Below, piece by piece: positions 1 through 64,000 of a stretch of 64,000 nt of DNA. Both the position numbers and the translations under genes were made by a program. Below the pieces are notes generated by a model. That model had not been told where the DNA came from. It did no database searches and saw nothing but the letters and a program-made list of their open reading frames with translations. This DNA comes from Streptococcus pluranimalium (GTDB lineage Bacteria > Bacillota > Bacilli > Lactobacillales > Streptococcaceae), in assembly GCF_002953735.1 (NCBI RefSeq), contig NZ_CP025536.1:812001-876000 (forward strand). The letters run 5' to 3'. Positions within the stretch are counted from its first letter, which is position 1. Every line of letters starts with the position of its first letter.

Positions 1-1
1 C

Positions 2-211
2 GCTGATTTAGTTAAAAAAGGTGTCCTGTTTGCTTATGGTCCAAACTATGAGAAGTTGGGGCGCCAGACAGCTCGTCAAGCCATAAAAATTTTAGAAGGT
101 AAGGATATTGCGACCATTCCAGCAGAAGAACCTCAAGGTATGGATGTTACTGTCAATGATGAGATGAGTGAGTTGTTAGGAATTGATCTCACTTCTATTA
201 CAAAAAAGTAA
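2..211 (+). CDS. TrpX-type ABC transporter substrate-binding protein, C-terminal fragment (truncated by window edge)
   Basis: The frame is open from base 2 to the TAA at 209-211 and gives the last 69 residues of a protein whose start lies outside the window. The fragment closely resembles the C-terminus of the next gene: both have a YGP...GRQTAR(Q)A(I/V)KILEG block and a VNDEM..LL.ID ending. It is therefore a tandem paralogue of the ABC_sub_bind family (TrpX-like). Its stop overlaps the AGGAG ribosome binding site of the following gene, so the two are probably cotranscribed. Confidence 0.85.
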   Translation, partial: ADLVKKGVLFAYGPNYEKLGRQTARQAIKILEGKDIATIPAEEPQGMDVTVNDEMSELLGIDLTSITKK

Positions 212-221
212 GGAGAATAAC

Positions 222-1184
222 ATGAAGAAATTATTTGGAGCCATTTTAGGACTTTTAGCTGTTAGTGTATTTTTAGTAGCCTGTTCTCAGTCGTCTGACA
301 AAGGTGATAAGGACGCTAAACATATTGGTATCTTACAATATGTTGAATTTGAAACCTTAGATGTTGCGCGTGAGGGATTCGTCGATGAATTGTCTAAGGC
401 AGGTTATGAGGATGGCAAGAACATTGTCATCGACTACCAAAATTCTCAAGGAGATCAAGCCAATCTTCAAAGTATTTCTGAAAAGTTGGTTAAGGATAAT
501 GACCTAGTGCTTGGCATCGCAACACCAGCAGCTCAGGCCTTGGCGACAGCTTCGTCAGAAGTACCAGTCACTTTTACAGCTGTGACAGATCCTCTGTCTG
601 CCAAGTTGGTCAAGAGTATGAAGAAGCCAGGCGGTAATGTAACAGGGACTACCGATATGGCTCCGACCAAGGAACGTGTGGCTTTATTGAAAAAAGTCAT
701 GCCAAACTTGAAAAAAGTTGGGATTATGTATACGACCAATGAGCGTAACTCAGAAGTTCAGGTCAAAGAAGCCCAAAAGGTTTTCAAAAAAGAAGGCATT
801 GAAGTCGTGACAAAGGGAATTGCCTCAACAAATGATGTACAGGATACTGCGCGTTCACTGATGAACCAAACAGAAGTGCTTTACATGCCTACGGATAATC
901 TCATTGATAGTTCTATTACTCTTGTCACTGAGTTATCCAAGGAAATGAAGATTCCAGTTTACGCAGCTAATGCAGACTTGGTTGAAAAAGGTGCACTCTT
1001 CTCATACGGGCCAGACTTTGAAGAGCTAGGTCGTCAAACAGCTCGTCAAGCAGTTAAGATTCTAGAAGGTAAAAATGTCTCAGATATTTCAGTTGAAACA
1101 CCTGAAAACCTTACAGTAAAGGTTAATGATGAAATGGCGAAACTGTTAAACATTGATATGTCAGCAGTTGAAGATAAAAAATAA
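222..1184 (+). CDS. trpX: ABC transporter substrate-binding lipoprotein (TrpX-like)
   Basis: A 320-residue extracellular binding protein of the ABC_sub_bind family. The start is the ATG at 222, behind AGGAG at 211-215; an upstream in-frame ATG at 183 lies inside the previous gene and has no good site. The N-terminus is a lipoprotein signal (MKKLFGAILGLL... with lipobox LVAC, Cys about residue 21), so it should be anchored outside the membrane. A permease and an ATPase follow at once, forming a complete importer. Homologous streptococcal systems are assigned to tryptophan or other aromatic substrates; the substrate here is inferred from family only. Confidence 0.85.
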   Translation: MKKLFGAILGLLAVSVFLVACSQSSDKGDKDAKHIGILQYVEFETLDVAREGFVDELSKAGYEDGKNIVIDYQNSQGDQANLQSISEKLVKDNDLVLGIATPAAQALATASSEVPVTFTAVTDPLSAKLVKSMKKPGGNVTGTTDMAPTKERVALLKKVMPNLKKVGIMYTTNERNSEVQVKEAQKVFKKEGIEVVTKGIASTNDVQDTARSLMNQTEVLYMPTDNLIDSSITLVTELSKEMKIPVYAANADLVEKGALFSYGPDFEELGRQTARQAVKILEGKNVSDISVETPENLTVKVNDEMAKLLNIDMSAVEDKK

Positions 1185-1207
1185 AGGTTAGAAAAAAGGA
1201 AAATAAG

Positions 1208-2104
1208 ATGTTGGATATTGTATTATCAAGTATTTCACAAGGGCTACTTTGGTCCATTATGGCTATTGGGGTATTCATTACCTTTCGTATTTTAGATATT
1301 GCGGATTTATCAGCTGAAGGGGCTTTTCCTATGGGTGCGGCAGTAGCTTCTGTTAGTATCCTCAATGGTTGGCACCCTGTTTTAGCAACACTAGCAGGTT
1401 TGGCTGGGGGAATGCTTGTTGGACTTGTAGCTGGTTTTCTCCATACTAAAATGAAGATTCCACCATTGTTGACAGGGATTATCACCTTAACAGGATTATA
1501 CTCAACCAATCTTTTGGTAATGGGGCGTTCAAATGTGTCTCTTTCTATGCAAAATACCTTGGTAAGCATGTTTCAAGATTTGGGTCTTGATAAAACTTAC
1601 GCTGTCATTCTTATTGGTGTCATCTTCATTTCCTTGGTTATTTTGTCTCTCATGCTGTTCTTAAATACTCAGCTTGGTCTTTCCCTTCGTGCGACTGGCG
1701 ATAACATCCATATGGGGCAGGCTAATGGTATCAATGTTAATCAAATGAAGGTGTTAGGCTACATGATTGGGAATGGTTTGATTGCCCTTTCTGGTGCACT
1801 GTTAGCACAAAATAATGGCTACGCTGATCTTAATATGGGGGTGGGAACCATTATCATCGGTTTGGCTTCTGTGATCTTAGCTGAGGTGATTATCAAACAT
1901 TTGCCACTTGGAAAACGCCTTATCTCTATTGTTTTAGGTTCTGTCATTTACCGCTTGATTATTGTGGTCATCCTAACAGCTAGTGTGGATGCTCAAATGA
2001 TTAAACTGGTATCAGCAGTTCTCCTTGCTATCATCTTGTACATTCCTGAAATTCGCTCAAAACTTGGTGTAAAATCATCTAAATCCCTAACGGAGGAAAA
2101 CTAA
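1208..2104 (+). CDS. trpY: ABC transporter permease (TrpY-like)
   Basis: A 298-residue, highly hydrophobic protein with about eight membrane segments, of the branched-chain/BPD_transp_2 permease class that pairs with ABC_sub_bind lipoproteins. It starts 23 bases after the binding-protein gene behind an AGGAAAA site, and its end nearly touches the ATPase gene. It would form the membrane channel of the importer. Substrate specificity cannot be read from the sequence. Confidence 0.85.
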   Translation: MLDIVLSSISQGLLWSIMAIGVFITFRILDIADLSAEGAFPMGAAVASVSILNGWHPVLATLAGLAGGMLVGLVAGFLHTKMKIPPLLTGIITLTGLYSTNLLVMGRSNVSLSMQNTLVSMFQDLGLDKTYAVILIGVIFISLVILSLMLFLNTQLGLSLRATGDNIHMGQANGINVNQMKVLGYMIGNGLIALSGALLAQNNGYADLNMGVGTIIIGLASVILAEVIIKHLPLGKRLISIVLGSVIYRLIIVVILTASVDAQMIKLVSAVLLAIILYIPEIRSKLGVKSSKSLTEEN

Positions 2105-2105
2105 C

Positions 2106-2909
2106 ATGTCTTTACTTAGCTTACAAAATGTGCATAAAATTTTTGAAAAAGGAACCATCAATGAAAACCATGTCCTTCGTGGCTTAGATTTGGATGTCGA
2201 AGAGGGGGATTTTATCTCTATTATCGGTGGTAATGGTGCTGGTAAATCAACCCTACTTAATACGATTGCTGGTGCTATCCAGATGGATGAGGGAGAGATT
2301 TCACTTAAAGGAAAATCTATCAAGAAGGATTCGGTTGCCACTCGCTCAAAACATATTAGTCGTGTGTTTCAAGACCCCCGAATGGGAACAGCCACTAATT
2401 TAACTATTGAAGAGAATATGGCGATTGCCTATCTTCGTGGAAAAAAACGTAGTATTTTCAAAAAAGCAGTGACTGATAAGGAACGTGAACTTTTTAAAGA
2501 AGCATTAAAAGAATTAGGCCTTGGTTTAGAAAATCGTATGAAAACAGATGCTGGATTCTTATCTGGTGGGCAACGTCAAGCTTTAACGCTTTCTATGGCA
2601 ACGCTTGTTAGACCGGATATTCTCCTCTTAGATGAGCATATCGCTGCTCTTGATCCCAAAACAAGTGATATGGTAATGGCTTTAACTAAAAAAGTAGTAG
2701 AAGAACATGCTTTGACAACGCTTATGATTACCCACAATATGGAACACGCTATCGAGTACGGTAATCGTCTCGTGATGTTATATCAAGGGAAAATTGTCGT
2801 TGATGTCAAAGGAGAAGAAAAGAAAAATCTAACCGTTTCGCAACTCATGGATCTCTTCCATAAAAACTCTGGTCAAATGCTTAATGACGATGCCCTTGTC
2901 TTAGGATAG
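2106..2909 (+). CDS. trpZ: ABC transporter ATP-binding protein (TrpZ-like)
   Basis: A 267-residue cytoplasmic ATPase. Visible motifs are Walker A GGNGAGKST near residue 41, signature LSGGQRQA near 154, Walker B ILLLDEH and the switch histidine in MITHNMEHA. It completes the importer and starts one base after the permease stop behind GGAGG. The operon ends before a BOX-like repeat and a strong hairpin at 3021-3052. Confidence 0.9.
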   Translation: MSLLSLQNVHKIFEKGTINENHVLRGLDLDVEEGDFISIIGGNGAGKSTLLNTIAGAIQMDEGEISLKGKSIKKDSVATRSKHISRVFQDPRMGTATNLTIEENMAIAYLRGKKRSIFKKAVTDKERELFKEALKELGLGLENRMKTDAGFLSGGQRQALTLSMATLVRPDILLLDEHIAALDPKTSDMVMALTKKVVEEHALTTLMITHNMEHAIEYGNRLVMLYQGKIVVDVKGEEKKNLTVSQLMDLFHKNSGQMLNDDALVLG

Positions 2910-2911
2910 TA

Positions 2912-3015
2912 ATACTCATTGAAAATTAAAATCTGAAGTTGTCGAATTTACCTTGATGAACTTCAGTATTATCTACGGCTCTTTCCTTAGCGAGATTTTG
3001 ATTTTCTTCGAGTAT
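2912..3015. repeat. BOX-like intergenic repeat, about 104 bp
   Basis: The stretch is bounded by an imperfect terminal inverted repeat. ATACTCATTGAAAATT... at 2912-2933 and the arm ending TTCTTCGAGTAT at 2994-3015 match at about 18 of 22 positions. A second inverted pair inside (CTGAAGTT / GAACTTCAG) would fold into a stem. These ends resemble those of pneumococcal BOX elements (boxA/boxC). The identification rests on remembered consensus ends. Confidence 0.55.
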
Positions 3016-3020
3016 AAAAG

Positions 3021-3052
3021 AACCAGCTTAGTTTAACTAGGCTGGTTTTGAT
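3021..3052. terminator. Rho-independent terminator, probably bidirectional
   Basis: AACCAGCTTAGTT pairs with AACTAGGCTGGTT (13 bp with T:G pairs) and is followed by TTTTGATTT on the plus strand. The minus strand has a shorter T-run. It lies between the convergent ABC operon and deacetylase gene. Confidence 0.8.
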
Positions 3053-3056
3053 TTAT

Positions 3057-3908
3057 TTAATTGACTGAGATTTGTTCTAAAAGGATGTCAGGTGTCGTTG
3101 TCGGTAATATACGAACACGGTTTAGAGACATTAAGCCATCAGCAGCACTTGCTAGACCTTCATTAGTTGTTAGTCCTAGCTTATAACCAGCTTGCTTAGA
3201 TAAGTCAATCGTTTCTTGACTATACCGCCCTGAAGGATAGGCTATCGTTGTTGTTTTTTGGGTTAACTCATGGTCTAGAAAATCCTTGCTATCAACGAGT
3301 TCGCCTAATTGACTTGTAGTATCAGCTATGCTTAAATCAGGATGATTAACGGTATGCCCTTGAAAGGACATGCCATGTTTAGACATTTCTGCCATCTGTT
3401 TGACGGTCACATTGCCAGTTGAGTGATTTTGGACAAAGCCAGTGATGATATTGTTAGTTGCCTTGGCTTTGTATTTCTTAAGAATGGGGTAGGCATGGGT
3501 GTAAAAATCTGCATTGCCGTCATCAAAGGTAATCCAAACGACTTTTTTCTGTGGCAGTTTATTGCTGGTTAAAGCTTTGTAGGCTTCTTTTGGGCTTAGG
3601 AAGTAGTATCCAGAGTCTGATAATGCCTTAATGTGTTGTTCAAAAAGATCTGGAGCGACAATCAGATTAGCATTGGCACTTTCTTCAGGAGACATTTCAT
3701 GGATGGCATGATACATGAGAATGGGGATTTGCACTGGCTGCTCTTGTTTTTTCCAAGTCAATTTTTGGGACGTCTTCTTGGTTTCTTGTTGCTTCACCTT
3801 ATTTTTAGCCATAACAGTCTGACTAGCAGATATTCCCAAGCTTAACATTAAGCTTAAAGCTACACAACTTAGAGATAAGAGTAGATTAATTATTTTCTTT
3901 TTTGACAT
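3057..3908 (-). CDS. Polysaccharide deacetylase family protein (exported)
   Basis: A 283-residue protein with an N-terminal hydrophobic segment (residues about 5-30: signal peptide or anchor) and a NodB-like carbohydrate esterase 4 domain. The metal-site motif TFDDG is at residues 127-131, and the H..H pair is in GHTVNHP (185-189). Family members remove acetyl groups from peptidoglycan or other cell-surface polysaccharides; the substrate is unknown. The ATG has a GAGGAG site upstream. It is a single gene convergent with the ABC operon. Confidence 0.85.
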   Translation of the reverse strand: MSKKKIINLLLSLSCVALSLMLSLGISASQTVMAKNKVKQQETKKTSQKLTWKKQEQPVQIPILMYHAIHEMSPEESANANLIVAPDLFEQHIKALSDSGYYFLSPKEAYKALTSNKLPQKKVVWITFDDGNADFYTHAYPILKKYKAKATNNIITGFVQNHSTGNVTVKQMAEMSKHGMSFQGHTVNHPDLSIADTTSQLGELVDSKDFLDHELTQKTTTIAYPSGRYSQETIDLSKQAGYKLGLTTNEGLASAADGLMSLNRVRILPTTTPDILLEQISVN

Positions 3909-3961
3909 AGATAACTCCTCATCAGTTTCTTCTATTATATCACAAGAAAATAGAGGAAATC

Positions 3962-3991
3962 TTGTAAATTCTCAAAACATTCTGCTATACT
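3962..3991 (+). promoter_or_regulatory. Likely promoter of hom-thrB-rarD
   Basis: TTGTAA at 3962-3967 and TATACT at 3986-3991 are separated by 18 bases, 38 bases before the hom start. No riboswitch or T-box structure was recognised in the short leader. Confidence 0.6.
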
Positions 3992-4029
3992 AGATGGAGT
4001 AATGCAAACAGAAAAAAACGAGGTACATT

Positions 4030-5316
4030 ATGGTAGTTAAGATCGGTTTACTTGGTTTTGGGACAGTTGCCAGTGGTATTCCCTACTTATTAAAAGAGAA
4101 TTATTCAAAAATTGCTACCTTAGCAGGGATTGATATTGAGATTAGTAAAGTTTTGGTTAGATCAATGGATGAAGCTAACCGCTTGGTTTCTCAAGGAAAT
4201 AACTACGATTTTGTGACCGCTATTGATGATATTCTTTCTGACGATGAGATTACGATTGTCGTTGAATTGATGGGGCGAATAGAGCCCGCTAAGACCTATA
4301 TCAGTCAAGCTTTAAAAGCAGGTAAACACGTTGTTTCTGCTAATAAGGATTTGATTGCTATTCATGGTCAAGAATTGATTGCTTTAGCCCAAGAAAATAA
4401 TGTTATGTTTGCCTATGAAGCTGCTGTAGCAGGAGGAATTCCTATTTTACGCACGCTATCAGAATCATTTACGGCAGATAAAATTACCCGTATTTTAGGT
4501 GTTCTTAATGGTACGTCAAACTATATGCTTACCAAGATGGTTGAGGAAGGCTGGACTTATGAAAAAGCTCTATCTAGCGCTCAAGCTCTAGGATACGCCG
4601 AAAGTGATCCAACTAATGATGTTGAAGGGATTGATGCCGCGTACAAGGTAGCGATCTTGAGTCAGTTTGGCTTTGGTATGGCTATTGATTTTGATTCTAT
4701 TGAGCATAGAGGGATCAATATTATCAAATCAAATGATGTTGCTATTGCTAAGGAATTAGGGTATGTTATAAAACTGGTCGGTGATCTTCAAGAGACTCAT
4801 TCTGGCATTTGGGCAGAAGTCGTTCCAACTCTTGTGCCAGTAAGTCATCCTTTAGCTGCTGTTAATGATGTGATGAATGCTGTTTTTGTTGAGTCTATTG
4901 GTATTGGTCAATCGATGTACTATGGACCGGGAGCTGGGCAAAAACCGACAGCAACTTCCGTGATGGCAGATATCATACAAATAAGTCGTTATCTTGTGGA
5001 TGGAAAAGCGATTAAACCTTTTAATGCTTATGTACGTCCCAGTCAGATGGCTAAAGCAGAAGAAGTTTCTAGTGCCTATTATTTTGCAGTTGAGGCCAGT
5101 GATCAACCAGGTCAACTATCACATTTGGCACAGTTATTTGAAGAACAAGCCATTTCTTTTGATCAGGTTTTACAAGGTAAAGCCGACCAAGGAAAAGCCC
5201 TAATAACTGTCATTACTCACACCATTAATCGTAAGCAGCTAGCTGATATCATGCTAGCTATTGAAAGTTCGGAAGCATTTATTTTAGAAAATTGCTTCAA
5301 AGTTTTAGGAGAATAG
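4030..5316 (+). CDS. hom: Homoserine dehydrogenase
   Basis: A 428-residue cytoplasmic enzyme reducing aspartate semialdehyde to homoserine for threonine and methionine synthesis. It has an N-terminal Rossmann motif ([11 protein letters not shown], residues 6-16), the catalytic region [12 protein letters not shown] and [12 protein letters not shown], and a C-terminal ACT-like regulatory domain (about 350-428, with [11 protein letters not shown]). Length fits the family. It lies one base before thrB in the same operon. Confidence 0.95.
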
Positions 5317-5317
5317 C

Positions 5318-6178
5318 ATGAAAATTAGTGTTCCAGCTACTTCAGCTAATTTGGGACCAGGCTTTGATTCTGTCGGACTGGCTGTGACTTGTTATTTAAG
5401 GATTGAGGTTTTAGAAGAAACTAATCAGTGGATGATTGAGCATGACTTAGCTGGAGTACCTTTTGATGAGACCAACTTACTCATCCAGACCGCCTTAAAC
5501 GTTGCACCTGAGATTCATCCCCATCACATTAAGATGGTTTCTGATATCCCTTTAGCTAGAGGCTTAGGATCGTCATCCTCCGTTATCGTAGCAGGGATTG
5601 AATTGGCTAATCAATTGGCGCAGCTCAATTTATCTGATGATGACAAATTAAGCATTGCTACAAAAATAGAAGGACATCCAGATAATGTCGCACCTGCTAT
5701 CTTTGGTAATCTAGTGGTGGCTTCTTACATCAATCAAGAGTTAAATAAGATTGTGGCGGATTTTCCAGAGACAGCCTTGGTAGCTTATGTGCCAGCTTAT
5801 GAGTTGAAGACCAGCGACTCCAGACAAGTATTGCCCCAAGAACTTGACTTCAAAGAAGCTGTTTTAGCTTCATCTGTTGCCAATATAGCTGTAGCAGGTT
5901 TGTTAACGGGCGATTTAGAAATGGCAGGACGTGCCATGAGTCAGGATCGCTTCCATGAACCTTACCGTCAAAAACTAGTTCCTGAATTTGCCGCAATCAG
6001 AGAATTGGGTCAAAAATATGGAGCCTATGCAACCTATCTATCAGGTGCGGGTCCAACTGTCATGACCTTGCTACCAAAAGATAAAAAAGCAGATTTCATA
6101 TCAGCCTTAAATAAGGAGTTACCAGATATGATTTTGGATTTAGAGGTTGATCGAAAAGGGGTATCTGTTGACGACTAA
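5318..6178 (+). CDS. thrB: Homoserine kinase
   Basis: A 286-residue GHMP kinase phosphorylating homoserine. Motif 1 is [15 protein letters not shown] (residues 6-20), the ATP-binding loop is [16 protein letters not shown] and motif 3 is [14 protein letters not shown] lies just before the ATG, inside the hom end. Together with hom it makes O-phosphohomoserine, the precursor of threonine. Confidence 0.95.
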
Positions 6179-7058
6179 AATAAAAGGGCTAATCTTAGCT
6201 TTTTCTGCCTATATCCTCTGGGGGGTGTTATCCCTTTATTGGAAGCAGTTAGGAGCTATTCCAGCTTATGATATTTTTGCTTATCGCATCCTTTGGACAG
6301 TGGTCACCATGGTGGTATATATGGGACTTTCAGGACAGTCTAAAAAGTTTTTGTTTGAGCTTACCAATTTATGGAAAACCAAAACGATTTTTTGGCGCAT
6401 GGTTCTGGCAAGTATTTTGATTACAGTCAACTGGTTGTCCTATATCTGGGCTGTCACACATGGGCAAGCAACAGAAGCTAGTCTAGGCTATTACGTCATG
6501 CCCTTAGTTTCTATCTTACTCTCGGTAATCTTTCTAAAGGAAACCTTGTCAAACTTCGCCAAGTTAGCCATTTCCTTAGCCTTCGTTGGAGTGGGAGTTT
6601 TGGTGTATCAGACAGGCTCCCTTCCTTTCATAACGCTCTTGCTTTCCTTTAGTTTTGCCTTTTATGGTTTAATTAAAAAAGGAATTTCCTTATCTAGTGA
6701 TGTTGCTATGCTTTTTGAAGCTGGGGTCATTCTGCCAGTTAGTCTAGTCTATCTCTTGGGATTTTCATCAGTTAAGCTTGAGAGTTTGTCACTTCTAGAG
6801 AATATCTTACTCATATTATCAGGAGCCGTTACAGCCATTCCGCTCTTACTCTTCTCAGAAGGGGTAAAACGAGCACCACTTAATCAAGTTGGTTTTATTC
6901 AATACATCAATCCAACCATTCAATTGCTGATTGCAGTGACAGCTTTTGGAGAATCGATTGCTTCAGGTGAATTGTTGGGCTTTATCTTTATTTGGATTGC
7001 AGTTTTGCTCTTTATCATCGGCCAATTAATCCTTATGAAAAATCCCCAAAAACCATAA
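6168..7058 (+). CDS. rarD: RarD/EamA-family transporter
   Basis: A ten-segment membrane protein of the EamA drug/metabolite transporter superfamily, RarD branch ([23 protein letters not shown] opening region). TTG at 6168 is preferred, with AAGGGG six bases upstream; an in-frame TTG at 6147 would lengthen it by seven residues. The start overlaps the thrB stop, implying translational coupling. RarD proteins were named for chloramphenicol sensitivity; the substrate here is unknown, possibly an amino acid given the neighbours (inference). Confidence 0.8.
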
Positions 7059-7080
7059 GTTTAACAAAAATAATATCCTT

Positions 7081-7107
7081 GAGTTGGTCAAAAGACCAGC
7101 TCTTTTG
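7081..7107 (+). terminator. Terminator of hom-thrB-rarD
   Basis: GAGTTGGTC pairs with GACCAGCTC around an AAAA loop and is followed by TTTTGTT. It sits immediately upstream of the folC -10 element, so the two signals partly overlap. Confidence 0.7.
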
Positions 7108-7120
7108 TTATACTTATTCT

Positions 7121-8404
7121 ATGACAAATCAGAATGAAACAATGACCTATGAAGAGGGGTTAGCCTGGATTCATGACCAATTAAAATTTGGCATTAAACC
7201 TGGTATTGAACGCATGAAGTGGTTGCTTAATGAACTAGGCAATCCACAGGATAAGGTTAAAGGCATCCATGTTGTTGGGACAAATGGCAAAGGCTCGACA
7301 GTCCACTATTTGCAAAGTATCTTTACAGAAGCAGGCTATGTCGTCGGAACCTTTACATCACCCTATATCATGGATTTTAGAGAGCGTATTTCTTTAAATG
7401 GCACCATGATTTCCCAAGAGGATCTACTGAGCTTGCTAGCTATAATCAAGCCTATAGCAGAGCGTTTGCCAGAAGAAACAGGTTATGAGCCTGCAACTGA
7501 GTTTGAAATCATCACGACCATGATGTTTCTTTATTTTGGTGAAGTCCATCCTGTTGATATTGCTATCATTGAGGCAGGACTAGGTGGGCTTTACGATTCG
7601 ACAAATGTTTTTGATCCCTTAGCTGTTATCTGTACGTCAATAGGCTTAGACCATCAAAATATCCTTGGTCAGTCTTATGAGGACATTGCTAGTCAAAAAG
7701 TAGGTGTTTTAAAAGATAAAGTACCATTTGTATTTGCTGAGAATCGCCCAGAAGTTAAATCAGTCTTTTATGCTAGAGCGCAAGAGACAAAGAGTCCGAC
7801 TTTTGAACTTGGTCATGATTTCCAAGTGCTAGGTCAAAGCAGAAATTTTGATTTCATCTGGAATGGGCTGACCTTAAACCATCTCTCTTTAAAAATGTTA
7901 GGTCAACATCAGGTTGCCAATGCTGGTCTAGCCCTGATGACAAGTATGCTTTTACAAGACCAATATCCACAAGTGACAGAGGAGAGCATTCGTACTGCTC
8001 TTGCTCGGGCTTCATGGTTGGGTCGAACAGAACTGGTGGCAAATAATCTGATGATTGATGGCGCTCACAACAATGAAAGTATTGCTGTCTTGGTGGACTT
8101 GTTGAAAACAGAGTTTGATCATAAAAAGATTCATATTCTCTTTGCAGCTATTGATACCAAGCCAATTCAAGTCATGTTGGAACAATTAACCACAGTTGGT
8201 CAACTAACCGTAACCACTTTTGACTATCCAAATGCAGTTAGCTTAGACAATTACCCAAGTGATTATCCCAAAGTGGTGAATTTTAAGGAATGGCTGAATA
8301 GCTATAACTCATCGTCAACAGAGGATTTTTATGTTATCACAGGTTCTCTTTATTTTATCTCACAAGTGAGACAGTTTTTATTAGAAAATAAGTTAGAAAA
8401 GTAA
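7121..8404 (+). CDS. folC: Bifunctional folylpolyglutamate synthase / dihydrofolate synthase
   Basis: A 427-residue Mur-ligase-like enzyme adding glutamate to dihydropteroate and folates. The P-loop is GTNGKGST, with the [11 protein letters not shown] region, and IDGAHN marks the C-terminal domain. The first plausible start is ATG 7121; ATG 7142 is an in-frame alternative matching where many FolC proteins begin. Neither has a clear ribosome binding site. A TATACT at 7109-7114 ends six bases before ATG 7121, so the mRNA could be leaderless. It opens the folate operon. Confidence 0.9.
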
Positions 8405-8411
8405 ACATATC

Positions 8412-8969
8412 ATGAATCAAGAAAAAGTAGAAGCAGCTATTTACCAGCTTTTAGAAGCTATTGGTGAAAATCCAGAACGTGAGGGTCTTTTGGATACGCC
8501 AAAGCGTGTAGCCAAAATGTATGCCGAAATGTTCTCTGGCTTGTCTGAAGACCCCAAAGATCAGTTTACTGCCGTTTTTTCCGAAGGGCATGAAGAGATG
8601 ATTTTGGTCAAGGACATCCCTTTTTATTCCATGTGTGAGCATCATCTAGTTCCCTTTTATGGTGTCGCCCACGTTGCCTATTTGCCAAGTGATGGTCGAG
8701 TGACAGGATTAAGCAAACTAGCGCGTGCAGTAGAGGTTGCAAGCCGTCGACCACAGCTACAAGAACGTTTAACAGCTCAAGTCGCTAACGCCTTGGAGGA
8801 AGCAATGCATCCAAAAGGAGTCTTTGTCATGGTTGAAGCAGAGCATCTGTGTATGACCATGCGTGGTATTAAGAAACCAGGCAGTAAGACAGTTACGACC
8901 GTTGCTCGTGGCCTTTATCAAGAGGATGGCGCAGCTCGTCGTGAAGTTATGGCAATGATTAAGGAGTAA
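8412..8969 (+). CDS. folE: GTP cyclohydrolase I
   Basis: A 185-residue enzyme opening GTP to dihydroneopterin triphosphate, the first folate step. Visible are [12 protein letters not shown] (zinc Cys and His residues), the GLSKLAR motif and [12 protein letters not shown] residues ([12 protein letters not shown]). Length is normal. It begins seven bases after folC and sits three bases before folP. Confidence 0.96.
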
Positions 8970-8971
8970 AA

Positions 8972-9775
8972 ATGGTCAAGATTGGAAAAAAAGAATTTCC
9001 TGAAAAAGCTCTTATCATGGGTATCCTCAATGTAACACCGGATTCTTTTTCAGACGGTGGGCAATATAGTAGTCTAGAGAAAGCTCTCCAACAAGCGGAG
9101 ACGATGATAAAGGCTGGAGTACATGTGATTGACATCGGTGGGGAGTCCACTCGACCGGGTGCTGAATTTGTCACGGCTGAAGATGAAATCAATCGGATTG
9201 TGCCAGTCATTAAGGCTATTAAAGAAAAATATGATGTTTTAATCAGTATTGACACCTACAAAACCCAGACGGCTAGTGCAGCCCTTGAAGCAGGTGCTGA
9301 TATTTTAAACGATGTTTGGGCTGGTCTTTACGATGGTCAAATGATGGCTCTTGCGGCTGAATGGCAGGTACCCTACATGCTCATGCATAATCAGGACGAG
9401 GAGGGATATGATGATATCACGGCTGAGGTGCTTGCATTCTTAAAAGAACGTACCCAAGCTGCTCTAGATGCTGGTATTACAAAAGAAAATATCTGGATCG
9501 ATCCAGGCTACGGATTTGCCAAGTCAGCTCAGGATAATATTGACTTGCTAAAGAGTTTAGAGCAAATCACAGCCCTAGATTACCCTGTTTTATTTGGGAT
9601 TTCTAGAAAGCGGACAGTTGTCTCTCTTTTAGATGGTGAAACAGATATAGCTGAGAGAGATCAAGCTACAGCAGCCTTATCAGCCTATGCTATCATGAAA
9701 GGCGTACAAATGGTACGTGTCCACAATGTCGATGCTAACCGTGCAGTAGTCAAGGTCATCAATCAACTCATCTAG
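8972..9775 (+). CDS. folP: Dihydropteroate synthase
   Basis: A 267-residue TIM-barrel enzyme, the sulfonamide target, condensing the pterin diphosphate with p-aminobenzoate. Signature blocks are MGILNVTPDSFSDGG (about 16-30), DIGGESTRPGA (about 53-63), ISIDTYK and the C-terminal RVHNVDAN. AAGGAG lies within the folE end. No obvious sulfonamide-resistance insertion was noticed near the loops. Confidence 0.96.
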   Translation: MVKIGKKEFPEKALIMGILNVTPDSFSDGGQYSSLEKALQQAETMIKAGVHVIDIGGESTRPGAEFVTAEDEINRIVPVIKAIKEKYDVLISIDTYKTQTASAALEAGADILNDVWAGLYDGQMMALAAEWQVPYMLMHNQDEEGYDDITAEVLAFLKERTQAALDAGITKENIWIDPGYGFAKSAQDNIDLLKSLEQITALDYPVLFGISRKRTVVSLLDGETDIAERDQATAALSAYAIMKGVQMVRVHNVDANRAVVKVINQLI

Positions 9776-9784
9776 GAGTGTGAA

Positions 9785-10144
9785 ATGGATAAAATTATTC
9801 TAAAAAATTGTCGTTTTTATGGTTATCATGGCGCATTCGCCGAAGAAAATATGCTTGGACAAATTTTTGTGGTCAACGCCATCTTGTCGGTGGATTTAAG
9901 TAAGGCTTCATTGTCTGACGAGTTAGAAGATACTGTTCATTATGGTATGGTTTTTGATTGTATTAAAAATCAGGCTGAAAACCAGCGTTACAAACTTATT
10001 GAACGTTTAGGAGGGGCTATCTGTCAAGATATTTTTGAACAATTTCCGCCGGTTCAATCAATCAATCTTGAAATTACCAAGGAAAATCCCCCTATCAATG
10101 GGCATTATGATGCTGTAGGAATTAGTTTGGAGCGACGCAGATGA
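9785..10144 (+). CDS. folB: Dihydroneopterin aldolase
   Basis: A 119-residue enzyme cleaving dihydroneopterin to 6-hydroxymethyldihydropterin. It has the FYGYHGAFAEE start region, the conserved HYGMVFD block, RLGGAI and the C-terminal KENPPI(N)GHYDAVGISLER. GAGTG precedes the start. The stop overlaps the folK ATG by four bases (ATGA), so the pair is coupled. Confidence 0.95.
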   Translation: MDKIILKNCRFYGYHGAFAEENMLGQIFVVNAILSVDLSKASLSDELEDTVHYGMVFDCIKNQAENQRYKLIERLGGAICQDIFEQFPPVQSINLEITKENPPINGHYDAVGISLERRR

Positions 10145-10620
10145 CAGTGGTTTACTTGAGTTTGGGTTCCAATATGGGAGATAAGCTGGCTTATTTGAAA
10201 CAGGCTATTCAGCGTTTATCGCAATTACCCAAAACACGATTTGTAAAGGCGTCGTCTTTTTTCCAAACAGCAGCTTGGGGGAAGACTGATCAAGATGATT
10301 TCATCAATGCTGTTGTGCAGTTAGACACTGACTTAGAAGCCATAGAACTGCTTTATCAATGCCAAGAGATAGAGAAGGATTTAGACCGTGTTCGTCATGA
10401 ACATTGGGGGCCACGTACCATTGATATTGATATCTTGTTGTATGGTGAGGCTACCTATCATAGTCCAGAGTTGATAGTGCCACACCCTTATATGATGGAG
10501 CGGGCATTTGTGCTCGTTCCTCTAGCTGAATTAACTGAGGATTTCGTGATACCAACTACAGGACAGACTATCTTGGAAGTATTGGCACAAATCAGTCATG
10601 ATGATGTGGTGAAAATATAG
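10141..10620 (+). CDS. folK: HPPK (2-amino-4-hydroxy-6-hydroxymethyldihydropteridine pyrophosphokinase)
   Basis: A 159-residue kinase transferring pyrophosphate from ATP to the pterin alcohol, feeding FolP. Motifs are SLGSNMGDK at the N-terminus, the RVRHEHWGPRTIDIDILLYG block and VPHPYMMERAFVLVPL. It ends the folate genes; a good promoter for murB follows. Confidence 0.95.
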   Translation: MTVVYLSLGSNMGDKLAYLKQAIQRLSQLPKTRFVKASSFFQTAAWGKTDQDDFINAVVQLDTDLEAIELLYQCQEIEKDLDRVRHEHWGPRTIDIDILLYGEATYHSPELIVPHPYMMERAFVLVPLAELTEDFVIPTTGQTILEVLAQISHDDVVKI

Positions 10621-10627
10621 AAATATA

Positions 10628-10656
10628 CTGTCATATCAGTGATTTTTTGGTATAAT
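10628..10656 (+). promoter_or_regulatory. Promoter of murB
   Basis: CTGTCA at 10628-10633 and a perfect TATAAT at 10651-10656 are 17 bases apart. Transcription would start about 36 bases before the murB ATG, so murB can be expressed separately from the folate operon. Confidence 0.65.
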
Positions 10657-10698
10657 GTAGCTTGGCTATGCCAATTTTGTCTGTATGAGGAAACTATA

Positions 10699-11598
10699 AT
10701 GTTAAAAGAAATGGAAGAGGCCTTATCGGGTATTGATATTCGTGTCGATGAGCCTTTGAAAAATTATACTTACACCAAGGTTGGGGGACCGGCAGATTAT
10801 CTTGCCTTTCCTCGCAACCGTTTTGAATTGGTTCGTTTGGTTAATTTTGCCAACAAGCATGATATTCCTTGGTTGGTCTTGGGAAATGCTAGTAATTTAA
10901 TTGTCCGTGACGGCGGTATTCGTGGTATGGTGATCATGTTTGATCGTTTGAAGACAACGACAATTGATGGCTATGTTATGGAAGTTGAAGCAGGTGCTAA
11001 TCTTAAGGAAACAACTAAGGTAGCGCGTGACCATAGCCTAACTGGTTTTGAGTTTGCTGCGGGGATTCCAGGGAGTGTTGGTGGAGCTGTTTTTATGAAT
11101 GCCGGCGCTTATTGGGGCGAGATTGCCCATGTGCTTGTATCAGCTCAGGTTTTAACACGAGATGGTCAAGTCAAAACACTCGAAGCAAGAGACTTGAAGT
11201 TTGGTTATCGTCAATCAGCCCTTCAAACTTCTGGTGACATTGTCATTTCGGCTAAGTTTGCCTTGAAACCTGGTGACTATACTGTGATTAAACAGGAGAT
11301 GGATCGTTTAAATCATTTGCGTGAACTCAAGCAACCCTTGGAATACCCATCTTGTGGATCTGTTTTTAAACGTCCACCAGGACATTTTGCAGGTCAATTG
11401 ATTACAGAGGCTAATCTTAAAGGCTATCGCATTGGCGGTGTAGAGGTTTCTGAAAAGCATGCTGGTTTCATGATTAATGTTGACAATGCTACAGCTAAAG
11501 ATTATGAAGACTTGATAGCCTATGTTATCGATACCGTTGAACAAACCTCAGGAATTACGCTCGAACGTGAAGTTCGAATCATTGGGGAATCACTTTAA
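10699..11598 (+). CDS. murB: UDP-N-acetylenolpyruvoylglucosamine reductase
   Basis: A 299-residue FAD enzyme completing UDP-N-acetylmuramate synthesis for peptidoglycan. It has the FAD-binding [14 protein letters not shown] and [12 protein letters not shown] blocks, [22 protein letters not shown] segment and the catalytic C-terminal [11 protein letters not shown]. Start is ATG 10699 behind GAGG; an upstream in-frame ATG at 10639 lies before the -10 element. Pairing with potABCD is common in streptococci. Confidence 0.95.
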
Positions 11599-11607
11599 GA
11601 AAAAATT

Positions 11608-11640
11608 TCAGCTCAGAAAGCTTACTTTCTGGGCTGATTA
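11608..11640 (+). terminator. Hairpin after murB (weak terminator or processing site)
   Basis: TCAGCTCAGAAAG (11608-11620) pairs with CTTTCTGGGCTGA (11625-11637) around four bases. The plus-strand T-run after it is poor (TTAGTAGTTT), so read-through into potA is plausible. Confidence 0.45.
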
Positions 11641-11762
11641 GTAGTTTAGAGTCTTTATGGCAAAAATGAACAGGATAACTGTTCAGACTATGCCTTTAAT
11701 AATGAACAATTAAAAAAATATCACAGCTATAAGCTAGAAAATCTATGGAGGATTTATGACCA

Positions 11763-12917
11763 TTGACTAATCCAATTATTGCCTTCAAAAATGTTTCAAA
11801 GACATTTGAGGATAGTGCGACGACCGTTTTAAAAGATATAAATTTTGAATTGGAAGAAGGGAAGTTTTACACCCTTCTTGGAGCCTCTGGTTCTGGGAAA
11901 TCAACAATTTTAAATATTATCGCTGGACTTCTAGATGCTACGTCTGGGGATGTTTTATTGGATGGCAAACGCATCAATGATGTCCCAATCAATAAACGTG
12001 ATGTTCATACCGTTTTTCAATCTTATGCGCTTTTCCCACATATGAGTGTTTACGAAAATGTTGCTTTTGCTTTAAAACTTAAGAAAGTGGCTAAGAAAGA
12101 GATTGACCAACGTGTTAAGGATGCCCTAAAAATGGTCCAACTTGAAGGCTATGAAAAACGCTCTATTCAAAAGCTCTCTGGTGGTCAGCGTCAACGTGTC
12201 GCTATTGCACGCGCTATTATTAATCAGCCAAGAGTTGTTCTCTTAGACGAACCCTTATCAGCGCTTGATTTGAAGCTTCGTACAGAGATGCAGTATGAAC
12301 TGCGTGAATTGCAACAACGTTTAGGTATTACCTTTGTCTTTGTTACCCATGACCAGGAAGAGGCACTTGCTATGAGTGACTGGATTTTCGTCATGAATGA
12401 AGGTGAGATTGTTCAATCAGGAACACCGGTTGATATTTATGATGAACCCATTAACCATTTTGTCGCAACCTTTATTGGAGAATCAAACATCCTACCAGCG
12501 ATCATGATTGAGGACTATTTGGTAGAATTCAACGGCAAACGTTTTGAAGCTGTTGACGGTGGTATGCGTCCTAATGAACCTGTTGAGGTTGTGATTCGTC
12601 CTGAAGATTTACAAATTACCCTACCAGATGAAGGAAAACTTCAAGTAAAAGTGGATACCCAACTTTTCCGTGGTGTACACTATGAAATCATTGCTTACGA
12701 TGACCTTGGTAATGAATGGATGATTCATTCAACCCGTAAGGCTATCGAGGGTGAAATTATTGGGTTGGATTTCCAACCAGAAGACATTCATATCATGCGT
12801 CTCCATGAGACAGAAGAAGAATTTGATGCCCGTATTGAAGAATATGTTGAAACGGAAGAAGTAGAAGATGGATTGATTAATTTCATTGAGGAGGAGCGTC
12901 ATGAAGAAAACGGCTAG
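11763..12917 (+). CDS. potA: Spermidine/putrescine ABC transporter ATP-binding protein
   Basis: A 384-residue ATPase: Walker [10 protein letters not shown] (40-48), signature LSGGQRQR, Walker [14 protein letters not shown]-loop THDQEEA and a C-terminal TOBE-like regulatory domain (about 240-345). The start is a TTG at 11763 fitting the PotA N-terminus [20 protein letters not shown] is 11 bases upstream, and an out-of-frame ATG at 11756 opens a five-codon micro-ORF overlapping the start, which could lower initiation. Confidence 0.93.
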
Positions 12918-13695
12918 CTTTTTCTCTGTACCCTATTTTCTTTGGGTCTTTCTCTTTGTTTTAGCACCAGTTGCTATGATTATCTGGAAGTCATTTTTTG
13001 ACATCTCTGGTCATGCAACGTTAGGAAATTATCAAACTTTTTTTGGGTCTTGGACTTATTTAAAAATGAGTCTGAATTCTATCCTTTATGCTGGTTTGAT
13101 AACCTTGGTAACTCTCGTGATTGCTTATCCGACAGCTTTCATTTTAACCCGTCTCAAGCATAAACAGCTTTGGTTGATGTTGGTTATTTTACCAACTTGG
13201 GTTAACCTTTTATTGAAAGCCTATGCCTTTATGGGGATTTTTGGCCAGCAAGGAAGTGTCAATACCTTCTTGAGTTTCATGGGATTGGGACCGCAGCAGA
13301 TTCTTTTTACTGATTTTTCCTTTATCTTTGTAGCCTCATATATTGAAATCCCTTTTATGATTTTACCGATTTTCAATGCCTTAGATGATATTGACAGTAA
13401 TCTCATCAATGCTAGTCGAGATTTGGGTGCAAATGATGTTCAAACCTTTACCAAGGTGATTTTTCCCTTATCCTTAAATGGGGTTCGTTCAGGTGTCCAG
13501 TCTGTTTTTATACCAAGTTTGAGTCTCTTTATGTTGACTAGACTTATTGGTGGTAACCGTGTGATTACGCTTGGTACAGCTATTGAACAACATTTCCTAA
13601 CGACTCAAAACTGGGGAATGGGATCAACGATTGGAGTGGTCTTGATTGCTGCCATGTTAATGATTATGTGGGTAACGAAGGAGAGAAAATCATGA
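12901..13695 (+). CDS. potB: Spermidine/putrescine ABC transporter permease
   Basis: A 264-residue membrane protein with six predicted segments and the BPD_transp_1 EAA-type loop ([21 protein letters not shown]). The start is ATG 12901 with GAGGAGG eight bases upstream, overlapping the potA end by 17 bases. It forms the importer channel with PotC. Confidence 0.93.
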
Positions 13696-14468
13696 AAAAA
13701 TTTGCTAATATCTATCTGATTTTTGTCTTTGTCCTCTTGTATGCGCCCATTTTTTATTTGATTTTTTATTCATTTAATAAAGGCGGCGATATGAACGGCT
13801 TTACCGGTTTTACTCTGGAACATTATCAGACCATGATTTCAGATAGCCGTCTTATGCTTATTCTGGCACAAACTTTCTTTTTAGCCTTTTTAAGTTCATT
13901 GATAGCGACTGTTATTGGTACATTTGGAGCTATCTTCATTCATGAGAGTAAAAAACGTTATCAAAATAGCATGTTATCGACTAATAATATCTTGATGGTA
14001 GCACCTGATGTTATGATTGGAGCCTCCTTTTTGATCTTGTTTACAACTATCAAGTTTCAATTAGGATTTGCAACAGTCTTACTCAGTCACATTGCCTTCT
14101 CGATTCCAATTGTTGTTCTCATGGTTTTACCAAGGCTAAAAGAGATGAATCAGGATATGATTAACGCGGCTTATGATTTAGGAGCTAGTCGTTCTCAAAT
14201 GCTTAAAGAAGTTATGTTGCCTTATTTAACGCCAGGGATTATAGCGGGATATTTTATGGCTTTTACCTACTCTCTGGACGATTTTGCGGTCACTTTCTTT
14301 GTGACTGGCAATGGTTTTTCTACGCTTTCTGTTGAGATTTATTCTCGAGCTCGTCAAGGTATTTCGTTAGATATAAATGCCTTGTCAACCTTGGTCTTTT
14401 TCTTTAGTATTTTGTTAGTCATTGGCTATTACTTTATTTCTCAAGATAGGGAGGCTAAAGATGCGTAA
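13692..14468 (+). CDS. potC: Spermidine/putrescine ABC transporter permease
   Basis: A 258-residue six-segment permease with an EAA loop (INAAYDLGASRSQMLKEVMLP). ATG 13692 overlaps the potB stop as ATGA, preceded by GGAGAG. The DDFAVTFFVTG segment is typical of PotC. Confidence 0.93.
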   Translation: MKKFANIYLIFVFVLLYAPIFYLIFYSFNKGGDMNGFTGFTLEHYQTMISDSRLMLILAQTFFLAFLSSLIATVIGTFGAIFIHESKKRYQNSMLSTNNILMVAPDVMIGASFLILFTTIKFQLGFATVLLSHIAFSIPIVVLMVLPRLKEMNQDMINAAYDLGASRSQMLKEVMLPYLTPGIIAGYFMAFTYSLDDFAVTFFVTGNGFSTLSVEIYSRARQGISLDINALSTLVFFFSILLVIGYYFISQDREAKDA

Positions 14469-15528
14469 ATTAACAACCTTTCTGACGGGAATTATTGCCA
14501 TTATTATCCTTTTGTGGGGAACTAGTTTTCTTCTTCAGAAGCAATCGGGTGATGTTTCAGACAAATTGGTTATCTATAATTGGGGTGACTATATTGATCC
14601 AGATCTGTTAACCAAATTTACCAAAGAAACAGGTATTAAGGTTCAGTATGAGACGTTTGATTCCAATGAAGCTATGTATACCAAGATTAAACAGGGTGGT
14701 ACCACTTACGACATTGCAGTTCCAAGTGATTATACGATCGACAAGATGATTAAAGAAGATATGTTGATCAAATTGGATAAATCAAAAATAAAAGGTCTTC
14801 ATCATATTGGTAAAGAATTTTTGGGCAAAAGTTTTGATCCTAAAAATGATTACTCCATCCCCTACTTCTGGGGAACGGTTGGTATTGTCTATAATAAGAA
14901 GCAACTAGATACCTATCCCAAACATTGGAATGACCTTTGGAAGTCTGAGTATCGTAACAGTATTTTAATGGTTGATGGTGCTAGAGAAGTGATTGGAATT
15001 GGCTTGAATAGCTTAGGCTATAGTTTAAATTCGAAGAATAAAGCTCAACTAAATCAAGCAGAGAAGAAGTTGAATCAACTCACTCCTAACATTAAAGCTT
15101 TAGTTGGTGATGAGTTAAAGGGTTATATGATTCAAGGTGACGCTCCAATTGGTGTGACTTTTTCTGGTGAGGCAAGTGAAATGCTTTATGAAAATGAAGA
15201 TTTGGTCTACGTTGTTCCACCAGAAGGCTCTAATCTTTGGTTTGATAATATGGTTCTTCCTAAGACAGCTACACACACTGCAGAAGCTTATCAATTCATT
15301 AACTTTATGCTAGAGCCACAAAATGCAGCACAGAATGCAGAATACATCGGCTATTCAACACCTAACAATGCCGCCAAGACCTTGTTGCCAGATGATATCA
15401 AAAACGATCAAGCCTTTTATCCGAGTCAAGAAACGATAGATCATTTGGAAGTCTATGATAATTTAGGTCAAGAGTGGTTAGGCATTTATAACGACTTATA
15501 TTTGCAGGTCAAAATGTATCGTAAATAG
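14461..15528 (+). CDS. potD: Spermidine/putrescine-binding protein
   Basis: A 355-residue extracellular polyamine-binding protein. The N-terminus (residues about 5-24) is a hydrophobic anchor without a lipobox cysteine, as I recall for streptococcal PotD proteins, so it may be held by an uncleaved segment. The LVIYNWGDYIDPDLLTKF opening and WFDNMVLPKTA block are family hallmarks. Start ATG 14461 overlaps potC by eight bases behind GGGAGG. No strong terminator follows directly. Confidence 0.93.
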   Translation: MRKLTTFLTGIIAIIILLWGTSFLLQKQSGDVSDKLVIYNWGDYIDPDLLTKFTKETGIKVQYETFDSNEAMYTKIKQGGTTYDIAVPSDYTIDKMIKEDMLIKLDKSKIKGLHHIGKEFLGKSFDPKNDYSIPYFWGTVGIVYNKKQLDTYPKHWNDLWKSEYRNSILMVDGAREVIGIGLNSLGYSLNSKNKAQLNQAEKKLNQLTPNIKALVGDELKGYMIQGDAPIGVTFSGEASEMLYENEDLVYVVPPEGSNLWFDNMVLPKTATHTAEAYQFINFMLEPQNAAQNAEYIGYSTPNNAAKTLLPDDIKNDQAFYPSQETIDHLEVYDNLGQEWLGIYNDLYLQVKMYRK

Positions 15529-15651
15529 AATTGATCAGGGAGAAACGTTAAGTGTCGAACATTAAGATATGTAATGATATTCTACTTTGACATTTGATGA
15601 CATAAAAAAGACATTTCAAGACTTAAATATTATTTTTTTATGAGAAAGTAC

Positions 15652-15828
15652 TATAATTATTAATAGAGACATGTGGGAATTCTCTCTCAAAAATTCTCTC
15701 CTAAATCATCTCTCTCTCTTCAGATTTAGGAATCTTGATTTCACCTATCAACCCCATGTCTTACTTATTTCTCTCTCGTCTCAATATCATATTGAGACAA
15801 AACTCATCCTTTGGGATGGGTTTTTTTC
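15652..15828 (+). ncRNA. Candidate structured CU-rich small RNA
   Basis: A TATAAT at 15652-15657 predicts a start near 15664 (its -35 is poor) and a terminator ends the RNA near 15828. Visible pairings: GACATGTGGG 15668-15677 with CCCCATGTC 15752-15760 (one bulge); CCTAAATC 15700-15707 with GATTTAGG 15723-15730; GTCTCAATAT 15778-15787 with ATATTGAGAC 15789-15798 (tip unpaired); terminator CTCATCC / GGATGGG plus seven T. CU runs such as TTCTCTCTC and ATTCTCTCC lie in loops or linkers, well suited to pair with purine-rich ribosome binding sites. No convincing protein is encoded. It could instead be a processed potD 3' region. Confidence 0.55.
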
Positions 15829-15883
15829 TATGTTATTAGCTCTGAATTTATGATATGATAATAAAAACAATAAGGAGATAGCT

Positions 15884-16372
15884 ATGATTAGGAGAGCTAT
15901 TGTTGCTGATATCCCCAAACTTCAAAACTTATTATCCCAAATATTAAGTGTCCACCACACTGTACGACCTGATATTTTTAAAGCAAATGGCAGTAAATTC
16001 TCGGATCAAGAACTGGAAGATATCATGTCTAATGACCAACGTCCTATCTTTATTTATGAAGATGATAAAGGAGATCTCCTGGGGCATTTATTTTTGATCA
16101 TCCAAGAGGCAAAAGGATTGGCTACGCAGCCCAAGAAAACGCTTTTTATTGATGATCTTTGCGTTGATGAATCAGCACGTGGTCAAAAAATAGGGGAGAA
16201 ACTGTATCAGTTTGCTTATCAAAAAGCTATTGAATGGGGATGTTATAATCTCACGCTAAATGTTTGGAATGCTAATGAAGGAGCTGTTCGATTCTACGAA
16301 CACATGGGAATGATTCCTCAATCAATGCGAATGGAGACCATTTTAAATCCTGAATGGAAAGATGTTAAATAG
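15884..16372 (+). CDS. GNAT-family N-acetyltransferase
   Basis: A 162-residue GNAT enzyme. The fold is recognisable from the acetyl-CoA-binding block LFIDDLCVDESARGQKIG (about residues 86-103) and the C-terminal NEGAVRFYEHMGM. The acceptor is unknown. AAGGAG precedes ATG 15884. It lies two bases before the next gene and is likely cotranscribed with it. Confidence 0.85.
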   Translation: MIRRAIVADIPKLQNLLSQILSVHHTVRPDIFKANGSKFSDQELEDIMSNDQRPIFIYEDDKGDLLGHLFLIIQEAKGLATQPKKTLFIDDLCVDESARGQKIGEKLYQFAYQKAIEWGCYNLTLNVWNANEGAVRFYEHMGMIPQSMRMETILNPEWKDVK

Positions 16373-16374
16373 CT

Positions 16375-17532
16375 ATGGAAAATCTCTTAGATTATGTCAA
16401 GAGTGTCTCTCAGTCACCTTTTTCCAGTTTACCCTTAACCGATTTAGATTTTGCTCTATTTAATGAATTAGGCTATTTATCTCTTATTGATTATTTCCAA
16501 AAGGATATGAAGCAAGAAGTATCCATCACCATCAGTGATTGGCTACCCATTTTTCAGCGCACTAAGCCAAATCTTCATTTTACATTTCTAAATACTAAAG
16601 AGCGTATTGAGCTTTTCGAAGCTGTGCTCAATAGTAAGAGATACCAACAAGTGACTATTAGCTCTTATGTCAATGATATTGATACTGAGTTTGAACGTCA
16701 ATTTGCAGCGATGGTTTTTTCGATTCCTGAAGAAAATTGCAATCAAGTCGTTTTTCGAGGAACAGACGATAGTTTAATTGGTTGGAAGGAAGATTTTAAA
16801 TTAACCTACATGCGGGAAATTCCCGCTCATCGTGCTGCGATACTTTATTTAAAAAACATTCTGCCGGGTTTGAGTGGTAGAGTAATTGTTTCGGGACATT
16901 CTAAGGGAGGTAATTTGGCTATTTATGCAGCAGCTCATTTACCTAAGTCGCTGAGAGAAAAGATAGATCTGCTCTATATGTTTGATGCTCCTGGCTTTCG
17001 TCAGAATTTTTTGCAAACACAAGGGTATCTAGCAATCAGAGAGAAAATTATCTCTATAAAGCCATTTGAGTCAGTCGTTGGTGTTATGCTTGAATCTGAT
17101 TGCAAGGAACAAATTGTAGCTTCAAAAGATAAAGGCATGGCACAACATCTCATGATGAATTGGGCTGTTAATACAGGTAAAGGTCAGTTTGAATGTATCA
17201 CGCAATTATCTTCGATGAGCCAAAATTTGGAAAAAACATTTGCGACTTGGAATGAGAGTCTGTCTCACTATGAGCTAAAAAATTTATTTGACTTACTATT
17301 TGACCAACTGATTGACCATGGTCTTACTAGCCTTGATGATTTTTCTGTAAAAAATCCTTTAGAAATGACTAAATATCTTGATGTTTACAAGGCTTTATCA
17401 CCCCAACAAAAACAAACTTTTATGAAGGCTGTCCACTTATTTATCCAAGCTTACCGAAGCAATGCGCTAAACTCCCGAAAGACTAGCTTATCAAGCATTT
17501 TAACAAAATGGCAACAAACGAAATCAGACTAA
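16375..17532 (+). CDS. DUF2974 (Mbeg1-like) alpha/beta-hydrolase-like protein
   Basis: A 385-residue protein with lipase-3-like features. There is a FRGTDDSLIGWKEDF block (about 127-141) and a nucleophile elbow GHSKGG with Ser at about residue 176 in IVSGHSKGGNLAIYAA. No signal peptide is seen, so it is probably cytoplasmic. The family is widespread in Firmicutes with unestablished substrate. The C-terminal third is helical and without recognised motifs. Confidence 0.7.
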   Translation: MENLLDYVKSVSQSPFSSLPLTDLDFALFNELGYLSLIDYFQKDMKQEVSITISDWLPIFQRTKPNLHFTFLNTKERIELFEAVLNSKRYQQVTISSYVNDIDTEFERQFAAMVFSIPEENCNQVVFRGTDDSLIGWKEDFKLTYMREIPAHRAAILYLKNILPGLSGRVIVSGHSKGGNLAIYAAAHLPKSLREKIDLLYMFDAPGFRQNFLQTQGYLAIREKIISIKPFESVVGVMLESDCKEQIVASKDKGMAQHLMMNWAVNTGKGQFECITQLSSMSQNLEKTFATWNESLSHYELKNLFDLLFDQLIDHGLTSLDDFSVKNPLEMTKYLDVYKALSPQQKQTFMKAVHLFIQAYRSNALNSRKTSLSSILTKWQQTKSD

Positions 17533-17572
17533 AAGGTTATGGAAACTATTTTCCATAACCTTTTAATTTTTT
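17531..17572. terminator. Bidirectional terminator
   Basis: AAAAGGTTATGGAAA (17531-17545) pairs with TTTCCATAACCTTTT (17550-17564), with T-runs on both sides. It separates the DUF2974 gene from the convergent minus-strand cluster and overlaps the last codons of the latter. Confidence 0.85.
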
Positions 17573-18102
17573 TCTTTATCAATACTGAAATAGGCTAGAA
17601 CGGTCATAAAGCCACCGAAAACACTACCGGCGATGAGAACTCCTCCGATTAACCAAGGATTTCTCAATAGGTCCAATAAGCTTTTACCATTTTCCATAGT
17701 AGCGAGGATATTTTGAACGAACATGAAACCGGTGAAGACGATACCAGACAGGATGCCTCGTTTAATGGCTTTTTGCCGTTCTCTTTTAAGGTCTTCCTCT
17801 GGAACTTCAATAAAACCACTGGTATCAATGTCAGCCTTATCCGTTTTCATTTTAAGGATTAGGGGAATGATAAATACAGTTACTAAGATATTTAGACCAA
17901 CATAAATTCTTCCTGCATATTTGGGAAGAAAATCGTAAGTCAGCAGGAAAATAAGTGATGAGAACATGATGTAGTAAGTTAGGACAAGGTAGGCATGTCC
18001 CGCCAGTTGATAAGCAACCTGCTTAACATATTCATCAAAGACACCACTGATCCCCAAAAAGCGTGCGAATTGTTTTTCAAGTCGGTTAGATTTCTTTGCC
18101 AT
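17563..18102 (-). CDS. DUF3278 family membrane protein
   Basis: A 179-residue protein with four hydrophobic segments, opening NRLEKQFARFLGISGVFDEYVKQVAYQLAGHAYLVLTYYI region typical of DUF3278 proteins found beside small XRE regulators. AAAGGA precedes the start, which overlaps the upstream gene by 17 bases. Last gene of a six-gene operon. Function unknown. Confidence 0.7.
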   Translation of the reverse strand: MAKKSNRLEKQFARFLGISGVFDEYVKQVAYQLAGHAYLVLTYYIMFSSLIFLLTYDFLPKYAGRIYVGLNILVTVFIIPLILKMKTDKADIDTSGFIEVPEEDLKRERQKAIKRGILSGIVFTGFMFVQNILATMENGKSLLDLLRNPWLIGGVLIAGSVFGGFMTVLAYFSIDKEKN

Positions 18103-18421
18103 GATATTTTCCTTTCAAATAGCGTAAATAGATGAGGTGAGCGCTTATGCAACAAAAGTAAAAAACTAAGAGAGGATTAAGGTAGCCACGTATCCATTCA
18201 ATAGTGAGAAGGAGTATTGAAGCGACATCAATAATGAGGTGCCAAGTAGCATTATGCGGGTGTCTTTGATAGTTTTTTGACAGAGTTGATAAGTTTGCGA
18301 AGAGAATGATTTGATATAAGATGGGTGGAATAGGATTGTTTTTCATAAGACAATAGCAGCTAAGCCCGATTATAGAAAGCAAAAGTATCGAAAAAATAAA
18401 GTGATTGCTCTTTCTAGTCAT
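18086..18421 (-). CDS. Small membrane protein of the XRE/DUF3278 cluster
   Basis: A 111-residue protein with about four hydrophobic helices and no recognised domain. It overlaps both neighbours (17 and 8 bases), so translation is probably coupled. It resembles the next small protein in length and layout (membrane helices, WRIIDxxS-like pattern), suggesting an old duplication. Confidence 0.65.
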   Translation of the reverse strand: MTRKSNHFIFSILLLSIIGLSCYCLMKNNPIPPILYQIILFANLSTLSKNYQRHPHNATWHLIIDVASILLLTIEWIRGYLNPLLVFYFCCISAHLIYLRYLKGKYHGKEI

Positions 18422-18746
18422 TAGTTTGTTTCCTCCTCCAGAAGATTAGGGAAAGCAGATGGCCAACCATGATGATTCCCATAAAGAGTAGAAAAGGACT
18501 CGTAAAACCTCTACTGATTTCGGTGCTAGCAAAGACAACAAAGCAAAGATCAAAAGCAAGTTGACTGAGGAAAAGTCGCTTGCTGTTCTGGTTTTTGAGA
18601 GGAAAATTGAGGGTGATTATCCACCAGAAAATCCAAGTGGCGTTATCTACCTTTACATGATCAATGATTTGTGATAAATAAAGGATAATCGATAGCACTA
18701 TCCATGATACTAAGAACATAAAGTTAGTTTTTTCATTTTTAAACAT
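18414..18746 (-). CDS. Small membrane protein of the XRE/DUF3278 cluster
   Basis: A 110-residue protein with about four hydrophobic helices and no recognised family. It lies five bases after the preceding DUF3278-like gene in a tight operon. AAGGAT lies upstream of the start. Function unknown. Confidence 0.65.
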   Translation of the reverse strand: MFKNEKTNFMFLVSWIVLSIILYLSQIIDHVKVDNATWIFWWIITLNFPLKNQNSKRLFLSQLAFDLCFVVFASTEISRGFTSPFLLFMGIIMVGHLLSLIFWRRKQTND

Positions 18747-18751
18747 AGAAA

Positions 18752-19282
18752 CTATCCTTTTCTAAGTTTTCCTTTGGCTTTTCTTAATTGTGACCAATAC
18801 ATCAAGATATAAAAGAGACTGAAGGTGATGATAGCCCGTGCAATCTCTTTTATGGTTACCAATTTGTAGAAATCAACTCGTCCACTATCGAAGAAATCAA
18901 ACAGAGTAGGTGCCAGATAATAAAAAATAGCCAAATATAAACAACTTCTTAATGTTCGTTTTCGAAGTTTTTGTCGATAGTCGGAAAAAGTCATTTCCTC
19001 TAGTTCAATAGTAAGCAAATCTTTTTCATTTAAAAAGTGACTGATCTTTGTAAGATGGATAAATAGCAGTAAAAAGTAACTGATGGCAAGAATAAAAGAA
19101 AATTTATCAAATTGCTGACTAGGCAGATAAATAATGAGCGCTACCCAGAAAATTACCTGACTTGTGACGACATAGGAAATAAAAAGTTTATTACCAAGTT
19201 GATTGACTTCTTGAAGGCGGTATTCATCTAGTTGATCAAGCCCATAGAACCATTTAATGAGAGTAAGCCAAACTGTGGACAT
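18752..19282 (-). CDS. DUF3278-like membrane protein
   Basis: A 176-residue protein with four hydrophobic segments. The N-terminal pattern (LIKWFYGLDQLDEYRLQEVNQLGNKLFISYVV...) is like the other two larger proteins of the cluster: a short amphipathic lead with D(E)YxxxxVNxxG, then membrane helices. I infer a paralogue of the DUF3278 genes on either side. GAAAGGATT precedes the start. Confidence 0.65.
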   Translation of the reverse strand: MSTVWLTLIKWFYGLDQLDEYRLQEVNQLGNKLFISYVVTSQVIFWVALIIYLPSQQFDKFSFILAISYFLLLFIHLTKISHFLNEKDLLTIELEEMTFSDYRQKLRKRTLRSCLYLAIFYYLAPTLFDFFDSGRVDFYKLVTIKEIARAIITFSLFYILMYWSQLRKAKGKLRKG

Positions 19283-19303
19283 AGTGCGAATCCTTTCTAA
19301 CTA

Positions 19304-19831
19304 TTATTTCGTTTCTTCGATAATGACGATATGTGAAAGATATTTTTGACGATTAGCTATAAATAATATAATTGTCACTATCAAACTGATGGCTCCAATA
19401 CCAGCTACCATTTGATAAAAGGAACGATCAGGATAGTGAATGCTTTTAGCCTCAAATCCTAAAAGATAAATCCCTAAAGAAAATAAAACAATAAATTGTA
19501 TGATTGCAAGCAAGGCTGCTCTTTTGGTGAGATATAGTCGTGCTTGTTTGAAGTCTTCAGGACTAACTTCTAAATGCTTAGTGCCCAATTTTTTGATGAA
19601 CTGATATTTTGCCATCTGAATACCAAAGAAAGATAGAACAGGTATGAGCTGCCATTCAGTTTGGCCCGTTATGGCCGTCAAAATCATGCTTATCATAATG
19701 CTAGAGTTTAGAAGCATAAAACAGACATTTCCAAAAGCATTTATTTTTGCTATAGAATATTCATCCAAAGTTCCCAAAATATGGTAATTTAAGCGAATCC
19801 ATTTTTTATAAAGGGTATCATTTTGATTCAT
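19304..19831 (-). CDS. DUF3278-like membrane protein
   Basis: A 175-residue protein with four hydrophobic segments and an N-terminal LGTLDEYSIAKINAFGNVCFML pattern shared with its neighbours. The start at 19831 gives an ATGA overlap with the XRE stop and uses GGAAAGG upstream; an earlier ATG at 19858 would extend it by nine residues inside the XRE gene. Directly coupled to the regulator gene. Confidence 0.65.
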   Translation of the reverse strand: MNQNDTLYKKWIRLNYHILGTLDEYSIAKINAFGNVCFMLLNSSIMISMILTAITGQTEWQLIPVLSFFGIQMAKYQFIKKLGTKHLEVSPEDFKQARLYLTKRAALLAIIQFIVLFSLGIYLLGFEAKSIHYPDRSFYQMVAGIGAISLIVTIILFIANRQKYLSHIVIIEETK

Positions 19832-20034
19832 TTGAGCCTGCCTTTCCTTGATTCCCAAAACAGAGTATTGAGGTCACTGTGTAGCGTTTCAGCGAGTTTG
19901 ATACAAAGATCGAGTGAGGGGTTATATTTATCATTTTCAATCAGGTTAATCGTTTGCCTAGCTACGCCAATCGATTTAGCAAGAGCGAGTTGCGAAATGC
20001 CCTGTTTGATCCGAAACTCTTTGACACGATTCAT
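19828..20034 (-). CDS. XRE-family regulator (Cro/CI type)
   Basis: A 68-residue helix-turn-helix protein, opening MNRVKEFRIKQGISQLALAK with IGVARQTINLIENDKYNPS as the recognition region. The start at 20034 has AAAGGA about six bases upstream; an ATG at 20079 has none. It is the first gene of the cluster and sits behind a near-consensus promoter flanked by two similar 18-bp palindromes, so it probably represses its own operon (inference). Confidence 0.85.
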   Translation of the reverse strand: MNRVKEFRIKQGISQLALAKSIGVARQTINLIENDKYNPSLDLCIKLAETLHSDLNTLFWESRKGRLK

Positions 20035-20111
20035 GAAAATCCTTTCTATTCTAAGTGAAATATCTTTGATATAAGACACCTTAAGTTAAAAAAATAAGAA
20101 ATTAGGTTTTG

Positions 20112-20175
20112 TGTCACATATATATTACATTTTTTATTATATCACTGAATGAAGTGATGTCAACTATATATGACA
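20112..20175 (-). promoter_or_regulatory. XRE operon promoter with twin operators
   Basis: Read on the minus strand: TTGACA (20163-20158), 16 bases, TATAAT (20141-20136). The spacer itself is palindromic (TCACT...AGTGA). An 18-bp palindrome TGTCA-N8-TGACA at 20158-20175 covers the -35. A similar TGTCA-N8-TTACA at 20112-20129 lies just past the -10. This is a good candidate for two repressor sites. Confidence 0.7.
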
Positions 20176-20187
20176 TATTTTAAAATA

Positions 20188-20217
20188 AAAAAAAAACGAT
20201 ACCAAGATCGTTTTTAG
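20188..20217 (-). terminator. Terminator of the Pr6Pr membrane protein gene
   Basis: On the minus strand AAAACGAT pairs with ATCGTTTT around CTTGGT, followed by a run of about ten T. It insulates the XRE promoter from upstream transcription. Confidence 0.85.
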
Positions 20218-20226
20218 TCATATCGA

Positions 20227-20847
20227 TTATTGCTTTTTACCGAGCCCTTTTTTCAAAGTAAGGAGGACAAAGCCAACTATAATGTAAGCCAACAGGATAA
20301 AAATGGTATTTTTACCAACTTGAGCCCAGCCATATTTGTTAACATTGATAAAAAAATAAGCAAAGGGACTATCTTCAGCACCAGGAATCCGCCATTTAAG
20401 GACTGTCCCGTTAAAAAGGGCAAAGATAAAATAAACTAATGGTGCACCAGTCCACCAAAAGGGGTCATACCAACGATAACTTTTTTGACGATCAATAAAA
20501 AGGGTATCTGCAATAAAGCCGATAGGGACCAGGTAGTGAACAATCATGTTTCTAATATTCCAAAATTCATCAGGTTCTGCTAAAGGAGCAAGCATAATAT
20601 GGTAAACTAAAAAAGTGATTGTGATACTCATTGTGACAGCAGCTTTGATTCTCAATGTTTTAGTATCAGAAATCTTCCCTGACTTAGCTTCTCTGACTGC
20701 CAGATAAAAAAGAAATGAGAAAACAAGGATATTGGAAAGAACGGTATAGTAGAGTAACATTCCCCACCCATCTTGATAAATTTGCATTGATACGCCGATT
20801 AGCCCAAGAATACCGAGGCATAAGCGATAGATAAGAGTTTTTGACAT
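20227..20847 (-). CDS. Pr6Pr family membrane protein
   Basis: A 206-residue protein with six hydrophobic segments, matching the Pr6Pr family by its YYTVLSNILVFSFLFYL, HYLVPIGFIADTLFID and YFIFALFNG blocks. The start at 20847 (MSKTLIYRL) has AAGGAT just upstream; an ATG at 20907 lacks one. Function unknown. Confidence 0.75.
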   Translation of the reverse strand: MSKTLIYRLCLGILGLIGVSMQIYQDGWGMLLYYTVLSNILVFSFLFYLAVREAKSGKISDTKTLRIKAAVTMSITITFLVYHIMLAPLAEPDEFWNIRNMIVHYLVPIGFIADTLFIDRQKSYRWYDPFWWTGAPLVYFIFALFNGTVLKWRIPGAEDSPFAYFFINVNKYGWAQVGKNTIFILLAYIIVGFVLLTLKKGLGKKQ

Positions 20848-20917
20848 GATAATCCTTTCTGTATTAAGAACTAGTCTACTCATTTTTAGATCATTTTTCA
20901 AGGTCATTTTAGAAAAA

Positions 20918-21865
20918 TCATCGTTTTCTCATAAAAATTGTCAACCTTTCAAGTAGTTCTTGGGATTTTTGATGTAATGGATAAGGTAGCGAAGGCCCAT
21001 GTGTTTGCATGGCAGTAGTTAAAATCCTCTTATCTTCAGAAGACAAGATATTAATAGAGTGCCAGTAGTTCAGTATGTCCAGCGATAAATCATCAAGACG
21101 CAGATTTCGCCGATGTTTTCGCCGACGGCATAAGGTTTGTAAAGCTTTATACCCTTCAGGCAAAAGTGATTCCTTATCTGTTTTAGTTTTTGGGAAATCC
21201 TTCTGAGTTTGTAAGTTCAGAGCTTGACGTAACTGTTCATTTTCAGCTTGCAGTATCTTGAGTTGTTGCCGGTAGTAGTCCTCGCGGGAAGATGGTGACA
21301 TACTTTCAATAAAGAATTCAGGGCGATCTTCCTCTAGTAAAAAAGGTTTGATATAAGCAGTCCAAAGTTGCGTTAATTTGGCAAATTCTTCGGAACTGTA
21401 GGCATTATTACTTCCACCTTTATAAATCAAATCCTTTAAAAGTTTGTAATCATTAAAGGCATGAAAGTTATTATCCGGTCGCTCTCGGAAGACATCATTT
21501 TCTAAAAGATAAGTGAGTAGAGGTCTCGAGAAATTAGTTTTAGTGAATTCTGGAACTTGATTCTGACTGGCAAGACGTTTTAGATTGCCTAGTTTCTTGA
21601 TTTCTTTAGCCGGTAAATAGTCAGTTGCAGCTGTAAAATACTCAATACAGTTAGCACCAATGTGAATCAAACGTTTGCCATTTTTAGCGTTGACTAGTTC
21701 GTACCAATCCTTTATCCCTTTGGTACCACATAGACAACGTATGGAACTATCAATTTCATTGTGGATTTTAGCGATGCTCTGCCATTCCTTGATAGCTGTC
21801 GGTAAATGCTTTGAAACGGAATTCTCCAATATTTTATCGGCTAATGGTTGACGAATTTTTCCCAA
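20918..21865 (-). CDS. Uncharacterised protein with possible Cys metal site
   Basis: A 315-residue soluble protein I do not recognise. The N-terminal third has a CxCG motif (RCLCGTKG, about 43-50) followed some 30 residues later by LIHIGANCIEYF, a spacing seen in small zinc-binding domains of nucleic-acid-associated proteins. A coiled-coil-like segment (about 205-222, LQAENEQLRQ) precedes a basic stretch, RRRKHRRNLR (about 252-261). A nucleic-acid role is only an inference. It is a single gene divergent from serB. Confidence 0.6.
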   Translation of the reverse strand: MGKIRQPLADKILENSVSKHLPTAIKEWQSIAKIHNEIDSSIRCLCGTKGIKDWYELVNAKNGKRLIHIGANCIEYFTAATDYLPAKEIKKLGNLKRLASQNQVPEFTKTNFSRPLLTYLLENDVFRERPDNNFHAFNDYKLLKDLIYKGGSNNAYSSEEFAKLTQLWTAYIKPFLLEEDRPEFFIESMSPSSREDYYRQQLKILQAENEQLRQALNLQTQKDFPKTKTDKESLLPEGYKALQTLCRRRKHRRNLRLDDLSLDILNYWHSINILSSEDKRILTTAMQTHGPSLPYPLHQKSQELLERLTIFMRKR

Positions 21866-21975
21866 AATATAACTCCTTTACAAGTAAAAAAATATTATAG
21901 CATAATTATGGTGAAATGAGTCTTGCTATTGTATGAGGCTTTCGATACAATAAGTGAAACAAGTGGAGGTATATC

Positions 21976-22620
21976 ATGGAAGAAGTTAAGGGACTTTTAG
22001 TCATGGATGTTGATTCGACTTTGGTCAAAGAGGAAGTGATTGACTTGCTGGGTGAGGAAGCAGGTGTCGGAGATTTGGTTGCTGACATTACTGAACGAGC
22101 TATGCGAGGAGAATTAGACTTTGAGGAAGCTTTAGCGGAGCGAGTTGCCGTGCTGAAGGGATTACCAGAATCTATTTTGAATAGGGTTTATGGCAAGATT
22201 CACTTTAATAACGGTGCTAAAGCACTAGTCGATGAACTGCATGCGCGTGGCTACAAGGTTGGCTTGGTGTCAGGTGGTTTTCATGAAACCGTAGATCGCC
22301 TAGCTAAGGAGTTGGGGATTGACTATGTCAAGGCGAATCGTCTGGAAGTCGTTGATGGCTATCTGACAGGAAAAACTTACGGTGATATTGTGACCAAAGA
22401 AACTAAGGTGACTAAATTAAAAGAATGGGCAAAAGCCAATAACCTTAAGCTCTCCCAAACCATAGCAATGGGAGATGGCGCCAATGACCTTCCTATGATC
22501 AAAAAAGCTGGTATTGGCATCGCCTTCTGCGCCAAACCAATCGTTAGAGAAGAAGCACCCTATCAAATCAATAAACCAGATTTATATAAGGTGATTGAGA
22601 TAATAGATAAGAAAAAGTAA
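21976..22620 (+). CDS. serB: Phosphoserine phosphatase
   Basis: A 214-residue HAD hydrolase removing phosphate from phosphoserine to make serine. Motif I is MDVDSTLVKEE (residues 10-20), motif II VSGGF, and motif III GDGANDLPMI with the upstream K. GGAGG precedes ATG 21976. It is followed by its own terminator and then the CRISPR relic. Confidence 0.93.
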   Translation: MEEVKGLLVMDVDSTLVKEEVIDLLGEEAGVGDLVADITERAMRGELDFEEALAERVAVLKGLPESILNRVYGKIHFNNGAKALVDELHARGYKVGLVSGGFHETVDRLAKELGIDYVKANRLEVVDGYLTGKTYGDIVTKETKVTKLKEWAKANNLKLSQTIAMGDGANDLPMIKKAGIGIAFCAKPIVREEAPYQINKPDLYKVIEIIDKKK

Positions 22621-22647
22621 AACGTGTCCCAAGAGACACGTTTTTTA
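22621..22647 (+). terminator. serB terminator
   Basis: AACGTGTC pairs with GACACGTT around CCAAGA and is followed by a T-run. It should stop serB transcription before the tracrRNA region. Confidence 0.85.
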
Positions 22648-22654
22648 AATCATT

Positions 22655-22750
22655 TCAAAAAAATAGCACCGAATCGGTGCTCACTTTTTCAAGTTGTGTA
22701 CGGACTAGCCTTATTTTAACTTGCTGTGTTGTTTCGAATGGTTCCAAAAC
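22655..22750 (-). ncRNA. tracrRNA: Type II-A tracrRNA (orphan, no cas9 nearby)
   Basis: All parts of a streptococcal Cas9 tracrRNA can be read on the minus strand in order: anti-repeat from 22750 to about 22715; the bulge AAGTTAAAATAAGG; nexus GGCTAGTCCG (22710-22701); stem-loop CAACTTGAAAAAGTG (about 22697-22683); terminator hairpin AGCACCGATTCGGTGCT (22681-22665); and a T-run. No base that should disrupt the fold was noticed. Normally its promoter lies further 5' between tracrRNA and cas9; here that position holds a spacer and a repeat, so the native promoter appears lost. Only a weak TATAAC at 22836-22831 is seen. Confidence 0.9.
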
Positions 22751-22800
22751 CTAGCTAAAACATACAACGTGCATCCAGCAGTTTTAGAGCTGTGTTGTTT
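22715..22800 (+). CRISPR. Relic of a type II-A CRISPR array: hybrid repeat, one 30-bp spacer, terminal repeat
   Basis: Bases 22723-22750 match the last 28 bases of the 36-bp type II-A repeat used in S. mutans-like systems (repeat recalled from knowledge), ending GGTTCCAAAAC. Bases 22751-22780 are exactly 30 bp, the usual spacer length. Bases 22781-22800 are the first 20 bases of the repeat (GTTTTAGAGCTGTGTTGTTT), after which it diverges, as terminal repeats often do. The overlapping 12 bases of the two partial repeats are identical. The left repeat is shared with the tracrRNA anti-repeat. Confidence 0.85.
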
Positions 22801-23090
22801 TTAGCGTAGGCTATATGTCTAGGCTATTTTGTTATATCTCAAAATAAATCGTGAGAGGATCGACTAGGTTCTCTTTCTGATATACAGATGATTTATTTAA
22901 TTTTTATTCAAGTTGATCAGTTCAGTCCATTATGGTTGTTGCTGAAAATATTTCTCTTTAAATTTAAAAAATTCTTTGATATAATCACTGTGTTTAGGGA
23001 AGTTGATACTTACAATCGTTTCAGACGTTTAATGGTTAGTGATAAATAAAAGAGTTAGTAGAAAGCAATGACAAAAGACAGGATAAGATT
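22801..23090 (+). other. Intergenic region right of the CRISPR relic
   Basis: There is no coding sequence and no cas gene fragment that I can recognise. A TGA-TATAAT extended -10 element at 22977-22985 (with a weak TTTAAA -35) likely drives the DUF1801-rsuA pair, giving a leader of about 100 bases. Confidence 0.6.
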
Positions 23091-23453
23091 ATGAAAGAAG
23101 ATAGTCAAGCTGTAAAGAACTATATTGATATGCATCATGTAGCTCACCGTGATTTCCTATTAAGGTTACGGAGTATGATTAAAGCCTATCTGCCCAGTAG
23201 TTGTGAAGGCATAGCTTGGTCAATGCCTTCCTATTGGCAAAATACTTATTTGATTCATTTTCAAGCTTTTAAACATCATGTCAATGTTTATGTTGGTCCT
23301 GAAGCAGTAGCTTATCTCCAAGAGAACTACCCTGAATTATCCTTTACTAAGCGAGGGTTTCAGTTGCGCTATGATCAGGAAATTCCTACTAACCCCCTAA
23401 GAGCTGTATGTCAATGGCAATTACAAAAGTACGGAGATAATGATGAGGCTTGA
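23091..23453 (+). CDS. DUF1801 domain protein (YdhG-like)
   Basis: A 120-residue protein matching the DUF1801 / YdhG-like family: the N-terminal IDMHHVAHRDFLLRLRSMIK, the central EGIAWSMPSYWQN..IHFQAFKHHVNVYVG and a C-terminal LRYDQEIP. Relatives are called iron chaperones, but the role is weakly supported. Its end overlaps rsuA. Confidence 0.75.
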   Translation: MKEDSQAVKNYIDMHHVAHRDFLLRLRSMIKAYLPSSCEGIAWSMPSYWQNTYLIHFQAFKHHVNVYVGPEAVAYLQENYPELSFTKRGFQLRYDQEIPTNPLRAVCQWQLQKYGDNDEA

Positions 23454-24171
23454 TAAATTTTTAGTCGACAGCGGAATAGGCTCTCGCACACAAGTAAAAG
23501 CCATTCTTAAAAAGAAACAGATTACGGTAAATGGAAAGATAGAATCATCTCCAAAGGTGCATATAACTCCTGAAACGGATCAAGTGTGTTACGATGGAGC
23601 ACCTTTAATTTATGAGCAATTTCTTTACTATATGCTGCATAAACCTTCAGGGGTCATTTCAGCAACTGAGGATGCTCACCATAAAACCGTTCTAGATTGT
23701 TTGGATGATCTAGCAAAACAAAAAGCTGTCTTTCCAGTTGGGCGATTGGATATTGATACCGAAGGACTGCTTTTATTAACTAACAATGGTCAGTTGGCTC
23801 ATGCAATGCTATCACCTAAGAAGCACGTTGATAAGCTCTATCAAGCAGAAGTAGCAGGTATAATGACTAAGCAAGATCAATTATCTTTTCAGAGTGGTAT
23901 CACATTAAGCGATCATGATAGTTTACCAGCTCAGCTCGACATTATTTCTGTGAATGAAGAAAGACAGACTAGCCTGGTTAATATCATCATTCAAGAGGGA
24001 AAATTTCACCAAGTCAAACGGATGGTAAAAGCCTGCGGTAAAGAAGTTACTTACCTCAAACGTCTTTCTATGGGCCCCTTATTACTTGATAATAGTCTAG
24101 AAAAAGGTGACTGGCGCCGTCTGACTGAAGAAGAATTAGCTGCTTTGGAAGTGTTTGGTGTACCATTATAG
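23443..24171 (+). CDS. rsuA: 16S rRNA pseudouridine synthase (RsuA family)
   Basis: A 242-residue enzyme with an N-terminal S4 RNA-binding domain (MRLDKFLVDSGIGSRTQVKAILKK) and a catalytic domain with GRLDIDTEGLLLLTNNG, where the first D is the conserved nucleophile. ATG 23443 gives the usual MRLDK start eight bases after GGAG; ATG 23440 just before it is possible. The target base in 16S rRNA is inferred from the family. Confidence 0.88.
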   Translation: MRLDKFLVDSGIGSRTQVKAILKKKQITVNGKIESSPKVHITPETDQVCYDGAPLIYEQFLYYMLHKPSGVISATEDAHHKTVLDCLDDLAKQKAVFPVGRLDIDTEGLLLLTNNGQLAHAMLSPKKHVDKLYQAEVAGIMTKQDQLSFQSGITLSDHDSLPAQLDIISVNEERQTSLVNIIIQEGKFHQVKRMVKACGKEVTYLKRLSMGPLLLDNSLEKGDWRRLTEEELAALEVFGVPL

Positions 24172-24173
24172 AT

Positions 24174-24212
24174 AAAAACATCTCGTTTTAAAGTAAACGA
24201 GATGTTTTTTAT
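24174..24212. terminator. Bidirectional terminator between rsuA and pepS
   Basis: AAAAACATCTCGTTT pairs with AAACGAGATGTTTTT around six bases, with T-runs on both strands, between convergent genes. Confidence 0.85.
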
Positions 24213-24229
24213 ATTCAATACGACAATGC

Positions 24230-25471
24230 TTAGATAGCCCATTCTCCACCACGGAAGATTGGCACAACCTTACCGTCAGCAGTGATACCGTCAATATCCA
24301 TTTGATCAGAACCAATCATAAAGTCAACGTGTGCCGTTGAACGATTGAGCCCAGCAGCTTCTAATTCTTCATTGGACATTTCTGTACCACCTTCAATACT
24401 AAAGGCGTAAGCTTGACCGATAGCTAGGTGGTTTGAGGCATTTTCATCAAAAAGAGTATTAAAGAAAGTTAACCCTGACAATGAAATTGGCGTCTTATGA
24501 GGGACAAGAGCTACCTCACCAAGAGAACGTGCACCGTCACTTTCTTCGACTAAACGTTTGATGGTATCCTCGCCTTTTTTAGCAGTCACATCAACGATTC
24601 GGCCATTTTCAAACGTAAATGTCATATCTTCGATGATAACACCAGCGTAGCTCAATGGCTTAGTAGAAGAGACATAACCATCAGCACGACGGTAATCAGG
24701 GGCTGTGAAGACCTCTTCAGTAGGCATATTTGCAATGAACTCTTCACCTTGAGCATTGATACTACCAGCAGCTTCCCATAGGTGATTTTTAGGCATGCCG
24801 AGTGTCAAATCAGTTCCTGGTGCAGTATAGTGGAGAGCATCAAATTGATATTTGTTCAAGATATCAGCTTTAGCAACCAAGTTTGCTTGGTGTTCATCCC
24901 ATGCTTTGATAGGGTCTTCTTCGTAAACGCGGTTTAGTTTGAAGATAGTGTCCCAAAGGGCATCGATTTGTTCTTCTTCACTAGCTAAGTCAGGAAAGAC
25001 AAGGGCAGCCCATTCTTTACCTGAAGCAGCGGCTAGGTTCCAGCTGACTTTATTAGATTGTGTTGCTTCACGTTGTGCGGCAAGAGCAATAGCTTGAGCT
25101 TGAGTAGCCTTAGACAAGCGCTCTTGATCAACAACGGAGAAAACATTTGGATCAGAAGATCGGATGACTAGTCGGCTAGCTTTTTTCTCTAAGAAATAAT
25201 CTGATTTTGCAACAACATAGTCAGCAACACTTGTTACACGCTCTTCATCAGCGTGCAGGAAGCGATCTCTTGTGATCTGATCATCGATATAATCAACAAC
25301 AACCTCAGCAGCCCCATATTGGTAGGCAAATTTGGTTAATAAACGAGCAAAATCAACCTGGTCAACACCTATAGAAATAACGAGAGTATGTCCTTTTTGG
25401 ACATTCACACCTTTAGCAATCAATAATTCAGCGTACTTAGCTAAATGAGCTTGAAAATTTGGTAAAACCAT
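24230..25471 (-). CDS. pepS: Aminopeptidase PepS (M29 family)
   Basis: A 413-residue metallopeptidase. M29 features include the N-terminal VLPNFQAHLAKYAELLI..GVNVQKGH, the metal-binding blocks with AGVIIEDMTFTFENGRIVD and EVALV, and the C-terminal STAHVDFMIGSDQMDIDGI. It releases N-terminal residues from peptides in the cytoplasm. The start at 25471 has AAGGAG upstream; the frame continues to 25528 without a better site. Confidence 0.92.
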   Translation of the reverse strand: MVLPNFQAHLAKYAELLIAKGVNVQKGHTLVISIGVDQVDFARLLTKFAYQYGAAEVVVDYIDDQITRDRFLHADEERVTSVADYVVAKSDYFLEKKASRLVIRSSDPNVFSVVDQERLSKATQAQAIALAAQREATQSNKVSWNLAAASGKEWAALVFPDLASEEEQIDALWDTIFKLNRVYEEDPIKAWDEHQANLVAKADILNKYQFDALHYTAPGTDLTLGMPKNHLWEAAGSINAQGEEFIANMPTEEVFTAPDYRRADGYVSSTKPLSYAGVIIEDMTFTFENGRIVDVTAKKGEDTIKRLVEESDGARSLGEVALVPHKTPISLSGLTFFNTLFDENASNHLAIGQAYAFSIEGGTEMSNEELEAAGLNRSTAHVDFMIGSDQMDIDGITADGKVVPIFRGGEWAI

Positions 25472-25572
25472 AACGATCTCCTTTTCACATAATGGTTCTA
25501 TTTTACCATAAAAACGCTTTAAAATCACAATTTTTCGACAATTTTACTCATGTAGGACTTGACTGGTATTAG

Positions 25573-25601
25573 TTGATATATGACTTAATTCATGGTATTA
25601 T
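25573..25601 (+). promoter_or_regulatory. Promoter of the DUF4044 gene (and perhaps obg)
   Basis: TTGATA at 25573-25578 and TATTAT at 25596-25601 are 17 bases apart, about 36 bases before the TTG start at 25637. Confidence 0.6.
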
Positions 25602-25636
25602 TTTAAGAGATAAATTCAGAAAAAGAGGTATATCTT

Positions 25637-25768
25637 TTGGCATTTGGTGATAATGGTCCACGTAAAAAAACAGCATTTCAAAAATTAACAATTGTAGTCG
25701 TCTTTTTGATGGTTATCATAACTGTTGCTGGTCTTGTTGTATCGGCACTAGGTTCATTAGGCTGGTAG
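25637..25768 (+). CDS. DUF4044 small membrane protein
   Basis: A 43-residue protein read from TTG 25637 (AAGAGG about eight bases upstream): MAFGDNGPRKKTAFQKLTIV followed by one long hydrophobic helix and ending ALGSLGW. This basic lead plus single membrane span is the conserved streptococcal DUF4044 form. It lies upstream of obg and is separated from it by a terminator hairpin. Function unknown. Confidence 0.8.
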   Translation: MAFGDNGPRKKTAFQKLTIVVVFLMVIITVAGLVVSALGSLGW

Positions 25769-25793
25769 AAAAACGCTGTAAAGCGTTTTTTTC
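25769..25793 (+). terminator. Terminator between DUF4044 gene and obg
   Basis: AAAACGCT pairs with AGCGTTTT around GTAA, followed by TTTC. No separate obg promoter is obvious in the 20 bases after it, so partial read-through may supply obg. Confidence 0.75.
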
Positions 25794-25813
25794 TGCTAAG
25801 AAAAGAGGAAAAT

Positions 25814-27127
25814 ATGAGTATGTTTCTAGATACAGCCAAGATTTCGGTTAAGGCTGGACGTGGCGGAGATGGTATGGTTGCCTTCCGTCGTGAAAAATAT
25901 GTCCCAGACGGTGGTCCATGGGGCGGTGATGGCGGCCGTGGCGGTAACGTTATTTTTGTTGTAGATGAAGGACTTCGTACCTTGATGGATTTTCGTTACA
26001 ACCGTAAGTTCAAGGCTAAAGATGGCGAAAAAGGAATGACTAAAGGAATGCACGGTAAAGGTGCACAAGACCTTTATGTGAAGGTTCCCCAAGGAACCAC
26101 AGTTCGTGATGCAGAGACTGGAAAAGTGCTAACCGACTTAATTGAAAACGGTCAAGAATTCGTCGTTGCCCGAGGCGGTCGAGGTGGTCGAGGTAATATC
26201 CGCTTTGCGACACCAAGAAATCCTGCACCAGAAATTGCTGAAAATGGCGAACCTGGTGAAGAACGTCAACTTGAACTTGAATTGAAAATTTTAGCAGATG
26301 TCGGTCTAGTTGGGTTCCCATCAGTTGGAAAATCAACGTTATTGAGTGTTGTTTCAGCAGCTAAACCTAAAATTGGTGCCTATCACTTTACAACTATTGT
26401 ACCTAATATTGGTATGGTTCGCACTAAATCTGGTGAGAGTTTTGTCATGGCTGACCTCCCAGGATTGATTGAAGGAGCTCATCAAGGTGTTGGTTTAGGG
26501 ACACAATTCTTACGTCACATCGAGCGTACTCGCGTTATTCTCCATGTTATTGACATGTCTGCTAGCGAAGGTCGTGATCCTTTTGAAGACTACAAGACAA
26601 TCAATAACGAGCTGGAGTCTTACAACCTTCGTTTGATGGAACGTCCGCAGATTATTGTGGCTAATAAAATGGATATGCCTGAATCACAGGAAAATTTGAA
26701 GACATTCAAGGAGCAATTGGCAAAAGACTACGATGAATTTGACGAATTGCCGATGATTTTCCCAATTTCAAGTATTGCTCACCAAGGCTTAGAAAATCTG
26801 CTTGAAGCAACGTCTGAACTCTTGGATAATACAGATGAATTCTTGCTTTATGATGAATCAGATATGCAGGATGATGAGGTATATTACGGCTTCAATCCAG
26901 ATGAACGCCCATTTGATATTTCACGTGATGATGATGCTACTTGGGTCCTTTCTGGTGAGAAACTTGAAAAACTCTTTGTTATGACCAATCTCGAACGAGA
27001 TGAATCTCTCATGAAATTTGCCCGTCAATTGCGTGGCATGGGTGTCGATGATGCCCTTCGTCAACGTGGTGCTAAAGATGGGGACATCGTCCGTATTGGC
27101 AACTTTGAGTTTGAGTTCGTAGACTAG
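25814..27127 (+). CDS. obgE: GTPase Obg (CgtA)
   Basis: A 437-residue essential ribosome-associated GTPase. It has the glycine-rich Obg fold (residues 1-158, [18 protein letters not shown] repeats), the G domain with G1 [10 protein letters not shown]3 DLPG and G4 NKMD, and the C-terminal OCT domain (about 360-437). AGAGGAAAA precedes the start. It acts in 50S assembly and stress control. Confidence 0.96.
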
Positions 27128-27538
27128 TATACAAAGTCCATTAATCAGTCACAATAAAAATAGGTGATTGAATGAAGAAGCGTAGCTTCTAGGAAAATCG
27201 ATCTTTTTGTATAGAAGGTAGACCGTGTTCAATGTGACTAGTGTTGTAAGCTCTTCTAGTCACAAAGGTAACTGAAGAACTGCGGTAGATACTATGGTGG
27301 ACTACCTATCAATCATACGATAGTCTTTTGAATTAACTTTGATACATCGTCGTTTTCAACTTGCCGTATTCTGGAACTGTCTACATCTCAGTTCTGTGTC
27401 TGAAACCTAATTCATTTGACTATAACTACGAAAACAGTAAGCTTAGCCCTTTCTCCTTTGTGTTCTATGTCATGAGTTGAGAAATGGCTAGCGAAGTGAT
27501 TTGACGATGTCTTTCAAAATTAGTTGGAGTTTTAACAA
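27128..27538. other. Non-coding region of 411 bases after obg
   Basis: No gene is supported. Several inverted repeats are visible, including GTGACTAG 27234-27241 with CTAGTCAC 27256-27263, and GAAGCGTAGCTTC near 27178. None has a good T-run. It may be a decayed repeat element; I cannot assign it. Confidence 0.4.
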
Positions 27539-28093
27539 ATGAATCACAAAGGAACAGTGCAACTCGAAACAGACCGACTGATTCTAAGGAAATTTCAGTT
27601 TGAAGATGCTGAGCCCATGTTTGACAACTGTTGGTCTGAGCTTGATGTTTGGAAGTGGACAAGTTATGATGAAATGTCCTGTGTTGCTGATCTTGTAGAA
27701 AAAAATGGTTTATTCACAGATTGGTGGCTGTCTTTAAATGATCAAGCTAATCGTTATAATTGGGCCATTGTTTTACAATCAACCTCTCAACCCATTGGTC
27801 GTATCTTTGTCATAGAGCTTAGCGAGGAAAATGCAGAACTTGAAATTACCTATGAGATAGGAAAAAAATGGTGGTATCAAGGTTTAATGACAGAAGCACT
27901 GAAAGAAATCATTCGCTTTTTGTTTGAGGATGTTCAGGTTAACCGTATCGTAGCTTATCATGCTAAGGAAAATCCTGCCTCAGGCAAAGTTATGAAAAAA
28001 GTTGGTATGACATTTTGTAAAATGGTTCCAGGTGCCTATACTTGCCATGCAGGCACTTTTGATAGTTATTACTATTCGATTGAAAATCAATAA
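27539..28093 (+). CDS. GNAT-family acetyltransferase (RimJ/RimL-like)
   Basis: A 184-residue protein with the RimJ/RimL layout: LETDRLILRKFQFEDAEPMFDNC at the N-terminus, GRIFVIELSEENAELEITYEIGKKWWYQGLMTEALK as the acetyl-CoA region, and ENPASGKVMKKVGM at the C-terminus. The acceptor is unknown. GGAG lies 10 bases before ATG 27539. A small gene with a strong binding site follows. Confidence 0.85.
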   Translation: MNHKGTVQLETDRLILRKFQFEDAEPMFDNCWSELDVWKWTSYDEMSCVADLVEKNGLFTDWWLSLNDQANRYNWAIVLQSTSQPIGRIFVIELSEENAELEITYEIGKKWWYQGLMTEALKEIIRFLFEDVQVNRIVAYHAKENPASGKVMKKVGMTFCKMVPGAYTCHAGTFDSYYYSIENQ

Positions 28094-28107
28094 AGCAGGA
28101 GGTTGTT

Positions 28108-28269
28108 ATGGGAGATAAACCTATATCTTTTAAAGATAAAGATGGTAATTTTGTTTCGGCAGCCGATGTTTGGAATGCTGCCAAGCTAGAAGAACTGTTC
28201 AATCAATTGAATCCCAATCGCAAATTGCGATTAGAGCGTGAAAGAAAAGCCAAACAAAATGATGAATGA
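28108..28269 (+). CDS. Small conserved hypothetical protein, 53 residues
   Basis: An ORF from ATG 28108 with a perfect AGGAGG six bases upstream (28097-28102). It opens MGDKPISFKDKDGNFVSAAD and ends in a highly charged helix (RKLRLERERKAKQNDE). It has no signal or membrane segment. The strong ribosome binding site, position in an apparent operon and following terminator make it a real gene. Function unknown. Confidence 0.7.
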   Translation: MGDKPISFKDKDGNFVSAADVWNAAKLEELFNQLNPNRKLRLERERKAKQNDE

Positions 28270-28274
28270 TTGCT

Positions 28275-28318
28275 AAAAAAAGCATGCCAATTCTCACGAG
28301 GAGAATAGCATGCTTTTT
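28275..28318. terminator. Bidirectional terminator
   Basis: AAAGCATGC and AATTCTC pair with GGAGAAT and GCATGCTTT around a short loop, with flanking A and T runs, between the small gene and the convergent phosphodiesterase gene. Confidence 0.85.
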
Positions 28319-28365
28319 ATTTATGTGAGTTTCAGTCTGTTAAACTTTGTCTATTTAGGTCTTGT

Positions 28366-30120
28366 TTAGTCCAAGTTAAAGAGACGGCTAATGACTGAAA
28401 GATAATCTTGATTTTCCATTAAATGCTTTTGTTTACGGCGGGCTTTATTAGGATAATCGGTGATAATACCGTCGACAGAAGATTGTAAATAGGTTTTCAA
28501 ATCATCTTGATCGTTAATAGTCCAGATGTATAACTCTTTTTTTCTCTTATGGGCTAGCTTTGCCAGATGGTTACTATATGAAAATTCTTCAATGGCATAG
28601 AAATCAACCTTAGTTGAAGCAAAATCTCCAAATTGAAAAGTGATGACATGACCAGTTTCAATATCTGGGCGATGCTTTTCAATGCTTTCTATTAAAGGCA
28701 AATCAAGAGACATAATCTTACTTCCCGGATTTAGCGGTAGTGACCTTAATTCTTTTAGAAAAGCTGTTCCATAGTTTTTCTGATTTTTCGTGGTTTTTAA
28801 CTCGATAAGCAAGGGCATCTTTAGCTTTGTAGCTTTTTCTAAAAATGTTTTCAGAGAGACGATTTGGCTTATATGGCCATTTTGACGGAGCCTTTTTCCA
28901 ATAATATCTTTCGCTTTAGACTGACTGATAATAGTTGATTTACCACTTAAACGTTGGAGATTATCATCATGAACAACCACAAATTTTTGATCTTTGGTCA
29001 TTAAAACATCAATTTCGACCATGTCAGCTTTGGCCTTTTTTGAGGCTTTGAGCCCTTCTAAAGAGTTTTCAACAGCCATGTCAACGAAACCTCGATGAGC
29101 AATAATGTCAACTTCCTTAGGATTGCTGCTACTAAGTATATTGATATTGTATAAAAAGGCTCCTAGAGCAATAAAGCAATTGAGAAGTAGCATCCTCACC
29201 CATCGACTCTTTTTTCGCTTAGGACTTGGTTCAATATCGACAACGTCATGTTGTTCGAGATCAAGTATCAAATAGGATACAGAAGCCAGTTTGATGAGAA
29301 GGCTGGCAATAAAAACAATAAACCAGACCAGACTGAGTAAGCTAACTTGAAGGAACCATAACTGACTACTATCTTTTGGAAATACAAGATAAACGATACC
29401 TAGAAGTAGTCCAGAGGTAATGAAAGCGACAAAGCTAATGACACCTGAAATAATAGCTAGACCACTTAACGTTAAAAATGAGCGACCGGAAGTCATTCTC
29501 CAGCTAGTCTTTAAATTTTCAGTAAAGTGTGTCTCTTTTTGAATAATCGTCAAGGGTAAGGTACAAATAAAGCGAGCATTGATGTAAAAAATCAGGATAT
29601 AGGCTAGCATCAGACCGACTTGGCCCAGGCTTGTTTTTTGCAATTCCCCAGTAATAAATGTTGGAATGTATAGCCGTTCGATGAGAGCTGATGAAAAGAA
29701 AAAGCGAAGGACTGGGATGGTTAGTAATAAATAAGCTAGAAAACTTAACAAGTGGCGGCCACTAATACTAAATAAAAATTGCTTAAAATCAGTTTTTATT
29801 CGCTTAAATCCTAGCTCTATAGGCGTCTCTTTATAGCGTAGCATTTCCACCAAAAAGGAAAATTCCATAAAAACTAAGAGAGCTAGAATAATGAGATAAA
29901 TGATTAAGAGTAAGAAAGTGACAGGATTTGCTAGAAAACTAAAGATATTATCCAGTGATAAACCAGGATAGCCAGAAGAAATCAAAATACCACGAAATAA
30001 CCAAGATAAAAGATAAGACCCTCCAATCGTTAGAGTAAGCTGTAGGAAGGTTGTTCGGAGACTATAAATAATAAAATGTTTATAGATGTCATGTAAGACA
30101 GCAAGCAGTTTGATAATCAT
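28366..30120 (-). CDS. Membrane-anchored glycerophosphodiester phosphodiesterase family protein
   Basis: A 584-residue two-part protein. Residues about 1-330 carry some eight membrane helices (the glycerophosphoryl diester phosphodiesterase membrane domain). Residues about 338-565 are a GDPD TIM barrel with IIAHRG (about 342-347), VEIDVLMTKDQKFVVVHDDNL and ELKT. The enzyme domain hydrolyses glycerophosphodiesters, possibly from lipids or teichoic acids. Its start has only a weak site (AAGTATCCT region). Single gene. Confidence 0.85.
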   Translation of the reverse strand: MIIKLLAVLHDIYKHFIIYSLRTTFLQLTLTIGGSYLLSWLFRGILISSGYPGLSLDNIFSFLANPVTFLLLIIYLIILALLVFMEFSFLVEMLRYKETPIELGFKRIKTDFKQFLFSISGRHLLSFLAYLLLTIPVLRFFFSSALIERLYIPTFITGELQKTSLGQVGLMLAYILIFYINARFICTLPLTIIQKETHFTENLKTSWRMTSGRSFLTLSGLAIISGVISFVAFITSGLLLGIVYLVFPKDSSQLWFLQVSLLSLVWFIVFIASLLIKLASVSYLILDLEQHDVVDIEPSPKRKKSRWVRMLLLNCFIALGAFLYNINILSSSNPKEVDIIAHRGFVDMAVENSLEGLKASKKAKADMVEIDVLMTKDQKFVVVHDDNLQRLSGKSTIISQSKAKDIIGKRLRQNGHISQIVSLKTFLEKATKLKMPLLIELKTTKNQKNYGTAFLKELRSLPLNPGSKIMSLDLPLIESIEKHRPDIETGHVITFQFGDFASTKVDFYAIEEFSYSNHLAKLAHKRKKELYIWTINDQDDLKTYLQSSVDGIITDYPNKARRKQKHLMENQDYLSVISRLFNLD

Positions 30121-30184
30121 AGGATACTTTCTGTTGATGTGATTCTTCTATTTTATCAAAAAAGCTTGCATTGGTGGGAAGGAA

Positions 30185-31690
30185 TTACTTTAATGGTTTA
30201 AGGTTTTGACGATTTAACTGATAACACTTACTTACACATTCTTTAATATAATACCTATCGTGGGAGACACTGATAATAACGCCTGGGTAGTTTTTTAACA
30301 TTTCTCGAATGATGGGTTGACTAGTCGGTGAGAAGTGTCGAGTGGGTTCATCTAAAATAATCACACGATTATGGGCTAAGATCATTTTAGCCAAGAATAG
30401 TTTAGCTTTTTGCCCACCAGATAGTGCTGCTAAAGAATGACGTATTTCATCGGAGGTAAACCGTAGACTTGCTAGAAGTGTTTTGACTGTTTCTTCTTTA
30501 CTTACCTCTATTAAAAACTCAAAAGTGGAAAGATTTGGAGGCATTAGCTCTTCATAATGTTGCGGCATATAGCCAACAGATAAACCTTCTTTTTCTCTCA
30601 TTTCTGCTAAGATTTGTTTGAGTAATCGTGTTTTACCGATACCATTTTGGCCCGTAATGACTAGTTTATCTTGTCCACGTATCAGTAAATCAACAGTTTG
30701 TCCAGTTTCTAGTTGTTTATTTTCCCAGTGAAGCAGAACCTTATTGGAAGGAAGGGGTGTGATTTCTGAAAAGAAAAGGTTAATCGTATCCATATCTTGT
30801 GGGATTTCAGTGAAATTTTTAGCCTCTTTTTCATAACGTTTTTCTTGAGAAAGGACCGTTTTTAATTTTTGGGCTAGAAGTCTTCCAGCAACATCGTTTT
30901 TAGTATGTCGTAGTTGATGCTCTACGCTTTGATGGATGCGGTGACTTCGATCCATACGGTCTTGGTGTTCTTTTCGCTCTTTATTGGCGAGTTGTAGCTG
31001 TCGTTGGTATGTCTTTCTGCGATTTTCCTTGTAATCCTTATAGTTTCCATGAAAATAGCTGGCGCGTGGACTGGTCCGTTTTTTTAGAAGTTCTAAATGG
31101 AGAATAGCAGTTGCTGTATTTTCTAGAAAAACGTCATCATGAGAGATAAAAATAATGGTTTTATCAGATTGAGCAATAAATGATTCTAACCAATTCAAAC
31201 TGTCTAAGTCTAAATCACTAGATGGTTCATCTAAAATTAATAAATCTGGATCCTGTGCTAAGAGTTTTAGTAGCTGTATTTTTATTTTTTCACCACCAGA
31301 TAAACTAGCCATGGTTTGATGGTTAGTTTCGAATCTTTCGATATCCATATGGAAATGATCAGCTAATTTGTAAAATAAAGAAAAATCGAAAAGACTATAG
31401 TCAATGTCTTGATAGATAAAATCCGTCACTAACTGCTCAAGTTGATTTCTTGAAAGGCTCTGTGGTAAGTAAGCTATATTGTGAAAGTGATTGATAACCT
31501 TTCCTTGACTATCTAGATAATCTGAAATTAATTCAACATCAATAATAGCTTTGATGAGACTGGATTTCCCTGTTCCTTCCTCTCCGATAATAGCTAATTT
31601 ATCACCACTATTGACAACTACATTTAGGTCTTTAACTAAATCTTGTAGATCTTTTTGGTGAGTCAGTGTTAAATCTTGAATGTGTAACAT
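30185..31690 (-). CDS. ABC-F family ATPase, possible ribosome-protection protein
   Basis: A 501-residue protein with two ABC domains and no membrane segment. Walker A motifs are EEGTGKSS (about 40-47) and GQNGIGKTR; signatures are LSGGEKIK and LSGGQKAK; Walker B motifs are LLILDEPSSDLD and VIILDEPTRHFS, the second lacking the usual LD after the Walker glutamate. A basic linker (about 190-290) joins them. The start at 31690 has AAGGAGG nearby. ABC-F proteins act on ribosomes; many Lsa/Vga-type members give antibiotic resistance. The attenuated leader suggests this too. Confidence 0.8.
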   Translation of the reverse strand: MLHIQDLTLTHQKDLQDLVKDLNVVVNSGDKLAIIGEEGTGKSSLIKAIIDVELISDYLDSQGKVINHFHNIAYLPQSLSRNQLEQLVTDFIYQDIDYSLFDFSLFYKLADHFHMDIERFETNHQTMASLSGGEKIKIQLLKLLAQDPDLLILDEPSSDLDLDSLNWLESFIAQSDKTIIFISHDDVFLENTATAILHLELLKKRTSPRASYFHGNYKDYKENRRKTYQRQLQLANKERKEHQDRMDRSHRIHQSVEHQLRHTKNDVAGRLLAQKLKTVLSQEKRYEKEAKNFTEIPQDMDTINLFFSEITPLPSNKVLLHWENKQLETGQTVDLLIRGQDKLVITGQNGIGKTRLLKQILAEMREKEGLSVGYMPQHYEELMPPNLSTFEFLIEVSKEETVKTLLASLRFTSDEIRHSLAALSGGQKAKLFLAKMILAHNRVIILDEPTRHFSPTSQPIIREMLKNYPGVIISVSHDRYYIKECVSKCYQLNRQNLKPLK

Positions 31691-31711
31691 AAATACCTCC
31701 TTGAACAAATT

Positions 31712-31861
31712 AAAAACTCCCTACTTTATCAAGTAGAGAGTTTGGGTATGCAAAGAGACCTGCAAATATAACAGACAGGAATAAAAGAGCACACTAAAAA
31801 ACAAAACTTGATAAAGTTATCATATTTTGTTTTTTTAGTGAATCATGTGCTCCCTACCTCC
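31712..31861 (-). promoter_or_regulatory. Transcription attenuator with three-codon leader ORF upstream of the ABC-F gene
   Basis: Read on the minus strand: GGAGGTAGGGAG, then a micro-ORF M-I-H-stop (31846-31835). Next comes a long hairpin (arms 31840-31825 and 31807-31792). A terminator follows, AAACTCTCTACTT pairing with AAGTAGGGAGTTT, then T-rich (31743-31712), just before the ABC-F ribosome binding site. The 12 bases ACTTTATCAAGT in the first hairpin (31817-31806) are the exact complement of ACTTGATAAAGT in the terminator (31734-31723), giving an alternative antiterminator. Confidence 0.75.
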
Positions 31862-31877
31862 AAATATTATTAAATTG

Positions 31878-31906
31878 ATACTAACACAATTTGAAATCGC
31901 TGTCAA
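31878..31906 (-). promoter_or_regulatory. ABC-F leader promoter
   Basis: On the minus strand TTGACA (31906-31901) and TAGTAT (31883-31878) are 17 bases apart. It interleaves with the divergent promoter of the next gene. Confidence 0.75.
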
Positions 31907-31918
31907 TTCTGTTATGAT
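31891..31918 (+). promoter_or_regulatory. Promoter of the P-loop kinase gene
   Basis: TTGAAA at 31891-31896 and TATGAT at 31913-31918 are 16 bases apart and end six bases before the ATG at 31925. The opposite promoter's -35 lies inside this spacer. Confidence 0.55.
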
Positions 31919-31924
31919 AGACTT

Positions 31925-32428
31925 ATGGAAAAAATTATTATTATTGGATGTCCTGGTTCAGGGAAATCTACTCTGGCAAGACGACTCGCAAGACTAACTA
32001 AACTATCCTTGTATCACTTGGATATGATGAATTGGCAGGTAGATAAGACCACGGTGGCAACAGAGGTATTTATAGAGCGCCAAATGCAGGTTCTTAGTCA
32101 AGATACTTGGATTATTGATGGCAATTATGGTAGTACTTTAGATCTGCGTATCAAAGCTTGCGACACTATTGTTTTCTTGGATTATCCTTTGGACATTTGT
32201 TTAGAAGGGGTTAAAAATCGGATTGGTAAAGTCAGACCGGATATGCCTTGGGTTGAAGAATCTCTAGACCAAGAATTTGTGGAGTTTATCAAAGGCTTTT
32301 CCCAGACTAGCCGTCCTAAAATCCTAAACTTTATGAAGCTTTATCCGAAAAAGACATGGTACCAATTCAAAAGCAGGGAAGAAACAGAACTATTTTTAAA
32401 GACAATCAAAAAATCATTCAAGTCATAG
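31925..32428 (+). CDS. P-loop nucleotide kinase / DNA topology modulation-like protein
   Basis: A 167-residue protein with Walker A GCPGSGKSTLARRLA (residues 8-22) followed by the YHLD(MMNW) and WIIDGNYGSTLDLRI blocks seen in the adenylate-kinase-like FlaR/topology-modulation family. The true substrate is unknown. No ribosome binding site precedes ATG 31925 and the -10 element ends six bases upstream, so the mRNA may be leaderless. Confidence 0.8.
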   Translation: MEKIIIIGCPGSGKSTLARRLARLTKLSLYHLDMMNWQVDKTTVATEVFIERQMQVLSQDTWIIDGNYGSTLDLRIKACDTIVFLDYPLDICLEGVKNRIGKVRPDMPWVEESLDQEFVEFIKGFSQTSRPKILNFMKLYPKKTWYQFKSREETELFLKTIKKSFKS

Positions 32429-32444
32429 ACCTGAATGATTTTTG
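32409..32444. terminator. Bidirectional terminator overlapping the kinase stop
   Basis: AATCATTCA (32412-32420) pairs with TGAATGATT (32432-32440) followed by TTTG; the A-run on the left serves the minus-strand glnQ side. Confidence 0.65.
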
Positions 32445-32458
32445 ATTATTATTGAAAA

Positions 32459-33199
32459 TTAGTGACTAAGTACTTTATCAAGGAAATCTTTAAGTCGAGG
32501 GTGTTGAGGATTATCAAAGATTTGCTCTGGTGTACCATCTTCGATGAATTGTCCACCATCGGTAAAGATAACACGGTTTGCAACTTGACGAGCAAATCCC
32601 ATCTCATGGGTAACAATCAACATGGTCATGCCTTGCTCGGCTAGATCTTTCATAACATTGAGAACATCTCCAACCATTTCAGGGTCAAGAGCAGATGTTG
32701 GTTCATCAAAAAGCATAATATCAGGGTTCATTGCTAATGAACGAGCAATGGCAACACGTTGTTTCTGACCACCCGATAAACTCTCTGGGAGAGCGTCACG
32801 TTTTTCAGCTAAACCTACTTTTTCAAGGAGTTCCATACCTTGTTTTTCAGCTTCAGCTTTACCTAATTTACCAAGTTCAATAGGCGCAAACATGATGTTT
32901 TCAAGAACCGTCATGTGTGGGAATAAATTGAAGTGTTGGAAAACCATCCCGATGTTTTCGCGAGCTTTGTCGATGTTAGTTTTTGGATCGGATAATTCAA
33001 AACCATCAACGATAACCTTACCACTTGTGATTGTTTCTAGTAGGTTTAAGGTCCGAAGGAAAGTTGATTTCCCTGAACCAGAAGGTCCGATGATACAAAC
33101 CACATCACCTTCATAAAATTGAGCATCAATCCCTTTTAGGACTTCGTTATCGCCATAGGATTTGTGCAAATCTTGGACATCAATTTTTAATTCTGCCAT
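32459..33199 (-). CDS. glnQ: Polar amino-acid (glutamine) ABC transporter ATP-binding protein
   Basis: A 246-residue ATPase of the polar amino-acid uptake class: Walker [10 protein letters not shown] (about 38-46), signature LSGGQKQR, Walker [15 protein letters not shown] and H-loop THEMGFA. Its ATG overlaps the glnP stop as TAATG, so it is translationally coupled. Glutamine/glutamate specificity is inferred from the partner. Confidence 0.9.
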
Positions 33200-35379
33200 T
33201 ATTTAAGCCTCTTTTCTAGACGTTTTGCTAACTTAGTCAATAGAGTAATGATGACTAGGTAAATGATTGCAAGGATTGCATACATACGGAATGATTGGTA
33301 GTTACGAGCAATGATAATCTTACCAGTTTGGAAGAGTTCAACCAAGCCAATAGCTGAAACGATAGTTGTATCTTTTAATGAAATAACAAACTGATTGATG
33401 AAGTTTGGAAGCATTAATTTGACAGCTTGAGGTAAAACAATCTTACGCATGGTCGTTTTGTAAGGAATACCAAGGCTTCGGCTAGCTTCCATTTGCCCAC
33501 CAGGAACAGCTTCAATACCACCACGAACAATTTCTGCAATGTAAGCTCCGCCATTCAAAGAGAGAGCAATAGTTGCTGCGACAAAGTCATTGATTGGTGA
33601 TTGCTTGCCTGTGATACTTTCAATCAAGTTAGGAATTCCCCAGAAGATGAAGGCTGCTACAATCATCAATGGGATACCACGTACGACATCTACGAAGACA
33701 GATGACATGACACGGAGTACCTTGTTCGGAGCTACAGCCATCATACCAAAGATAATACCGATAATCATAGCGATAGCAAATGAAATGAGGGTCAGACTAA
33801 GCGTTGTACCAAGACCTGAAAGGAGTTGGTTGTAGTTGTTTTTAATCAAACCAAGGATAGTTGTCTCATCAATAGTTTTTTCTTTATTATCTTCAGCACC
33901 TGTTGAAGTAGCAAGGTATTTTTTGACTAGCTTATCGTAGGTACCATCTTCTTTGAGGGCAGCCATACCATTGTTGAACATTTCGATAAGTTCCGGATTC
34001 GTTCCTTTTTTAACAGCAAATCCAACTTGACCAGAAGGCTCTCCCTTGATTGGTGTTTCAAATTGACGTCCTTGTTGGATGGCGTAAGCCAAAACAGGTT
34101 CATCATCCATAAGCGCATCGATTGAGCCTGAGTTCAAGCTGTCGTACATCGTAGACGCTTCATCAAAGGCTTTTAACTTATAGCCATATTTATCTTTGTT
34201 GCTAGCAAGGAAATCGTAAGAAGAAGTACCGTTTTTAGCACCAACGGTTTTTCCTTTCAAATCTTTATATGAAGAAACATCTGTTCCTTTTTTAATAGCA
34301 AGGATGATATTGGTTGTGTAATATGGATCAGAGAAATCAAAGGTACCTTTACGTTCGTCGGTGATTGTCATACCGGCAATAGCACCATCAGCTTGACTAG
34401 ACTGAACAGCATTAAGTGCAGCATCGAAGCCGACATTGTTGATTTTGATTTTGAAGCCTTGTTGTTTAGCAATTGCCTTAATCAAGTCCATATCAAAACC
34501 AGTATATTTACCAGAATCATCTTGGTATTCAAATGGTGCAAAAGATGTGTCAGAAGCGATGACATATTGCTCTTTTTGTGGTTGTGCCTTGGCATTAGCA
34601 TCACCAGTTGATTCTAGTTTAGCAATTGTTGCTTCTTTACCGAGCCATTTGGTCATGATTTCATCGTAGGTACCATCTTTTTTCATGTCAGCAAAAGCTT
34701 CGTTGAAATCTTTGATGAGGTACTCATACTGACTACCTTTTTTAACAGCAAAGGCAAAACTTCCGACTTTTTCGCCATCCATATTGATAGCGTAATTTTT
34801 ACCTTGTTTAATCGCAAATTGAACAACAGGTTCATCATCCATAGCTGCAACAATAGAGCCTGAATCAAGACTGTTATTCATGAGATCACCGGTATCGAAA
34901 GTTTTTACTTTGAAGTTATATTTCTTCTTGATGTTATCTAAGAAAGTTTGAGCTGCAGTACCGTTTTTGACACCAACAGTTTTACCTTTTAACTGACTGT
35001 ATTTTGTAATGTCGTTACCTTTTTTAGTATAAAGAACGACAGCAGTGTCATAGTAAGTATCAGAGAAAGTAAAGACTTTTTGTCGTGGTTCAGTAACTGT
35101 TGTACCAGCCATCAAGGCATCAGCTTGGCCAGCTTGTACAGCATTTACTGCGGCATCAAAGCCAGGGAAGGTCATATTAATATCCCAATTCTTACGTTTC
35201 GCAACTTCATTGATAATATCAACATCAATTCCTTTGTAAGTTTGGTCAGAATCTTTGAATTCAAAAGGTGCATAAGCAGTATCAGATACAATATCAATCG
35301 TATCTGCAGCAACACGAGCACCGAACACAAAGAAAACAGAAACAAGCGTTAACAGAAATGCTTTAAATTTCGTCTTCAT
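33199..35379 (-). CDS. glnP: Glutamine ABC transporter, fused double substrate-binding domains and permease
   Basis: A protein of about 726 residues. A signal-like segment (1-25) is followed by two SBP_bac_3 domains in tandem (about 27-250 with [12 protein letters not shown], and about 275-500 with [12 protein letters not shown]). The C-terminus (about 515-728) is a five-helix permease domain ([22 protein letters not shown] loop). This matches lactococcal GlnP. The start at 35379 has AAGGAG seven bases upstream; the ATG at 35385 abuts the site too closely. Confidence 0.92.
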
Positions 35380-35385
35380 GTTCAT

Positions 35386-35753
35386 CTCCTTATATAAAAA
35401 AATTATAGCTCATTATAGCAAAAAAAATGAAAAAGAGCAATATTTTGATAAGGCTGTGTTATAAAACCTAACATATCGATTGTTTTACTTAAAAATCCAT
35501 GCGATTAAGTTAGTTCCATTCAGCAATAATGATCATCTGTATTCTTTTCATTCTTGTTAATGTTCTTCGTTTTTCTACCTTCAAAGGCATTAAAGGACCT
35601 TTCTTGATGAGCGGTTTAGGAAATCGTTGGTTGGTATGTAAGGAGATAAGGATTAAAAATCACAACTAAACTCATAAAACAGTTGGATAATGTAATTAAA
35701 AAAGAAATTATAATATAATAAAATAATTATAAAAGCTAGGAGGAAGCTAAAAA
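35386..35753. other. Non-coding region of 368 bases between divergent genes
   Basis: Apart from the glnPQ promoter and a TATAAT at 35709-35714 likely serving the CPBP gene, I see no gene or clear structure. Confidence 0.5.
35412..35440 (-). promoter_or_regulatory. Promoter of glnPQ
   Basis: On the minus strand TTGCTC (35440-35435) and TATAAT (35417-35412) are 17 bases apart; a second TATAAT follows at 35407-35402. Confidence 0.6.
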
Positions 35754-36680
35754 ATGAAAAAACTATTAATAAATCGATTTGATTCCTATCAAAAATGGCC
35801 CACTTGGCTTCTAGTCTTACTAGGATGTGGTTTCGTTGAAGCCTGTTTTTGGGTAGGAAATATTATCTTTGGAATTGTTTTGATTTCTTGTTTACTACTT
35901 TTCATTCTATTGACTGGTCAGCCCTTAGATTTTAATGCTTTTATGGATGATGTTCATATTGATTTGATATCATTTGCTTTTGTGGCAATGATTCTGTTTG
36001 TATGGGTGAAATGGGTTGAAAAACGTTCACTAGTGACGCTTGGCTTCTATAAAGAAAAATGGTTGAAAGAGTTACTTATAGGTTTCGGAGTAGGTGCTTT
36101 ACAGTTTAGTTTGTCCCTGTTATTGGTGTATTTGTTAGGAGGAAGTCAGTTCAAAGGAGTAGACGTTTCAAGTACAACACTTTTGTTTGTTTTATCAATT
36201 ATTCCTTTCTGGTTGATTCAAGGTGGAACAGAAGAACTCCTAACTAGAGGATGGTTACTTCCCTTGATTCATAGCCGACTAGGGTTGCCTATAGCTATCG
36301 GTATTAGTAGTTTCTTATTTGGGTTAATGCATCTAGGTAATGATCACATAACATTCTTTGCATTCCTAGATTTGATTTTATCAGGGATTGTTATGGCTCT
36401 ATACATGTTATATCGTGATAATCTGTGGAGTGTTGTTGGCTTACATGGGGCTTGGAATTTTGTTCAAGGGAACATTTATGGCATTGAGGTATCAGGAAGT
36501 GATCCCGGAGTTTCCATTTTTCATTTTGCTAGCAATCCTAATGCCCCAACTTGGCTATCAGGAGGAGGTTTTGGCATTGAAGGTAGCTTGATAACTTGTT
36601 TAGTAGAGCTAGTATTTATTTTGGTTATTCTTTATCTGATGAAAAATAAGGATAAGATAGCGGATGGAAGTAACATCTAA
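35754..36680 (+). CDS. CPBP family intramembrane metalloprotease
   Basis: A 308-residue protein with about eight membrane helices. The CPBP (Abi/CAAX-like) catalytic motifs are EELLTRGWLLP (about 162-172), FLFGLMHLGND and the final HGAWNF. Family roles include prenyl-protein processing and bacteriocin self-immunity; which applies here is unknown. GGAGGAAG precedes the start. Single gene. Confidence 0.85.
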   Translation: MKKLLINRFDSYQKWPTWLLVLLGCGFVEACFWVGNIIFGIVLISCLLLFILLTGQPLDFNAFMDDVHIDLISFAFVAMILFVWVKWVEKRSLVTLGFYKEKWLKELLIGFGVGALQFSLSLLLVYLLGGSQFKGVDVSSTTLLFVLSIIPFWLIQGGTEELLTRGWLLPLIHSRLGLPIAIGISSFLFGLMHLGNDHITFFAFLDLILSGIVMALYMLYRDNLWSVVGLHGAWNFVQGNIYGIEVSGSDPGVSIFHFASNPNAPTWLSGGGFGIEGSLITCLVELVFILVILYLMKNKDKIADGSNI

Positions 36681-37135
36681 ATTTGTTATATGGAATTCCT
36701 TATAATACCTTACGGCAGTGGTTGGTGGGAGCCCTGTTTAGCAATAGATCACTTTTAGAGTTTATCCTGCACAGTTACTTAGCTACTTTAATTCCAATCA
36801 ACCGTCGCTGAGTGGCTTTTGCTATCTTCAACCTCAAAACGACTTTCAGACCTCAATAGCTTTTCGTATTTCTAACCCCATGGTCATTTCCCTTGACTGT
36901 GGGAACTGTGTTGAGTATTAAAAAAGGTTAGGGAAAGAAATGAAGTTTAGTTTGTAAAATAGCTGTAAAAAACTATCCAGCGGACAGTTTTAGATGAGAT
37001 ATAAAATAGGATCGCACAGATAAATGTCTTTTAATTATTGGGAGTCCTTTCCCATGTAAGATGATTGTCGATACGTCATTTTCTTGTGTAAACTTTTTTT
37101 CTATCGATAGTAAAATACTATGATAAAATAGAGGC
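36681..37135. other. Non-coding region of 455 bases upstream of uvrB
   Basis: No gene is supported. AT-rich -10-like boxes (TAAAAT at about 37109, TGATAAAAT at about 37120) directly precede uvrB. I found no inverted repeat resembling a streptococcal SOS operator, but did not search exhaustively. Confidence 0.4.
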
Positions 37136-39127
37136 ATGATAGATAGACAAGAACATAATACTTTCAAATTAGTATCTAAATACCAACCTTCAGGAGATCA
37201 ACCTCAGGCTATTGAACAGTTAGTTGATAATATTGAAGGGGGTGAAAAATCACAGATTCTCTTAGGAGCAACAGGCACTGGTAAAACCTATACCATGAGT
37301 CAAGTCATTAGCAAGGTTAATAAGCCAACTCTTGTGATTGCTCATAATAAAACGCTGGCAGGTCAGCTCTACGGCGAGTTCAAAGAATTCTTTCCAGACA
37401 ATGCGGTAGAGTACTTTGTTTCTTACTATGATTATTATCAGCCGGAAGCTTATGTGCCGTCATCAGATACTTATATTGAGAAGGATTCGTCGGTTAATGA
37501 TGAGATTGATAAATTAAGGCACTCAGCAACGTCAGCGCTTTTGGAGCGTAATGATGTTATTGTCGTTGCATCCGTCTCTTGTATTTATGGGTTGGGGTCA
37601 CCTAAAGAATATGCCGATTCAGCTGTTTCTTTGAGACCTGGTCAGGAGATTTCTCGAGATCAGTTGCTCAATCAACTAGTGGATATTCAGTTTGAACGAA
37701 ATGATATTGATTTCCAACGTGGTCGTTTTCGTGTGCGTGGTGATGTGGTAGAGATTTTCCCGGCTTCTCGGGATGAACATGCTTTCCGTGTTGAATTTTT
37801 CGGCGATGAAATCGACCGTATCCGTGAAATTGAAAGTCTTACAGGAAAAAATTTGGGTGATGTCGAACACTTAGTGCTCTTTCCAGCCACGCACTTTGTG
37901 ACCAACGATGAACACATGGAGCAGTCTATTGCTAAAATCCAAGCAGAATTAGAAGAACAACTGAAGCTCTTTGAATCAGAAGGTAAACTGCTAGAAGCCC
38001 AGCGCCTAAAACAAAGAACAGAATACGATATCGAAATGTTGCGTGAAATGGGTTATACCAACGGGGTTGAAAACTATTCCCGTCACATGGATGGTCGTAG
38101 TGAGGGGGAGCCACCTTATACCTTACTTGATTTTTTCCCCGAAGATTTCATGATTATGATTGATGAGAGTCACATGACCATGGGACAAATTAAGGGCATG
38201 TATAACGGTGACCGGTCTCGTAAGCAGATGCTGGTTGACTATGGTTTCCGTTTACCATCAGCACTTGATAACCGACCTCTTCGTCGTGAGGAATTTGAAA
38301 GCCATGTTCATCAGATTGTTTATGTATCAGCGACACCTGGTGATTATGAGAATGAACAGACGGATACAGTGACTGAGCAAATCATTCGTCCGACAGGTCT
38401 CTTGGACCCTGAGGTTGAAATTCGTCCGACCATGGGACAAATGGACGACCTCTTAGAAGAGATTACCATTCGTGCGGAAAAGGGCGAGCGGACCTTTATC
38501 ACGACTTTGACCAAAAAGATGGCGGAGGATTTGACCGATTATCTCAAAGAAATGGGTGTCAAGGTCAAATACATGCACTCGGACATTAAAACACTTGAAC
38601 GGACGGAGATTATTCGTGATCTTCGCTTGGGTGTCTTCGATGTTCTTATCGGAATCAATTTACTCCGTGAGGGAATTGATGTCCCAGAAGTTAGCTTGGT
38701 AGCGATTTTGGATGCTGACAAGGAAGGATTCCTCCGAAACGAACGTGGGCTTATCCAGACTATTGGTCGTGCTGCCCGTAACTCAGAAGGGCATGTGATC
38801 ATGTATGCGGATAAGATTACCGAATCCATGCAGCGCGCCATGGATGAAACGGCTCGTCGTCGTGAGATTCAGATGCGCTATAATGAGGAACACGGTATCG
38901 TTCCACAGACCATTAAGAAAGATATTCGTGATTTGATTGCTATTTCCAAAGCTTCTGATACGGAAGTTGCTGAGGAAACAGTTGACTACACAGCTATGAA
39001 CAAGTCAGAACGTCAAGAAGCCATCAAGAAACTGCAAAAACAAATGCAGGAAGCAGCAGAATTACTGGACTTCGAATTGGCGGCACAGATTCGCGATATG
39101 GTTTTGGAATTGAAGGCCATGGATTAG
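37136..39127 (+). CDS. uvrB: Excinuclease ABC subunit B
   Basis: A 663-residue DNA-repair helicase-like protein that loads UvrC at damage. Walker A is LGATGTGKT (about 43-51), the beta-hairpin region is [21 protein letters not shown], with DESH box and motifs V/VI in [12 protein letters not shown] and QTIGRAARN. The UVR motif is at the C-terminus (about 625-660). Full length. The start has a short GAGG-like site. Confidence 0.96.
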
Positions 39128-39146
39128 CAATTAGTGAGGTAGTAGG

Positions 39147-39829
39147 ATGAAAACAAATCATTTTGGACAGTTAGTTGGTGATTCATTGGCCATTGTTTCT
39201 CCAGGGAGATTTCCGGACATTGAAGTGCTATCTGGTCAGACAGTCAGGATTGAAAAAGTAAACGTAAGTCATTTTGATGATCTTTTTGCTGTTTATAGCT
39301 CCTTGACTTCTCCGGAAAAGTTTACCTATATGCCATTCAGTCAATTCGAGGATAAAGAAGAGTTTGGCGCTTTTTTTCAAGAATTACTAGTCCCTATTAC
39401 TTAGCGATTATTGATCAGTCGACAGGAAAAGTAGTTGGATGTTTCTCTCTGATGCGTATTGATACTCGAAATCGAGTTATTGAGATGGGTTGGGTAATCT
39501 ATTCTGATAGACTTCAGAAAACCAAATTGGCTACAGAAGCACAGTACTTAGTAATGACATATGTTTTTGAAGACTTATGTTATCGAAGGTATGAGTGGAA
39601 GTGTGACTCTTTGAATGAAGCTTCTAGGAGAGCAGCGGAACGACTCGGTTTTACCTACGAAGGAACGTTTAGACAAGCAGTTATCTATAAAAATCGAAAC
39701 AGAGATACCAATTGGTACTCAATTATTGATAAAGAATGGTCGGAGAAAAAAAGCCGATTAGAAGCTTGGTTAGATGATAGCAACTTTGATACTAATGGAA
39801 AACAGATTAAGCCACTCAGAGAATGTTAG
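39147..39829 (+). pseudogene. GNAT acetyltransferase gene disrupted by a frameshift
   Basis: The first frame runs from ATG 39147 to a TAG at 39402. The same protein continues in another frame ([20 protein letters not shown]) to 39829, covering the acetyl-CoA core and C-terminus ([23 protein letters not shown]). One extra T in the T7 tract at 39371-39377 would restore an open frame of about 227 residues. The coding pattern downstream is otherwise intact, so the break is recent, phase-variable, or a sequencing error. Confidence 0.8.
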
Positions 39830-39835
39830 CAGTAA

Positions 39836-39868
39836 AAAAACTTTGGAAGAGCTCCAAAGTTTTTTCTT
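39836..39868. terminator. Bidirectional terminator
   Basis: AAAAAACTTTGGA pairs with TCCAAAGTTTTTT around AGAGC, between the broken acetyltransferase and the convergent malG. Confidence 0.85.
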
Positions 39869-40703
39869 ATTTAACAGAACCACCAGTAATCCCTTCAACA
39901 TAGTATTTTTGCATAAACATGAAGAGGAGGGTAATCGGAACGGCAATGAGGACAGAACCTGCTGTAAATGACATAAACCATTTATTGATAGTATCGGGTT
40001 GAAGCATTGAGAAGAGTCCAATGGCAACCGTATATTTACTAGTGGCATCACCAAGAATAACTTGGGCAAAGATGAAATCCATCCAAGGACCAATAAAAGC
40101 TATAAGGGCTGTATAAACAATGATTGGTTTTGAGAGCGGTAGCGTAATCTTGAAGAAAATATCCTTACGGGTCGCACCATCAATCATAGCAGATTCATCC
40201 AGAGAGTATGGAATGGTATCAAAGAACCCTTTGGCAATGTAAAAACCGAGTGCTGCTCCAGATGAGTACACTAAGACTAAGGCTGTTAAGGATTGTGTTA
40301 AATTAAGAGCTTTTAAAATATAATAAACAGCAATCATGCTCATAAAACCAGGGAACATATTCAATACAAGTGCTAGTTTTAAAAAACCGTTGCGGAATTT
40401 AAATTTAATACGGCTGAGTGAGTAAGCCATGGCAACTGTGATAAACGTTGAAATGATACATGTTGCTAATGCGACAATAAGGGTATTGATAAACCATTTC
40501 CCAAATGGGAAAGACTCATTTGTAAAGAGATTAATGTAATTCTCTAAAGTCCAGGTTTTGGGGATGAAATAATTAACGTAAGCAGTACCCTCGCCACGCA
40601 AACTAGTTAAGATGACCCAGGCGATAGGAAAGAGCCAAATAATGGAAAGGACAATGAGTAGGGTATAAATAAATCCTAATTGCATACGACGTTTTGATTT
40701 CAT
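39867..40703 (-). CDS. malG: Maltose/maltodextrin ABC transporter permease
   Basis: A 278-residue six-helix permease with the EAA loop (DESAMIDGATRKDIFFKITLPLSKP). It pairs with MalF; the start touches the malF stop. No MalK-type ATPase is encoded here, so a shared sugar ATPase elsewhere in the genome probably energises it (inference from other streptococci). Confidence 0.93.
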   Translation of the reverse strand: MKSKRRMQLGFIYTLLIVLSIIWLFPIAWVILTSLRGEGTAYVNYFIPKTWTLENYINLFTNESFPFGKWFINTLIVALATCIISTFITVAMAYSLSRIKFKFRNGFLKLALVLNMFPGFMSMIAVYYILKALNLTQSLTALVLVYSSGAALGFYIAKGFFDTIPYSLDESAMIDGATRKDIFFKITLPLSKPIIVYTALIAFIGPWMDFIFAQVILGDATSKYTVAIGLFSMLQPDTINKWFMSFTAGSVLIAVPITLLFMFMQKYYVEGITGGSVK

Positions 40704-42064
40704 TATTTAACAACTCCTTCCTTATAAGATGCTGTGCGCGTGTAAGCTAGTAAGCTAAAGCTAGCTGAGAGCACAAAGATCAAAATACCGATAACAGAAG
40801 CTAGGTTGTAGTCTGCAGCTGTAACGGTCAGTTTGTAGAGCCATGTTACCAAGAGGTCGGTAGAGCCTGCTTGATAGAATTTTGAGTTAACAGGTCCACC
40901 ACCCGTGAGGAGATAAATAACGTTAAAGTTATTGATATTTCCGATAAATTGTTGAATCAAGGTCGGTGTCATGATTAAGAGAATCTGTGGGAAAGTGATG
41001 GATTTGAAGATCTGGAACTTGCTAGCACCATCGATTTCGGCAGCCTCGATTTGCTCTTGTGGGAGATTCATGATGATACCGGTTGCAACAAGCATGGTAA
41101 CAGGGATACCTACCCACATGTTAACAAATATAATAGAAAATTTAGCCCAGAGCGGGTCTGACAGAAATGGTAGCCCTTGGCTAATGAGACCAAGTTTTTG
41201 AAGCAAGATATTGAGAGGCCCTTCATCATTAAGCAAATTACGCATGATGAGTAGGGAAATAAATTGTGGTACTGCCATAGTAATGACAAAGATAGTCCGC
41301 CACATTTTTTTGAATTTTAGACCTTTGGTATTAATCAAAAGGGCTAGAAGAATACCAAAAAAGAAGTTCGTTACCGTTGCGAAAACTGCCCAAATTAGGG
41401 TCCAAGAAAGGACAGGGAAGAAAGTACCAGCCATACGACCACTTAGGATATTTCCAAAATTGGTAAAACCAACCCAGTCAAAGAGTGATTTAGGTGGCAA
41501 ATGATTGTGATCGTAATTGGTAAAAGCCAATGAAATCATATAAATCAAAGGCAAAATGGTAAATAAAAGTACCCCAATCATTGGAATTGCCATAAGAGTC
41601 ATATGAAAGCGACCGTTAGATAAGGTTGCTAGATCTTCTTTAAAACTAGGGATTTTAGTATTGTCGCGTTTAATGACATAAAGATTACGGGCACTTTTTA
41701 GATTACACCAATAAATATAGGCAAAAACCAAACAGAAGATGATAGAGGCGAGTCCAAAGATAAGCATGAGCATGGAGTTATCACCTTCAACAGCCACGGC
41801 AATTTCGATACCATTGACAGTCTTAGTCGCCATACCTTGTTCCTTGGTGCCAAGTGTGATTAAATTTCCAAATGCTGGAATAACTTGTGTGACAAGGGCA
41901 ATCAGAAATACGACTTCAGTTGCTAAGAATAAGATGCCCTTTATGATTTGTTTGTTAGCCAGATTGGCGAATCCCATAATGAGGGCAGATAACTTAATAT
42001 CCCATCCACCTTTAGAAAGTGCTTGAGGGACACTGACGTCATCGTAAAAGTGGGACTTAGTCAT
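40703..42064 (-). CDS. malF: Maltose/maltodextrin ABC transporter permease
   Basis: A 453-residue permease with an N-terminal extension (helices at about 50-70 and 100-120) before the six-helix core and EAA loop (QIEAAEIDGASKFQIFKSITFP). The extension is typical of streptococcal MalF. AAGGAG precedes the start. An intercistronic terminator separates it from malE. Confidence 0.93.
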   Translation of the reverse strand: MTKSHFYDDVSVPQALSKGGWDIKLSALIMGFANLANKQIIKGILFLATEVVFLIALVTQVIPAFGNLITLGTKEQGMATKTVNGIEIAVAVEGDNSMLMLIFGLASIIFCLVFAYIYWCNLKSARNLYVIKRDNTKIPSFKEDLATLSNGRFHMTLMAIPMIGVLLFTILPLIYMISLAFTNYDHNHLPPKSLFDWVGFTNFGNILSGRMAGTFFPVLSWTLIWAVFATVTNFFFGILLALLINTKGLKFKKMWRTIFVITMAVPQFISLLIMRNLLNDEGPLNILLQKLGLISQGLPFLSDPLWAKFSIIFVNMWVGIPVTMLVATGIIMNLPQEQIEAAEIDGASKFQIFKSITFPQILLIMTPTLIQQFIGNINNFNVIYLLTGGGPVNSKFYQAGSTDLLVTWLYKLTVTAADYNLASVIGILIFVLSASFSLLAYTRTASYKEGVVK

Positions 42065-42421
42065 AGTTTTCTCCTTTAAGTGTGATTGAATTTCTACTGG
42101 ATAAATCAGCTAAATACGGAGGTTAGTCAATTTAGCGAATAGGAATTCAGATAAATATATCAAATGAACTAACAGTTTATTTGATTCCTCACTCAGTTAA
42201 ACTATCCTTAAGAAGCCTGTCTAGGGCGCAGATAACTTTCTAGTTAGTTAGAAATATAGCTAGTTTGTTAGCTAAAATCTGACTTCCAAAACTATAAATT
42301 AGAATGAAAAATCTATCGCTGATAATTCAAAAGAATATAAAAAGGCGGAGTGTTCTCACAACACATCTGTTGGAGTTAATCTCCGCCTACTAGATTGATT
42401 GCAATGACAACTTAATAAGGA
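42065..42421 (-). other. Intercistronic region malE-malF, 357 bases
   Basis: It contains the hairpin listed at 42330-42390 and otherwise no recognised gene or promoter with certainty. It lies between cotranscribed-orientation genes. Confidence 0.5.
42330..42390 (-). terminator. Attenuating terminator after malE
   Basis: On the minus strand GGCGGAG (42387-42381) pairs with CTCCGCC (42350-42344), followed by TTTTTATATTCTTTT. The enclosed 30 bases can fold into a smaller hairpin. It would lower malFG expression relative to malE. Confidence 0.65.
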
Positions 42422-43654
42422 TTATTTAGAGTCAGCTAGATCTTTATCAAGTTGTTTTAATTTTTTGAGGTAATCGGCTTCTTTAATTTTACCATTGTAA
42501 GTGTCAGAAAGGATAGCGGCACTTTCTGTCCAGAAGGCTGTCATTTGACTAAGTTTTGGCATAACAACAGTATATTTATCTGAAGAGCCCATGGTAATAA
42601 CTGTCTTGGCAAGTTGATCGTTTTGAACGTCGTCAGATTCTTGAACGTCCTTGTTCGAAGGGACAATAGAACGTTTTTCAAATTGATTTTCTTGGCTGTC
42701 TTCGCTAGTTAAGTACGAAGCTAGCTGATAGCTAGCAGCAATGCGTTCTGCATTACCTTTAGCAGGTGCTTGGTTGACAGCGTAGAGTTTAACACCCAAG
42801 AAGGCTTTTTGCTGTACATCTTTATCGCCAATTTTGATAGTTGGGTAGGCTGCGATACCAAGTTTGTCTTCACCGATGGATTCTTTGGCTGTTTCGTAAT
42901 CCCATGGTCCTGATTCAAAAGCAGCGATTGAGCCATCACCAAACTTAGACATGGTGTTGTTAGCATCTACGTTGACAAAACCTTTGTTATCTTTTTGACT
43001 AGCAATCCATTTTAGAACGCTGACACCGGCTTCATTTCCCCAGTTTGTACCTTTAACATCTTCTCCGTCCTTACCAAATAGTGTATTGCCGACAGACATA
43101 AAGAGTGGGGCGATGTGGTAGGCATTGACTTCTTTTAAATTAGCACCAAAGGTAGCATTGTCTGTGATACTTTCGTATGATTTGACTTGTTCTTCAGAAA
43201 GTTTTTCTTTGTTGTAGTAGAGAACTTGTGATTCGATCCCAAATGGGAAGGCATAAGTTTTCCCTTTATATTGTGCACCGGCAAGAGCTTGTTCAGTTGA
43301 TTCTTTTTTTATTTCCTTAGCGTATTTTTTTGGAAGGGCTTGGATAGCGCCAGATTCTACCAATTGACCGAGTTGGTCATGCGGAAGGGAGAAAACGTCT
43401 GCAGCAGCGCTAGGGTCCTTTTTAATTTTTTCTTGAGCTTTTGGATCTTCAGATTCAACAACTTTAACTTTGAAGCCTGAATCTTTTTCAAATTCTTTAA
43501 CAATTTTTTGATAAGATTTTTTAGCTCCTGTTGGTACCCAAAGTTTAATAGTATCTTTTGAAGCAGCATTGACTTCGGTTGTACTTGTGACAGCGACTCC
43601 ACCAATAAGTGAGAGGCTTGCTCCGAATAATGCGACTTTTTGCCATGATTTCAT
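42422..43654 (-). CDS. malE: Maltose/maltodextrin-binding protein, secretory form
   Basis: A 410-residue SBP_bac_1 protein (DTIKLWVPTGAKKSYQKIV start of mature domain, PFGIESQVLYYNKE, FESGPWDYE). The N-terminus is a signal peptide (MKSWQKVALFGASLSLIGGV...) ending EVNA-AS with a signal peptidase I-type site and no lipobox cysteine, which is unusual for a Gram-positive ABC binding protein. GGAGGAAA precedes the start. MalR/CcpA-like operators lie upstream. Confidence 0.92.
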   Translation of the reverse strand: MKSWQKVALFGASLSLIGGVAVTSTTEVNAASKDTIKLWVPTGAKKSYQKIVKEFEKDSGFKVKVVESEDPKAQEKIKKDPSAAADVFSLPHDQLGQLVESGAIQALPKKYAKEIKKESTEQALAGAQYKGKTYAFPFGIESQVLYYNKEKLSEEQVKSYESITDNATFGANLKEVNAYHIAPLFMSVGNTLFGKDGEDVKGTNWGNEAGVSVLKWIASQKDNKGFVNVDANNTMSKFGDGSIAAFESGPWDYETAKESIGEDKLGIAAYPTIKIGDKDVQQKAFLGVKLYAVNQAPAKGNAERIAASYQLASYLTSEDSQENQFEKRSIVPSNKDVQESDDVQNDQLAKTVITMGSSDKYTVVMPKLSQMTAFWTESAAILSDTYNGKIKEADYLKKLKQLDKDLADSK

Positions 43655-43687
43655 AGCGTTTTCCTCCTAAGAAAATTATTGATATCT

Positions 43688-43718
43688 TTATTATGCAATC
43701 GCTTGCAAAAAATGTCAA
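43688..43718 (-). promoter_or_regulatory. malE promoter with MalR/CcpA operator
   Basis: On the minus strand TTGACA (43718-43713) and a TAATAA/ATAATA -10 around 43693-43688 enclose TGCAAGCGATTGCA (43707-43694). That 14-mer fits the catabolite-response consensus TGNAANCGNTNNCA at every fixed position and also looks like a LacI/MalR palindrome. Confidence 0.65.
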
Positions 43719-44282
43719 GTCTTATTTTACAAAAATCAAAAAAATTTTTAAATAATCCTTATGTTAAGTTTAAGTTTTTTGTTCAAAAATATCTATAACT
43801 TAAAGCAATCGATTGCGTATAACGGGGTGTTTTAGCGATAGAATTCAAAAATATAAAATCTTTCAACGCTTTAGAAATACTTTGATTTTTTGGTTTGCAA
43901 GACCAATCGACGAGTGATATGTTGATAGTGATAGAATGAAGGTGGTTTTAAATAATCGTCTTTGAAACTATAATTAGCAGCTTCTTAGTCAGTTTCTCTG
44001 AATAGTTATTATCTAAAGCAAGATGATGCTAAAGGAATACCACTTGTAAAGAATACTATTTGGTTGTTTGTAGACCTCTTGCTCAAACTAGAGTTTTGAT
44101 GACCATTATACTCAAACAGCTTTCTTTTAACGTCAGTCTTTTGATGGAGGAATTGCCAATTTTACTCAGTCAAAAAGCTAAAAAGCAATCGCTTGCAATG
44201 TGATAAATGCTTTTAATACAGGTATAAAAGCATCGTAGATAACATGACAATAAGATGTTTATTGCAAAAAATGGCAAAAGTA

Positions 44283-44311
44283 TTGAAAACGCTTGTGAAG
44301 TATTGTAAACT
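44283..44311 (+). promoter_or_regulatory. malR promoter with operator-like spacer
   Basis: TTGAAA 44283-44288 and TAAACT 44306-44311 are 17 bases apart. AAAACGCTTGTG at the start of the spacer resembles the other palindromes, suggesting autoregulation. Confidence 0.5.
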
Positions 44312-44347
44312 AGAACAATCAAAAGTATAGGTAAAGGAGTTTAGACC

Positions 44348-45373
44348 ATGGCTACTATAAAAGATGTTGCAGAAAGAGCTGGTGTAAACCCATCAACTGT
44401 TAGCCGAGTCTTGAAAGATAACCGTTCTATTTCACAGAAAACGAAAGATAAGGTTAGAAAAGCTATGGCTGAGTTAGGCTATGTCCCTAATGTCGCTGCT
44501 CAAATGCTAGCAAGTGGTTTGACTCATAACATTGGTTTGGTTTTCCCGCCACTAGCAACACCGGACCGCTTAAGCGAACCCTTCTTCATGCGCATTCTTT
44601 CGACGATTACGCATGAAGCGAAGTTGAAGGATTTTACCATTTCGATCGCAACAGGTACTTCGCTAGATGATTTACTAGATCAGGTAACCTTGATGCACCA
44701 GCAAAAACGAGTTGATGGTTTTATTATTTTGTATTCTGATCAGAATGATCCTATTAGGGATTATTTATTGAAAAATAAACTACCTTTTGTGATCGTGGGA
44801 GCACCAGAGGGCAATGAAACACAGATTACATACATTAATAATGATAACCAACTGATGGGAAAAAGTGCTGTCGAACATCTTTACGAAAAAGGGCATAAAG
44901 ATATTTATTTTATCACGGATGATTTAAAATCAGAAGTTGCTTCGGAACGTTTTATGGGGTATGTCAAAGGTATGATGCGACTAGATTTAACTTATCACCC
45001 AATGTTTCTATTTGACCCAGCAGATGCTAAAAAAGTGGATGAGCTAATGACTGCAATTGAAACTGAAAGGCCAACAGCTCTGGTTGTTATTTCTGACCGG
45101 GTGACGATTCGCTTAATGCAATTGCTTTCTTATTATGGCTTAAAAGTACCGGATGATATTTCCATTATCACCTTTAACAATTCCATCTTTTCAAAGCTTA
45201 TACACCCCTATCTAACCACTTTTGATATTCATGTGGATCATTTAGGAGAGACTAGCTTTAAGCGATTATTGACTATTATTCAGTCTAAGCAAGAAGAAAA
45301 AAGTGAACAAATTATTGTTCCTTTTACGCTGAAAGAGAGAGAGTCAGTTAGAAATTTAAAGAAAAATCAGTAA
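44348..45373 (+). CDS. malR: Maltose operon repressor, LacI family
   Basis: A 341-residue regulator: N-terminal helix-turn-helix with hinge (MATIKDVAERAGVNPSTVSR, residues 1-20, then NRSISQKTKDKVRKAMAELGYVPN) and a periplasmic-binding-like sugar domain (about 60-335). AAAGGAG precedes the start. It likely binds the palindromes beside malE, malR and malQ and releases them with maltose or maltodextrin (inferred from pneumococcal MalR). Confidence 0.92.
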   Translation: MATIKDVAERAGVNPSTVSRVLKDNRSISQKTKDKVRKAMAELGYVPNVAAQMLASGLTHNIGLVFPPLATPDRLSEPFFMRILSTITHEAKLKDFTISIATGTSLDDLLDQVTLMHQQKRVDGFIILYSDQNDPIRDYLLKNKLPFVIVGAPEGNETQITYINNDNQLMGKSAVEHLYEKGHKDIYFITDDLKSEVASERFMGYVKGMMRLDLTYHPMFLFDPADAKKVDELMTAIETERPTALVVISDRVTIRLMQLLSYYGLKVPDDISIITFNNSIFSKLIHPYLTTFDIHVDHLGETSFKRLLTIIQSKQEEKSEQIIVPFTLKERESVRNLKKNQ

Positions 45374-45467
45374 ATTCCAAACATTTCACAAAAATCAATG
45401 TAAAAGCCTTGCCATCAAGGCTTTTTTAGTTATGATAAAAGAGAAAAATAAAAATTCGAAAAAATCA

Positions 45468-45496
45468 TTGACTTACGCAAGCGTTTGCGTTATGCT
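45468..45496 (+). promoter_or_regulatory. malQ-malP promoter with operator in the spacer
   Basis: TTGACT 45468-45473 and TATGCT 45491-45496 are 17 bases apart, and nearly the whole spacer is the palindrome ACGCAAGCGTTTGCGT (45475-45490). Repressor binding would directly block polymerase. Confidence 0.75.
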
Positions 45497-45532
45497 TTTT
45501 ATAGCAAAACAAAATAAAAAGGGGAAAGTAGT

Positions 45533-47074
45533 ATGAGTCAACGTGAAAGTGGTATCCTCATGCATATTTCTTCTTTACCCGGTCAATTTGGGATTGGCTC
45601 GTTTGGTAAAGAGGCTTATGACTTCGTGGATTTTTTAGTTGAGACGAAACAGACCTATTGGCAAATTCTGCCGTTAACAACAACTAGTTATGGCGACTCG
45701 CCTTATCAATCATTTTCTGCTATTGCCGGAAATACACACTTTATTGATTTGGCTTATTTAGCAGAGTCTGGCTATTTATCAACGGATGATTATCAGGGGA
45801 TTTCATTCGGGGATAATCAAGAAGAAGTAGATTATGCTTTAATTTACAAAAGACGTCGTCCAATTTTAGAAAAAGCTGTAAAGGGTTTCTTGTCAAGCAC
45901 AGAAGGGCTATCCTTATTAGAAACTTTCGAGTTTGAAAATAGCTGGGTTTCAGACTTTGCTGACTTTATGGCTATTAAAGAACACTTCGGTAGTAAGGCC
46001 CTTCAAGAGTGGGAAGACAAGGCTATTGTTCAGCGAGATAAGTTTGCATTGGAAAGTTATCGTGAGAAACTTTCAGATGTCATTCTCTATCATAAAGTGA
46101 CACAATATTTCTTCTACTCACAGTGGCTAGATTTGAAGACTTACGCTAATGAGAATGGTATCCAAATTATTGGTGATATGCCAATTTACGTATCAGCTGA
46201 TAGTGTTGAAGTTTGGACGATGCCAGAGTTATTCAAACTAGATGCTGAACGGCGTCCACTCTTCATTGCAGGTGTCCCAGCAGATGAATTTAGTGATACT
46301 GGTCAACTTTGGGGAAACCCTATCTATAATTGGAATCTTCATGAAGAAACTGGCTATGCTTGGTGGGTTTATCGTATTAAAGAGAGTTTTAAAATCTATG
46401 ATAAGCTCCGCATTGACCATTTTAAAGGTTTTTCTGATTTTTGGGAAATCCCTGGAGGGGACGATACAGCCATCAACGGTCATTGGTCAGAAGGTCCTGG
46501 CTATAAGCTGTTCGAGGCTGTCAAAAATGAACTTGGTGAATTGCCAATCATCGCTGAAAACTTGGGATACATCGATGAAAAAGCTGAGAAATTACTGGCT
46601 GAAACGGCTTATCCAGGTATGAAAATCATGGAGTTTGGCTTCTATGATATTGAAGGACAAAGTATTGATATTCCACACAACTATACGCCGGATACAGTTG
46701 CCTACACCGGGACACATGATAATGAGGTAGTCAATGGTTGGTACGCCAATCTAAGCGAGGAGCAACAAGCCTTTCTAAATACCTACATCCATCGCAGTCA
46801 GGATGAAAAAATCACAGAAGCCATGCTACGAAGCTTGTACGCTAGTGTGAGTCATATTACCATTGCCACCATGCAAGACCTACTGGATAAAGATGAGACC
46901 TCACGGATGAACACCCCAAATACGCTCGGTGGTAACTGGCAATGGCGGATGCTTGCAGAAGATTTAACACAAGACAAGAAGGACTTTTTAACAAGCATCA
47001 CTGAGCTATATGCTCGTGCTAACACATCACTCGTCACAACAAAGAAACAATTAGAGGAAGAGGACAATGACTAA
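45533..47074 (+). CDS. malQ: 4-alpha-glucanotransferase (amylomaltase)
   Basis: A 513-residue GH77 enzyme that transfers glucan segments between maltodextrins. Family blocks are [20 protein letters not shown] (about 6-25), [26 protein letters not shown] with the nucleophile Asp, and [18 protein letters not shown] precedes the ATG. It overlaps malP by eight bases. Confidence 0.95.
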
Positions 47075-49328
47075 AGCATTTACAACCTACTTAAACGATA
47101 AGGGGCAGGATTTAGCCTCACTAAGTAACGAAGCAATCTATCAAGAATTGCTCCATTATGTTAAAGAAACTGCCGAAAACATGCCAAAAAATACGGCAAA
47201 ACGAAAAGTTTATTATATTTCAGCTGAATTTTTGATTGGTAAATTACTCTCAAATAACCTTATTAATTTAGGTGTTTATCAAGAAGTTAAAGAGGCTTTA
47301 TCAACTGTTGGAAAATCAATCAGCGAGGTTGAGGATTTAGAACCAGAACCATCTCTTGGAAATGGTGGCCTAGGTCGTTTGGCATCTTGTTTTATTGATT
47401 CAATGTCAACTTTGGGCATTAACGGCGAAGGTGTTGGTCTCAATTATCATTTTGGGCTCTTTAAGCAAGTCTTCAAGGACAACCAACAAGGAGCGGAGCC
47501 AAATGATTGGATTCAGGATGAGTCATGGCTCATTCCAACAGATGTACACTATGACGTACCCTTCAAGGATTTCACCCTTCGTTCACGTTTGGACCGTCTG
47601 GATATTCTAGGTTATCATCGAGACAGCAAAAATTATCTTAACCTTTTTGATATTGATGGGCTTAATTACGACTTGATTGAAGACGGCATCACTTTTGATA
47701 AAACAAAAATCAAAGAAAACCTCACCCTCTTCCTTTACCCAGATGATTCGGATAAGGCTGGAGAATTGCTCCGTATCTACCAACAATATTTCATGGTGTC
47801 TAACGCAGCGCAGTTATTGATCGATGAAGCCATTGAACGTGGGTCAAATGTCCGCGACCTTGCTGATTATGCTTACGTGCAAATCAACGATACGCATCCT
47901 TCAATGGTTATTCCAGAATTGATTCGTCTCTTGACGGAAAAACATGGTTTGACATTTGAAGAAGCAGTGACGATTGTTAAAGAGATGGTGGGGTATACCA
48001 ACCATACTATTTTGGCAGAAGCCTTGGAAAAATGGCCGCTTGATTACCTCAATGAAGTAGTGCCACACTTAGTTACCATCATTGAAAAACTAGATGCACT
48101 AGTTGCCAAAGAGGTTTCAGATGTTAATCTCCACATTATTGATGAGTCAGGCCGTGTTCACATGGCGCATATGGATATTCACTTTGCAACAAGTGTTAAC
48201 GGTGTTGCAGCGCTTCATACTGAAATTCTTAAAAACAGTGAATTAAAGGATTTCTATGAGCTTTATCCTGAAAAATTCAATAATAAGACTAATGGTATTA
48301 CCTTCCGTCGTTGGCTGGAATTCGCTAATCAAGACTTAGCAGCTTATGTGAAAGAATTGATTGGTGATGACTACTTGACTGATGCGACAAAACTTGAAAA
48401 ATTAGTGGCATTTGTGGATGATTCAACTGTTCATGAACAATTGGATGCTATTAAATATCAAAATAAATTACAGCTAAAACGTTACCTCAAAGAACACAAA
48501 GGAATTGATTTGGATGAGCATTCTATTATTGATACCCAGATCAAACGATTCCATGAGTACAAACGTCAACAGATGAACGCTCTTTATGTCATCTACAAAT
48601 ACATGGAAATCAAACGTGGACATCTTCCAAAACGCAAGTTGACCGTTATCTTTGGAGGTAAAGCTGCGCCGGCCTATATTATCGCTCAAGATGTCATTCA
48701 CTTGATTTTAAGCTTGTCAGAATTGATTAATAATGATCCAGAAGTTAGTCCTTATCTCAATGTTCATTTGGTTGAAAACTACAATGTTACTGTGGCAGAG
48801 CATTTAATTCCAGCAACGGATATTTCAGAACAGATTTCTCTAGCTTCTAAAGAAGCCTCAGGTACTGGTAATATGAAATTTATGCTTAATGGTGCCTTGA
48901 CTTTAGGAACAATGGATGGTGCTAACGTTGAGATTGCTGAATTAGCAGGAATGGATAATATTTATACATTCGGGAAAGATTCTGATACCATTATTGACCT
49001 TTATGACAGGGCTGGATATGTTTCTCGTGATTACTATGAATCTGATGAGAGAATCAAAGAAGCAGTCGACTTTATTCTCTCAGAGGACTTGCTAGCAGTT
49101 GGTAATCAAGAACGTTTAGAGCGTTTATATCATGAATTGCTTAATAAAGACTGGTTCATGACCTTGATTGACCTTGCAGAATACATTGATATCAAAGAGA
49201 AAATATTGACAGATTATGAAGATCGTCAAGCATGGAATCGTAAAGTTGTGCATAATATTGCTAAAGCAGGTTTCTTCTCTTCTGACAGAACGATTGCTCA
49301 ATATAATCAAGATATCTGGCATAGTTAA
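47067..49328 (+). CDS. malP: Maltodextrin/glycogen phosphorylase
   Basis: A 753-residue GT35 phosphorylase releasing glucose-1-phosphate from maltodextrins. The pyridoxal phosphate lysine lies in [19 protein letters not shown], with [13 protein letters not shown] near residue 96 and KRFHEYKRQ. It lacks the long N-terminal regulatory extension of animal enzymes. It works downstream of MalQ and the same promoter serves both. Confidence 0.94.
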
Positions 49329-49469
49329 GCTATAAAATAGCTTATATGTCATGATTAAGGAGTTGGGAAACCAGCTCTTTTTTACTGCTCTTATCTAGAA
49401 TTGAACAACAAATGTTGTATAATTAAACTAAAATATACGTTAAATGCGGAAAAATATAAAATAATGCTT

Positions 49470-49520
49470 GACTTTTGAATAAAAATGAAATATTATTTTT
49501 TAAAAAATAAATAATATTCA
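49470..49520 (+). promoter_or_regulatory. Promoter of the first orphan binding-protein gene, with palindrome
   Basis: TTGACT (49469-49474) and TATTAT (about 49491-49496) are about 17 bases apart. Overlapping and following the -10, AATATTATTT (49489-49498) is the exact inverse of AAATAATATT (49509-49518), a possible operator for an AT-rich-binding regulator. Confidence 0.5.
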
Positions 49521-49534
49521 TTAAGGGGATTGTT

Positions 49535-50335
49535 ATGAAAAAAGTTTTATTAAGCGTCACAGCAGTATTGTTAAGTGCTAGTTTGGTAGCCTGCTCATCA
49601 AACGCAAAGGAAGATCAATTAGATAAGATAACGAAAAAAGGGAAAATGGTTGTTGCTATGAGCCCAGAATTTGCTCCCTTTGAATTTAAAACACTAATTG
49701 ATGGAAAAGATACCATTGTTGGGGCTGATGTTGAAATAGCCAAAGCAATTGGGGAGGAACTTAATGTTGAAGTGGAGTTTTCAGCGATGAGTTTTGATAA
49801 CGTCTTGGCTAGTCTGAAATCCGGTAAAGCTGATATAGCCATTTCGGGGATTTCAGCCACGAAAGAGCGTCAAAAGTCCTATGATTTTTCAGATAGTTAC
49901 TATGAGTCTAAGAATGTTATGATGGTACTAAAAGATAAACTTCAAGATTATAAAACATTTGGTGATTTTGACAATCAAGCAGTTGTCGTTCAAAAGGGAA
50001 GTATTCAAGAGACCATTGCCAAAGACACGCTTAAAGATGTTAATATCACACCCTTGACAAAAGTAGGTGAAATGGTGGCCGAGGTATCAAATGGAAAAGT
50101 TCAGGCTCTTGTACTAGAAGAAGCTATTGCGAAAGGCTATGCCGAAAAGAATAAAGACCTTGCCATAGCAGAAGTTGAATTACCTTCAGATGAGGCAGAT
50201 TCGTATGCTGTTGCTATGCCAAAAGGTAGCAAAAAACTAACCAAGAAAGTCAATGATATTATTAAATCCTTGAAAGAAGAGGATAAAATCAATGCTTTTG
50301 TTCAAGAAGCCTATGATTTGTCAGTAAAACAGTAA
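49535..50335 (+). CDS. Amino-acid ABC transporter binding lipoprotein (orphan)
   Basis: A 266-residue SBP_bac_3 protein. Lipobox LVAC (Cys about 20), then the ligand-site start AMSPEFAPFEFKTL and the SGKADIAISGISATKERQKSYDFSDSYY block. No permease or ATPase is adjacent. It is a paralogue of the protein at 50760 and may feed the same unlinked permease. The ligand is unknown. Confidence 0.88.
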   Translation: MKKVLLSVTAVLLSASLVACSSNAKEDQLDKITKKGKMVVAMSPEFAPFEFKTLIDGKDTIVGADVEIAKAIGEELNVEVEFSAMSFDNVLASLKSGKADIAISGISATKERQKSYDFSDSYYESKNVMMVLKDKLQDYKTFGDFDNQAVVVQKGSIQETIAKDTLKDVNITPLTKVGEMVAEVSNGKVQALVLEEAIAKGYAEKNKDLAIAEVELPSDEADSYAVAMPKGSKKLTKKVNDIIKSLKEEDKINAFVQEAYDLSVKQ

Positions 50336-50759
50336 GGTATTGATTAGGAAAATAGCTTACTTTGGACTACTTGGAGGATACTTGAATAACAGATAAGATC
50401 TAGGTGATAAGATACGACAGCGTAGCGGTAATAGTGTTAATTGACGCTTCAAAAGAATTCTGTAAAAGAACAGCTAATTAAAAGTTTATTTAGTGACCTT
50501 GTTTATCACATTGGCTAAGTTAAGAAATGGCTTAATTCGTCGAAAACTTTTTTCAGGTGTTTGTTACCAAAACGGAAATTCCCTTAATTACTAATCAGTT
50601 TAGGGATGTAGTATGATTTGCTAGAAATCCATTATTTGAAAGATGCGGTTATATAAATTATCTACATTCAAGGGATATTTGAATAAAAATACAGATTGTT
50701 GTTGACTTTTATCGAAAATACTGTATAATATCATTATTATAAGATATCGAGGATTAATT
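50336..50759. other. Non-coding region of 424 bases between paralogous lipoprotein genes
   Basis: No gene is supported. A promoter for the downstream gene is clear: TTGACT at 50703-50708 and TATAAT about 16 bases later, near 50725. The rest is unassigned. Confidence 0.5.
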
Positions 50760-51578
50760 ATGACATTGAAAAAATTAATTTTAGGAGCGACTCTCCTTGT
50801 TTCTGCTGTAACCCTTACAGCTTGTGGCTCTTCTGAATCATCTGATTTACAAGAAGATATTAAAAAAGATGGCAAATTAGTTGTTGCCGTCAGCCCAGAC
50901 TATCCTCCATTTGAGTTTAAAGCTTTAGTAGACGGTAAAGATAAGGTTGTTGGAGCTGATATTGATTTAGCGCAAGATATTGCTGATGAATTAGGTGTAA
51001 AGCTTGAAGTATCAACCATGAGTTTCGATAATGTTTTAGCGAGTTTAAAAACTGGTAAAGCAGACATTGCCATTTCAGGATTATCAGTGACTGAGGAACG
51101 TAAGAATGCTTATGCATTTTCTGAAGCTTACTACACAACAGAAAATGCTATATTAGTCCGCAAAGAAGATGAAGGAAAATATACTAACTTAGATCAATTA
51201 GCTGGTAAAAAGGTTGCGGTTCAAAAAGGCAGTATTGAAGAAAATCTTGCAAAGGAACAATTGAAAGACTCTCAAGTTGTTCCGCTAACAGCGATGGGTG
51301 AAGCTATCAATGAATTGAAGTCTGGTGTTGTTGATGCTGTTGATTTGGAAAAACCAGTTGCAGAAGGTTATATCGCACAAAATAATGATATTGCCTTAGC
51401 AAAAGTTGCCTTGAAAGTTGGAGATGGTGATGCTAAAGCAGTTGCTATGCCAAAAGGTAAAGGAAGTCAAGAACTACAAAAAACAATTAATAAAGTTATT
51501 GCTAAAATGGAAAAAGATGGTATTTACAAACAGTACATCTCTGATGCGGCAAAATTAACTGGAAAAGCAGTCGACTAA
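50760..51578 (+). CDS. Amino-acid ABC transporter binding lipoprotein (orphan)
   Basis: A 272-residue SBP_bac_3 lipoprotein. Lipobox LTAC (Cys about 22), VSPDYPPFEFKALVDGKDKV and TGKADIAISGLSVTEERKNAYAFSEAYY closely parallel the upstream paralogue, so a tandem duplication is likely. GAGG precedes the start. It is followed by a very strong terminator. Confidence 0.88.
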   Translation: MTLKKLILGATLLVSAVTLTACGSSESSDLQEDIKKDGKLVVAVSPDYPPFEFKALVDGKDKVVGADIDLAQDIADELGVKLEVSTMSFDNVLASLKTGKADIAISGLSVTEERKNAYAFSEAYYTTENAILVRKEDEGKYTNLDQLAGKKVAVQKGSIEENLAKEQLKDSQVVPLTAMGEAINELKSGVVDAVDLEKPVAEGYIAQNNDIALAKVALKVGDGDAKAVAMPKGKGSQELQKTINKVIAKMEKDGIYKQYISDAAKLTGKAVD

Positions 51579-51612
51579 TCTCAAAGAAGTGGTTTGACAA
51601 AAATAAGAACAC

Positions 51613-51662
51613 AAAATGGCTAAGAATAACGTTTTTTTAACGATGTTATTCTTAGCCATTTT
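51613..51662. terminator. Strong bidirectional terminator
   Basis: AAAATGGCTAAGAATAAC (51613-51630) is the exact inverse of GTTATTCTTAGCCATTTT (51645-51662), an 18-bp stem between convergent genes. Confidence 0.9.
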
Positions 51663-51734
51663 ATCTTGTTCAATTTTTCAATAGAAATCCTAAACTTGAT
51701 TTAAGTTTGAAATAGAGGAACTCTGTCTTAGTTT

Positions 51735-53102
51735 TTATTTACCGAGACAGAATTGGCTGAAAAGTTGGGTAATGAGTTCATCAGGGGCAGCATCTCCAGT
51801 GATTTCTCCTAAAATCTCCCAAGTTCTAGTCATGTCAACCTGAAGAAGATCTACGGGCATCCCGAGTTCTAAACCTTCGTTAACAGCTTTTAAGCTATCA
51901 AGGGCTTTTTCAATTAAGGAGATGTGACGAGCGTTTGATAGGTAGGTAGCGTCTTTTTCAACCAAGCCTGCGTTTTCAAAGAAAAGTTGGTTGATACGCT
52001 CTTCAATCTGATCAATATTTTCATTTTTTAAAACAGAAATGGCGATGACATCGTCAGGCAGTTGTTCGGTTTCAATCTGCTGCTCTAAGTCTGTCTTATT
52101 TAAGAGTACGATACGATTGCTATCTTTACTTATCTCTAATAGTGTGCGATCTTGTTGAGTTAAAGCTTCAGAAGCATTTAACACTAGAAGCACTAAATCA
52201 GCTTCATTAAGAGCTTTTTTAGAACGCTCTACCCCAATGCGTTCAACGATATCATCGGTATCACGAATACCAGCTGTATCGATCAGCTTAAGGGGAACGC
52301 CTTTGATATTGACGTATTCTTCAATCACATCGCGTGTCGTTCCTTCAATATCAGTTACAATGGCTTTTTCTTCACGGAGTAGATTATTAAGGAGACTTGA
52401 TTTACCGACATTGGGACGACCAATGATAGCAGTCGACAGTCCCTCACGAAGGATTTTCCCACGCTTAGCTGTCCGTAAAAGATTTTCTAAAAGCGCTTGA
52501 AATTCTTGTGTTTTTTCCCGCATGAGAGCAGTTGTCATTTCTTCAACATCATCGTATTCAGGGTAGTCAATGTTAACTTCAACTTGTGCTAGGGTGTTTA
52601 GAATTTCTTGACGAGTATTATCAATGAGTGTTTTTAAGGAACCATCCAATTGTTGAACGGCAACCGCCATAGCCTTGTCAGTCTTAGCTCGAATCAAATC
52701 CATAACAGCTTCAGCTTGGGTCAAGTCAACTCGGCCATTTAGGAATGCTCGCTTGGTGAATTCACCAGGTTCAGCCATACGAGCGCCTGAGCGAATCAAG
52801 AGTTGGAGGATTTCATTGGTGACTGCTACCCCGCCGTGGGTATTAATTTCAACAACATCTTCGCGTGTAAAAGTCTTGGGTTCACGCATGACACTAACCA
52901 TAACCTCGTCAATAATGTCATTATTGTCAACGATGTGACCATAGTTAATGGTATGACTAGGGACGTCGTTGAGATTTTTCCCTTTAAAAACTTTCTGAGC
53001 AATCGCAATAGCCTGACTTCCAGACAGGCGGACGATACCAATAGCCCCTTCTCCAAGAGGAGTAGAGATAGCTGTGATGGTATCAAATTCTTTGGTAATC
53101 AT
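51735..53102 (-). CDS. mnmE: tRNA uridine-5-carboxymethylaminomethyl modification GTPase
   Basis: A 455-residue GTPase acting with MnmG to modify the wobble uridine. N-terminal folate-binding domain ([22 protein letters not shown]), [12 protein letters not shown] as G1, [10 protein letters not shown] as G3, NKTDL as G4, and the diagnostic C-terminal CLGK. AAAGGAA precedes the start. Located behind the repressor gene. Confidence 0.95.
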
Positions 53103-53117
53103 AGAGTTCCTTTCTGA

Positions 53118-53834
53118 TTAAATAGCCACAGTTGTATCACGACCAACAACTTGATAAATTTTGATATGAGTATCTTCTTCGGGTGGGAAGGGAAGAAGGA
53201 TGTCGTCATAGTCTGGATTAATAGAAACTAGCCGGAGTTGTTCCTTCTCCAAATAAACTTGTTTTAAAAAGGTTTGGTCATTAATGGCTACGGCACAAAC
53301 CTCACCATTATAAGAGGTAAAGCCACGGTCAACGAGATAGACAACATCTCCGCTTCGATAGGTTGGATACATGGAATCACCATTAACGATAGAGGCGAGA
53401 TCATAACGGGGAGGTTGAGAGGAAACATGAACCGTTTCAAACTCATAATCGTTAAAAGCATAACCGAGTCCAGCAGCTAGTCGGGTAACAGTTTTAACGG
53501 GATAAAGCGATGAGATGGTTTCTTGTTTTTCAGCTTCTTGTTGAGCCAGTTGCTGACTGAGAAAATCCAAAACTTGCTCTTGACGCTCTTGATCAAGTTT
53601 TTGGAAAATAATTTGATAATCTTCTTCTGAGATACCTAAGAGCATCTCCGGTGATAAATCTAGTGCTTCAGCAAACTGGGGAAGGCGATTTAGTGGAAAT
53701 TCTCTTGTTTTATTAAGATAACAAGAGACAGCTGATTTAGCCATGCCTACTTGTCTGGATAATTGACTTAGTGATAAGTTTAATTCTGACTTTCGTTGAT
53801 TGATTAGCTCGATGATCTCGTTATTGGTGTTCAT
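53118..53834 (-). CDS. XRE repressor with S24 LexA-like self-cleavage domain (HdiR-like)
   Basis: A 238-residue regulator. The helix-turn-helix is at residues about 15-60 (LNLSLSQLSRQVGMAKSAVS), a coiled stretch follows (75-105), then an S24 domain with an Ala121-Gly122 cleavage site in AAGLGY, Ser154 in NGDSMYP and Lys191 in FLKQV, the autoproteolysis dyad. DNA damage may trigger self-cleavage, as for lactococcal HdiR (inference). GGAG precedes the start. Confidence 0.85.
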   Translation of the reverse strand: MNTNNEIIELINQRKSELNLSLSQLSRQVGMAKSAVSCYLNKTREFPLNRLPQFAEALDLSPEMLLGISEEDYQIIFQKLDQERQEQVLDFLSQQLAQQEAEKQETISSLYPVKTVTRLAAGLGYAFNDYEFETVHVSSQPPRYDLASIVNGDSMYPTYRSGDVVYLVDRGFTSYNGEVCAVAINDQTFLKQVYLEKEQLRLVSINPDYDDILLPFPPEEDTHIKIYQVVGRDTTVAI

Positions 53835-53859
53835 GATTTCTCCTTATGACAATGCTTGC

Positions 53860-53897
53860 TTATTATAGCACCGTTCTCTAAAAAGAACAAGCCTAAA
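53860..53897 (-). promoter_or_regulatory. Repressor promoter with overlapping palindrome
   Basis: On the minus strand TTGTTC and TATAAT (about 53869-53864) are 17 bases apart. GTTCT-N6-AGAAC at 53873-53888 covers the -35 and spacer, a likely autorepression operator. Confidence 0.6.
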
Positions 53898-53972
53898 AAG
53901 TCAACAATAATTCGTTAACAAGGATTCGCTTTCATGTTATAATAGGTGTAAGTATTCTATAAGGAGTTTTTA

Positions 53973-54644
53973 ATGGAAGCGTTGAAAAAATTAGCTGGTC
54001 TAAAAGCCGCTGAGTATGTCACTGATGGTATGATAGTTGGTCTGGGAACGGGATCAACTGCCTATTATTTTGTCGAAGAGTTAGGCCGTCGTGTCAATGA
54101 AGAAGGTCTCTCCATAATTGGGGTGACAACATCTAGTCAGACAACAAAACAGGCAGAAAGTTTAGGCATTCCATTGAAAGCTGTTGATGATATTGATATC
54201 ATTGATCTTACGGTCGACGGTGCAGATGAGGTGGATCCTCAATTTAATGGTATCAAAGGTGGAGGTGGTGCTCTACTTATGGAAAAAATCGTCGCAACGC
54301 CAACCAAAGAATACATCTGGGTTGTTGATGAGTCCAAGATGGTTGAACAACTTGGTGCCTTTAAATTACCTGTTGAAGTCGTTCAATACGGTGCTGATCG
54401 TCTTTTCCGTTATTTTGAAAAAGAGGGATTCAAACCATCTTATCGCCAAACAGATGATCAACGTTTTGTCACAGATATGCAAAATTACATCATTGACCTT
54501 GATTTAGGAAAAATCGAAGATCCAATCGGTTTTGGTAAGCAACTAAAAGCTATGGTTGGTGTTGTTGACCATGGACTTTTTAACGGAATGGTTAATAAAG
54601 TTATTGTTGCAGGTCAAGACGGTGTTAAGGTCTTAGAAGCCTAA
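53973..54644 (+). CDS. rpiA: Ribose-5-phosphate isomerase A
   Basis: A 223-residue enzyme interconverting ribose-5- and ribulose-5-phosphate. Blocks are GLGTGSTA (about 24-31), [25 protein letters not shown] and [16 protein letters not shown] precedes the start. It opens the nucleoside salvage region, supplying or using the ribose-5-phosphate from DeoB. Confidence 0.95.
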
Positions 54645-54686
54645 CCTTATTCTCACTGACAGTTCTGATTATTTCGTTAATTATTT

Positions 54687-54735
54687 TATAACAAGTTGTT
54701 ATACAGGTAGTAGGGTGCTAACCGTAACCACCCTT
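54687..54735 (+). promoter_or_regulatory. Palindrome and hairpin in the deoB leader
   Basis: TATAACA-AGT-TGTTATA (54687-54703) is a 17-bp palindrome, and GGGTG...CACCC (about 54713-54733) could form a stem just before the deoB ribosome binding site. These may be an operator and a translational control element; function is unknown. Confidence 0.4.
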
Positions 54736-54748
54736 AGATAGGAAAAAT

Positions 54749-55960
54749 ATGTCTACATTTGATCGTATTCACTTAGTGGTACTGGATTCTGTTGGGATTG
54801 GTGCTGCACCAGATGCCAATAATTTTGTTAACGCAGGGGTTCCTGATGGGGCTTCTGACACCTTGGGTCACATTTCCAAAACGGTCGGTCTCAATGTGCC
54901 AAATATGGCTAAAATAGGGCTTGGTAACATCCCCCGTGAGACACTACTTAAAACCGTTCCTGCTGAGGAAAATCCTACTGGTTACGTGACCAAGTTGGAA
55001 GAAGTTTCTCTGGGTAAAGATACCATGACCGGTCACTGGGAAATCATGGGGCTTAATATCACCGAGCCATTTGATACTTTCTGGGATGGTTTTCCGGAAG
55101 ACATTTTGACCAAGATTGAAGAGTTTTCCGGTCGAAAAGTCATCCGTGAAGCTAATAAACCTTACTCAGGAACTGCTGTTATCGATGATTTTGGTTCTCG
55201 CCAAATGGAGACAGGAGAGCTTATCATCTATACCTCAGCTGATCCTGTGCTACAAATCGCTGCGCATGAAGATGTGATTCCCTTAGAGGAACTCTATCGT
55301 ATCTGTGAGTATGCTCGATCTATCACCCTTGAACGCCCAGCGCTTCTTGGTCGTATCATTGCTCGTCCATATGTTGGAGAGCCAGGTAACTTCACACGTA
55401 CGGCAAATCGTCGTGACTTAGCCGTTTCCCCATTTGAAGAGACGGTTTTGAATAAATTGGCTAATGCAGGGATTCCAACTTATGGTGTCGGTAAAATCAA
55501 CGATATCTTCAACGGTTCAGGAATTACCCATGACCAAGGGCATAATAAAGATAACAACCATGGGGTGGATACTTTGCTCAAAACCCTTCAAGATCCAGCA
55601 TTTACCAAAGGTTTCTCATTTACTAATCTAGTCGATTTTGATGCTCTTTACGGTCACCGTCGTAATGCTCATGGCTACCGCGATTGTTTAGAAGAATTCG
55701 ATGCCCGCTTGCCAGAAATCACAGATCTCTTGGGGGACAAGGACTTACTTCTCATCACAGCAGACCACGGCAACGACCCAACCTATGCTGGAACGGACCA
55801 TACGCGTGAGTACATTCCGCTCTTGGCTTACAGCCCATCCTTTACAGGTAGTGGTGTTATTCCACAAGGGCATTTCGCTGATATCTCAGCAACCGTTGCG
55901 GACAACTTTGGTGTTGACACCGCCATGATTGGGGAGAGTTTCTTGAATCACTTAAAATAA
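54749..55960 (+). CDS. deoB: Phosphopentomutase
   Basis: A 403-residue alkaline-phosphatase-superfamily enzyme moving phosphate between C1 and C5 of ribose or deoxyribose. Metal-site blocks are [12 protein letters not shown] (about 11-22), [10 protein letters not shown] with the phospho-acceptor Thr, and [24 protein letters not shown] lies before the ATG. It channels sugar phosphates made by PunA/DeoD. Confidence 0.95.
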
Positions 55961-55972
55961 AGGAGATTGGGA

Positions 55973-56380
55973 ATGGAAGAAATTACTATCTATCACAACC
56001 CAAATTGTGGCACTTCACGAAATGTCTTGGCTATGATTAGACATGCTGGTATTGAACCAACAGTCATTGAGTATTTAAAAACACCACCTAGTCGTGAGCA
56101 GTTGCTTGATTTACTGGATAAGATGGGCATCACTCCTGGAGAACTATTAAGAAAAAATGTTCCTGAATTTGATAAGCATGGCTTATCGGATCAGACTTTA
56201 TCTGATGAAGTCATTATTGATGCCATGATGGCAGATGCTATTTTAATTAACAGACCGATTGTTATGACCAGTAAGGGAATAAAATTATGTCGTCCATCTG
56301 AGGCATTGCTGGATATTCTTCCGGTTCCTTTACCAAGTCCATTCATAAAAGAGGATGGTGAAAGCATTCACCCTAAATAA
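55973..56380 (+). CDS. ArsC-family (arsenate reductase-like) protein
   Basis: A 135-residue thioredoxin-fold protein with ITIYHNPNCGTSRNVLAMI, having the active Cys but CGTS instead of a CxxC pair, and a C-terminal RPIVMTSKGIKLCRPSE. It matches ArsC more than Spx. The start at 55973 follows GGAGATTGGGA; an in-frame TTG at 55967 is less likely. No ars genes are near, so arsenate reduction is unproven; it sits inside the deo operon. Confidence 0.8.
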   Translation: MEEITIYHNPNCGTSRNVLAMIRHAGIEPTVIEYLKTPPSREQLLDLLDKMGITPGELLRKNVPEFDKHGLSDQTLSDEVIIDAMMADAILINRPIVMTSKGIKLCRPSEALLDILPVPLPSPFIKEDGESIHPK

Positions 56381-56396
56381 TAAATAAGGAGATAGT

Positions 56397-57206
56397 ATGT
56401 CATTATTAGAGAAAATTAGAGTTACACAATCATTCCTAGAAAGTAAAGGAATTCAATCACCAGAATTTGGCTTGATTTTGGGTTCGGGTCTTGGAGAATT
56501 GGCAGAAGAAATCGACAATGCAATCGTTGTCGATTACGCTGATATTCCCAACTGGGGACAATCAACGGTTGTTGGCCATGCCGGGAAATTAGTATATGGT
56601 GAATTAGCTGGACGTAAAGTTTTAGCACTTCAAGGACGTTTCCACTTCTACGAGGGGAATCCTATGGAAACAGTCACTTTCCCTGTTCGTGTCATGAAAG
56701 CATTGGGTTGTGAAGGTGTTCTTGTGACAAATGCAGCAGGAGGCATTGGCTACGGCCCGGGTACCTTAATGGTTATCAATGACCACATTAATCTGACAGG
56801 AACAAATCCTCTTATTGGTGAAAATTTAGAAGAGTTTGGCCCACGTTTTCCTGATATGTCAGATGCCTATACTAAAGCATACCGAGAAGTGGCTCATCGG
56901 GTCGCTGAAAAACAAGGTATCAAGTTGGAAGATGGGGTTTATATAGGTGTTACGGGTCCTACTTATGAAACACCTGCAGAAATTCGCGCCTTTAAAACAA
57001 TGGGAGCAGATGCTGTCGGTATGTCAACAGTACCAGAAGTTATCGTAGCAGCACACTCTGGCATGAAAGTTTTAGGGATTTCAGCAATTACGAATTTTGC
57101 AGCTGGTTTCCAATCAGAGTTAAATCATGAAGAGGTCGTAGAGGTTACAACACATATCAAGGAAGATTTTAAAGGCTTGGTCAAAGCCATCTTGGAAGAA
57201 TTATAA
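56397..57206 (+). CDS. punA: Purine-nucleoside phosphorylase (PNP-I, trimeric type)
   Basis: A 269-residue enzyme splitting inosine and guanosine to base and ribose-1-phosphate. Blocks are LILGSGLGELAEEI (about 25-38), VGHAGKLVYGE, LQGRFHFYEG, VTNAAGGIG and the specificity region SAITNFAAG. AAGGAG precedes the start. DeoB converts the product. Confidence 0.94.
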   Translation: MSLLEKIRVTQSFLESKGIQSPEFGLILGSGLGELAEEIDNAIVVDYADIPNWGQSTVVGHAGKLVYGELAGRKVLALQGRFHFYEGNPMETVTFPVRVMKALGCEGVLVTNAAGGIGYGPGTLMVINDHINLTGTNPLIGENLEEFGPRFPDMSDAYTKAYREVAHRVAEKQGIKLEDGVYIGVTGPTYETPAEIRAFKTMGADAVGMSTVPEVIVAAHSGMKVLGISAITNFAAGFQSELNHEEVVEVTTHIKEDFKGLVKAILEEL

Positions 57207-57623
57207 AATGCAGTATTTCAATACTATCTGATCGAACAAAATTGTATTTAAATACTATTGCCATTGAGAAGATTTAGCTTACCACATTGTCTATTAACAT
57301 TAGTTCACTTTCTAAAAGTTGCTAACTTTTTACTGCTAAACAGAAACTAGCAGATGTGAGTTCTCTATATTTTAATTCAATCTATAAACGTCGATAAAAA
57401 TACTCTCTATTAGATGTAATCGCGGTTACTTACCTTCCTATATGAGCTTATTTTCTATCATTAAGCTAAAGGGGAAAGAACGTTTGTTCGTTTTGATTTT
57501 AATTTAATCTTTTTCTTTAAAAATCGGCTATTAACTTACGTTTTTACTTCAACATTTTATATAAAAAAATAAGAAAGGAAAGAGAGCTTGTTCATTTTCT
57601 GATCACTCTCTGTATCATAACTT
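57207..57623. other. Non-coding region of 417 bases between punA and deoD
   Basis: No gene is supported. Near its right end TTGTTC (57588-57593) and TATCAT (57613-57618) may form a weak promoter for deoD. AAAGAACG...CGTTTTG near 57475 is a small inverted repeat. Confidence 0.4.
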
Positions 57624-58334
57624 ATGTCTATTCATATTTCCGCCGCTAAAGGCGATATTGCTGATAAAATTCTTCTTCCAGGAGATCCGCTACGTGCTAA
57701 ATTTATTGCAGAAAATTTCTTGGAAGATGCGGTTTGTTTTAACGAAGTTCGTAACATGTTTGGATACACTGGAACTTACAAGGGTCAGCGTGTTTCGGTT
57801 ATGGGCACTGGGATGGGGATGCCTTCGATTTCTATCTATGCTCGTGAATTGATTGTTGATTATGGAGTTAAAAAGCTAATTCGTGTTGGTACAGCCGGGT
57901 CTATTGATCCAAATGTCCATGTTCGTGAATTGGTTCTTGCTCAAGCAGCAGCGACAAATTCTAATATTATTCGCAATGATTTTCCAGAGTACGATTTTCC
58001 TCAAATTGCCAATTTCCAATTACTTGATAAGGCTTACCATATTGCTAAAGATCTGGGTCTAACAACACATGTTGGTAATGTCTTGTCTTCTGATGTCTTT
58101 TATTCAAACATGCCAGAACGTAATATGAAGCTGGGCGAATTGGGTGTTAAAGCCATTGAAATGGAAGCAGCAGCTCTTTACTACCTTGGAGCACAACATG
58201 GTGTTGATACCTTGGCTATCATGACAATTTCTGATAGTTTAGTAAATCCAGACGAGGATACAACAGCTGAGGAACGTCAAAACACCTTTACGGATATGAT
58301 GAAGGTGGGACTAGAAACACTGATTTCAGATTGA
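57624..58334 (+). CDS. deoD: Purine-nucleoside phosphorylase (DeoD type)
   Basis: A 236-residue hexameric-type phosphorylase. Blocks are [25 protein letters not shown] (about 5-29), the [11 protein letters not shown] block, RVGTAGSI and MEAAALY (about residue 178). ATG 57624 has no ribosome binding site in the preceding 20 bases and lies five bases after a TATCAT box, so translation may be leaderless. One base separates it from the next gene. Confidence 0.93.
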
Positions 58335-58335
58335 T

Positions 58336-59103
58336 ATGAGTATAGATACTGATAAAATTGCTGTTCTCCTCGACTTATATGCCTATCATCAATTGTTAGA
58401 AATTTTAGATGAAACAATTAATGATGAAACTTTCTTTCTGTTGGAAAGTTTGAAGGAGCGTCGTGAGTTAAATGTTGCCTATCTGTTCAAGAAAGAAGAC
58501 GAAAGAAAACAATGCGAAACGTATTTTAATCAGCCATTGCTATCTAATGCTTACGAGGAAGAGTTACTAGCTAATTATATTTTTGATTTGGAAGCGAAGT
58601 TGCGTAATGGTAAGATTATTGACTTTGTTAGAGCTGTTAGTCCTATTTTGTATCGCTTGTTTTTAAAAGTTCTTGAAAATCAAGTGCCAGAATTAGCCGA
58701 CTATATCAATAATTCTAAGTCATCTCAATATGATACTTGGAATTTTCATAAGATGCATGCGTCTCGCAATAACATAATCACTTCATATGTTTCTGAAAAA
58801 CGCGATGGCAAGGTAACCTCCAGTAGTTTATCAGAGTTAATTCAGTATACTGATTTGGATGAGAGAATCAAAAAGACAGTTTCTGAATTAAGAGAATTTG
58901 AAAAATCTGTTCGAAATCCTTTAGCGCATTTAATACTCCCTTTTGATGAGGAAGAGTTACATCGAACCACCGGTTTCTCATCACAAATCTTTTTAGCTAA
59001 AATTATTGATTTAGCTAGGAATTGTGGTGTGGTTTATGATCGAGAAAACTTTTATTTTGATCAAATGAATAGTCTTATATTAAGAGAATTAAAAAATGAT
59101 TGA
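58336..59103 (+). CDS. HEPN-motif protein, related in appearance to the Csm6 C-terminal module
   Basis: A 255-residue soluble, mostly helical protein. R193-N-P-L-A-H198 is an exact RNxxAH HEPN nuclease motif, preceded by a charged helix (IKKTVSELREFEKSV). The region about 80-125 (LEAKLRNGKIIDFVRAVSPILYRLF) resembles segments before the HEPN motif of Csm6-type proteins, as I recall them. No CARF domain or other CRISPR type III gene is visible. It starts one base after deoD, without its own clear binding site, so it is coupled to purine salvage. RNase activity is inference. Confidence 0.6.
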   Translation: MSIDTDKIAVLLDLYAYHQLLEILDETINDETFFLLESLKERRELNVAYLFKKEDERKQCETYFNQPLLSNAYEEELLANYIFDLEAKLRNGKIIDFVRAVSPILYRLFLKVLENQVPELADYINNSKSSQYDTWNFHKMHASRNNIITSYVSEKRDGKVTSSSLSELIQYTDLDERIKKTVSELREFEKSVRNPLAHLILPFDEEELHRTTGFSSQIFLAKIIDLARNCGVVYDRENFYFDQMNSLILRELKND

Positions 59104-59126
59104 CCAAATGTCAATCATTTTTTTTT
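59092..59126. terminator. Bidirectional terminator
   Basis: AAAATGATTGAC (59093-59104) pairs with GTCAATCATTTT (59110-59121) with a T-run beyond, overlapping the stops of the convergent genes. Confidence 0.85.
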
Positions 59127-60026
59127 GAATTGTACCTCTTCAAGTAAATAGTCGATGAATTTTTCACCCATTTTGGAGAGGTTAGCTTTTTCGTGTTTTA
59201 GATAAACAATATCAATTTGGTCGTCAACATCTAAGGGGATTGATACGATGTTATCACCGTTGAGTTTACTATTCAATACTCCCGTAGCAATCGTATAGCC
59301 ATCAAGGCCAATCATTAGATTGAAGAGGGTTGCTCGGTCTGATACTACAATGGATTTAGGGTGAGGAATTTGAGCCATTATTTCTTCAGAAAAGTAGAAA
59401 GAGTTGTGAACTCCTTGGTCATAACTGAGGTAAGGGAAGTCTACTAAATCCTCTAATTGGATAATCTCTTTGTTTGCTAGTGGATTATCTTTGCTAACAA
59501 AAATATGTGGTTGTGTAGAGAAGAGATTGGTTGCTACCAGATGATTATCATCGAACATTTTGGTTAAGACATCTCTATTGTAGCTATTGAGGAAAAGGAC
59601 ACCAATTTCAGAGCGAAAGTTTTTAACGTCATCAATGATTTCATAAGTTCTGGTTTCACGTAAGAAAAGTTCGTACTTGGTCATATCGGTTTTGTTTAAT
59701 AGTGAAACAAAGGCGTTGACAACAAAAGCATAGTGTTGAGATGATACGCTAAAAAGTTCCCTTTGGGTTGTCGGATTTTTATAACGTTCTTCGAGAAGAT
59801 CGGTTTGCTCAATGACTTGTCTAGCATAAGAGAGAAATTCTACGCCATCCTTAGTCAAAGTGATTCCTTTAGGATTGCGAATGAAAATCGTAATTCCCAT
59901 CTCTTGCTCTAAGTCACGAACAGCATTGGAAAGGCTAGGCTGGGTAATATAGAGTTGTTTAGCTGCCTCATTCATTGAGCCAGTTTCTACAATCTTAATG
60001 ATGTATTGTAATTGTTGAATTCGCAT
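59115..60026 (-). CDS. cpsY: LysR-family regulator (CpsY/MtaR-like)
   Basis: A 303-residue LysR regulator. The winged helix is at residues 1-60 (MRIQQLQYIIKIVETGSMNE then QPSLSNAVRDLEQEMGI), and the effector domain about 90-295. The start at 60026 matches the family N-terminus; 60044 would add six residues. Position next to pyrFE and deoD matches streptococcal CpsY/MtaR, which affects capsule and methionine/arginine genes. Divergent from the pyr leader. Confidence 0.82.
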   Translation of the reverse strand: MRIQQLQYIIKIVETGSMNEAAKQLYITQPSLSNAVRDLEQEMGITIFIRNPKGITLTKDGVEFLSYARQVIEQTDLLEERYKNPTTQRELFSVSSQHYAFVVNAFVSLLNKTDMTKYELFLRETRTYEIIDDVKNFRSEIGVLFLNSYNRDVLTKMFDDNHLVATNLFSTQPHIFVSKDNPLANKEIIQLEDLVDFPYLSYDQGVHNSFYFSEEIMAQIPHPKSIVVSDRATLFNLMIGLDGYTIATGVLNSKLNGDNIVSIPLDVDDQIDIVYLKHEKANLSKMGEKFIDYLLEEVQFKKK

Positions 60027-60110
60027 AAAGATATTGTAACACAAAGGAGACTGAAAGATAAGTTAATTTCAAAAATTCTCATTAAAAGTCTCAAAAAGAC
60101 AGATTATATT

Positions 60111-60139
60111 TTGACATCCCTTTGATAATTGGCTATAAT
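60111..60139 (+). promoter_or_regulatory. Promoter of pyrFE
   Basis: Perfect TTGACA (60111-60116), 17 bases, perfect TATAAT (60134-60139). Transcription would start near 60146, giving a leader of about 175 bases. Confidence 0.85.
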
Positions 60140-60145
60140 GAATGC

Positions 60146-60305
60146 AACTAAATCACCTTTAACTAAGTCCAGAGAGGCATAGAAGGTTGTGGTCTGCGGA
60201 TCACTTTCGAAATAAGATGACCAGATTCTTTATAAGAACTGGTTTAAAAAGGGATTGATCCTTGTTTTCGTAAAGCCTTGCCGTATCTGGTGAGGCTTTT
60301 ATTTT
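60146..60305 (+). promoter_or_regulatory. PyrR-binding transcription attenuator
   Basis: The leader carries the conserved PyrR-recognition segment AGTCCAGAGAGGCATAG (60166-60182) within an imperfect stem, and a terminator AAAGCCT...AGGCTTTT with T-rich end (about 60272-60302) before pyrF. With uridine nucleotides high, PyrR would favour the terminator. No pyrR gene is in the window. Confidence 0.85.
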
Positions 60306-60321
60306 GCAAAGGAGACAGTAA

Positions 60322-61020
60322 TTGTTTGAAACGAGACCCATCATTGCCCTTGATTTTCCTGATTTTGACAGTGTAAAGGCATTTCTAAAGAAATTTCCAA
60401 AAGGAGAAAGTCTTTATGTCAAAATAGGAATGGAACTCTATTATGCTTGTGGCGCTGAGATTGTTTCCTATGTTAAATCCTTGGGACATAGTGTATTTCT
60501 GGATTTGAAGCTACATGACATACCTAATACCGTTGAGTCAGCCATGAAAGTTTTAGCTAAGCTAGGGGTTGACATGACCAATGTGCACGCAGCTGGTGGT
60601 GTTGAGATGATGGCTGCAGCCAAACGTGGTTTCGGTGACCAGGGAGTTCTCATTGCTGTGACGCAGTTAACGTCAACTAGTCAAGAACAGATGCAAGACA
60701 ATCAGAATATCCAAACTACTTTGGAGGAGTCTGTCAGACATTATGCTCGAAAAACGGCAGAAGCTGGCTTGGATGGTGTGGTATGCTCAGCACATGAAGT
60801 GATTTCTATTAAGGACGCCACGTCATCTAACTTTGTCTGTTTGACACCTGGAATTCGTCCAGCTGGTTCAGAAATTGGCGACCAAAAGCGCGTGATGACT
60901 CCGAGCCAAGCTAAGGCTGCTGGTTCAGATTATATTGTTGTTGGAAGACCGATAACACAGGCTCAAGACCCCTATCAAGCTTATCAAGCGATTAAGTCTG
61001 ATTGGAATGCTGCATTATAA
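60322..61020 (+). CDS. pyrF: Orotidine-5'-phosphate decarboxylase
   Basis: A 232-residue TIM-barrel enzyme making UMP. The catalytic [11 protein letters not shown] block (about 60-70), IALDFPDF start and the C-terminal [20 protein letters not shown] are clear. The start is a TTG at 60322, eight bases after GGAG; there is no better ATG. It is controlled by the PyrR leader and followed by pyrE. Confidence 0.95.
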
Positions 61021-61053
61021 AAAATGATGATAAAAATTTAAAAGGAGACTATT

Positions 61054-61683
61054 ATGACACTTGCGACACAAATTGCATCTGATTTATTAGACATTAAAGC
61101 TGTTTACCTACAACCTGAAGAGCCTTTCACTTGGGCATCTGGTATTAAATCCCCTATTTATACGGATAATCGCATCACGCTTTCCTATCCTGAAACACGT
61201 TCTTTGATCGAAAATGGTTTTGTAGAAGTGATTAGGGAGCATTTTCCTGAAGTAGAAGTGATTGCTGGTACAGCAATTGCAGGAATTCCTCATGGGGCCA
61301 TCATTGCAGACAAGATGAATTTACCATTTTCTTATATTCGTTCAAAACCTAAAAATCACGGTGCTGGAAACCAGATTGAAGGGCGCGTGATTAAAGGACA
61401 AAAAATGGTTATCGTTGAGGATTTGATTTCCACTGGTGGTTCTGTTTTAGAGGCTGTCAAAGCTGCTCAGACTGTAGGTATTGATGTTTTAGGTGTGGTT
61501 GCGATTTTCACTTATGAATTGCCTAAAGCTCAAGCTAACTTTGAAGAAGCTAATGTCAAACTAGTGACCCTTTCAACTTACAGCGAATTGATCAAGGTTG
61601 CCAAAGTTCAAGGCTACATCAACGTTGATGGCTTGACACTCTTGAAGAAATTCAAGGAAGACCAAGAAAACTGGCAAGATTAG
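61054..61683 (+). CDS. pyrE: Orotate phosphoribosyltransferase
   Basis: A 209-residue enzyme joining orotate to PRPP. The PRPP loop is [12 protein letters not shown] (about 124-135), with [16 protein letters not shown] near residue 24. AAAGGAG precedes the start. It is cotranscribed with pyrF. Confidence 0.95.
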
Positions 61684-61690
61684 ATGATTG

Positions 61691-61717
61691 AGAAGCAGAG
61701 CTAGCCAGCTTCTTTTT
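61691..61717 (+). terminator. pyrE terminator
   Basis: AGAAGC pairs with GCTTCT followed by TTTT. A TATAGT box just downstream may serve the amidase gene. Confidence 0.6.
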
Positions 61718-61764
61718 GGTATAGTAGTTATCGATAAAGGCGATTTAAATAGAAAGAGGTTGGA

Positions 61765-63207
61765 ATGTATAAAGATGCAACGGATATGGCAGAAGCAATT
61801 CGATCAGGTCAGGTGTCTCCAAAGGAAATGGTCTTAGAGACAATCGAGAAGGCAGAAAGTGAAAATCCGAGATTGAATGCAATCACTAGCACGCGCTATG
61901 AGAAAGCACTTTTGGAAGCCGAAGAGGGTAAGTTTGCTGGTAAACCATTTGCAGGAGTTCCGATTTTCTTAAAAGACTTGGGTCAAGAGCAAGCTGGGGA
62001 GGTATCGACATCAGGTTCCATCTTGTTTGCTAACTACCGTGCACAACAGTCTGATAACTATGTTAAAAAATTGGAATCATTGGGCTTTATTGTTTTAGGA
62101 AGAACGAATACACCAGAGTTTGGTTTCAAAAATACGTCTGACAGTCAACTGCATGGGACGGTTAACCTTCCTGATGATGTCACACGCAATGCGGGTGGCT
62201 CGTCTGGTGGTGCTGCGGCACTCGTGGCTTCAGGTGTTAGTCCTCTTGCCGGGGCAAGTGATGGTGGTGGTTCTATTAGGATTCCGGCTTCTTTTAATGG
62301 TTTGATTGGTCTCAAACCAACACGTGGTCGTATTCCAGTTGGACCAAGTTCTTATCGTGGTTGGCAAGGTGCCTCAGTTAATTTTGCCTTAACTAAAACG
62401 ATCAGAGATACAAAAACTCTTTTAGAGCAGTTTCAAATCTGCCAGATGGAAAGCCCCTTTGTCTTACCTAGGCTGTCTCATGAGGATTTGTTTGAAAAAT
62501 CCTTAAAACCTTTGAGAGTAGCGCTGCAATTGATGTCTCCGGTAGGTGGACAAGTATCGGCTGAAGCTATTAGTGCTGTAAAAAAAGCTGCGCAATTCTT
62601 GGAGAAAGAAGGACATGAGATTATTGTTTTAGATAAGCTACCACTAGATGGTATTGAAGCCATGAAGTCTTACTACATTATGAATTCCGTTGAAACAGCA
62701 GCTATGTTTGATGGGATTGAAGCCAGCATAGGACGCCAAATGACACAAGCTGACATGGAAGTCATGACCTGGGCTATCTATCGAAGCGGACAAAAGATTC
62801 CAGCTAAGACCTATTCGAGCATCTTGTCACAATGGGACCAGTATAGTCGAATCATGTATGATTTTCATCGAAGCTATGATATTCTCTTGTCACCAACGGT
62901 TGCCGAGGTAGCCCCAAAACATGGTCAGTTTGATCTATCAGACCAGTTGAAAGACAAGCTGAGACACATGGATGACTTTAATAGTAAAGAGCAGCAAGAT
63001 CTCATTTGGCAGATGTTTGAGCATAGTTTGGATTGGACACCGTTTACGCAACAAGCTAATCTAACAGGACAGCCATCAATTAGTTTACCGGTTTATCGCA
63101 CTGAGGATGGCTTGTCTATTGGGGTGCAAGTAACAGCAGCTAAAGGAAGAGAAGACTTGCTCTTGCAAATCGGTGAATTATTTGAAAATAAGAATCAGTT
63201 TATGTGA
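61765..63207 (+). CDS. Amidase-signature family amidase
   Basis: A 480-residue enzyme hydrolysing amide bonds. The signature triad is visible: Lys70 (GVPIFLKD), Ser146 (AGGSSGG) and nucleophile Ser170 (DGGGSIRIP). It is GatA-like but no gatC or gatB is adjacent and the length fits stand-alone amidases. Its substrate is unknown. AAAGAGG precedes the start. Confidence 0.88.
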   Translation: MYKDATDMAEAIRSGQVSPKEMVLETIEKAESENPRLNAITSTRYEKALLEAEEGKFAGKPFAGVPIFLKDLGQEQAGEVSTSGSILFANYRAQQSDNYVKKLESLGFIVLGRTNTPEFGFKNTSDSQLHGTVNLPDDVTRNAGGSSGGAAALVASGVSPLAGASDGGGSIRIPASFNGLIGLKPTRGRIPVGPSSYRGWQGASVNFALTKTIRDTKTLLEQFQICQMESPFVLPRLSHEDLFEKSLKPLRVALQLMSPVGGQVSAEAISAVKKAAQFLEKEGHEIIVLDKLPLDGIEAMKSYYIMNSVETAAMFDGIEASIGRQMTQADMEVMTWAIYRSGQKIPAKTYSSILSQWDQYSRIMYDFHRSYDILLSPTVAEVAPKHGQFDLSDQLKDKLRHMDDFNSKEQQDLIWQMFEHSLDWTPFTQQANLTGQPSISLPVYRTEDGLSIGVQVTAAKGREDLLLQIGELFENKNQFM

Positions 63208-63302
63208 TATTTTTCAAGAAAAATAACTTGAAAGAAGCAAAAAAATACAGTAAACTATAAAAGTAAGCCTTTTCAGTCTTATAGAAAAATTAAAAGGATA
63301 TT

Positions 63303-64000
63303 ATGATGATTAAGAAACTTACTGCACTTGTATCACTAGGTTTGGCTGCGAGCTTGATGGCTGCTTGTTCAAATGATAAAGCTAGCCAAAATGAATCTAG
63401 TTGGGACAAGGTTAAAAAAGCTGGTGTATTAGAAGTTGCGACGCCTGGAACGCTCTATCCCACGTCATATTATGACGATAATAAAAAACTTATCGGCTAT
63501 GAAATTGATATGATGAATGAGATTGGTAAGCGTCTTGATATCAAGGTGAATTATCAAGAAATTGGAGTAGCTGAAGCTTTTACCTCTGTTGATAGTGGGA
63601 AAGTTGATGTTGCTGTCAATAATTTTGATACGACACCAGAGCGCCTTGAAAAATATAATTTCTCGATTCCGTACAAGTATTCAGTTGGTGGAATGATTGT
63701 TCGCGAAGATGGTTCTTCTGATATCAAAGCCAAAGATCTATCTGACTGGAAAGGCAAAAAAGCTGGTGGTGGCGCTGGAACTCAGTATATGAAAATTGCT
63801 GAAAAACAAGGTGCTGAGCCTGTCATCTATGATAATGTTACTAACGATGTTTATCTTCGTGATGTATCAACAGGACGTACAGATTTCATACCAAACGATT
63901 ACTATACTCAAAAAGTAGCTGTTAAGTTTGTTACTAAACAATACCCTGATATTAAAGTTAAAGTTGGAGATGTCAAATACAATCCAACAGAACAAGGGAT
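63303..64000 (+). CDS. Amino-acid ABC transporter binding lipoprotein (truncated by window end)
   Basis: An open frame from ATG 63303 (or 63306, better spaced behind AAAGGAT) to the window end, 232 codons. Lipobox LMAAC (Cys about 22), then an SBP_bac_3 domain with LIGYEIDMMNEIGKRLD and SGKVDVAVNNFDTTPERLEKYNFS. It resembles cystine or polar amino-acid binding proteins; specificity is unclear. Any permease would lie beyond the window. Confidence 0.85.
   Translation, partial: MMIKKLTALVSLGLAASLMAACSNDKASQNESSWDKVKKAGVLEVATPGTLYPTSYYDDNKKLIGYEIDMMNEIGKRLDIKVNYQEIGVAEAFTSVDSGKVDVAVNNFDTTPERLEKYNFSIPYKYSVGGMIVREDGSSDIKAKDLSDWKGKKAGGGAGTQYMKIAEKQGAEPVIYDNVTNDVYLRDVSTGRTDFIPNDYYTQKVAVKFVTKQYPDIKVKVGDVKYNPTEQG

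Follow-up and report, generated by a model that had tools for sequence, protein, structure and literature searches.

The fused tracrRNA locus of Streptococcus pluranimalium

How a full-length tracrRNA came to adjoin a lone spacer and the end of a CRISPR array, in a genome where searches returned neither Cas9 nor Cas1, is the question raised by this locus. The window (the whole stretch of 64,000 nucleotides of S. pluranimalium contig NZ_CP025536.1 that was analysed) contains the following features at and around it:

21976 to 22620, plus strand: HAD phosphatase gene resembling serB, next to the tracrRNA on its left (Pfam HAD, 2e-28)
22659 to 22749, minus strand: tracrRNA, S. pyogenes-type (Rfam RF02348, 104.6 bits, model positions 1-92 of 92, full length)
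22665 to 22681, minus strand: tracrRNA terminator hairpin (terminator-like scan)
22715 to 22750, minus strand: anti-repeat (Rfam CRISPR-DR22, a direct-repeat family, 53 bits against a gathering score of 50)
22723 to 22750, plus strand: 28-nt repeat-identical tract inside the anti-repeat (by sequence comparison with the repeats of cas9-bearing relatives)
22751 to 22780, plus strand: sole remaining spacer, 30 nt (from the sequence)
22781 to 22800, plus strand: truncated terminal repeat and array end, 20 nt (from the sequence)
23091 to 23453, plus strand: DUF1801 gene, the first to the right of the scar (Pfam DUF1801, 3.2e-10)
23440 to 24171, plus strand: rsuA-like RNA pseudouridine synthase gene (Pfam PseudoU_synth_2, 2.4e-23)
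25814 to 27127, plus strand: obgE-like gene (87% relative in genome G249), which we take to be obgE

On the plus strand, positions 22723-22750 read GCTGTGTTGTTTCGAATGGTTCCAAAAC, the final 28 nt of the repeat found most often in related arrays, and the anti-repeat terminates in CCAAAAC, a perfect CRISPR repeat end. Positions 22781-22800 read GTTTTAGAGCTGTGTTGTTT, the initial 20 nt of the same repeat, with unrelated DNA beyond; the arrays of G012, G150, G260 and G259 also close with similar truncated terminal repeats. Elsewhere in the genome the 20-nt terminal repeat had a single site at up to three mismatches, and that site carried three. The spacer between the two repeat parts is 30 nt long, the spacing found in 1086 of the 1143 spacings measured in cas9-bearing relatives, and is inferred to be the array-distal one. 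Its target was sought among phage sequences, where 56 records matched in part and none across 80% of the spacer, and its last 23 nt had no match in viral contigs. The perfect repeat end, spacer and terminal repeat that a first-pass annotation had read from the letters at 22715-22800 were thus borne out by sequence and by Rfam, and the fusion at 22659-22800, in which the anti-repeat meets a 30-nt spacer and a terminal repeat, is confirmed as real.

The genome is assembled as a single contig of 2,065,522 bases, in which model searches gave no match to Cas9 (TIGR01865) or to Cas1 (PF01867). Of 14 control genomes, 9 gave a Cas1 match with PF01867 and 4 gave TIGR01865 matches, all of them below the cut-off; with the latter model, 111 of the 284 Streptococcus genomes scored above it. 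Assemblers can err at short repeats, but a mis-join is extremely improbable here, as the tract in common is about 28 nt, the single contig carries no stray cas9 or cas1, and like scars with differing spacers occur in other one-contig genomes (G046 and G327). We conclude that a type II-A CRISPR-Cas9 locus very probably once stood here and that it was likely lost in one step, leaving this scar, by recombination between the tracrRNA anti-repeat and a distal array repeat.

Anti-repeat ends and promoters in cas9-bearing loci

The survey set comprised 284 Streptococcus species genomes, including that of the window, and gave 120 tracrRNA matches spread over 118 genomes; any Cas9 match was present in 116. 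An above-cut-off cas9 lay within 3 kb of 71 of the 120 tracrRNAs and none lay that near the other 49. We fetched 60 of the 71 cas9-adjacent loci and 40 of the 49 others, the window's own being treated apart, while eight (G303 contig 11, G277, G161, G217, G271, G148, G118 and G188; weak matches or contig ends) were not fetched. Among the 60 cas9-bearing loci, which include a few with broken or partial cas9 (G015, G019, G284 and G056), 59 were used for promoters and the 56 with a recognised array for anti-repeat ends. From the 40, G184, G151, G134 and G018 were excluded because cas9 was on another contig and the promoter was in place, and G181 was moved to the group without its own cas9 because the nearby cas9 is a short-type one, separated from the tracrRNA by another gene. 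This gave 37 tracrRNAs without their own cas9, or 38 with the window. For seven of the 37 a cas9 is present elsewhere in the genome (G017, G276, G256, G182, G193 and G245) or nearby (G181), and G010, G033 and G160 contain only Cas9 fragments below the cut-off.

The expectation that native tracrRNAs diverge from the repeat at the far end of the anti-repeat held throughout: in none of 56 cas9-bearing loci did the anti-repeat equal its own repeat consensus over the last 7 nt. Against CCAAAAC in the repeat, the last seven letters were CCAACA plus one base in 43 of the 56, the other 13 being variants. An intact locus with the window's anti-repeat end, which the first-pass annotation had named as contrary evidence, was absent from the set, since CCAAAAC stood at the anti-repeat end in 0 of 59 cas9-bearing loci against 10 of the 37 non-window tracrRNAs without their own cas9. 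Repeat-like anti-repeat ends were found only where the tracrRNA lacked its own cas9. The outer-end mismatch, CCAACA versus CCAAAA, is nearly universal in cas9-bearing loci and the rest of the anti-repeat is repeat-like; this mismatch may serve the start of the tracrRNA or limit excision.

A sigma-70-like site (at least 9 of 12 positions, a consensus test only, reached in 221 of 2000 shuffles) lay just past the anti-repeat end in 57 of 59 cas9-bearing loci. Of the 41 fetched loci with no cas9 next to the tracrRNA, four reached the same score; these four have cas9 on another contig, so that 0 of 37 remain. By the same consensus test, the best promoter-like score at the start of the window tracrRNA was 7 of 12. 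As excision would take away a promoter lying just outside the anti-repeat, the scar is predicted to be silent and the window tracrRNA to be untranscribed. These data also bear on the idea that the scar still functions, its tracrRNA and spacer serving a Cas9 in trans or acting as a regulatory RNA. Such a role would fit a tracrRNA that is nearly undecayed at 104.6 bits (75.3 bits in the related G154), but good preservation is equally explained by recent loss, the genome has no Cas9 or Cas1, and the promoter-like site present in 57 of 59 loci with cas9 is absent from the window and from all 37 other such loci; we regard a working scar as very unlikely. The hardly decayed tracrRNA suggests that the loss in this lineage was recent.

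Flanking genes

If the locus is the remains of a cas operon, its two flanks should correspond to the two ends of an intact one, and the flank comparison proposed in the first-pass annotation gave DNA similarity on the left and shared gene order, in one locus, on the right. The order serB then tracrRNA also occurs in the cas9-bearing G319, G249 and G058, with DNA similarity of 72, 72 and 68%, respectively, running from serB through into the anti-repeat. On the right, the correspondence is by gene order, in G249: past its array this genome has a relative of rsuA (66%) and then one of obgE (87%), both of which the window has to the right of the scar. About 2.5 kb of other genes, DUF1801 not among them, separate the G249 array from rsuA. 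No relative among the cas9 loci aligned with the window's non-coding right flank, the closest similarity beginning at about 23175, and the right breakpoint is for this reason placed by the spacer, the repeat and gene order. Flanks unrelated to the ends of a cas operon, the other finding named beforehand as adverse, were not what was observed, with serB on the left and rsuA and obgE beyond the G249 array.

Another conceivable origin is a young tracrRNA that arose from a relocated repeat and is no relic. This is extremely improbable, given that the window tracrRNA is full length and that serB adjoins the tracrRNA in complete cas9 loci too. On the evidence given above, this origin was set aside, as were a mis-assembly and an orphan RNA that still works.

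Named relatives were sought on the basis of serB, the best being Streptococcus varani (84%). Among 27 streptococcal loci searched by tblastn, up to about 10 kb on each side, none had relatives of DUF1801, rsuA, pepS or obgE, three had a weak match to a GNAT gene, and none of the seven that were scanned contained a tracrRNA at the Rfam gathering score; no sister locus thus came from the named records.

Scars in other streptococci

The survey of other streptococcal genomes that had been suggested with the first reading revealed the same fusion in other species. A pattern consisting of the tracrRNA core, the repeat end, 28-32 nt and the repeat start matched 5 of the 284 genomes (G000, G046, G143, G241 and G327, the window's included) and, when reversed as a control, none of the 284, so the fusion is more than chance. 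No Cas9 was found in any of the five. Reading of loci added G158, G182 and G154, which the pattern misses because it demands AAAAC, and in total eight of the 38 tracrRNAs without their own cas9, including the window, show the anti-repeat followed by one or two spacers and a terminal repeat. G158 (L189) has CCAACAC and then a 30-nt spacer; G182 (L203), which has a short-type Cas9 elsewhere in its genome, has CCAACAA, and its repeat starts one base later. In both, CCAACA persists where anti-repeat and spacer meet, as would be the case had mismatch repair retained the letter of the anti-repeat at the exchange. In G154, a relative of the window (serB 86%) with a tracrRNA decayed to 75.3 bits, a repeat match of 19 of 25 lies at the same +31 offset, a score reached by 0 of 300 shuffles. 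The spacers left in these scars all differ from one another, and G046 retains two.

Two of the spacer-keeping scars could be set against cas9-bearing loci in detail; with G017, described below, they display the mechanism most clearly. The right flank of G327, compared with G054, starts 31 nt beyond the anti-repeat end, coinciding with the opening base of the last repeat, and spacer plus repeat therefore remain, as in the window. The left flank of G046 is 99% identical to that of G260; its anti-repeat has the A (GAATAG) of the G260 anti-repeat, where the array repeats of G260 have G, and ends in AAAAC as the repeats do. This hybrid anti-repeat places the exchange within the 7 nt GTTCCAA. The array end of G046 is identical to that of G259 over 47 nt, and its right flank begins to align with G260 only 145 nt beyond the anti-repeat end, at a point 1.4 kb beyond the last repeat in G260.

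In a further 10 of the 38, the anti-repeat passes directly into the array-distal flank. Nine of these have an aligning cas9-bearing locus, and in all nine the right flank keeps register with the last-repeat end, at an offset of 34-37 nt for the best-scoring locus of each (28 for G034 against its second-best locus); for the right flank of the tenth, G181, the register is inexact. In the comparison of G017 with G135, for example, the left flank is 98% identical up to the tracrRNA and the right flank 95%, in register with the last-repeat end. The left flank adjoining the tracrRNA failed to align in G034, G192 and G193. A cas9-bearing locus with both flanks was found for 19 of the 40 fetched cases and none for 21. 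In G181 (L265) one gene separates the scar-like tracrRNA end, CCAAAAC, from a different cas9 of the short type; a second Cas9 system there sits beside the remnant of a first.

The remaining junctions of this kind, eight of the 38, have an insert of 0.4 or 1.1 kb between anti-repeat and terminal repeat. The 0.4-kb insert occurs in six species (G032, G049, G177, G218, G030 and G171; the loci listed for these scars are L185, L184, L181, L179, L175 and L201) and contains an open frame of about 95 codons with no Pfam match (G218 tested). An insert 91% similar lies between the last two array repeats of the cas9-bearing G230 (L216, 8845-9257), like a giant spacer. In G039 and G045 (L173 and L200) a comparable insert of 1.1 kb, which contains a coding frame, takes the place expected for the cas genes; no cas9-bearing example of it was present among the loci examined. 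Species sharing the same insert may stem from one event, and the flank clusters and differing spacers together suggest several separate scar events.

Overall, when sorted in this way, 26 of the 38 fit an anti-repeat by repeat junction and 12 do not, so other routes of loss probably exist. For the window itself, the corresponding alternative is some other deletion, by end joining, insertion sequences or stepwise decay, together with a separate change of the anti-repeat end into a repeat end. The 12 loci without such a junction lend this some weight, but the junction shows an exact spacer length and an exact repeat register in the window and in other species, and G046 carries a hybrid anti-repeat; we consider it improbable.

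Proposed excision

Recombination between anti-repeat and array repeat, proposed from the first reading of the sequence, is supported by the junction, by the absence of cas9 and cas1 and by its recurrence. Counting against it are the window's right flank, which no close cas9-bearing relative covers, the extra genes before rsuA in G249, the 12 of 38 tracrRNAs with other junctions, the 21 of 40 fetched cases lacking a two-flank comparison, the unaligned left flanks of G034, G192 and G193, the CCAACA of G158 and G182, and the shortness of the exact anti-repeat to repeat matches. The geometry of cas9-bearing loci also agrees with that reading, in which the anti-repeat was said to run in the same direction as the array repeats: the anti-repeat stands in direct orientation to the last repeat, at a distance of 6.3-11.5 kb (median 7.7 kb, the maximum being limited by the length of the DNA stretch examined). 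Their longest exact match has a median of 17 nt (7-25) and their identity a median of 24 of 27 positions. The cas genes and most spacers would thereby be bracketed by direct repeats, the anti-repeat on one side and a repeat close to the distal array end on the other, and one exchange in about 20-28 nt of shared sequence would delete some 6-11 kb, judging from the distances in relatives. In the window the exchange would have fallen within the 28-nt tract at 22723-22750. Lost in such an exchange would be the cas genes, the promoter of the tracrRNA and every spacer as far as the partner repeat; our attribution of all this to one exchange is a reading of the junctions. Autoimmunity, or a need to acquire phage or plasmid DNA, may have been the selective cause. 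The homology between anti-repeat and repeat is short for RecA, and slipped-strand or annealing repair is therefore possible.

More speculatively, and in our estimation doubtfully, S. pyogenes-type Cas9 loci might be self-excising cassettes, the scar being a landing pad for re-entry of a cas9 cassette and immunity being reversible. The anti-repeat and distal repeat would then behave as attachment ends, excision would leave a tracrRNA scar, and a competent streptococcus could regain the cassette, promoter included, via the same short homology. If so, the frequency of cassette departure would be set by the near-universal mismatch at the anti-repeat's outer end.

Relation to known systems and CRISPR loss

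Compared with an S. pyogenes-type II-A locus (tracrRNA divergent from cas9, cas1, cas2, csn2 and the array), the window shares the tracrRNA family, the repeat, the 30-nt spacer and the serB neighbour; it differs in lacking cas genes (cas9 and cas1 were searched), the promoter and nearly all spacers, and in its repeat-type anti-repeat end. Recombination between array repeats is described as a cause of spacer loss in the accessible part of PMC6990116. The process proposed here is alike in that a repeat exchange deletes the intervening DNA, whereas the partner in the window would be the tracrRNA anti-repeat across the cas genes, and one event would therefore remove the whole system. According to the same portion of that paper, self-targeting leads to deletion of cas genes or of the whole locus, and S. 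pyogenes isolates without an array or locus exist (accessible part of PMC6546361). The outcome, a strain without CRISPR-Cas, is the same, but the parts consulted of these two papers contain no anti-repeat route and no tracrRNA scar. CRISPR2 of E. faecalis is an orphan array without cas genes (PMC5491264, in the section available); both are array remnants without cas genes, the window remnant differing in being fused to a tracrRNA in a genome without Cas9.

No description of excision between anti-repeat and array repeat was found in the open-access literature, subscription papers being mostly outside the scope of the search, nor was such recombination described in the accessible portions of PMC8616872, PMC6990116, PMC6546361 and PMC8730458. 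Repeat recombination and deletion of the cas locus under self-targeting are thus already known, as far as the available text of PMC6990116 goes. What appears to be new, as judged from the open-access literature, is the tracrRNA anti-repeat as a deletion partner, recurring across the genus, by which a whole immune system would be removable at once; with the anti-repeat and the array pointing the same way on either side of the cas genes, the layout itself would make complete loss a one-step event. Streptococci would in this way have a one-step route to losing Cas9 immunity together with the tracrRNA promoter, which would help to account for the patchy Cas9 immunity among them. The sequence signature recognises extinct Cas9 loci, and the rate of CRISPR loss, its RecA dependence and its cause become measurable via one junction PCR. 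Decay of the tracrRNA orders the losses, as between the window (104.6 bits) and G154 (75.3 bits).

In G154 (L198 and L143), serB and the tracrRNA remnant lie at 412 kb and DUF1801-rsuA-obgE at 696 kb on the other strand, so that one lineage or the other carries a rearrangement with a breakpoint close to where the CRISPR locus had been.
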